40,153 bases of DNA. Source: Halobacteriales archaeon QS_8_65_32 (GTDB taxonomy: Archaea > Halobacteriota > Halobacteria > Halobacteriales > Halococcaceae). The translations under genes and the position numbers were made by a program. The DNA lies in assembly GCA_003022925.1 (NCBI GenBank), contig PXRY01000001.1, forward strand, positions 1 to 40,153. Direction: 5' to 3'. Numbering within the stretch: position 1 is the first letter of the stretch; the number at the start of each line of letters is the position of its first letter. The notes under the pieces are model-generated. The model worked only from the letters and a program-made list of their open reading frames with translations. It had not been told where the DNA came from and searched no databases. Positions 1 through 40,153 of the stretch are shown here, piece after piece.

Positions 1-417
1 GGCCGTGACCGGGGAGTTGTCCCGCGTGATCGCTTCTTGCCTGGGGACGTCGATCGTCTGGGTCCGGAGGTCGAACGGGTAGGTTCGTGAGACGAACGGC
101 GGCACGAAGTGGATGCCAGGGTCGAGCAACTTGCGGTACTCGCCGAAGACCGTCAGCGCGCGTTTCTCGTAGGCGTCGACGATCTCGACGGCGCTATTTA
201 CGGTGACGGCGGCGACCGATAGCGCGAGCACGCCGAGAAACACCGACAGCGGGAGCGCATCCATCGCGTACAGCACCCCTAAGGCCACGAGCGCTAGGAC
301 GACAAAGGAGACGATCCCGTCGCGCGACCCCGCGCTCGGTCCCGATCTCCCCGAGGAGGTCGGCGACCCGTCCGCAGCGAGGCGATCGAGGTCGTCAAAG
401 ATGCTGTTGCGTGCCAT
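1..417 (-). CDS. SPFH/stomatin-prohibitin-like membrane protein (C-terminus truncated by window edge)
   Basis: Minus-strand reading from ATG at 415-417: MARNSIFDDLDRLAADG...VEIVDAYEKRALTVFGEYRKLLDPGIHFVPPFVSRTYPFDLRTQTIDVPRQEAITRDNSPVTA; typical SPFH N-terminal half. Not in the ORF list because it is open at the edge. Confidence 0.85.
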   Translation of the reverse strand, partial: MARNSIFDDLDRLAADGSPTSSGRSGPSAGSRDGIVSFVVLALVALGVLYAMDALPLSVFLGVLALSVAAVTVNSAVEIVDAYEKRALTVFGEYRKLLDPGIHFVPPFVSRTYPFDLRTQTIDVPRQEAITRDNSPVTA

Positions 418-546
418 ACTGTGGGTACGTGATACACGGACTTACCGCTTGCGTGCGGTGACCGTACCGGCGATGGGTGTTCGACCTTCGGCGTTCGAAA
501 CGGATGTCGAGACGCCGTATTCGGACCGAAGCGAAGCTTCGTGGGT

Positions 547-1014
547 TTACTCGTCGAGGAGGCCTTCGCGGAAGCCTTCGAACTCGGCGAGGTGTTCCTG
601 TTCGTCGGCGAGCAGTTCGGTGGCTAAGTCCTCGGTCACCGGGTCGTCGGCCTCTTCGGCGGCGTCGACGAGCGCCTCGTAGGTCGAAACGGCGTCGCCT
701 TCGGCTTCGATGACGCCCTCGACGACGGTGAGGACATCGGTCGCCTCCGCGGGCGGCTGGAGGCTCTCCTGGCTCATCTCGATGTCGTACGAACCGCGGG
801 GCTTGCCGCCGAGCACGCCGATACGCTCGCCGATCTCCTCGGCATGGTCGAGTTCCTCCTGAACGTCGGTGCTCAAGCTGTCTACGATCTCCTGAGCCTC
901 GACGCCCGAGAGCGCGAGCGCGTTCGTCTGGTAGTTGATCACGGTTTCGAGTTCGTCGTTGCGAGCCTGCTGGAGCAGGTCGACGAGACGCTCGTCGTCT
1001 TCGGTGGATGCCAT
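547..1014 (-). CDS. Ferritin-like / rubrerythrin-type four-helix protein
   Basis: 155 aa, helical, with E..H spacing typical of ferritin-like domains (RNDELETVINYQTNA..., EELDHAEEIGERI, LADEQEHLAEFEGF). Confidence 0.75.
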   Translation of the reverse strand: MASTEDDERLVDLLQQARNDELETVINYQTNALALSGVEAQEIVDSLSTDVQEELDHAEEIGERIGVLGGKPRGSYDIEMSQESLQPPAEATDVLTVVEGVIEAEGDAVSTYEALVDAAEEADDPVTEDLATELLADEQEHLAEFEGFREGLLDE

Positions 1015-1242
1015 ACCCGGCAGCAGAGTCGCCGGCCGGTTAAGCGCCGCGCCTGCGAGATCGTGATGTCCGGTGTAGTACCATAGAGAGCCACCAGGAC
1101 CGCTTCGGAAGCCCTCGGGCGCTCGGCTTCGCCGTCTCGAACCACAGTGCTTAGTTCGCCGGGGTTCGCTGCCACGCGCCCGGCTTCTTCCAGTCCCACC
1201 CGGGCGGTCTTCCGTCAGGTCGTACGAGGGTCAGGAAACGGC

Positions 1243-3276
1243 TCACAACCGCGAGGCAATCGTCTCGGCGGTCGCCATGCCGACGCCCGGGACTGCTTCG
1301 AGTTCGTCGACCGACGCCGCCCGGATGCCGTCGACGCTGCCGAAGCGGCGAAGCAGACGCGTTCGAAGCTGGGGGCCGATCCCTGGAACCTCGTCGAGCA
1401 CCGTCGAGACGTCGTCGCGAAGCGTCCCGTGATACCGGGCGGCAAAGCGATGGGCCTCGTCGCGCACCCGCTGACAGAGGTGTAACTGGGGCGCGTCGTC
1501 CGGCCAGTCGTGCGTCCGGTCGGGCGTGACGACGAGTTCCTCCTCCTTCGCGAGCGCGATCGCCGGCACGTCCCAGCCGACCGCTTCGAGCGCGTCGCGG
1601 GCAGCGTTCAACTGGCCGTCCCCGCCGTCGATCACCAACAGGTCGGGGTCGGGACGGTCGTCGCGCCCCTCGGTCGCGCGTTCGGCGCGCCAGCGCACGA
1701 GCGCGTGCATGTTCGCGTAGTCGTCGTTTTCCTCCGCTAACTTCTTGCGACGGTAGCCGGACTTGTTCGGCGAGCCGTCGACGAAGACCACGTCGCTACC
1801 GACGACGTTCTTGCCGCCCCCGTGGCTCACGTCGAAGCCCTCGATGCGCGTGGGAGCACGCGAAAGCGAGAGGGCGTCGCCTAATGCGCCGGCCTCGTCG
1901 GTGTCGTGGGCCCGTCGGGCGTTCTTGAGCGCGAGGTCGACGAGCGTTGCCTCCCGGCCCGCCCCGGGTACCGAAACCGACACGCCCTCGCCGTCGAGCC
2001 AGCCGCGTACGTCGGGGTCCGCGAGGTGTTCGGAAAGTAGCAAGCGATCGGGGAGCGTGCGATCGGCGTAGTACTGCTGGACGAACGCCCCGAGCACGCG
2101 TGCGAGGCGGTCGTCGGGATCGTGGCTGCCCGCCGCTGTGCCTTCGCCGGCAACGGTGCCCTGGGTTCCGTCGGCGACGGTTCCATCGGTTTCACCGCGC
2201 CCGTCGGTTCGAGCGTTCGCCGGGACGGCTCCGCTTTCGACATCAGTGTCACCGTCAGCCGTGGCATCGACACCGGCTCCGAGTTCGGCTTCGATCTCGG
2301 GCACCGACAGCGAGTGCTGATCGCGGTCGACGAGCTTGCCGCTCTCGGCGTGCAGTCGGGCAACGGTTGCCCGGTCGCCTTCGAGGCTCACACCCAGGAC
2401 GTCGACCGTCCGAGGCCCGCTCTGGTCTTCGCCGGCGTCGATCGCCGCGCCCCCGGTGCCGTGCAGCGATTCGACGGCGTGCAGTCGGTCCCGGAGGTTC
2501 GCCGCGCGCTCGAATTCGGCCTCCCCTGCGGCGGCTTCCATCTCGCGGCGCAGCGGGTCGGCGAGCACGCCCGTCTCGCCCTCGAAGAACGTTCGAACCT
2601 CGGCGACGTCCGTGGCGTACTCCTCCTGACTTATCTCCCCGCCACAGGCTCCCGAACAGAGGCCGATCTGGTAGTCGAGACACGGGCGGTCCCGGCTGTA
2701 AAACCGACCGTCGGGACACTGCCGGATGCCATAGATCGAACGGATCGCGTGAACGACCGCTTCTAACCTGCTCTTGTCGGTGAACGGACCGAAGACTGCC
2801 GCACCCGGGTCGGGGTCGCGGGAGATCTCGATCCGGGGGAACTCGTGGTCGGTGAGTTGCACCAACGGATAGGATTTGTCGTCCTTCAGCCGGACGTTGT
2901 ACCGGGGCTGAAACCGTTTGATGAGGTTGGCTTCGAGCAACAACGCCTGGGTCTCGGTGTCGGTAACGGCGAAGTCGATCGCCGACGCCCGCCGGACCAT
3001 CCGGGCGATCCGATCGCTCCGGGGATCGGCGTACGTGCGAACCCGATCCCGGAGGTCGACCGCCTTCCCGACGTAGACGACCGTTCCGTCAGCCCGCGGG
3101 CGATCGCCGTTCGCCGCCGCGGCGACGTCCTCGCCGTCCGTGGTGCCCTCGACGGCCACTACACCGTCGTCGGTAGCGGCGGTGTCGGTTTCAGTAGTCC
3201 CGTGTTCGACGAACTGGTAGACGCCGGGCTCGCGCGGGAGTTCGCCGGCACGCTCGCGGACCGCAGCCCCCTCCAT
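1243..3276 (-). CDS. uvrC: Excinuclease ABC subunit C
   Basis: 677 aa; GIY-YIG N-terminus (GVYQF...[14 protein letters not shown]), UvrC core ([39 protein letters not shown]), C-terminal HhH motifs ([18 protein letters not shown]). Confidence 0.97.
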
Positions 3277-3460
3277 GGAAACTCGTCCGGGCGAGACGGG
3301 CTTGAACCCAACGCTCGCCGGACGCGAAGTGTTCGTATCCGATCACGGTCGGTCGCGATCCAGTCACGATTCGATCACGGTGACGACCGGCCGCTACGAC
3401 ACGATACCGACGAAAAGAGGTATCAAACGGACGAACGGACGGGAGCACGACTCGCCGGAA

Positions 3461-4864
3461 TCAGGGATCGCTTCCGCCCGACCACACACCGCCCGCGTCG
3501 GCAGCCTCGGGTTCGGGTTCGGTCGGGGCCGTTTCGGCGTCGGGCTCGCTGTTCGGGGAGGTCCCGGCGTCGATCCACTCGCGGTCGAGCGAGATGACGT
3601 TCTCGCGGCCGAGCGACAGTTTCTCGATTGCGTTTTCCTCGTCCATCGAGGAGAGCAGGCGGCTCACCTTCGCCTTCGACCAGCCGGTTTCCTCGACGAT
3701 CGCCGACTGTTTCATCCGGCCGCCGTGGCGATCGAGCAGGTGACGGACCCGGTCGGCGTCGGTCAGGAGTTCGGGCGTTCGTGCCGGATCGGTCGCCCGA
3801 GCTCCACTGCCGGTCCCGTCGCCGAGGGCGTCGTTGAGCGCCGTCCGCGGAGCGCGTGCGCCCAGTTCCCGTTCTCCTTCCCGTCCTCGTCCCCGGCCTC
3901 CCTCGTCGTCGCCCCTCCGGCGACGGCGGAGGGCGACCGTGCTCGCGCCGACGTACAGTAGCGCCGCAGCGCCGACCGCGAGGCGCTCAGTGGTTCGTGG
4001 ACTCGTCGGGTCGGTGCTGGTGGCGAGTTCGGTGTCGTCGGTCAGACCGTCGCCATCGGTGTCTACTTCGGTCGGGTCCGAGCCGATCTGGACCTCCTCA
4101 CCGTCACGGACGCCGTCGCCGTCGGTGTCGGCGGTCTGCGGGGAGGTGCCGTAGTCGTCGACCTCCGTGCCGTCGGTGAGCCCGTCCCGATCCATGTCGG
4201 CGTCGAGCGGATCGAGACCGAGCTGTCCTTCGGCCTCGTTCGCGAGCCCGTCGCCGTCGGCGTCGCCGCCCTTGGTGAGAACCGTCGCTTCGAGGGTCCG
4301 GTTGTCGAGCGGCGTCGCGGCGTCGGGACCGGTGCTAGCGCCGGGCTGGGAGTCGGCGTTGGGGCCGGCGTCGGCGTTGGGGTTAGTGTCGGAACCGAGA
4401 CCGGAGCCTGCGGCCGGATACAGTTCGAGTGCGATGCGCGCGTCGACGCTCGCGTTCGCGGACCAGGTGAGTCCGGTGATATTGACACTTTTGGTCGAAC
4501 TGTTCGAGATCGTCGCGCGCTCACAGTCCATTCGCGAACGCGTGCCGTTCGCGATGGCATACGCACAGACCCGGTACTGCGAGACGTCGGGGTAATCGGC
4601 GATCGTGAGGCTCGTGCGGAAGGGCTCCGACCGCCAGAAGGTCGTCTCCGAGGGGCCGTCCGACGGTGCCGATCCTTCGGCGTCGGCCGCCGATCCGGGG
4701 TTCGTCTCGACGACCGCCGGGCCGGCGATCGAGACGTCGCCGATCCCGCCGTCGGGCGTCACCGTCGGCACCACGCCGGCCGCGGGCACGACCGCGACCG
4801 ACGCGGCTACCGCTCCGGCCAGCACGCACACGAAGCACGCGGCGAGGAGTTCGGATCGGCCCAT
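3461..4864 (-). CDS. Membrane-anchored one-component regulator: signal peptide, extracellular domain with thrombospondin-type-3-like Asp-rich repeats, TM, cytoplasmic winged HTH
   Basis: In-frame start MGRSELLAACFVCVLAGAVAAS (ATG at 4862-4864); repeats DADGDGLANEAEGQLGLDP / DMDRDGLTDGTEVDDYGTSP / DTDGDGVRDGEEVQIGSDP / DTDGDGLTDDTELATSTDP; TM LAVGAAALLYVGASTVALRRRRR; wHTH DRVRHLLDRHGGRMKQSAIVEETGWSKAKVSRLLSSMDEENAIEKLSLGRENVI. Confidence 0.8.
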   Translation of the reverse strand: MGRSELLAACFVCVLAGAVAASVAVVPAAGVVPTVTPDGGIGDVSIAGPAVVETNPGSAADAEGSAPSDGPSETTFWRSEPFRTSLTIADYPDVSQYRVCAYAIANGTRSRMDCERATISNSSTKSVNITGLTWSANASVDARIALELYPAAGSGLGSDTNPNADAGPNADSQPGASTGPDAATPLDNRTLEATVLTKGGDADGDGLANEAEGQLGLDPLDADMDRDGLTDGTEVDDYGTSPQTADTDGDGVRDGEEVQIGSDPTEVDTDGDGLTDDTELATSTDPTSPRTTERLAVGAAALLYVGASTVALRRRRRGDDEGGRGRGREGERELGARAPRTALNDALGDGTGSGARATDPARTPELLTDADRVRHLLDRHGGRMKQSAIVEETGWSKAKVSRLLSSMDEENAIEKLSLGRENVISLDREWIDAGTSPNSEPDAETAPTEPEPEAADAGGVWSGGSDP

Positions 4865-5116
4865 AGTCTCGGATAGCGGGCGTATGGTCCGCTTAACGGA
4901 CATGCAGGCGAGGGCCAGGGTTAAATACCCTTCTAAAAGAGAATACCTTACAGTTACGGTGCGAGACGGGACGCCGGGGCCGACGGCGGCAGCGAGACGG
5001 GGACGAAAGCCGGGCGAGCGGCCGGCGACGGGTCGACCGATCGCCGGCGGGAACAATCGATCCTCCGGCGGAAAACGGAAACAAAGGCCTATAATGGCGT
5101 GCACGATAGCGCTCGT

Positions 5117-6145
5117 ATGACTGCGATCGAGTTAGCGGACGTCACGAAACGCTTCGGCGACGTCGTGGCGCTGCGCGATCTGGATCTCGTCGTCGAAGAG
5201 GGCGAGGTCTTCGGCTTTCTCGGGCCGAACGGCGCGGGCAAGTCCACCACGATCAACCTCCTGCTCGATTTCGCCCGGCCGACCGACGGTCGTGCGGAGG
5301 TATTGGACATGGACGCCCAACGGCACAGCCAGGCGGTCCGCCGGCGCACCGGCGTGCTCCCGGAGGGATTCGAGACCTACGGCCGGCTCACCGGCCGCCA
5401 GCACGTCGCCTTCGCCGCCGACTCGAAAGGAACCGACGACGACCCCGACGAGATCTTAGAGCGAGTGGGGATCGCCGACGCCGCCGATCGGAAGGTCGGC
5501 GGCTACTCGAAGGGGATGACCCAACGCCTCGCGCTCGGGATGGCGCTGACCGGCGAGCCCGATTTGCTCATTCTCGACGAACCGTCGACGGGGCTCGACC
5601 CCAACGGTGCCCGGGAGATGCGCGAACTCGTACGTGAGGAGCGCGATCGTGGTGCCACAGTATTCTTTTCGAGTCACATCCTGGAACAGGTCGAGGCTGT
5701 CTGCGATCGCATCGGCATCCTCCGCGACGGCGAACTCGTCGCCGAGGACACCGTACGCGGCCTGCGCGAGGCGGCGGGCACCGGCCAGACGCTTCAGGTC
5801 ACGGTCGATCGAGCGGACGAGGACGTGCTCGCGAGCGTTCGTGACGTTCCCGGCGTCTCGGGCGTCGAGCGGGAGGGCGACCGGCTCACCGTTGCCTGCG
5901 AACCGGACGCGAAGACCCGAGTACTGGAAGGGATCGAGAGCGTCGGGGCGACCGTCAGGGATTTCAGCACCGAGGAGACCTCGCTCGACGAGCTGTTCGC
6001 CGCCTACACGACCGGCGACGGCACGACGAGAAACGCCCGAGCGGACGCCGAGGGAAGCGATAGCAGCGCGGGTAACGCAGGCGACGTCGACGAGACGGCG
6101 GGTGACGACACCGACGCCGACGATGCGGAGGAGGTCCGGGCGTGA
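5117..6145 (+). CDS. ABC transporter ATP-binding protein (ABC-2 type exporter)
   Basis: Walker A GPNGAGKST, signature-like GGYSKGMTQRLALGMAL, Walker B DLLILDEP. Confidence 0.93.
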   Translation: MTAIELADVTKRFGDVVALRDLDLVVEEGEVFGFLGPNGAGKSTTINLLLDFARPTDGRAEVLDMDAQRHSQAVRRRTGVLPEGFETYGRLTGRQHVAFAADSKGTDDDPDEILERVGIADAADRKVGGYSKGMTQRLALGMALTGEPDLLILDEPSTGLDPNGAREMRELVREERDRGATVFFSSHILEQVEAVCDRIGILRDGELVAEDTVRGLREAAGTGQTLQVTVDRADEDVLASVRDVPGVSGVEREGDRLTVACEPDAKTRVLEGIESVGATVRDFSTEETSLDELFAAYTTGDGTTRNARADAEGSDSSAGNAGDVDETAGDDTDADDAEEVRA

Positions 6146-6975
6146 GCTGGGCGGTCGTTGCCCGCAAGGACTTCGAGGACGCGATCCGGTCGCGGGGACT
6201 GATCGCGCTCACGGTGCTGTTCGTCCTCTTCTGTGGCGGGATGGCGTACCTCTATACGATCGTCGGCGTGAACGATTCACAGGCCGCGAACGTTATCGGC
6301 TTCGTCACCTTCCTCTTTCAGCCGGCGGCGTTCCTGGTGCCGATCATCGGGCTGGTCGTTGGCTACAAGGCCATCGCCGGCGAGCGCGAGAGCGGATCGA
6401 TCAAGCTCCTGTTAGGACTTCCCCACACTCGCCAGGACGTCGTTGCCGGGAAGGTCGTCGGCCGAGCGGCAGTCGTCACCGTCTCGATCCTCGTCGGCTT
6501 CCTCGTGGGTGCGGTCGTCGTGCTTGCCCTCTACGGGTCATTCTCGGTGACGAACTTCGCCTTGTTTACGCTTCTCACCGTGATCTTAGCGCTCGCGTTC
6601 GTGAGCGTCGGCGTGGGAATCTCGGCGGCGACCGGATCGACCAACCGGGCGGTCATCGGGATCATCGCGTTTTTCGTTCTCTTTCGGGCGCTGTGGGGCG
6701 AGATCCCGAAGGCGATCAACTACCTGCTCAACGGGACCTACGGCTTCCCGAACAGTACGCCCGAATGGCTCTACCTCTTTCGACGGCTCAACCCCTCGAA
6801 CGCCTATCAGGGTGCGGTGAGTCAGTGGCTGTTCGACAACTCGATCCTCCAGGCGCTGTTCGGCGGCGACGTCCCCTTCGCGCTCTCGCCGTGGGTCGCG
6901 CTCGCGATCCTGTTCGCCTGGATCCTGCTGCCAGCGGGCGTCGGCTACCTCGCGTTCGAACGCGCCGATCTGTAG
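6142..6975 (+). CDS. ABC-2 type permease
   Basis: 277 aa with 6 hydrophobic segments; GTG start overlaps the upstream stop by 4 nt (GTGA). Confidence 0.9.
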   Translation: MSWAVVARKDFEDAIRSRGLIALTVLFVLFCGGMAYLYTIVGVNDSQAANVIGFVTFLFQPAAFLVPIIGLVVGYKAIAGERESGSIKLLLGLPHTRQDVVAGKVVGRAAVVTVSILVGFLVGAVVVLALYGSFSVTNFALFTLLTVILALAFVSVGVGISAATGSTNRAVIGIIAFFVLFRALWGEIPKAINYLLNGTYGFPNSTPEWLYLFRRLNPSNAYQGAVSQWLFDNSILQALFGGDVPFALSPWVALAILFAWILLPAGVGYLAFERADL

Positions 6976-6985
6976 CCCACCGAGT

Positions 6986-7109
6986 GGCTCTGTCGAAATC
7001 CTCCTCGCGTCCTGTGATTTCGCCTGGCGGGGCGTTCACATCGACTTGGCCGAGGACATGTGGTAGAACGCCTCCCTTGAATATCAGCTACGAAGGGTTT
7101 CAACAAGCC
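6986..7109. mobile_element. Putative ~124 bp MITE / relic IS ends with imperfect terminal inverted repeats
   Basis: Left end GGCTCTGTCGAAATCCTCC (6986-7004); right end reverse complement GGCTTGTTGAAACCCTTC (7092-7109). Confidence 0.45.
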
Positions 7110-7349
7110 GTCGAGCTAAGAGGGACGACTGTCGTCCGGAACTGTTCGTGATGCATGATAGCACGACGGCGGTTCATAGGGCCTGGAGAGCTACCGTAAT
7201 CCACCGATGGGTGTCTTTCAGCGGCTCGAACAGTTGGTGTCCGGTTCGGAGGCCGCTATCGTCCTCGAATGCGGCGACCGTGGCTTGACGGAGTCAATCG
7301 AACGGAAGAGTTTCGAGGTACGGCCGGGATAGCCGGCGGACGGTACGAC

Positions 7350-8306
7350 TCAGGCGGCAAGTACCACGTCGAGCGCGAGCATGAGTGCCGCACCGATCAT
7401 GAAGCCCCAGGTCGCGACGCGTTCGTAGCCGCGCGAGTGGGTCTCGGGCAGGATCTCGTCGCCGATGACGTAGAGCATTCCGCCCGCGGCGAAGCCCATC
7501 GCGTAGGGCAGAAGGGGAGCCGCAACGGTAACGGCCCACGCGCCGAACAGCGCGAGTGGGATCTCGACGAGCCCCGCCCTGATCCCGGCAAAAGCTGCGT
7601 ACGTCGACCGGCCGAGCCCGGCATTGATCGCCGCGACCGAGACGGCGAGCCCCTCGGGGACGTTCTGAATCCCGATCGCGAGCATGAGGGCAATCGCGTT
7701 CGCGACGTCGCCCGACCCGAAGCCGACCCCGACGGCGAGCCCCTCGGGCATGTTATGCAACGTGATAGCGACGGTGAACAACAACACCGACATGAGCCGG
7801 GCGTTCGAGCCATCCGAATCGGTGGCCGAGGGACCCGCGAGGTGGGCGTGACTATGGCCGTGCGAGCCGGTTTCGGTACCGCCATCGGTCTCGGTGCCGC
7901 CGTCGGTTTCGGGCTCCGAGTCGGCGACGAGTCGGCTGCTGATGAGCGGCCCGACGTACGAGACCCACCGCTCGCCCCGGTCTAGTAGGACGGTTCCGAG
8001 CAGGAAACCGATGAGGACGGGGACGATCCCGACGAGTTCGAACCCGCCGAGAGCGAGCCCGCGATAGGAGGGCTCGGAGGCGAACTCGATGCCCGGGAGG
8101 AGCAGACTGGTAAAACTCGCCGAGAGCATTACGCCGGCGGCGAACCCGAGGGCGGCGTCGAGCCACTTTTCGGTGGGATTGCGCCAGAGGAGGACGATCG
8201 AGGCCCCGACGAGGTTGAGACCGGCGATCACCATCCCGCCGACGAGGCCCTGGATAACCGGGTTCTCGCCGACGATCCGAACGAACAGATCCGCCGCCGC
8301 TACCAT
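7350..8306 (-). CDS. ZIP family divalent metal transporter
   Basis: 318 aa; His-rich loop (GSHGHSHAH), TM motifs LHNMPEGLAVGVGFG and IQNVPEGLAVSVAA characteristic of ZIP TM4/TM5. Confidence 0.92.
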   Translation of the reverse strand: MVAAADLFVRIVGENPVIQGLVGGMVIAGLNLVGASIVLLWRNPTEKWLDAALGFAAGVMLSASFTSLLLPGIEFASEPSYRGLALGGFELVGIVPVLIGFLLGTVLLDRGERWVSYVGPLISSRLVADSEPETDGGTETDGGTETGSHGHSHAHLAGPSATDSDGSNARLMSVLLFTVAITLHNMPEGLAVGVGFGSGDVANAIALMLAIGIQNVPEGLAVSVAAINAGLGRSTYAAFAGIRAGLVEIPLALFGAWAVTVAAPLLPYAMGFAAGGMLYVIGDEILPETHSRGYERVATWGFMIGAALMLALDVVLAA

Positions 8307-8409
8307 CTCGGATCACGTCCGGGTGACGATGCGAGCGGCCGGTGGCGACAACCGGTCGTCGCGTTCGTCGGCGGCGTCGCCGTCGTTGCGCTTCGATGGG
8401 GTGTATTCA

Positions 8410-8423
8410 TTAGGTTTGTCTAA
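8410..8423. promoter_or_regulatory. DtxR-family-like operator upstream of the ZIP gene
   Basis: TTAGGTTTGTCTAA, just downstream of a minus-strand TATA-like element (reverse complement of gaatatatacg, ~8442-8452). Confidence 0.6.
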
Positions 8424-8492
8424 TTCGAACGTTAGTCCACGCGAATATATACGTTGCGCCATCGAGCGGGCGAGTCAGTGTCGAAGCCGCGG

Positions 8493-9308
8493 TCAGTTCA
8501 CGACCGGCGGTTCGTTTCTCGGGGGCGTCGCCTCGCGCACCGAGACGGTGACGGCGACTTCCTTCGGCAGCGGGATCGATTCGGCCGCCGCGTCGTCGAG
8601 GTCGTCGTTAGAGCCGTCGTTCCTGGCGGTCGTCGTCCCTTCGGCGTCCTCCTCGCCATATCCCTCTCCTCCCTCGTCTCGCCCGTACCTCTCTTCTCCC
8701 TCGCTTCCTTCGTCCTCGAGCGGCGCGAGCGTAACCATGTCGAAGGGAGCGATCTCGATTATCTCGAAGCGTGCGCCGGGAACGACGCCGGCCCGGTCGA
8801 GGTAGGTGAGTACCTCCGGGTCGTCGTCGCGCACCCGTTCGACGCGGACGACATCGCCTTCCTCGTGGGTCGACAGGAGTGCGAGGTCGTCGTCGAGAGG
8901 TTCGAGGTCGGGCGAAGGGATCGGCGCGCCGTGAGGGTCGGCGGTAGGATCGCCCAACACGGTGGCGATCTCGGTCTCTAATTTCTCGGAGATGTGGTGT
9001 TCTAAGCGGTCGGCTTCCTCGTGGACCTCCGCCCAGTCGTAATTCAGCTGTTCGATCAGGAAGAGTTCGAGCAGGCGGTGGTGCCGGATGGTCTCTAAGG
9101 CCATCAGTTCGCCCTCGTCGGTGAGATGGGACCCCTTGTACTCCTCGCGTTCGACTAGGCCGCGCTCGGCGAGGCGCTTCATCGTCGCCGTCACCGTCGG
9201 CGTCGTAACGCCGAGGACGTCGGCAATCGCGGAGGGCGGGACCGCCTCCTCGCCGTCGCTGAGTTGATAGACCGCCTTGATATAGTCCTCGGCCTTCGCG
9301 CTCGACAT
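8493..9308 (-). CDS. DtxR/MntR/SirR-family metal-dependent transcriptional regulator with FeoA-like C-terminal domain
   Basis: MSSAKAEDYIKAVYQLSDGEEAVPPSAIADVLGVTTPTVTATMKRLAERGLVEREEYKGSHLTDEGELMAL; FeoA-like GDVVRVERVRDDDPEVLTYLDRAGVVPGARFEIIEIAPFD. Confidence 0.94.
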   Translation of the reverse strand: MSSAKAEDYIKAVYQLSDGEEAVPPSAIADVLGVTTPTVTATMKRLAERGLVEREEYKGSHLTDEGELMALETIRHHRLLELFLIEQLNYDWAEVHEEADRLEHHISEKLETEIATVLGDPTADPHGAPIPSPDLEPLDDDLALLSTHEEGDVVRVERVRDDDPEVLTYLDRAGVVPGARFEIIEIAPFDMVTLAPLEDEGSEGEERYGRDEGGEGYGEEDAEGTTTARNDGSNDDLDDAAAESIPLPKEVAVTVSVREATPPRNEPPVVN

Positions 9309-9316
9309 ATGCCTCC

Positions 9317-9331
9317 CTAGATGAGTCTAAC
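9317..9331. promoter_or_regulatory. Second DtxR-like operator, between TATA and start of the dtxR-family gene (probable autoregulation)
   Basis: CTAGATGAGTCTAAC; minus strand GTTAGACTCATCTAG. Confidence 0.5.
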
Positions 9332-9352
9332 ATTTATGTGTTGCCCTGCAGG

Positions 9353-9559
9353 CGGTGGTAACTAGCGACAATGGGACAGAAGCGGCGTGCAGAACGGTTT
9401 GAAATCCCCCCGACACGCTCGACTCGGGGGGCTCGCTGCGCGCTTCGCTCGGTCGCTCCAGTGCTTGCTTCACCCGCCATCGTCGAGCGCGTCGGCCCCT
9501 TTCAGTCTCACCCATGACGGTTGTTTAGCAGGCAATTGCGTAAGTTAACACTGCCACCC
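9353..9559. mobile_element. MITE-like element, copy A (short)
   Basis: Shares left end (TAACTAGCG...), internal GAACGGTTTGAAA...CCCGACACGCTCGACTCGGGGGGCTC and right part GTCGGCCCCTTTCAGTCTCACCC...GGCAATTGCGTAAGTTAAC with 30326-30680; ends are imperfectly inverted (GGTAACTAGCGACAAT vs reverse complement GTTAACTTACGCAAT). Confidence 0.6.
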
Positions 9560-9646
9560 TGTGTGAGCACGGAAGAGGGGTCGAGCCACGGCGTCGGCGA
9601 CGAGTGCCCCCGGGAGGTCTGAAGAATTGGGACGAACGAAGGCAGG

Positions 9647-10351
9647 TTAGCCGGTGAGGGTGGCAATAACGTTCACAAGCGTCTCCCAGACCGGAAACCC
9701 GAAGACGAGCCCCGAGACGGTATCGAGCGCGAAGAAGGCAAACAGCGCCGCGCCCGCGAGATGGGCCTTTCGGGCGTCGAACCGGCCCGAGAACCGATCG
9801 AAGAAGTAAGCGTTCAGGAGGCTCACGGGAATGATTGCGAGCATCTCGCCGACCCAGATCGCCGCCGGCTGTGCCGGATAATTGCCAGCGAGCGCAATCG
9901 TGATCAGTTAGGTCTTGTCGCCGAACCCGCCGGCGACCATCATGACGAAGATCGGCAGAAAGCCCCCGAGCACGTTCGGTACCTGTCGGTCGGTAAGGAG
10001 AATTTTCACGTCCAGTTCACCGCCGGTGCCGAGCACCCCGCCGTCGGTGCGCGTTCCCTCGTGGTCTCGCTCAGGCGTCGATCGGAAGAGCAGTACGGCA
10101 AAGAGCGCGAACATCCCCGCCGTCAGGAGGTCGAGGACCAATCCGGAGAGCACCTCCTGTAACAGCCCGCCGAAGACGACTTCCAGAGCGGTCCAGCCCG
10201 CGAAGGCCGCGCCGGCAGCCGAGACCACTAACAGGGGGTGATAGCGCGTCGCGAGCCCGGCGATGATGAACTGGACCTTCTCGCCTGGCAGGACGGCCAA
10301 CTGGGCACCGAAGGCGATCGCGACGACCGTGAGCCAACTCGCGTCGCTCAC
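9647..10351 (-). pseudogene. GDT1/TMEM165 (UPF0016) family cation transporter interrupted by in-frame TAA at 9908-9910
   Basis: ORFs 9908..10351 and 9647..9844 are in the same frame; junction reads ...FVMMVAGGFGDKT*LITIALAGNYPAQPAAIWVGEMLAIIPVSLLNAYFF..., stop exactly where Q is expected in GDKTQ. Confidence 0.88.
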
Positions 10352-10423
10352 GCCGGGCGCACCCCGACCGCGCGGTCGCTCGGTCCGAAGGCGTCGCTCC
10401 GTTGGAGGGACACTGTTCCATTA

Positions 10424-10443
10424 TTAGACTCGTCGAATCTATA
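10424..10443. promoter_or_regulatory. Third DtxR-like operator, upstream of the GDT1 gene
   Basis: TTAGACTCGTCGAATCTATA; shares TTAGACTCRTC with the dtxR-gene operator (minus strand). Confidence 0.5.
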
Positions 10444-10541
10444 GGTTGTGGTAGGCACAGTCGCCTATCACCGTCGTTCACTGACACCCGTCGCGACCGT
10501 CGTTCAGGACGATGGCAGCGGCAGACTGATCGACCGATCGC

Positions 10542-12704
<2,163 letters not shown>

Positions 12705-13460
12705 TCACTCCTGCTGGGTTGGGCGAATCAAGAGTTCGTTGACGCTCACGTGCTGGGGCTGGGCCACGGCGAAGGCGATCGTCCGGGCGATATCCGTACC
12801 GGTAAGCGGTTCCATCGATTCGACCCACTCGTTGACGCTCTCTTGTACTTCGTCGTCGGGGATGTGCTCCTGGAGTTCGGTATCGACGATGCCGGGTTCG
12901 ACCAGCGTCGTTCGAATGCCGTCGTCGGTGACCTCCTGTCTGAACGCTTCGGTAAAGCCGTTGACGCCGAACTTCGTCGCGTTGTAGCCGCTCGCGGTCG
13001 CGCTGGCCTGGCGGCCGGCGACCGAGGAGACGTTGACGACGTGGCCGCTTTCCTGTTCTCGCATGACCGGCAGGGCGGCGTGGGTCGCGTTCATGAGACC
13101 CAGGAGGTTGACTTCGACCATCTGTCGCCAGTTGTCGGTGTCAGCCTCGGCGACCGCTTCTAACAACATCACCCCGGCGTTGTTTACGAGGATATCGAGG
13201 CACCCGAGTTCCGAAACCGTGGTGTCGATCATGTCCTCGACCTCTGCTTCGTCGGTGACGTCGGTCGGGACAACGAGGGTCTCCGCGCCGCCGGTTTCGA
13301 GTCGGTCGGCGAGCGACGCCAGTTCGCCTTCCCGACGGGCAGCGAGCGCAACCGCCGCGCCTTCGGCAGCGAGCGCTTCGGCGGTCGCCTCGCCGATGCC
13401 CGACGAGGCACCGGTGACGAGCGCTACCTGACCGTCGAGTCTGTCGGATATCGTGGCCAT
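12705..13460 (-). CDS. Short-chain dehydrogenase/reductase
   Basis: VALVTGASSGIGEATAEAL, LVNNAGVM, YNATK catalytic motif. The 727 aa ORF listed is an artificial N-terminal extension antisense to the aminotransferase; start at 13458-13460. Confidence 0.94.
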   Translation of the reverse strand: MATISDRLDGQVALVTGASSGIGEATAEALAAEGAAVALAARREGELASLADRLETGGAETLVVPTDVTDEAEVEDMIDTTVSELGCLDILVNNAGVMLLEAVAEADTDNWRQMVEVNLLGLMNATHAALPVMREQESGHVVNVSSVAGRQASATASGYNATKFGVNGFTEAFRQEVTDDGIRTTLVEPGIVDTELQEHIPDDEVQESVNEWVESMEPLTGTDIARTIAFAVAQPQHVSVNELLIRPTQQE

Positions 13461-13640
13461 TGCATTCTCGTTACTCGGCTCCCTCGGAAAACCGTGTCCG
13501 AACCGGCCATCGCCTCGTCGGATCGTTGATCGAGCGAGAAAATACGGAAGTGCCGGCAGCGCAGACGGGTAGAGAGTGCCCGATAACGGCGAGCGACCTC
13601 CGAAGGCGAGGCTTATTTGATCGGAGCCGAACTCGTTGGT

Positions 13641-14870
13641 ATGACCGGGGACATCGACGAGGAGTTCCTCTTGCTCAACCCGGGACCGGTCCCGCTGACC
13701 GACCCAGTGCGGGAAGCGATGGACGCGCCGATGGTTTCCCACCGCTCGGCGGCGTTCGAGCGGACCTACGAGCGCGCCCAGCGCGGCCTCGACTACGTCT
13801 TCACCGAGTCGACGCTCGACGGCCACTCCACCTCGGCGGGGGGCACGAGCCTGATCCTCAATGGCACGGCGACGATGGGGATGGAAGCCGCCGTTGCGAA
13901 TCTCGTGGGACCAGACGATGAAGTCGTCGCGCTCGTCAACGGCAAGTTCGGTCGCCGGTTTGCTCGGATTGCCGACCGGTACGCCGAGGTGAAAGGAGTG
14001 GATGTCGGGTGGGGCGAGGCGTTCAATCTCGACGCGGTGACACGGGCGATAACCGACGAAACGGCACTCGTGACGATGGTCCACAACGAGACGAGCACCG
14101 GTATCTTGAACCCCGTCTCCGCGGTCGGCGAAGTGGCGAGCGAGTCCGACGCACCCTTCGTCGTCGATGGAGTCACGAGCCTCGGCGGCGACGTCTTCTG
14201 TATCGACGACTGGAACGTTGACGTTGCGATTACGGATTCTCAAAAGGCGCTCGCTGCTCCGCCCGGAACCAGCGCAATGTACGTGACCGACCGGGCGACA
14301 GAACGTGTCGACGGCTCGCGCGCCCCGTTCTATGCGGACCTCGAAAAGCACCTCCGCAAGGCGGCCGACTTTCAGACGCCCTTTACCAGCGCCGTGCCCC
14401 TCGTTCGCGCGCTCGCGGTCGCCGTCGAGGCCATCGAAGCCGAAGGGATGGCCCCACGCATCCGCCGGCACCGCCGGCAAGCGAAAGCGTTCCGTCAGGG
14501 GTTCGCGGCGATGGGATTGGAGGCCTTCCCCGAGACGCCGGGACTCACGGTACGGTCGAACACCGTCACGGCGACTCGCCTCCCCATCGAGATCGACCCC
14601 TCCGACTTCTTCGACGCGGTGAAAGCCCGAAACGTCTCGCTCAGCGGCGGACAGGCCCACCTCGGCGGCGAGATATTCAGGGTGAGCAACATGGGCAGCC
14701 TCGCCGACAGCGACGTGTCTCAGGGGGTTCGCGTCGTCGGCGAAGCGATGGCCGAAGCCGGCGCGGATGTTAACGGCGAGGCGGGTCTCGCCGCCGCCCG
14801 GGACGTACTCGGAAGCGGGGAAAACCAGGTGGACGGAGAGGGAGCGACCGTCGGGGCCGCCGGGGAGTAG
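13641..14870 (+). CDS. Class V aminotransferase (alanine-glyoxylate / serine-pyruvate type)
   Basis: LLNPGPVPLTDPVREAM, DGVTSLGGDVFCIDDWNVDVAITDSQKALAAPPG (PLP Lys). TATA-like gcttattt ~25 nt upstream of the start. Confidence 0.92.
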   Translation: MTGDIDEEFLLLNPGPVPLTDPVREAMDAPMVSHRSAAFERTYERAQRGLDYVFTESTLDGHSTSAGGTSLILNGTATMGMEAAVANLVGPDDEVVALVNGKFGRRFARIADRYAEVKGVDVGWGEAFNLDAVTRAITDETALVTMVHNETSTGILNPVSAVGEVASESDAPFVVDGVTSLGGDVFCIDDWNVDVAITDSQKALAAPPGTSAMYVTDRATERVDGSRAPFYADLEKHLRKAADFQTPFTSAVPLVRALAVAVEAIEAEGMAPRIRRHRRQAKAFRQGFAAMGLEAFPETPGLTVRSNTVTATRLPIEIDPSDFFDAVKARNVSLSGGQAHLGGEIFRVSNMGSLADSDVSQGVRVVGEAMAEAGADVNGEAGLAAARDVLGSGENQVDGEGATVGAAGE

Positions 14871-14875
14871 CAGGT

Positions 14876-15214
14876 ATGAGCGAACCACCTCCGTCGCCGG
14901 ACCGGAAACGATAGCGGTCGGAGCGCCCGACTAATTGGTTGTACCTCTGCCAACACGAGAGCATCCATCTCGTGATCGACGCCTTGCTCCGTGTCGATCC
15001 GAGAACGGAGTTCACAAAGTCGGAACTCGTCGAGTTCGCGGGGATCAGCACTCGGAGCGTTCGGCGACACATCGACACACTGGTCGAACTCGGCGTGATG
15101 GCCGAAACCGCGGGCGGAAGGCGATACCACTACGATATCGAGAGCCCGGTCGGACAGCGGATCGTCGAACTGAATGTGGAGATCAATACGGTCGGTGCGA
15201 CGACGGAGCAGTGA
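14876..15214 (+). pseudogene. Small HTH-domain regulator with in-frame TAG at codon 13 (paralog of 28250..28588)
   Basis: MSEPPPSPDRKR*RSERPTNWLYLCQHESIHLVIDALLRVDPRTEFTKSELVEFAGISTRSVRRHIDTLVELGVMAETAGGRRYHYDIESPVGQRIVELN; stop aligns to S in the paralog (VKRSRVEHPIGWLYLCRHES). Confidence 0.75.
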
Positions 15215-15307
15215 GAGACGGACGTTCGATCGCTGACCGGCACCGAGCGAACGCGTAGCGGTTTCTCGGGGTTGAACGCTCGGAGTTCGAACTGAGGCGA
15301 TGAGCGA

Positions 15308-15808
15308 TTATGGAGGGTCGTCTGCTTCCGATTCGTCTCCGATGTCGTCGGTCGCGTCGACATCGATCGTGTCGTCCGCGGTCGATTCCCGAGCATCGTC
15401 GGGCATCGCTGCGGCCTCGATCTCGTCGAAGAGGCCGAGCACCGCGTCGTCGGTCGTCAGATCTCGGAGTTCGTCGAGGATCGACGCGAGCATGCCATAT
15501 TCGAGCAGTGCAACGATGGCCGCCTCGCCGAGGCGTGCACCGACGCGCTGGCCGGCGAGGCGAACGGCGACCTCCTGAATTCGACTGCCGTCAGCGAGTT
15601 CGTCGGCGATCGCCCGGCCGAGCAGGCGACCGAGGAGTTTCCCCGCCTGCTCGCGCTCGATCGCTTCCTCGACCGGTTGGCCGTCGAGCAGCGCCCCGAT
15701 GTCGACCGCTCGAAGCGCCTCGCGGGCGCTGCCGCCGGCGAGATACGCCCGTACGCCGTGTGCGAGGAGACCGCCAACAGCGCTCGTCTCGGAGTCGTCT
15801 TCACCCAT
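15308..15808 (-). CDS. Conserved haloarchaeal hypothetical protein
   Basis: 166 aa, acidic, no long antisense competitor with recognisable domains. Confidence 0.65.
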   Translation of the reverse strand: MGEDDSETSAVGGLLAHGVRAYLAGGSAREALRAVDIGALLDGQPVEEAIEREQAGKLLGRLLGRAIADELADGSRIQEVAVRLAGQRVGARLGEAAIVALLEYGMLASILDELRDLTTDDAVLGLFDEIEAAAMPDDARESTADDTIDVDATDDIGDESEADDPP

Positions 15809-15926
15809 CGGGCGAAGTCTCGAGACGAGCCTGTATAAATCCCGGGCCGGCAGACCGATAGGATCGATAGCACCGGTGAGACCGACAGCACCGACGGCAC
15901 CGACGGCCCCGAAAGCCCCCTCGGTC

Positions 15927-15987
15927 TCGCGCGTCTCTCGCTCGCTGCGCGCGGCTTCGCCGTGCTCCCGTCGCGAGAGACGCGCGA
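15927..15987. repeat. Long inverted repeat (14 bp perfect stem, nested hairpin) in a degenerate relative of the MITE-like family
   Basis: TCGCGCGTCTCTCG (15927-15940) / CGAGAGACGCGCGA (15974-15987), followed by CTCGGCCCCTTTCGAATTCCCACC. Confidence 0.7.
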
Positions 15988-16062
15988 CACCTCGGCCCCT
16001 TTCGAATTCCCACCATCCGCGACCGGACGCCGGGTTCTCGCCGGATGCCGTGTTCTCTCCTC

Positions 16063-17325
16063 CTATCCGCGCTCGAACGTCGGGACCGTCGTGAGGTCGA
16101 GGCGTAAGAGCAGCGGCAGGGCAACGAGGGCGATCGCGACCTCCGCGAGGCCGACGACCAGAAAGGCAACGTCGAAGCCTGCGGCCTCGGTTACGACCGC
16201 GCCGCCGACGATCCCTCCTAAAAAGCCGAGACTACCGACGATATTGAACCCGCCGATGGCAGTGCCGCGCTCGCGTTCTGCGGCGAGGTCGCTTACGAGC
16301 GCGAGCGTGGCCGGCGCACAGAGCGCGCCGAATATACCTACCAGAGCCATCGTCGCGCCCGCGAGAAGCACCGAGGGCACGAACCCGACGGCGATCACCG
16401 CGAAGCCAAAGAGCCCCGAACCGATCGCGATCGGGCCGACCCGGCCGATCCGATCGGAGAGCACTCCAGAGGGGTACTGGAGCAGGGCGAAGGGCGCGAA
16501 AAAGCAGCCGAGCAGGAGGCCGGTCGTCGCGGTGTCGGCACCGAAAGTCGTCTGGAAGTAGACCGTCCCGACGAACGCGAAGAAGCCGGCGGCGAGGCGG
16601 TCGATCAGCCCGAACGCATAGGGCAGCGCGAGAACGGGCGTCCGACCGAGCGCGCCGAGCACGGCGAGCGGACTCTCGGAACTACCGTCGTCGTCCGCCG
16701 GGACGCGATCGGTGACGGCGAAGGCGAGGCCGGCAACGCCGAGCAGACACGCGCTCGCGACCCACAGCGGCGCGAGCGTATCGATCGCGTAGAGCCGGCC
16801 GCCGATCGGCGCACCCAAGGCAGTGCCCCCGCCGATGGCGATGCCCGCCGCGCCCATGTTCCGGCCGGTGCCGCCGTCGAGGTCGGTGAGCATCGTGAGC
16901 GCGAGCGAGAAGGCTCCGATCGTGAAGGTCCCCTGCACGAAGCGGAAGACGAGCACGGCGGTGAATCCCACCCGTCCCGACGCCCCGAGGGTCGCGAGGA
17001 CGGCGTAGCCCGCCGCGCCGCCGAGCGCGCCGAGCGCGATGAGGGGGCGACGCCGGCCGAGCGCATCGGAGAGGGCCCCCCAGACGGCGGCGAACAGGAC
17101 GAAACCGACGAACTCCGCGCCCAAGAACCAGGTGCCGGCGTCGAGAACCGGGCTATTTGCACCCAATGCTTCGAGTAGGTCGGGGACGCCGGGGTAAAGC
17201 AACACCTGGGCGAAGAGCACGGCGAAGACCGTCGCCGCTAAGACGGCGCGATCGCGCCTGGACCCGCCGTCCGGTGCGCCCGGCGCGTCCGACGTGTCCG
17301 GCGCGTCCGGCGTCGCCGATGCCAT
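16063..17325 (-). CDS. MFS transporter
   Basis: 420 aa, ~12 TM; MFS motif GALSDALGRRRPLIALGALGG and GVLSDRIGRVGPI. Confidence 0.93.
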   Translation of the reverse strand: MASATPDAPDTSDAPGAPDGGSRRDRAVLAATVFAVLFAQVLLYPGVPDLLEALGANSPVLDAGTWFLGAEFVGFVLFAAVWGALSDALGRRRPLIALGALGGAAGYAVLATLGASGRVGFTAVLVFRFVQGTFTIGAFSLALTMLTDLDGGTGRNMGAAGIAIGGGTALGAPIGGRLYAIDTLAPLWVASACLLGVAGLAFAVTDRVPADDDGSSESPLAVLGALGRTPVLALPYAFGLIDRLAAGFFAFVGTVYFQTTFGADTATTGLLLGCFFAPFALLQYPSGVLSDRIGRVGPIAIGSGLFGFAVIAVGFVPSVLLAGATMALVGIFGALCAPATLALVSDLAAERERGTAIGGFNIVGSLGFLGGIVGGAVVTEAAGFDVAFLVVGLAEVAIALVALPLLLRLDLTTVPTFERG

Positions 17326-17449
17326 ATCAGTAGAAGGGCCGCGAGGAACAAAACGTCGTCCGTCTCGGTCGGCGGTCAGTGGGTAACGGTCGCCAGACGG
17401 TACTGCAGTTACGGTTCGGGTTCGTCCCGTCGGCGTTTCGATAGGCAGG

Positions 17450-18430
17450 TCACTTGTAGTACCGGTTGCCGGCCACGGCGATCGTGTGTGAGTCGGCGTA
17501 CCGGCGAGCGATCGCGTGCCGGCGGCGGCGCGTCAGGAGGCCGTGGAGCGGCCGGAGTTCGATCAGCGCGAAGCCGGCGGCGATCACACAGAAGCCGACG
17601 ACCGTGGTACGAGTGATCGGTTCGCCGAAGGCGACCCAGCCGCCTACGGCGGCGACGATAGGAGTGATGTAGCTCACGAGACTCGCCTGCGAGGGTCCGA
17701 TCTCGCCCACCAGCGAGAAGTACAGGAGGAAGCCGGCGGCGCTCGCGACGACCGCGAGATACACTAGCGCCACGAGCACCTCGACGCTGGGTACGCCGCC
17801 GAGAACGGCCGCCGGCGACCCCTCGAACCCGGCGCTCAACAGATGCAGTACGCCGGCACCGACGAGCGTCATCCAGGCCTGGCTGGTGACGATCGGCAGT
17901 GTAGCGTCGAAGCGGACGGTCAGCACCGATCCGACGGCGAAACAGATCGCGGCAAGCAAGAACAGGCTAACGCCGATCAACTGTCCGTCGAGGCCCGATC
18001 CGGGGTTCGCAACGACGCACACGCCGAGCAGGCCGACGACGAACCCGCCGATCTCGGGGGGCGAGAGGCGCGCGTCGAGTACTACGAGCGCGAATGCCGG
18101 TGTCAGTACGGGCACGAGGCTCAGTACCACCGCCCCGATCGCGCTCGTCACGTACGTCTGGCCGACGAACGCGAGCGCGAAGTGCAGCCCGATCACGAGG
18201 GTGCCGCCGGTTACGATCAGTCCCCACTCCGCGCGTCCCGCCGGCCACGATCGGTACCCCCTCGAAAGGGCGTACCCGAAGAGCACGAGGCTCGCGATGT
18301 CGTATCGCAGCGCCGCGAACAGAAGCGGGGACAGCGCTTCGAGGCCCACTTCGATCGCAGGAAAGGAACTCCCCCAGATCAACGCCAACAGGAAAAAGAG
18401 CCCGACGTTCCGAAACCTATTCGATCCCAA
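17450..18430 (-). CDS. EamA/DMT family transporter
   Basis: Two repeated EamA halves: FFLLALIWGSSFPAIEVGLEALSPLLFAALRYDIAS...; LVSYITPIVAAVGGWVAFGEPITRTTVVGFCVIAAGFALIE. Confidence 0.92.
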   Translation of the reverse strand: MGSNRFRNVGLFFLLALIWGSSFPAIEVGLEALSPLLFAALRYDIASLVLFGYALSRGYRSWPAGRAEWGLIVTGGTLVIGLHFALAFVGQTYVTSAIGAVVLSLVPVLTPAFALVVLDARLSPPEIGGFVVGLLGVCVVANPGSGLDGQLIGVSLFLLAAICFAVGSVLTVRFDATLPIVTSQAWMTLVGAGVLHLLSAGFEGSPAAVLGGVPSVEVLVALVYLAVVASAAGFLLYFSLVGEIGPSQASLVSYITPIVAAVGGWVAFGEPITRTTVVGFCVIAAGFALIELRPLHGLLTRRRRHAIARRYADSHTIAVAGNRYYK

Positions 18431-18636
18431 TACAGAACTGCCTCCACAGCGTCGTCATCGAAGACGCAAATAGTACCCCTTCAAACTTGAATCTTGCCGC
18501 AACCGTGATACCACGGAACGGACTCCCACGGCGGAACGTTACGGATTCCGTTCATACCTCCGCTGGCCGGTTCGGGAATCGAGGCTGTCACGACGATCCG
18601 AACGACGTAGACGGCCAACGGCGTCCCGGGAGTCGG

Positions 18637-19482
18637 CTACGAGCGCCCCAACGGAGCGTCGAACCGGACGATCCTCACTACGCGATCGGAAAGCGAGATC
18701 GAGACCCGCTCGCCCGGGGTCAGTTCGTAGACCGCCGTGTCGTCGTCGCGGGCGAGGACGGCGCTCGCGCTTCGGGTCGTCGTCAGGAGTTCGGTCTCGA
18801 CGCGGCCCGCCGGCGAAAGCGAGATCGATCGTGGGGCGTCGGCCGGCTTGTGGACGTTATTGAACGCCACGCCGAGGCCGGCATCGAAGACGCCGTTCGT
18901 AATCGATCGGTAGTAGCCGCTCGCCCCGAACGGCGTCGCGACGAGTACGCCGTCGCCGATCACCTTCTCCGCCTCGTAGACGGCCCGTTCTTCGTCGTGA
19001 CCTCCGTCGTCGTCCGTCCGGCCGTCATCGTGGCCCGTCCCTCCATCGTTGGCGTTAGCGCGATCGAGAACACGGACGGCGAACTTCGCGGCACGGACCG
19101 GACTGGCGTGATGTACGTGGACGTCGTTTATTGCCGGAAAGCCCTCGCGGATCGGCGCGCCGTCGCTCGACGCGCGTAGCTTGCGGTGGGGTTCGAGGCG
19201 GTAGTCGGTCCCTTCATCGCCGTCTTCGAGGGTAGCGAGGCGCTCTGAAACACGGTCTTCGTCGACATCGACCGTGTTCGCCTCCGACCCGGCACCGGCG
19301 ACCGGGAGAATCGTCGGCTCGTCGTACCGGCGGGCATTGTAGAGGATCGAGCCGTCGCCGCCCACCGAGAGCACGACGCAATCGGCGGCGTACTCGTCGC
19401 GAACGGCGTAGCCGCCGTCGTCGAGGAGGCGCTCGTACTCGGCGGCGACGGAATCGTCGGCCGCGCTGACGAAGTATTCCAT
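18637..19482 (-). CDS. NAD(+)/NADH kinase-like protein
   Basis: CVVLSVGGDGSILYNARRYDEPTILPVAGAG (GGDG motif), ...GDGVLVATPFGASGYYRSITNGVF. Confidence 0.75.
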   Translation of the reverse strand: MEYFVSAADDSVAAEYERLLDDGGYAVRDEYAADCVVLSVGGDGSILYNARRYDEPTILPVAGAGSEANTVDVDEDRVSERLATLEDGDEGTDYRLEPHRKLRASSDGAPIREGFPAINDVHVHHASPVRAAKFAVRVLDRANANDGGTGHDDGRTDDDGGHDEERAVYEAEKVIGDGVLVATPFGASGYYRSITNGVFDAGLGVAFNNVHKPADAPRSISLSPAGRVETELLTTTRSASAVLARDDDTAVYELTPGERVSISLSDRVVRIVRFDAPLGRS

Positions 19483-19680
19483 CGGTGTGCTCGTCTCCCG
19501 GTGATCGCGCGGGCGGGAACTACCTATCGGAACCGGTGGCTCTGCTGGCGACGACGAAACACCGGTGGACGGGCGCAGCGAGCAGCGAGCGGCGAGCGGC
19601 GAGCGTCGCCCTCGGAATCGTCCGGCGAGGATTGCCGTGACTCGCGGTTATAGATACATCGAGATATATGAGTGTCATAC

Positions 19681-21120
19681 ATGACCGCGAGCGATGGCAG
19701 GCCGGAGGGTGGCGGCAACGGTATCGACGGCGACAGCAATGGTGGCGACAGGGGCAGGAGCGAGCGTAGCGGTAGGGACACTAGCAACGGCGCTCACGGC
19801 GGCGATGGCGGCAGTAGTCGAAACGGCTTTGCGAGCGTCGGAGGCGGTCGGGGGTTCGGAACGCGGTGTGTTCACGCCGGGACGGCTCCCGATCCGACCA
19901 CGGGTGCGCGCGTGCCGCCGTTGTACCAGACGACCTCCTACACGTTCGAGGACACCGAGGAAGCCGCGGCGCTTTATGCCCTGGAAGCAGAGGGCGACGT
20001 CTACTCGCGAATCAGTAATCCTACGCTCGCGGCGCTCGAACGCCGCCTCACTGACCTGGAAGGCGGCACGGGCGCGCTCGCGACCGCGTCGGGGATGGCC
20101 GCGCTCGACTGCGCGACGCTCGTGCTCGCCGCCGCGGGCGACAACGTGGTTTCTGCGTCGTCGATCTACGGCGGCACCCATGCCTATCTCTCACACACCG
20201 CCGCGCGACGGGGGATCGACGCCCGGTTCGTCGACACGCTCGATTACGGCGCGTACGAGGACGCGATCGACGAAGACACCGCCTACGTTCACATCGAGAC
20301 GATCGGCAACCCCTCGCTCGTCACCCCCGACGTCGAGCGGGTGGCCGAGGTCGCTCACGCCGCGGGCGTGCCGCTGTTCGTCGACAACACCTTCGCGACG
20401 CCGGCGCTGTGTCGGCCCTTCGAGCACGGCGCGGATCTGGTCTGGGAATCCACCACCAAATGGTTGCATGGATCGGGCACGACCGTCGGCGGTGCGCTGA
20501 TCGACGGCGGGACCTTCCCCTGGGCGGAGTACGGCGAGAAATATTCGGAGGTGTGTGCGAACCCGGCGTTCGGCGGGCTGGATTTCACCGAGCGCTTCGG
20601 CGACCGGGCCTTCGTCGAGGCCGCCCGCCAGCGCGGGGTCCGAAGCCTGGGGGGAGCCCAGTCGCCCTTCGACGCCTGGCAGACCCTCCAGGGCATGGAA
20701 ACGTTGCACCTGCGAACGGAGCGCCACGCCGAGAACGCACTCGCGGTCGCCGAGTTCCTGGAAGGCCACCCTGCGGTGGCGTGGGTCTCCTACCCGGGCT
20801 TGGAGAGCCACGAGACCCACGCGAACGCGGAACGGTACCTGGAGGGCGGCTTCGGCGGGATGATCGCCGTTGGCCTCGAAGGAGGGTACGAGGCGGGCAA
20901 ACGCCTCTGTGAGGAGACCGAACTCGCGAGCTTTCTCGCGAACGTCGGGGATGCCAAAACACTGGTAATCCACCCGGCGAGTACGACTCACGCCCAGATG
21001 AGCGAGGCCGACCAGCGCGCCTCGGGCGTGACGCCCGATCTCGTACGCTTGTCGATCGGGATCGAGGACGTCGCCGATATCGTCGCCGACCTCGATCGCG
21101 TCCTGGAGGAAAAGAGATGA
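19681..21120 (+). CDS. Trans-sulfuration family PLP enzyme (O-acetylhomoserine sulfhydrylase / cystathionine gamma-synthase)
   Basis: [38 protein letters not shown]..., [37 protein letters not shown]. In-frame ATG at 19681 preferred over GTG 19672. Confidence 0.94.
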
Positions 21121-22454
21121 GCCCGGCCCACGAGCGTAGCGTCGTTTCCGTGGGTGAATTCGAGTTCGATTGTGGCGAGTCGATCCCCGATCTCCGCCTC
21201 GCCTACGAGACCTACGGGAAGTTCACCGGCGACAACGCGGTGCTCGTCTGTCACGCGCTGACCGGCAGCGCCCACGTCGCGGGCCGGCGGCGGCGAACCG
21301 GGGGCCGGACGGACGAAGACAGCGAGGACGACGGCGGCAGTGGCGGCGAAGACGGCGGTAGCGGTGGCGACAGTGCCGCCGGTAGCGGTGGCGATAGGAC
21401 AGCAGCCACTCACGGCCAGGCCCGCGCGTGGTGGGACGACATCGTCGGTCCAGGGAAAGCGATCGATACGACCGCCTTCTACGTGATCTGCGTGAACGCC
21501 CCAGGCTCGTGTTTCGGCTCGTCGGGCCCCGCGAGCGCCGATCCGGAGACGGACGACGAACCATACGGAACCGATTTCCCGGCGGTGACCGTCGGCGACT
21601 GGACCCGGGCCCAGCGTCGGGTGTTGGACGCGCTCGGCGTTCCAGGACTGCACGCCGTCGTCGGCGGGTCGGTCGGCGGGATGAACGCCTTGGAGTGGGC
21701 GAAACGCCACCCCGACGGCGTCGATCGGGTTATTCCCATCGCGGCGGCCGCTCGACTCGACGCCCAGTGTCTCGCGATCGACGCGATCGCGAGGCGGGCC
21801 ATCCAGTCCGACCCGAATTGGCGTGGTGGAGACTACTACGGCGAGGGGCGCGAGCGTCCAAAACGGGGGCTCACGCTGGCCCGCCAGCTCGGCCATCTCA
21901 CCTACCTTTCGAAGGCGTCCATGAACAGAAAATTCGGCCGGCGGTCGGCGGGGCGGGACGCCCTGCGGGAGACCTTCCCAACGGACCCCGCGGCGGGATT
22001 CTTCCCCTATCGGGACGTCGAATCGTACCTCGACTATCAGGGTAGCTCCTTTGCCGAGCGCTTCGACGCGAACAGCTACCTCTATCTTACGCGCGCGATG
22101 GATAACTACGACCTGGCTGCGGGCTATGAGTCCGACGCCGGGGCGCTCGCAGCGTTCGACGGCGAGGCCCTCTTCCTGTCGTTTACCGGCGACTGGCATT
22201 TCACCACCGCCCAAGCCGAACGCCTCGCCGAGGCTTTTCGCGACTCGGAGACGCCGACCGCCCACCACGTCATCGAATCGGACCACGGCCACGACGCCTT
22301 CCTCGTCGAACCCGAAAAAGTCGGGCCGCCGCTCGCCGACTTCCTCGCGGAGGGCGTCGCGGGCCGGGCGGTGACCGACACCGACGATGGCGACGGCGAC
22401 GAGGCAACGAGCGAGGAGTTCGCGCCGGTCCACGTCGGGTTGTTCGGCGACTGA
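21117..22454 (+). CDS. metX: Homoserine O-acetyltransferase
   Basis: [30 protein letters not shown] nucleophile elbow, [38 protein letters not shown] overlap with the upstream gene. Confidence 0.94.
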
Positions 22455-22604
22455 GTGAGGAGGAAGTCGAAGGGAGCGGTCGGCAATCGGCGATCATGAA
22501 CGAAGCGAGCTGGCGGGACGGAGAAGGAGAGGTCCGAATCCGATGGAGGGCCGAGGGTTAGGGGACCGGTGAAACGGAAACGGAAACGGGAGCGGGAGCG
22601 AGCC

Positions 22605-22868
22605 TCAGAGCTGTCGGACGGCCTCCCACTTTGCGACGTCCGGGCCGTTGACGCCGCCCTCCCAGGACGGGTCAGCTCGCTCGCCGTTGATGAACCGACC
22701 GTACTGTTCGTCGTCGACGTGGATTTCGAGACAAGTCGTGCCGTTGTCGGTCCGCCAACTGACCCACACTTCGCGGTCACCGTTGCCGAGCGGGTGTTCG
22801 GGCGTGTAGGGATCCCCGCCGTCGGCAACGTGCTCAACGTACGCGCGGAGCCGGTCTTCGAGTGCCAT
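22605..22868 (-). CDS. Conserved hypothetical protein (87 aa)
   Basis: MALEDRLRAYVEHVADGGDPYTPEHPLGNGDREVWVSWRTDNGTTCLEIHVDDEQYGRFINGERADPSWEGGVNGPDVAKWEAVRQL; acidic halophilic composition. Confidence 0.65.
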   Translation of the reverse strand: MALEDRLRAYVEHVADGGDPYTPEHPLGNGDREVWVSWRTDNGTTCLEIHVDDEQYGRFINGERADPSWEGGVNGPDVAKWEAVRQL

Positions 22869-23266
22869 GCCCTTCCTCCGGTATCGTCGCCAATAGTTAC
22901 GAATCCGGCACGAATCGATAGTTGTAACCTGACCGATCGGGCGGCGATCGTAGGGCGTGGGGAACGGAGCGCGCGGGAACGGCCGGACCAGCGACCGACT
23001 CGAAGTCCCGCTCGCGTGTGACGACCGTCAGACGCCGGGCTGACGGTAGGGGCCCAAATGCGGTGCTAGGCGGAGGCTACAACGAGTATGCTGGCCGTTC
23101 GGTAGTCTCAGCCCGTCGGGTGTCGAGTTCCGCCGAAGCGCACCGCGGACGCCCGCGGGGGCTCGCAGGCCAGGGAACGAGCAGTGAAGATGAGCGGCGA
23201 GCACCGCGCGACGACGCGACCGGGACCGGGACCGAACCGGGACATGGCAGGACCGTCCGCTGGCAG

Positions 23267-24682
23267 TCAGTCGACGAGGTATCCGAGGTTCGCGAGCTGG
23301 CGTTTCATACCCTCGGAGTACTCGGCCTTTCGGGGCGTGGCGTCGGCGTATCCCGGCCGACCGGCGGTCTCGGCCCACCGGGTGTAAATACCCGCCAATC
23401 GATCGCGCTCGTCGGGATAGGTTTTTGCAACGTCGTGGCTCTCGTCGGGGAGTTCGAACAGCTCGGTGCGGTCGTCGCTCGTGAGGTACTTGTACTCGTT
23501 CGTGCGCACCGCGGTCAAGTCGGCGTGGTGATACGGCGAGTCGTCGAAGTCGGGGTTCAGTTCTTCGAAGCGTTCGATGTTCTCCTTCGCGCGCTCCCAC
23601 CCGCGCTGGATTATCGCGTAGTTCCGGGTTTCCTCTCGCATATCGATCCCTTGGAGACCCTCTGTCCGCGCCCCGACGCGATCGAGGATCGTGGTCATTA
23701 CGTCGGCGTGTTGAACTATCCCCTCATACCCGGTGATCTCGTCGAAGCCGTACGTGACGAGCGGAACGTGACAAACCGCATCGTTCGTCGTCACCATGTG
23801 GGCCAACATCCCGTCCTCGCCGAAACACTCCCCGTGATCGGCGGTGATCACGATAATCGTGTCCTCCAAGAGGTCGAGTTCGTTCAAGTAACCGACGAGC
23901 CCCCGGATCCGGTCGTCCGTGTAGGCGATCTCGCCGTCGTGCAGCGCTTTGATCGCGCGCCACTGGTCGTCGGTGAAGTCACAGCCCTCGGCGATGTTTC
24001 GATGGAGATCGCCGCTGTGGCGGAGACACACCTCCCTCGCTTCTCCGATCGACATGTCGAACGCGTCGGCGAAGCGTTTCGTCTCCTTGCGCGGCGGGTA
24101 GTAGAGGTGGTGGGGATCGCCGTAGAAGGTATAGAGGAAGAAGGGCTCCTCGCGGCTCGCATACGAGCGCAGCCAGCGCTTCGCGACCCCGTTGGTCAGA
24201 AAGCCGGTATCGAAGCGGTTGGTGTCGAGCGAGAGCCCGGGACCGTGACGATAAAAGCCGAGCGCGTATTTTGCGAGCGTCCTCGGACCGACGGTCTCCA
24301 AAAGCGTCTCGCGACTGAGGTACGCGAAGTCGTCGAAGCCGCGATCGAGGCCGGTCGCCGGGCTCACCTGGCCGTGGGGGGCAACGAGGCCGGTCCGGTA
24401 GCCGACCTCCCCGAGGCGTTCGGGCACCGTCTCGAACTCTTCGGGGAGGACGTCGTGGATCATTCCCGTCCCGTGGTGGGACGGGTAGGTTCCAGTGAGA
24501 ATCGACGCGCTGGATGCGAGCGTCCAGATCCCGTGAGAGAAACAGCTCTCGAACCCACGACCGCGATCGGCGGCGGCGATCCGCTCGGTGTTCGGCATCG
24601 TCTCGCGGTCGTACCCACCCAAGAAGGTGTGATCCGTGCGCGTGCTCTCGACGGTGATCCAGAGAACGTTCGGTCGGTTCAT
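23267..24682 (-). CDS. Sulfatase-like hydrolase/transferase
   Basis: RPNVLWITVESTRTDHTFLGGYDRETMPNTERIAA, SILTGTYPSHHGTG, IIVITADHGECFGEDGMLAHM. Confidence 0.9.
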   Translation of the reverse strand: MNRPNVLWITVESTRTDHTFLGGYDRETMPNTERIAAADRGRGFESCFSHGIWTLASSASILTGTYPSHHGTGMIHDVLPEEFETVPERLGEVGYRTGLVAPHGQVSPATGLDRGFDDFAYLSRETLLETVGPRTLAKYALGFYRHGPGLSLDTNRFDTGFLTNGVAKRWLRSYASREEPFFLYTFYGDPHHLYYPPRKETKRFADAFDMSIGEAREVCLRHSGDLHRNIAEGCDFTDDQWRAIKALHDGEIAYTDDRIRGLVGYLNELDLLEDTIIVITADHGECFGEDGMLAHMVTTNDAVCHVPLVTYGFDEITGYEGIVQHADVMTTILDRVGARTEGLQGIDMREETRNYAIIQRGWERAKENIERFEELNPDFDDSPYHHADLTAVRTNEYKYLTSDDRTELFELPDESHDVAKTYPDERDRLAGIYTRWAETAGRPGYADATPRKAEYSEGMKRQLANLGYLVD

Positions 24683-24776
24683 TCCGTTCGGGCGATCTGT
24701 GAGGTGTTCACGACGGGACGTATTTCCGAGTATGGACGAGGGTAATTTATAGAATGGTTGATTAATACCTTACTCG

Positions 24777-24833
24777 ATGGCTAAAAACGAACACACGGAA
24801 CGCGAAGCGCCCCCTCCGGAACCGGCGTCCTGA
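24777..24833 (+). CDS. Candidate 18-aa leaderless microprotein
   Basis: ATG..TGA = MAKNEHTEREAPPPEPAS; TATA-like ggtaatttatagaa (~24740-24753) placed ~27-30 nt upstream. Confidence 0.3.
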   Translation: MAKNEHTEREAPPPEPAS

Positions 24834-24859
24834 CGGACTCAACGTGGGCTCGGCGGCGT

Positions 24860-25504
24860 TCAGCGCTCGGGAAGGACGCCTTCGCCTTCGAGCGTCGCTC
24901 GGAGGTCGGCCATCGACGCCACGGTGACGTCGCACGCGGGTTCAACCGCTGGTTTAGGGTCGTAGCCAATTGCTACTCCGGCGGCCGCGAGCATCGGTCG
25001 GTCGTTCGCGCCGTCGCCGACCGCTATCGTATTCTCGATCGAGATTCCGCTATCGTCGGCGAGCGCGCGGAGGACGTCGTCCTTGGTGCCTTCGATGAGC
25101 GGTCCCGCGACGTCGCCGGTAAGCGCTTCGCCGTCGTCGAGTAGTCGGTTCGCATATGTATAATCGGTCGTTACACCGGTGTCGGCGAGCGCGCCCTCGA
25201 CGCCGCGTTCGAACCCGCCGGTGAGGACCGCCGTCGTGACGCCCGCCTCGACGAGCGCGCTGAGGACCTCGGCCGCGCCGGGTTGAAGCCGAACGTTCAC
25301 GAAGGCCGCTTCGACCCGATCGAGCGCGAGACCTTCCAAGAGCGAGACGCGCTCGCGCAGGCTTTCGGCATAGCCGATCTCGCCGGCCATCGTCCGGTCG
25401 GTGATCGCAGCCATGCGATCGGCGACGCCGCACTGTTCGCCGAGCAGAATCGTCATCTCCGAATCGGAAAGCGTGCCGTCGAAGTCGAACGCGACGAGTG
25501 TCAT
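24860..25504 (-). CDS. serB: Phosphoserine phosphatase (HAD family)
   Basis: VAFDFDGTLSDSEM motif I, VLTGGFERGVEGAL, AVGDGANDRPMLAAAGVAIGYDPKPAV. Confidence 0.88.
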   Translation of the reverse strand: MTLVAFDFDGTLSDSEMTILLGEQCGVADRMAAITDRTMAGEIGYAESLRERVSLLEGLALDRVEAAFVNVRLQPGAAEVLSALVEAGVTTAVLTGGFERGVEGALADTGVTTDYTYANRLLDDGEALTGDVAGPLIEGTKDDVLRALADDSGISIENTIAVGDGANDRPMLAAAGVAIGYDPKPAVEPACDVTVASMADLRATLEGEGVLPER

Positions 25505-25636
25505 ATCGGTGCTTCGCGACGAGGCGTTTCAATCGATCGGTACTCCGCTCGTGCCGGCGCGGTCGGCTTCCGTTCGCATCGCTCCGTCACGGTCGCGCAA
25601 GGACCGTGCGGGCCCCGACCATGCGAAGGCCGCCGA

Positions 25637-27724
25637 TCACGCGAACGGCCGCGTCCGGGCCACACCGAAGTTCGCGACCTCCTCGGGATCGGCGGCGATC
25701 AGCGAGCGCGCGCGGGCGGCCGTCACGAGGTTGTCGCTGCCGAAATACGGCATCGCGTACGCGCGCTCGACGGTCGTGTCTTTTCGATCGACGCCGACGA
25801 TAAGGGACTCGTCGGCCGATCGGGGGAGTAGCGAGTCCCTATCGAGCCCGTAGAGGACGACACAGGTGGGCGACACGGAGCGCGCGACGCTCGCGTCGGC
25901 GAGGGGGGTGCGGGCGTAATTCCCACCGCGACGATCGCCGCGACTGCCCCCGTTCTGAACGAAAAGCGCATCTGCGGGCTTTTCGACCGGTTCGTCGAGG
26001 AGTACCCAGCAGTCGAACGTCTCGCTCAGGTCGAAGCCATTGCGCGACTCGAACGCTGCCAATCGTCGTCGCTGTGCCTGATGATCCGAGTACAGGAGAC
26101 TATATAGCCCGCGAGCGTCGGGCCGGTCGATCGGGACGCGAAACCCCGCGGAACCCTCGGGTCTGAGGGTTATATCCATCGCGACGCGGCCGAGGCAGAC
26201 CGCCCCGAAGCCCGAATCGTTGAGCAGCACTTTTGCCTCGTACTCGGGCACGAACGCGCCGACGTCGAACGGCACCGCGGAAACCGAGACGAGTTCCGGG
26301 CGCGTCGTCGAGTCGGCCCGCGCATCGGCCGCCGAGTCGCCGTCGGTGATCGGTTCGATCCGGCCGGCGAGTGTGCCGCCATCGAGAAACCGGTCGCGAT
26401 CGAGCGCGCGGAAGACTAAGACGTGCTCGGCGCTGCTGTAGGGAACGCTCGGCACGTACCCGCCGAGACGTCCAACGGGTTCCCAGTCGTCCTCGGCGGT
26501 GCGAAGCGAGAGGCGACGATCGTGAAAGCCGACGTTTCGCGTATGCACCCAGCAGTCGAATCGATCCTCGGAGTCGAAATCCTGCCGAGCGGCGAGCAAC
26601 GACGCGTAGGCGTACAGGTACCGATCGCGGGCAACGGTGACCGTGTTCGCCCGCCCGTCGCGGGCGATTGCGACGTCGCGGTTGGGGACGAACGGGTCGA
26701 AGCCGCGTTCCGTCTCAGTATAAGCGGTCCGAGCGTACCACCCGCGGCCGTCGGCGGCCCCGGAGGCTCGCAGGTCCATCCGGATCGCCCCCTTGCTCGG
26801 GGTGTGGTGTGGGTTGATCGTGTGGCTCTGGCCGAGGTAGAGCACCTCGCCGACCCCCGCTCGCGCGTTGGCGATCAGGCTCCGTATCGCGGCGTTCGCC
26901 TTCTCGGGGCCGACGTCCTTTTCGTACCAGCCCCGATAGAAGTCGACGAACGCGAACTCCGGCGTCGCCCCGCGGTCACGGAGGCCCGAAATCACCGTCT
27001 CGAAGGTTTCGGGCCGGCGGCTCTCGATGATGTAGGGGAAGTGAACGAAGATCCCGGCGTCGACATCGGGTGCGACCCCGGCGATCGCGCGTTTCTGTGC
27101 GGCGAAGATTTCGGAACCGTGGCGTTCGAGATTGGCGACCGCGGCGTCGTTCCACGCGCCGCCGGGTACCCAGGTGCCCCCGACGGGCGCTTCCTGCCAG
27201 AGCACGATCCGCCCCGTCGGAAAGCGCCGCCTGTATGCTCGTGCGGCCGCTCGGAGCCCGGCGAGGTGCCGCTCGCGCTTCTCCGAATCGGTTACGAACT
27301 CCTCGGGGGTGAGATCGGTCAGGACGCCGACGTTGAGCCACGCCTCGACGCCCCGTTCGGCGGCCGCGTCGAGCGGGGCGGCGAGGTCGGCAGCGACGTC
27401 CTCGCCGGTCGCATCGGGGTACGCGAACAGCGCCGCGAGGTCGTGGCGACCGGCGAAGGCGAGCAGCGAGTCACGGATTCCGTGGTGTTCCCAGACGGGT
27501 CGCTCGAGCCAGCAGAAGTCCGCCCGTTCCCCCGACCGACCGACCGGTCGGTTCCCGATCGTCGGGGAGGTCTCGGTCGTCGAGTCCTCGGTATGCTTGA
27601 CGGCCGAGTCGGTGACGCTCCCGTCAGAGGACCCCGGTCGGCCGGAACAGCCGGCGACGAGGGGCATGGAACCCGCCAGCGCCCGCCGGAGGAATCGTCG
27701 CCGTCGTATCCGTCGTCGCCGCAT
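25637..27724 (-). CDS. TAT-exported lipoprotein with possible glycosidase-like barrel and two FDCWV-containing C-terminal modules
   Basis: In-frame start at 27722-27724: MRRRRIRRRRFLRRALAGSMPLVAGCSG (RRRFL twin-arginine + lipobox VAGC); 695 aa. Confidence 0.7.
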   Translation of the reverse strand: MRRRRIRRRRFLRRALAGSMPLVAGCSGRPGSSDGSVTDSAVKHTEDSTTETSPTIGNRPVGRSGERADFCWLERPVWEHHGIRDSLLAFAGRHDLAALFAYPDATGEDVAADLAAPLDAAAERGVEAWLNVGVLTDLTPEEFVTDSEKRERHLAGLRAAARAYRRRFPTGRIVLWQEAPVGGTWVPGGAWNDAAVANLERHGSEIFAAQKRAIAGVAPDVDAGIFVHFPYIIESRRPETFETVISGLRDRGATPEFAFVDFYRGWYEKDVGPEKANAAIRSLIANARAGVGEVLYLGQSHTINPHHTPSKGAIRMDLRASGAADGRGWYARTAYTETERGFDPFVPNRDVAIARDGRANTVTVARDRYLYAYASLLAARQDFDSEDRFDCWVHTRNVGFHDRRLSLRTAEDDWEPVGRLGGYVPSVPYSSAEHVLVFRALDRDRFLDGGTLAGRIEPITDGDSAADARADSTTRPELVSVSAVPFDVGAFVPEYEAKVLLNDSGFGAVCLGRVAMDITLRPEGSAGFRVPIDRPDARGLYSLLYSDHQAQRRRLAAFESRNGFDLSETFDCWVLLDEPVEKPADALFVQNGGSRGDRRGGNYARTPLADASVARSVSPTCVVLYGLDRDSLLPRSADESLIVGVDRKDTTVERAYAMPYFGSDNLVTAARARSLIAADPEEVANFGVARTRPFA

Positions 27725-27729
27725 GTACG

Positions 27730-28164
27730 CTAACGGGCGAACCGGTCCGATAAAAACCGTCGACTTCGGCTCGGCGCCGGCCGGAAACGAGTGCCCGACG
27801 ACCGCTCGCTCCCCCGTTTCCCTCCTTCGGCATCGACGTCCCAGTCGATCGACTCCCAGCCTTCGAAGTGCTCGATACGAAGTTCTAACTCGAATCGCTC
27901 CCAGTCGCACTCGTCGTACAGGAACTGTACCAGCGGACCGAACGCCGAGTTGTCCAACTGTAGCCCACGGCTGCCGTAGTCGAGCACGAACGGTTGCGAG
28001 CGAACGGTCTCGTAGGCGGCTCTCGCTTCACTGCCTCGGTCGGATGCGTACGCCGCGCGCCCGAGTACTTCGTCGCGCGGCATGGGCGAGCCGTATCGGT
28101 GAGACGTCATCAGCACCCGGAGAATCGCACGGATGAGTTCGATCTCGCTCACACCTCGCAGCAC
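27730..28164 (-). CDS. Conserved haloarchaeal hypothetical protein (possible wHTH)
   Basis: 144 aa MLRGVSEIELIRAILRVLMTSHRYGSPMPRDEVLGRAAYASDRGSEARAAYETVRSQPFVLDYGSRGLQLDNSAFGPLVQFLYDECDWERFELELRIEHFEGWESIDWD... Confidence 0.6.
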   Translation of the reverse strand: MLRGVSEIELIRAILRVLMTSHRYGSPMPRDEVLGRAAYASDRGSEARAAYETVRSQPFVLDYGSRGLQLDNSAFGPLVQFLYDECDWERFELELRIEHFEGWESIDWDVDAEGGKRGSERSSGTRFRPAPSRSRRFLSDRFAR

Positions 28165-28199
28165 AACATATTACACCGAAGTATAACGTTGCCTACTTT

Positions 28200-28221
28200 G
28201 TTGTAGAATTTTGACTACAAC
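28200..28221. promoter_or_regulatory. Palindromic operator candidate upstream of the HTH gene
   Basis: GTTGTAG (28200-28206) - N8 - CTACAAC (28215-28221), perfect 7+7 inverted repeat in an AT-rich intergenic region. Confidence 0.5.
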
Positions 28222-28249
28222 GCTTATGCTCGTTCGATCTATGACGGCT

Positions 28250-28588
28250 ATGAGCGACACTAGTATCGATTCGCACCCTGTAGACGTCAAGCGCAGTCGT
28301 GTCGAGCACCCGATCGGTTGGCTCTACCTCTGCCGACACGAGAGCGTCCACTACATTATCGACGCATTACTACAGGTCGATCCGCGAAAGGAGTTCACGA
28401 AGACCGAACTCGCGGAGTTCGCGGGGGTCAGCGCACAGAGCGTTCGTCGTCACCTACCGAAGTTGAGGGAACTGGAAGTCGTCGCCGAAACCGCCGGCGG
28501 AAAACGGTATCACTACGACATCGATAGCCCGGTCGGGCAGTTGATCGTCGAACTGAACGGGGAGATCAACGCGATCGGTGCTGAGTAG
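28250..28588 (+). CDS. Small HTH-domain transcriptional regulator (intact paralog of 14876..15214)
   Basis: MSDTSIDSHPVDVKRSRVEHPIGWLYLCRHESVHYIIDALLQVDPRKEFTKTELAEFAGVSAQSVRRHLPKLRELEVVAETAGGKRYHYDIDSPVGQLIVELNGEINAIGAE. Start could also be 28241. Confidence 0.85.
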   Translation: MSDTSIDSHPVDVKRSRVEHPIGWLYLCRHESVHYIIDALLQVDPRKEFTKTELAEFAGVSAQSVRRHLPKLRELEVVAETAGGKRYHYDIDSPVGQLIVELNGEINAIGAE

Positions 28589-28715
28589 GGAAAGACGATC
28601 GTCAACTCGTGGCCGATATCGAGCGGCGATTGAACGAGTCCACGTCAGGCGAGTTTTCACGACGCTCGCGCGGCAGTAAAGCAAGTGTTATTCCGCCGGG
28701 CGAAGAGCCTCGGGT

Positions 28716-30302
28716 ATGAAAGTTCTCGTCACGAACCCCATCGCCGACGCCGGCCTCGAACGACTGCGGGTGGCCGGCCACGACGTCGAGACGGCCTACG
28801 ACGCTACCGACGATTCGCTCTACGACGCGGTCATTGATGCGGATGCACTGATCGTTCGCTCTGGAACGGAGGTGACCGCCGACGTGATCGAAAGCGCCCG
28901 CGACTTGGTGATCGTCGGCCGAGCGGGGATCGGCACCGACAACATCGACATCGACGCCGCGACCGACCGGGGCGTGATCGTCGCGAACGCCCCCGAGGGC
29001 AACGTCCGCGCCGCGGCCGAACACACCGTTGCGATGACCTTCGCGACCGCCCGGTCGATCCCCCAGGCCCACGCCCGGCTCAGGGCCGGCGAGTGGGCGA
29101 AAGGCGATTTCTTGGGGACTGAACTCAACGGCAAGGTCTTAGGGGTGGTGGGACTCGGCCGCGTCGGCCAGGAAGTCGCTCGCCGGCTCGGCAACCTCGG
29201 CATGGACATCGTGGCGTACGACCCCTACATCGCCGAAAGCCGTGCCGATCGCCTCGGCGCGGAACTCGTCGACCTCGACGAGTGCATCCCCCGAGCGGAC
29301 GTACTGACCGTCCACACGCCGCTGACCCCCGAGACCGAGGACCTGATCGGCGAACCCGAACTCGACCGAATGGAAGGGGGACACCTCGTGAACTGCGCGC
29401 GCGGGGGCGTTGTCGACGAGGCGGCCCTGGCCGAAGCGGTCGACGACGGCACTCTTGAGGGCGCAGCGGTCGACGTCTTCGCGAACGAACCCGTCTCGCC
29501 GGACAACCCCCTGCTCGACGTCGAGAACGTCGTCATTACGCCTCACCTGGCTGCGAGCACCGAAGCCGCCCAGGAACACGTCGCGACGTCGATCGCCGAT
29601 CAGGTACTCGCCGCCATTGAGGGACGGCCGGTCGCGAACGCGCTGAACGCCCCCTCGATCGACGAAGCGGCCTTCCCCCGCGTGCGCCCCTATATCGATA
29701 TCGCCGAAACCGCCGGCCGGATTTCGGTGCAGTTGTTCGACGAGCGGGTCGCCGAAGTCGAGGTCACCTACGCCGGCGAGATCGCCGACGAGGACGTAGA
29801 CCTCGTGACCGCGAGCGCGCTGAAGGGCGTATTCCGACCGCTCGAATGGCAGGTCAACGCCGTGAACGCCCCCCGGATCGCTGACGAGCGCGGCATCGAG
29901 GTAAGCGAGATCAAACGCCGCCAGGCCGAGGACTTCCAAAGCCTCGTCACGGTCGCCGTTCGCAGCGACGACGGCGCGGAGATGAGCGTCTGTGGGACCC
30001 TCTTTGCGGGCGAGGACCCCCGGATCGTCCGCGTCGACGGCTTTCGGGTCGATGCCATTCCCGGCGGGAGAATGATGGTCACGCGAAACGCCGACGCTCC
30101 CGGCGTGATCGGCCTGATCGGCACCGTGATGGGCGAGCATGATATCAACATCGCTGGTATGTACAACGCCAGGGAAGCCCACGGCGGCGAGGCGATGACC
30201 GTCTACAATGTCGATCAAGCGGTCCCCGAGGAAGCACGCGCGGAACTCGAAGCCGACGAGCGGATCATTTCGACCCGGTATATCACGCTCAACGACGAGT
30301 AA
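28716..30302 (+). CDS. serA: D-3-phosphoglycerate dehydrogenase
   Basis: GKVLGVVGLGRVGQEVARRL NAD motif, VNCARGGVVDEAAL, C-terminal ASB and ACT domains (DAPGVIGLIGTVMGEHDINIAGMYNAR). Confidence 0.96.
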   Translation: MKVLVTNPIADAGLERLRVAGHDVETAYDATDDSLYDAVIDADALIVRSGTEVTADVIESARDLVIVGRAGIGTDNIDIDAATDRGVIVANAPEGNVRAAAEHTVAMTFATARSIPQAHARLRAGEWAKGDFLGTELNGKVLGVVGLGRVGQEVARRLGNLGMDIVAYDPYIAESRADRLGAELVDLDECIPRADVLTVHTPLTPETEDLIGEPELDRMEGGHLVNCARGGVVDEAALAEAVDDGTLEGAAVDVFANEPVSPDNPLLDVENVVITPHLAASTEAAQEHVATSIADQVLAAIEGRPVANALNAPSIDEAAFPRVRPYIDIAETAGRISVQLFDERVAEVEVTYAGEIADEDVDLVTASALKGVFRPLEWQVNAVNAPRIADERGIEVSEIKRRQAEDFQSLVTVAVRSDDGAEMSVCGTLFAGEDPRIVRVDGFRVDAIPGGRMMVTRNADAPGVIGLIGTVMGEHDINIAGMYNAREAHGGEAMTVYNVDQAVPEEARAELEADERIISTRYITLNDE

Positions 30303-30325
30303 GGAACTCGGGAAACCCTCGGCAC

Positions 30326-30680
30326 AGTATTAATTAGCGGCATAGGAGAGAACAGCAGGTCAGATTGAACGGTTCGAAAGCTCCCGACACGTTCGGTTCG
30401 GGGGGCTCATTGCTGTTAAAAGACCGCGCTGCCGCGCGGTCTTTTGCGATGTGATGGGAACTCTCCGAGTTCCCATTTACTCACGAGGACTCCGTTCTCG
30501 TGAATGTGGTCAGAACGTGGAGCGTTCTGACTGCAAGCTGGAAATCGTAGATTTCCAGCACTGAACGAAAGACGCCTTCGGCGTCTTTCGAACCACGGCG
30601 AAGCCGCCACGCGGTCGGCCCCTTTCAGTCCCACCCTGTAGCAGTTGTCCGGTGGGCAATTACGTAGGTCAACGCTGCTG
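30326..30680. mobile_element. MITE-like element, copy B, carrying a six-hairpin array
   Basis: Ends and internal blocks match copy A at 9353-9559; contains six consecutive inverted repeats between 30418 and 30590. Confidence 0.65.
30418..30590. repeat. Array of six consecutive stem-loops
   Basis: AAAAGACCGCG/CGCGGTCTTTT (30418-30445); ATGGGAACTC/GAGTTCCCAT (30454-30476); TCACGAGGAC/GTTCTCGTGA (30481-30503, one G-T); GTCAGAACG/CGTTCTGAC (30509-30531); GCTGGAAATC/GATTTCCAGC (30537-30559); CGAAAGACGCC/GGCGTCTTTCG (30566-30590). Confidence 0.95.
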
Positions 30681-30757
30681 GCGCGACCGGAGCGAACCCG
30701 CCGCGGTCGTAGAGGACACCCAAGCGCCTCGAAGGCCAGCACGGACGAGACGTCCCT

Positions 30758-32057
30758 TTACCCGGACGCGACGCTGTGAATCCACCCCCCGACGTCCCCG
30801 ATGACTGAGGGAGCGACGTTTCCGCCGAAGTACAGCGCAAGCGGCGTCGCCGGCACGAAGCCCGCCTGGAAGTAGTGATCGGGCCCCTCGTAGAACTCGA
30901 CCCTGCTGCCGCCGGGGAGATCGGTGGCCCGCCACGCCTCGAACTCACCCCGGAGCCACGCGAGGAGTTCGGGTTGGGCCGCCTCGTCGGCCCGTCCAGC
31001 CTTCAGGACGAAGGCGGGCATGTCGAGGGCGCTTGCGGTCCCCGCAGGGTCGTACGCCGCGACGCTGCGGTGCCACGTTCCCGGTCGCCCCTAGAGAGTC
31101 TCGTCATCCTCGAAGTCGCCCTCGGCGATGCGCCGTGCGGTCTCGCGCTCGCGGTCGAGTTCGGCCTCCTGTGCGTCGCTGAGGTCGCCATCCGGTTCGA
31201 ACTCGTAGCGCATGAAATCGAGGTCGTCGGGATCGAGCGTCGAGTCCGCGCGACCGTCGAGAACGACGCCCGCGACGCTGCCGTGCTGAGCGGCGATGCG
31301 GGGAGCGGCCATCCCGCCCTGGCTGTGGCCCGCGACGAACAGGGCCTCTTCGGCCACCCTATCGATGGCGGCGAGTTCCGCCAGTGCCGCGACGGCGTCG
31401 TCGACGACCGCATCGAGCGTTAACTCCTCGTCGGGGACGTCCTGGTCCGCGAGGCGCTTCTCGTAGCGAAGCGTGGCGATCCCCTCGCTCGCGAGTCCCC
31501 ACGCGAAATCCCTCAGAAGCTTCGACGCGCCCACGGTGCCGTCCGGGTCGTGGACGCCGGCCCCGTGAACGAGCGCAACGCCCGGAAACGGCCCAGGTCC
31601 GGTGGGTAGCGCGAGAACCCCGTCGAGGCTAACGTCCCCGGCGTCGACGCTCACCGCACGCTCGCCGAACGCGCCCCGGTCGACGTACGCTGGGGGTTCG
31701 TACGCGGGTGAGAACGACGAGCCGACGACGCCGTCGGCCGTGACTTCGATAGTCGCCGCCTCAGTCCCCGCCTCGAACTCGAACGTGACGATCGCCTCGG
31801 TACCGCCGTCGATCGCTTCGTCCTTACTCGCGGTCACGTCGCTCACGCCTTGCAAGTCGCCGTACTGTGCGTGGAGCCCCGATCGGTACCGTTCGAGCGC
31901 GTCTTCGGCGTCCATCGATTCCTCCCCGAACCCGTCGGGGGAAGGTCTCGACGACCGCCGCCCGACCCTCGTCGGTGAGCAAAGCGGTCGCGTCGACGAC
32001 CGATCCGTCGGCGAACCGGTTCGCGAACTCGCGCGCCGTCGCTTCGGCCTCGCGCAT
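30758..32057 (-). pseudogene. DUF3887-like + alpha/beta hydrolase, inactivated by +1 frameshift (31937-31941) and in-frame TAG (31091-31093)
   Basis: Frame pieces MREAEATAREFANRFADGSVVDATALLTDEGRAAVVETFP | DGFGEESMDAEDALERYRSGLHAQYGDLQ...VAGHSQGGMAAPRIAAQ...EGDFEDDETL * GRPGTWHRSVAAYDPAGTASALDMPAFVLKAGRADEAAQPEL...GPDHYFQAGF. Confidence 0.85.
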
Positions 32058-32316
32058 GGGAACCATCCGTCGAGTCGCGTTCGTCCGGCGGGGTCGAATA
32101 GCTTGTGTGGCTCGGCCCGCACCAGAAGCCCGCTGACGGGAAAGCGCGATGGTCGATCGCCGACGACGACCGAAACTACTTGTACACCGCCGAACCCATC
32201 GGCCGGGGATCGAAATCGTCGTTCGATTCCGAATCGTGATCGCCGGAGCCAGTTCGACGACACGGACTCGACCCGATTCGTCGCCGTTCTCCACGACTCT
32301 ATGCCTCCGCTGGGCC

Positions 32317-32346
32317 GATTTTGTATAGCGATATGAAGTTTACAAG
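32317..32346 (-). repeat. 26-bp AT-rich dispersed repeat, copy 1
   Basis: Reverse complement CTTGTAAACTTCATATCGCTATACAAAATC; see copies 2-4. Confidence 0.75.
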
Positions 32347-32445
32347 AGAAAGCGGCGGTCTCGTGAGTCGTGCGTAGCGTCGGCGACCGGCCGGCGACTC
32401 GGTTCTCCCTGGCGTCGCTCAGTTGATCGTCCGCCGTGATCGCGC

Positions 32446-32950
32446 TCAGTACTCGACCGCGACCGATTCGCCGACGGGTCGGCCGTCGATCGACGGGCGG
32501 TCTCGCCGGGCGAGGCCGAGTCGCGGCCCCGGACAGTCTCGGCGAACCGTTGCAGCAGTAGCCGGTCAGGATCGGTGCCATGGAAGACCGATGATAGGTC
32601 GGCCGGAGTTTTCTCGCGCGTCACCTGAATGCGCCGGGCGAAACAGTCCATGTCGATGACACCGTGTGTCCCGGTTACCTCCGACGTCGCGTCGCTCCGT
32701 GATTCCCGCCCGTGGGATGCGTTCGACGACCCGTCGAGTGTGAACCGCGCTCCGTCGTCGAGCGTTATCGAGAGCGCGCTGACGTTCTCGCCTTCGGTAC
32801 CGGCGAATCGGGGTGCCGTCTCGGCGTGCATCCCGATGTGGAGTCCGATCAACCGGTGGACCGCGTCGACGGCGCTGACGGCGTGGTGCGCGATAGCCCT
32901 GTCGATCCGGTCAGGATGGTCGAGCCAACCTCCGCGGAGAGGCCTGTGAT
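32446..32950 (-). pseudogene. Degenerate C-terminal fragment of a Gfo/Idh/MocA-family oxidoreductase
   Basis: AVDAVHRLIGLHIGMHAETAPRFAGTEGENVSALSITLDDGARFTLDGSSNASHGRESRSDATSEVTGTHGVIDMDCFARRIQVTRE...DRLLLQRFAETVRGRDSASPGE then frame change to SIDGRPVGESVAVEY*; no N-terminal Rossmann domain upstream. Confidence 0.5.
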
Positions 32951-33258
32951 GTGTGCCCGAGGGAGCAGTAATCTCTTCGATCGAACTGAGACTCGCGTGC
33001 TCGTGATGTCGGCCCTTGAACCCCGGTGTTTCGACGCGACTCCGATGTACTCCGGCCCTCTCGTCGACCACCGGTCTCGCCTCCGGAAGCCGGGGTTCGG
33101 GGGTCGGAAGCACAGTTCCCGCCGGACCTCAACGAGTCGCCTTCGGAAGACGAGGTTACAGTCGAGGGCGTTCGCAATCGCGAGACTAAACGACGCTCGG
33201 CGAGATGACTCGAACTCGGATCTCGTCCTCTTCGAGGTGTGATACTCCGACACCGGCA

Positions 33259-33290
33259 GCTGTAAACTACATACTGCGATATAGAAGCCC
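33259..33290 (+). repeat. 26-bp dispersed repeat, copy 2
   Basis: AGCTGTAAACTACATACTGCGATATAGAAGCC. Confidence 0.75.
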
Positions 33291-33858
33291 CTGAATCGCA
33301 AGGGGAGCGCGAGCGTATGATGTCGGCCGATGCGGTGACAGAACGGTAGGTCGAACCGTCCTTCCGAGATCCGCCGAGGAGACGAATTCGTCCCCGGAAA
33401 CGCCGGTTCTATCGAGAATTAATAGAAATCGCGACAGTTCCGTCGCTCGACGAGTGGTAAGCACGACTGAACGGACTACTCGAACCGCGGCGCAGCACCA
33501 ATGCATTGTTCCGGTAGAGTCGGCACGTCGTTCGCGGTTACCGATGGTGGTTGGCTGGGTTCCTCGAAGGGACCGATATGGACGAGCAACGCGAGTCGGC
33601 ACGGGTCCGGGTTCCCGAAACTGCGTGCTCGCGGGTACCAGTGCTTTGCGAGATCGAGTCCGCGCACGGGAGACGTCAACTGTTTCGCCGAGCGACGAAG
33701 TCGTGGGTTCGATCGACGGTAGGTCGTCGGTGAGTTAGAAGCGATTCGGAGGACACGTCGATGGGACGGTTCCGCGCTCTCGGCGACTGCTCGGCTGGAG
33801 AGTCGTCGGATGGACAGGGCGAACTCGTAGGCGGGGGTTCCTCGGTGCAGTCGTTGCA

Positions 33859-33893
33859 GGAATTTTTGTATCGCGATATGTAATTTACGGCAG
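33859..33893 (-). repeat. 26-bp dispersed repeat, copy 3
   Basis: Reverse complement CTGCCGTAAATTACATATCGCGATACAAAAATTCC; contains perfect palindrome TATCGCGATA. Confidence 0.75.
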
Positions 33894-33955
33894 TTCGTTG
33901 ACGGCGACGACGAGGACTCGCGAGGCTTTTGCCCACCGCGGGCGTAGCCAGGACG

Positions 33956-34884
33956 ATGGTGCGGAACGTCGCTGGCGAGATGGTAGATCTCGAAGCCGAG
34001 GACTTCTATCTGCTGTCGGGCATCGAACAGGGGATGCGTTACAGCGAGTGGGTCTCCCGGGAGAAGTTGCCCGAGTTCTCGCGGCTCACCGCCGAGGACG
34101 TTTCCTACCGGATCGACCGCTGTGAGGAGCGGGGGCTGCTCGAACGTCGGACGATCCAGTACGAGGGCTACCAACTCGCGCCCGAGGGCTACGACATCCT
34201 CGCCCTCCGGACGTTCGCCGAGCGCGATACGATCAAGAGCGTCGGCGCGCCCCTCGGCGTCGGCAAGGAAAGCGACGTCTACGAGGTCCGCTCGTACAAG
34301 CCCCTCGCGCTCAAGTACCACCGCGAGGGGTATACGAACTTCCGGGAGGTGGACAAGGGTCGCGAGTACACCGCCGGTAGCCAGCACTCTTCGTGGTTGT
34401 ATACTCTTCGTGGTTGTATACTGCCCGGAAGGCCGCCGAACGCGAGTACGGGGTTCTTTCTGATCTCTACCCGGGGGTTCGAGTACCCAGACCGATCGAC
34501 CAGAACCGCCACGCGATCGTCATGGCACAGATGGATGGGGTCGAACTCTCGCGCGCCCGCCTCGAACCCGCCCAGGCCCGGCCGGTCTGTGATCTCGTGC
34601 TTCGGGAGATGGCGACGGCCTACGACGCCGGCTACGTCCACGCCGACATGAGCCAGTACAATGTTTTCGTCGGCGAAGGCGGGGTCACGATTTTCGACTG
34701 GCCCCAAGCTGTCGCGACTGATCACGCGAACGCCGGGGAACTGTTAGAGCGCGACGTTGAGAACGTGGTGAGTTACCTCCGACAAAAACACCCGCGAGAA
34801 GTTCCCGAGACCGAGACGCGGGCGCTCGCTCACGCGATTGGCGAGGGGAACTTCGAGTCGGTAAGCACATTCGAAACGTCGTAA
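33956..34884 (+). pseudogene. rio2: RIO2-type serine kinase (wHTH + RIO domain), frameshifted by a 17-bp tandem duplication at 34386-34422
   Basis: 5' frame MVRNVAGEMVDLEAEDFYLLSGIEQGMRYSEWVSREKLPEFSRLT...GVGKESDVYEVRSYKPLALKYHREGYTNFREVDKGREYTAGSQHSSWLYT; 3' frame SSWLYTARKAAEREYGVLSDLYPGVRVPRPIDQNRHAIVMAQMDGVEL...GYVHADMSQYNVFVGEGGVTIFDWPQAV. Confidence 0.92.
34386..34422 (+). repeat. 17-bp perfect tandem duplication inside rio2
   Basis: ACTCTTCGTGGTTGTAT x2 followed by ACT. Confidence 0.97.
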
Positions 34885-34910
34885 ATTGTATACTGCGATA
34901 TAGAATCGGC
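34877..34910 (+). repeat. 26-bp dispersed repeat, copy 4
   Basis: CGTCGTAAATTGTATACTGCGATATAGAATCGGC. Confidence 0.75.
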
Positions 34911-35001
34911 GGCGCGAGACAAGCCCCTGATCAGTGGGGAAGGGGTTCCAGCGAGCGAGAACGGACGATGGCCGATGTATCGATCGGGACTGTCGGGCGG
35001 C

Positions 35002-35009
35002 TTTATATA
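35002..35009 (+). promoter_or_regulatory. TATA box for mre11-rad50
   Basis: TTTATATA ~28-35 nt upstream of ATG 35037. Confidence 0.6.
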
Positions 35010-35036
35010 CGCGGCGTGAATATGGAGGGCAACCGA

Positions 35037-36782
35037 ATGGTCTCGCTGTTACACACGGCAGACACCCACCTGGGGTATCGCCAGTACCACCGTCCCGAAC
35101 GCGAGGCGGACTTCCGCGACGCTTTCTACCACGTGATCGACGCCGCCATCGCCGAGGAGGTCGACGCGGTCGTCCACGCCGGCGATCTGTTCGATTCGAG
35201 CCGGCCGGGGATCGACGCACTGTCGGACGCTCTGACAGGGCTCAAGCGCCTCCGCGAGGCGGACATCCCGTTCTTATCGATCGTCGGCAATCACGATGGG
35301 ACCCGCGACCGACAGTGGATCGATGTCTTTGCGTCGCTCGGCCTCGCGACCCGGCTCGACGATGCCGGCTTCAGCGTCCGAAGCGAGGGGTGTCACCTCG
35401 CGCTGTACGGGCTCGATTACGTTGATCCGGGCCGTCGCGACCGCCTCGATTACGCGTTCGATCCGGAGGCGGCGACGGGTGCTGACGCGGCCGTACTGGT
35501 AGCGCACGGGCTGTTCGAACCGTTTCCGAACGGCGACTGGGACGCTCGGGCGATCCGGCGGCAGAGTTCCGTCGAGTTCGACGCGATCCTCGCGGGCGAC
35601 GATCACACGAACCGCGAGACCGTCCTCTCGGAGTTCGGAACCTTGCTCATCTATCCGGGTTCGACCGAGCGGACCGCCGCGGACCAGCGCGAGCCGCGGG
35701 GCTATGGCCTCGTGGATGTCGATGGAAGCGGCGAGATCGAACGCGAGTTTCGCGAACTCGACACCCGGGAGTTCGTTTACGTCGACATCGAACTGAATGA
35801 GGGCGAGGGACTCGATCGCGTGCTCGCCGCGCTCGAAGACCGAGTTCGCGACCGGCGGGCGGTGACGGACTCGGAGCGGGAGGGGACCGACGAAGCGGCG
35901 GGCGAGGGAGAATCGGGCTTCGAAGAAGCGGTCGTGGTGGTCACGCTCACCGGGGCCGGCGAGCGGGTGTCGAGCGGGCCGATCGAGGAGTTCGGCCTCG
36001 GGCGCGAGGCGCTCACCGTTCGGGTCAACGACCGCCGGGAGTTCGACGACGACCTCGGCGAGTACGGCGAGGTCGCCTTCGCCGATCCCGAGCGCGCGGT
36101 CGAAGAGCGGCGACGAACCCTCGGCCTGAGTGGGGGCGGCCGCGAGATCGAGGACGTGATCCGGGACACCGACGCGGTGCCCGAGTCGAACGTCACCGAG
36201 GTAATCGAAGGCCGCGTCCGCGAATGGCTCGACGAGCGCCCGATCGGGACCTTCGAACGTACCGACCCGGAGCCGGCCGAGGAAGCCACAGCGGAGGGCA
36301 ACGAAGGTGATGACGGGAACGAGGACGAAGGCGGGAACGAAGGCGAAGGCAAAGACGAGACCGCGAACGTGCGAGCGGCCGGGACGGGGACGGCCGAGGC
36401 CGAAGCGGCCTCCGAGGGAACGGAAACCAACGGCAGGACGCCCGACGTCGGCGACCCGGAATCGAGCGAGACGACCGGGGACTCGAAGACGGCGGCGAGC
36501 GCGGCTGATGCCGACGGGACCGGAGACGGGGACCGACCGGACGGACTGGATGGACCGAACGGACCGAACGGACCGGACGAAAGCGAAGCGGAGGCGATGG
36601 GTGAGACGGAAGCGACGGGCGGGACAGAAGCGAAGAGCGAGAACAGGGACGATGGAAACAGCGGACGAGACCGGAACGGCGGGGACGGCGGGAACGGGAG
36701 AGACGAGGCCGACGACGGAAGCGAGGCGGACGGTGGAAGCGACGGGGACGGACGAACGACACAGGCGACGCTGTGGGACTGA
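35037..36782 (+). CDS. mre11: DNA double-strand break repair nuclease Mre11
   Basis: VSLLHTADTHLGYRQY, VHAGDLFDSSRPG, IVGNHDGTRDR, AGDDHTNRET phosphoesterase motifs; long acidic Gly/Asp/Thr-rich tail. Confidence 0.95.
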   Translation: MVSLLHTADTHLGYRQYHRPEREADFRDAFYHVIDAAIAEEVDAVVHAGDLFDSSRPGIDALSDALTGLKRLREADIPFLSIVGNHDGTRDRQWIDVFASLGLATRLDDAGFSVRSEGCHLALYGLDYVDPGRRDRLDYAFDPEAATGADAAVLVAHGLFEPFPNGDWDARAIRRQSSVEFDAILAGDDHTNRETVLSEFGTLLIYPGSTERTAADQREPRGYGLVDVDGSGEIEREFRELDTREFVYVDIELNEGEGLDRVLAALEDRVRDRRAVTDSEREGTDEAAGEGESGFEEAVVVVTLTGAGERVSSGPIEEFGLGREALTVRVNDRREFDDDLGEYGEVAFADPERAVEERRRTLGLSGGGREIEDVIRDTDAVPESNVTEVIEGRVREWLDERPIGTFERTDPEPAEEATAEGNEGDDGNEDEGGNEGEGKDETANVRAAGTGTAEAEAASEGTETNGRTPDVGDPESSETTGDSKTAASAADADGTGDGDRPDGLDGPNGPNGPDESEAEAMGETEATGGTEAKSENRDDGNSGRDRNGGDGGNGRDEADDGSEADGGSDGDGRTTQATLWD

Positions 36783-36785
36783 CCG

Positions 36786-39470
36786 ATGCGATTCGATCGA
36801 CTCACTGTCGAGAACTACCGCTGTTTCGAGACGGGAGAAGTGCGCTTCGAGCCGGGCGTGACGGTCGTTCGCGGGGTCAACGGTGCGGGCAAGTCCTCGC
36901 TACTCGAGGCGTGTTTCTTCGCGCTGTACGGCGCGGCGGCGCTTCGGACCGCGGATGCCAACCTGGCGGACGTTGTTACTACTGACGCCGAGAGCTGTGC
37001 GGTCGAGCTCTGGTTCACCCACGCGGGCGCGGAGTACCGCGTCCGCCGGGAACTCAGGCGCACGGACGACCGGGCGAACCAGTCGAGCGCCGTCCTGGAA
37101 ACCCCCGAGGGTCGGATCGACGGGGCGCGGGCGGTCGACGACCGGATCGCCTCGCTGTTCCGGATGGACGCCGAGGCCTTCCTCAGTTGTGCGTACGTCC
37201 GCCAGGGCGAGGTAAACAAGCTCGTCGAGGCCTCGGCGGCCGAACGCCAGGACATCATCGACGGACTCGTCCGGTTGGGCGTTTTGGAGACTTACCGGGA
37301 TCGGGCGTCGGCGGCGCGCCTCGGCGTGAAACACGTTCGCGACGCGGCGGCGGGCGCGCTCGAAGACGTGACCGACCAGCTCGACGAAAAGAGCGAATCG
37401 GACCTCCGGGCGGCGCGCGAGCGGGTGGCAGAACAACTGAGCGAGGTCGACGAACGGCTCTCCGACCTTCGCGAGGAGCGCGAGAGCCACGCCGAACGGA
37501 AAGCCGACGCCGAGGAGACGATCGACGCCCAGGAGGAAGCCAGAGCGGAGCTCGCGGAGGCCCGCGAGGCGGTCGCCGACGCGGCGGAAGCGGTCGAGAC
37601 CACCGAGGACGCCCGCGAGGCGGTCGCCGAGAAGCGGGCACGGACCGACGAGCGGATCGAGACGGCCGACGAGGAGGCCCGCGAGGCACTCGAAGCCGCG
37701 AGCACCGAGGGCGTCGAGATCGAACCGGACGCCGACGCCGAGGCGGTCGGGGCAGCGATCGACGCGATTACCGAGGAGCGATCGGCCGTTCAAAGCGAGA
37801 TCGAGACCACCCAGCTGCGGGCCGAACAAGCCCGGGAGCAGGTATCGGAGTTGAAAACGGCCGCCGAGACGCGCGAGGAGGACGCGACGGAGCGCGAGCA
37901 ACGGGCCGCGGACCTCGAAGAACGGATCGAGGGCGACGAGGCGACGATCGACGAGACGCGCGACGACATCGAGGAGATCGACGAACGGATCGAGACGGGG
38001 CAGGCGCGCTTCGAGGACACGCCAGTAGAATTCGGTGACGCCGAGGCGTTGCGCCGTGAGACGGCGAGCGAGCGCGAGACGGTCGCCGAGGAGCTAACCG
38101 AGGTCAGAAGCGACCTGAAGGCTCTGACCCAGAGCATCGAGCGGGCTGCAGAGCTCCGCGAGGCGGGCAAGTGCCCGACCTGCGGACAGGACGTCGCCGA
38201 GTCGCCACACGTCCACTCGCTCGACGACGACCGTGAACGGGCGAAAACTCTCGAAGCGAGGCACGAGACGCTGAGCGAGGAGGTCGAGAATATCGACGAG
38301 CGGATCGAACGAGCCGAGGATCTCGTCGAGATCGAGACGACCATCGACCTCTTGCGGGACAAACGCGCGGCGAAAACGGAGGTACTCGACGAACGCACCG
38401 ACGCGATCGAGGACAAGCGGACGCGGGTCGAAGACCTCCGCGAGGAGGCCGCGGCGAAGCGAGAGGAGGCCGCAGCGAAGCGAGAAGAACGCACGGAACG
38501 CGAGGCCCGGGCCACCGAATACGAGGACGACCTCGACGACCTGCGCGAGCGCAAAGAAGCCCTCCGCGGGCGGGGCACATGTCTCGAAACCGCCGCGGAA
38601 GCCTTCGAGACGCGTTCGGAACTCGAAGGCGAACGGCAACAGGCGGGAGAACGCTACGAACACCTCGGCGAACTGCTCGACGAACGCCGGGAGGGGCTCG
38701 CCGAGCGGCGATCTCGGTTGAGCGACCTCAAAGAACGCGTCGACGAAGCACGCGTCGCAGCAGCGAAGGAGACGAAAGAAGAGGCGACGGAGGAGATCGA
38801 CACGCTCGACACGGAAATCGAGGAGGTAGAGACCCGCCGCGACGGCCTTCAGAACCAGTTGGGGCGGATCGGAAGCGAACTCGATCAGGTGGCGTCGCTT
38901 CGCGAGCGTCGCGAGGACTTGGAAGAACGGGTCGGCGCGCTTTCGTCGCTGTACGAGGAGTGCGAGGAACTCCAGCGCATGTATGCCGACCTGCGGGCCG
39001 ATCTGCGCCAGCGCAACATCGCGGCGCTCGAACGGCTCGTGAACGAGGTGTTCGATCTCGCCTACCGCAACGACGCCTACGACCGGATCACGTTAGACGG
39101 CGAGTACCGGGCGACGATCCACGAGAAATCGGGGAACGTTCTCGAACCGGGCAAGCTCTCGGGCGGCGAGCGTGTTCTTTTCAATCTCGCGCTGCGCTGT
39201 GGGATCTATCAGCTGCTCGTCGAAGGCGCGGAAGGCACCGCGCCGATGCCCCCGCTCATCTTAGACGAGCCGACCGCTCACTTAGATGCGGGCCACGTCG
39301 ACCGAATCGACGGCGTGGTCTCGCGGATGCGCGAGATCGGCGTCGAACAGACGATCGTGGTCTCACACACCGACGAGCTGATCGACGCCGCCGACCACCG
39401 CATCGAGGTGACCCAACGGCCGGCGAGCAATCGCTCGGAGGCACACGCCGAGAGCGACCTGCTGGTCTGA
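36786..39470 (+). CDS. rad50: DNA double-strand break repair ATPase Rad50
   Basis: Walker A GVNGAGKSSLLEACFFALYG, zinc hook CPTCGQD, coiled coils, signature KLSGGERVLFNLALR, Walker B LILDEPTAHLD. Confidence 0.97.
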   Translation: MRFDRLTVENYRCFETGEVRFEPGVTVVRGVNGAGKSSLLEACFFALYGAAALRTADANLADVVTTDAESCAVELWFTHAGAEYRVRRELRRTDDRANQSSAVLETPEGRIDGARAVDDRIASLFRMDAEAFLSCAYVRQGEVNKLVEASAAERQDIIDGLVRLGVLETYRDRASAARLGVKHVRDAAAGALEDVTDQLDEKSESDLRAARERVAEQLSEVDERLSDLREERESHAERKADAEETIDAQEEARAELAEAREAVADAAEAVETTEDAREAVAEKRARTDERIETADEEAREALEAASTEGVEIEPDADAEAVGAAIDAITEERSAVQSEIETTQLRAEQAREQVSELKTAAETREEDATEREQRAADLEERIEGDEATIDETRDDIEEIDERIETGQARFEDTPVEFGDAEALRRETASERETVAEELTEVRSDLKALTQSIERAAELREAGKCPTCGQDVAESPHVHSLDDDRERAKTLEARHETLSEEVENIDERIERAEDLVEIETTIDLLRDKRAAKTEVLDERTDAIEDKRTRVEDLREEAAAKREEAAAKREERTEREARATEYEDDLDDLRERKEALRGRGTCLETAAEAFETRSELEGERQQAGERYEHLGELLDERREGLAERRSRLSDLKERVDEARVAAAKETKEEATEEIDTLDTEIEEVETRRDGLQNQLGRIGSELDQVASLRERREDLEERVGALSSLYEECEELQRMYADLRADLRQRNIAALERLVNEVFDLAYRNDAYDRITLDGEYRATIHEKSGNVLEPGKLSGGERVLFNLALRCGIYQLLVEGAEGTAPMPPLILDEPTAHLDAGHVDRIDGVVSRMREIGVEQTIVVSHTDELIDAADHRIEVTQRPASNRSEAHAESDLLV

Positions 39471-39524
39471 ACCGGTCGCTCCCTCGCCGTCGGCGGATCG
39501 GTCGGTTCGCCTATTGACCGTCGA

Positions 39525-40091
39525 TCACTCGACGTTCTCGCCCTGGTAGCTCCCCGCGTAGCTCCCGTCGTGGTCCGCGCGCGCGAGGACGAACTGGGCG
39601 AAGCGGGCACCGCGCTCGATCTCGATCTCGTGGTAGACTTCGAGGAGTCCCTCGCCACGACCGCGGTAGCCGGCGTCCCAGACCGCGGTGTCCACCGTAC
39701 AGGAGTTGCGCATGAGCGACGAGCGGGGGTAGACGAACCCAATGTGACCCTCGGGGATCTCGATTTCCTCGGCGTAGCGGGCCACGTAGCCGCCGGGTGA
39801 GAGCCGATAAACCGACGGGTCGTCGGTTCCGGGACCGTCGGCACCGCTTTCGATACCGCTACCGTCGGCGGCGTCGTTAGCGTCAACGTCGCTGCCGTCA
39901 GCGTCCCTCTCGGTGCCGTTCTCCGGTACGACCGGCTCGCGCTCGCCGACCCGCTTCCCGTCGCGGGCGATACGACCGGGCTCGCACCCGCGAAACACCG
40001 CATCGAGGGTGAGGTCGACGCCGCTGGGCTGGATCTGGATCGGGTCGATCGGCGAGACGAACTCGGCGACGAAGGAACCGGATTCGAACAT
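39525..40091 (-). CDS. dUTPase/dCTP deaminase-family protein
   Basis: QPSGVDLTLDAVFRG, EIEIPEGHIGFVYPRSSLMRNSCTVDTAVWDAGYRGRGEGLLEV; acidic insertion in the middle. Confidence 0.87.
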   Translation of the reverse strand: MFESGSFVAEFVSPIDPIQIQPSGVDLTLDAVFRGCEPGRIARDGKRVGEREPVVPENGTERDADGSDVDANDAADGSGIESGADGPGTDDPSVYRLSPGGYVARYAEEIEIPEGHIGFVYPRSSLMRNSCTVDTAVWDAGYRGRGEGLLEVYHEIEIERGARFAQFVLARADHDGSYAGSYQGENVE

Positions 40092-40153
40092 ACTCGCCGG
40101 GCGAACGGAACGGACAAGGATCTATCGAGTCCTCCCGGATTTCGTGACGTTCC

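Follow-up and report, generated by a model that had tools for sequence, protein, structure and literature searches.

Six hairpins inside a haloarchaeal MITE: a widespread paired-hairpin unit and its probable mobility

The hairpin array and its host element

The window, by which we mean the whole stretch of 40,153 nucleotides of contig PXRY01000001.1 (Halobacteriales archaeon QS_8_65_32), carries six near-perfect hairpins in series at positions 30418–30590, on the 3′ side of serA (ORF 28716–30302). Their stems are 9–12 bp long and share no sequence with one another, the loops span 3–5 nt and the spacers 4–8 nt. Hairpin 1 (30418–30445) has a 12-bp stem and a TGCC loop, and is followed by hairpin 2 (30454–30476; 10-bp stem, loop TCC) and hairpin 3 (30481–30503; 10-bp stem, loop TCC), which contains the single G-T pair of the array. 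Hairpin 4 (30509–30531) is formed by GTCAGAACG and CGTTCTGAC around the loop region TGGAG and shows covariation among 24 copies, while the slot of hairpin 5 (30537–30559; 10-bp stem, loop GTA) is occupied by a different palindrome in other copies. Hairpin 6 (30566–30590) has an 11-bp stem and a TTC loop. The minimum free energy of the 173-nt array is −102.5 kcal/mol, while dinucleotide shuffles give −52.6 ± 4.2 (z = −12, with 0 of 200 shuffles equalling it), and the opposite strand also folds strongly (z = −9.9). The coordinates confirm the preliminary description of six consecutive hairpins with mutually unrelated stems, which was also right that this is not a CRISPR array, a candidate rejected here on the absence of direct repeats. 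No Rfam family matched the window above its gathering threshold. Dozens of full or partial relatives of the array are found in the same genome. Downstream, at 30757–31413 on the minus strand, the hydrolase-like ORF 31091–32581 seems to run on toward 30757 in another frame, a possible frameshift.

The array lies within a MITE of ∼357 bp (30323–30679, subfamily B) with CACAGTATTAATTAG at one end and AGCAGCGTTGACCTAC, read on the opposite strand, at the other. These ends come from alignment to ∼60 right and 44 left ends of the same genome; the exact ends of the window copy are inferred, and the 8-bp duplications described below are read from family relatives, none being visible at the window copy itself. 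The left arm of an inner inverted repeat is found at 30376–30391 on the plus strand (GAAAGCTCCCGACACG, kept as GAAAGCCCCCG in copies), and its right arm, together with the conserved end motif GGGTGGGACTGAAAGGGGCCGACCGCG, at 30610–30636 on the minus strand. A second copy at 9351–9555 has the same ends and inner repeat and carries no hairpin unit. This supports the earlier proposal of a MITE-like element with a modular insertion in a common backbone, and of a shorter related element that lacks the array.

The end motif GGBNGGAMTGRAAGGGGCC is abundant, with 242 matches at ≤1 mismatch in the 3.28 Mb draft assembly of this organism (78% complete) and none for the reversed pattern. It is also present in many haloarchaeal genera, and the matches listed include Haloarcula, Halopiger, Salinarchaeum, Halorussus, Halosimplex, Halomarina, Halobellus and Haloarchaeobius. 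Copies of the MITE fall into two subfamilies and terminate in GGYRGTGTTNA, which over ∼10 bp resembles GGTAGTGTTCAGATAAG. The latter is an end of an IS240-type element that encodes a 212-aa transposase in a genome of the same genus (G012); its other end is GGCGGTGTTCAGATAAG. Where both ends of a MITE copy could be placed, the flanks matched as a duplication at ≥6 of 8 positions in 15 of 31 cases, where shuffled flanks gave 3.7 (maximum 9); some of these duplications are exact, such as CCCGGTCG at L090. Given the terminal likeness and the 8-bp duplications, the backbone is most simply read as a MITE of an IS6/IS240-type transposon, although the inner hairpin unit differs from such MITEs in having other ends and no duplication. 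In G012, L144:1400–2096 holds an IS240-type element of ∼697 bp that codes for a 212-aa transposase and has the ends GGYRGTGTTCAGATAAG; it is a candidate mobiliser of the MITE.

The host element also recalls the PATEs, palindrome-associated remnants of IS605-type transposons that are likewise short haloarchaeal elements with near-terminal palindromes (PMC3119063), but it has inverted ends and 8-bp duplications. An origin as a tnpB or PATE remnant was rejected since the end motif is absent next to tnpB in all 30 tnpB loci; the only loose match near tnpB lies ∼1 kb away at the duplicate loci L250 and L263. The core of the MITE (GAAAGGGGCCG ... GCAAGCACYGCAG ... GCGCAGCGAG ... CGGGGGCTTTC) is present in many haloarchaea (L160, L164, L195, L208, L237 and others), often without recognisable IS6-type ends, and may represent an independent element. 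Long arrays built of the same hairpin words are found in another repeat context (TGGATGAAGGGCGAG ... GTCCAGATTTTTGC) at L130:13400–13900 (G006) and L134:17700–17930 (G001), which suggests another family of host elements.

A paired-hairpin unit with constant ends and variable stems

Comparison of the copies reveals a basic unit of two hairpins with the order TSGTT–hairpin–TCATCA–hairpin–AACSA. Units with four hairpins have the spacers TCAGT or TCATT, TTGCA, and CACATCA or GACATCA, and a six-hairpin form also exists. Of 76 distinct units, 59 have two hairpins, 15 have four, one has six and one has a single hairpin, so that the number is even in 75; the flanking bases are G and C in 68. Unlike the stems, which vary from copy to copy, the spacers and ends are conserved. 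The window array corresponds to a six-hairpin unit at 30413–30595, between G30412 and C30596, with ends CTGTT (a degenerate TSGTT) and AACCA; its boundaries and G^C flanks are taken from 69–76 units, and it was assigned to this form by eye because of its CTGTT left end.

The two-hairpin pattern, searched with hairpin interiors left free and only the outer CG fixed, was found in 240 of the 400 haloarchaeal genomes surveyed, which represent 71 of 86 genera. It had no match in the remaining 160 genomes, and the reversed-pattern control had none in any genome. The array is present as the preliminary description stated, but it is no one-off feature of a single element; the doubt raised there, that it might be absent elsewhere and lack covariation, is answered by the units of other genomes and by their covarying stems. 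A phage origin was rejected (no matches in the phage collection), as was a link to tRNA at L275, where tRNA-Val (1651–1725) lies beside the unit and not around it.

The hairpins themselves are highly constrained in form. In a 682 kb sample of the same genome, where densities are inflated because contigs were chosen for having hits, three-nt-loop hairpins with a 10-bp stem number 82, compared with none in shuffles, and strong stems surround 170 of 6143 C-GRA-G/C-TYC-G contexts but only 61 of 69757 contexts with all other loops. Loops in this genome are nearly always GAA, GGA, TTC or TCC closed by C-G, and the 171 signature hairpins of the sample draw on just 35 inner 7-mers and 62 distinct arms, the 5′ arms being purine-rich. 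Across haloarchaea, 99.1% of stem cells are paired in 121 distinct survey units, a share that represents an upper bound because the survey pattern favours intact units. Pairing is perfect in 222 of 242 hairpins. The same four loops account for 125 of 215 three-base loops in the survey. GRA leans toward the first hairpin and TYC toward the second (47 versus 25); this lean is mild, and orientation is therefore not fully neutral. C-GNA-G is known, from work by Hirao and Yoshizawa, to form extraordinarily stable DNA minihairpins. Energy parameter sets barely separate three-nt loops when all 64 are compared.

Covariation was assessed on 24 copies collected by similarity, in which 96.3% of cells are paired compared with 33–42% in slid controls. 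Both sides have changed in 7 of 27 pairs, with 18 double-change cells against 4.9 after shuffling, and one slot may carry a GAA, TTC or GGA loop or a wholly different palindrome. The units show near-perfect pairing with compensatory changes, conserved ends and spacers, a strong loop bias to C-GRA-G/C-TYC-G and presence in most haloarchaeal genera. Pairing and double changes fit either selection for shape or template switching that copies one arm off its partner.

Insertion between G and C and a model for mobility

Mobility was assessed by comparing filled and empty sites, either paralogous or from different species. When the two flanks of a unit were joined, an uninterrupted relative was found for 39 of 69 units (E ≤ 1e-8), compared with 2–5 of 69 when the right flanks were shuffled. 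The junctions of the empty sites lie at G|C with zero duplicated bases, and the target preference is CGNNG^CNNCG. The unit inserts between G and C without duplicating its target.

Individual sites illustrate this. At L123:18062–18125 a two-hairpin unit breaks the coding sequence of a tnpB gene in its zinc-ribbon region, for which L257:1620–1698 provides the uninterrupted relative. A tnpB end hairpin is filled at L281 and empty at L262, a different six-hairpin copy is present at L116 and missing at L095, and the MITE core occurs as an empty relative in several genera. For the window copy (30413–30595), whose left end is degenerate, the flank-joining search returned no empty site. A general preference for host palindromes finds no support, the outer-stem score being 6.0 compared with 5.6 after shuffling.

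Two further cases involve tnpA and tnpB. On the Haloferax larsenii plasmid pHl5678-1 (L303:1326–1778), a unit-like hairpin pair lies within an annotated tnpA (IS200/IS605), the reading frame of which appears open with an in-frame insertion of ∼17 residues. In QH_7_66_36 a two-hairpin unit (L216:7150–7230) lies within a tnpB element at its 3′ end, the expected place of the guide RNA, and a four-hairpin unit lies ∼300 bp upstream of it.

We consider it probable, at roughly three chances in four, that the array is mobile and nested, a paired-hairpin unit lying inside a MITE with IS6/IS240-type ends. The best reading of the unit, from its sequence and that of its relatives, is a REPIN-like, non-autonomous element that probably moves as single-stranded DNA. 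According to this model, a second and smaller mobile unit bounded by TSGTT and AACSA would have inserted into the MITE, and the four- and six-hairpin forms would have arisen as further pairs were added within the spacers of the two-hairpin unit. The hairpins may form in single-stranded or supercoiled DNA, where an enzyme acting in trans could recognise their shape together with the constant flanks, as RAYT transposases are thought to do for REPINs. Strand switching, by which one arm serves as template for its partner, may keep the stems perfect and now and then flip the loops. A hairpin or cruciform DNA substrate was among the functions first suggested for the array, and it is supported here as one possible role.

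A dedicated Y1 transposase was rejected as the mobiliser. Y1_Tnp, the single-stranded-DNA transposase family, has no hit in the organism's own 78%-complete assembly, and its presence in 10 of the 15 genomes rich in units and in 7 of the 15 without any shows no clear correlation with unit counts. A broader proposal is that haloarchaea share a mobile DNA defined by shape, for which a candidate enzyme would read the tags and extra-stable C-GNA-G hairpins of any stem, insert at G^C without duplication and allow growth by hairpin pairs; we regard this as tentative, with odds somewhat against it.

Alternative explanations and relation to known elements

The near-perfect stems and the occurrence of loops in complementary versions could also arise if the hairpins were immobile, being born and multiplied locally by replication template switching at palindromes and spreading only by riding on the MITE. 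The clustering of signature hairpins would fit, as 63 of 117 that are not at an edge lie within 500 bp of a MITE end motif. However, identical ends, spacers and G^C junctions recur in unrelated hosts of 71 genera, and empty sites, some of them in tnpB genes, accompany more than half of the units searched, which makes an immobile origin unlikely.

It is about as doubtful, and if anything slightly more so, that the hairpins belong to a structured non-coding RNA, possibly forming a domain attached to RNAs borne by elements, such as the tnpB guide RNA, with selection at the RNA level preserving the stems. Strong folding of both strands, compensatory changes, a conserved order of spacers and insertions at tnpB ends, the source of guide RNAs, are compatible with such a function. 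By contrast, no curated Rfam family matches, units are found in unrelated hosts including coding sequence, whole stems are swapped between copies, and the loops carry the motif of stable DNA minihairpins, a class of extra-stable structures introduced in PMC10527192.

A role for the host has been considered for units of this kind, which as REP-like sites would have spread by transposition and now be used by the cell in DNA supercoiling, replication pausing, repair or mRNA stability. The many copies carried by several genomes, a mostly intergenic location and near-perfect stems would suit this, but the distribution is patchy, with the survey pattern missing from 160 of 400 genomes, and some tnp genes contain other units; we give this explanation a low probability. 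Least plausible are tandem transcription terminators or insulators, as suggested in the preliminary description: hairpins 1 and 6 do have 5′ arms rich in A and 3′ arms rich in T, and arrays are mostly intergenic, but many stems lack a T run, some units lie within genes, and neighbouring genes in the own-genome sample, with rough gene calls, are divergent in 15, tandem in 18 and convergent in 5 cases compared with 48, 98 and 35 for all gaps ≥300 bp, so that no terminator-like preference is evident. Both the terminator and the dedicated-RNA explanations are weaker than that of a mobile element.

As a mobile element, the unit is most readily compared with REPINs and REP sequences, which are mobilised by RAYT (Y1) transposases (PMC3116915, PMC3733652). 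Both are miniature, non-autonomous and mostly intergenic and occur in clusters (PMC3116915, PMC3733652), and both consist of a hairpin pair with inverted short constant outer tags, here TSGTT/AACSA in 121 distinct units. Target duplication is not expected for the RAYT transposase class, and none is seen here. Within one genome, however, REP stems keep their sequence, but in the present unit the stems vary freely and the spacers are constant; the REP tag is GTAG or CGTC (PMC3733652) in place of TSGTT/AACSA; and the archaeal unit shows no link to a Y1 transposase. As conserved stems and the GTAG/CGTC tag are both missing, the unit is not filed as a REPIN.

The SMR-A repeats of Haloquadratum walsbyi, transposase-free repeats whose mobiliser has been called enigmatic, offer another comparison (PMC3119063). 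Like the unit, they are haloarchaeal, have inverted terminal repeats and contain no transposase gene, and their insertion leaves no target duplication; at ∼110 bp they approach the length of the four-hairpin form, and they target IS605-type transposons and related elements, entering the near-terminal palindromes of IS605-type elements and PATEs (PMC3119063). Several of our units lie in tnpB end hairpins and tnp genes, and host palindromes show no general enrichment. SMR-A has been described as three families without shared sequence (HqIRS42, HqIRS43 and HqIRS55) and not as hairpin pairs (PMC3119063), and the H. walsbyi plasmid PL47 has no hairpins with stems ≥9 bp. Likened by description alone, SMR-A may belong to the same family or be a relative of the unit. 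The palindromic repeats of organelle genomes such as Volvox (PMC2670323) are also short, apparently selfish and fill intergenic DNA, but they are organellar, and the abstract on them describes no two-hairpin units with constant tags.

Our results point to an abundant class of small mobile DNA in most of the haloarchaeal genera tested, for which no description was found in the open-access papers searched. Repeat finding by sequence similarity tends to miss such units because tags and loops are constant while the stems change. With a defined unit, a defined insertion point and empty sites at hand, the question of what moves the transposase-free repeats of haloarchaea becomes testable.
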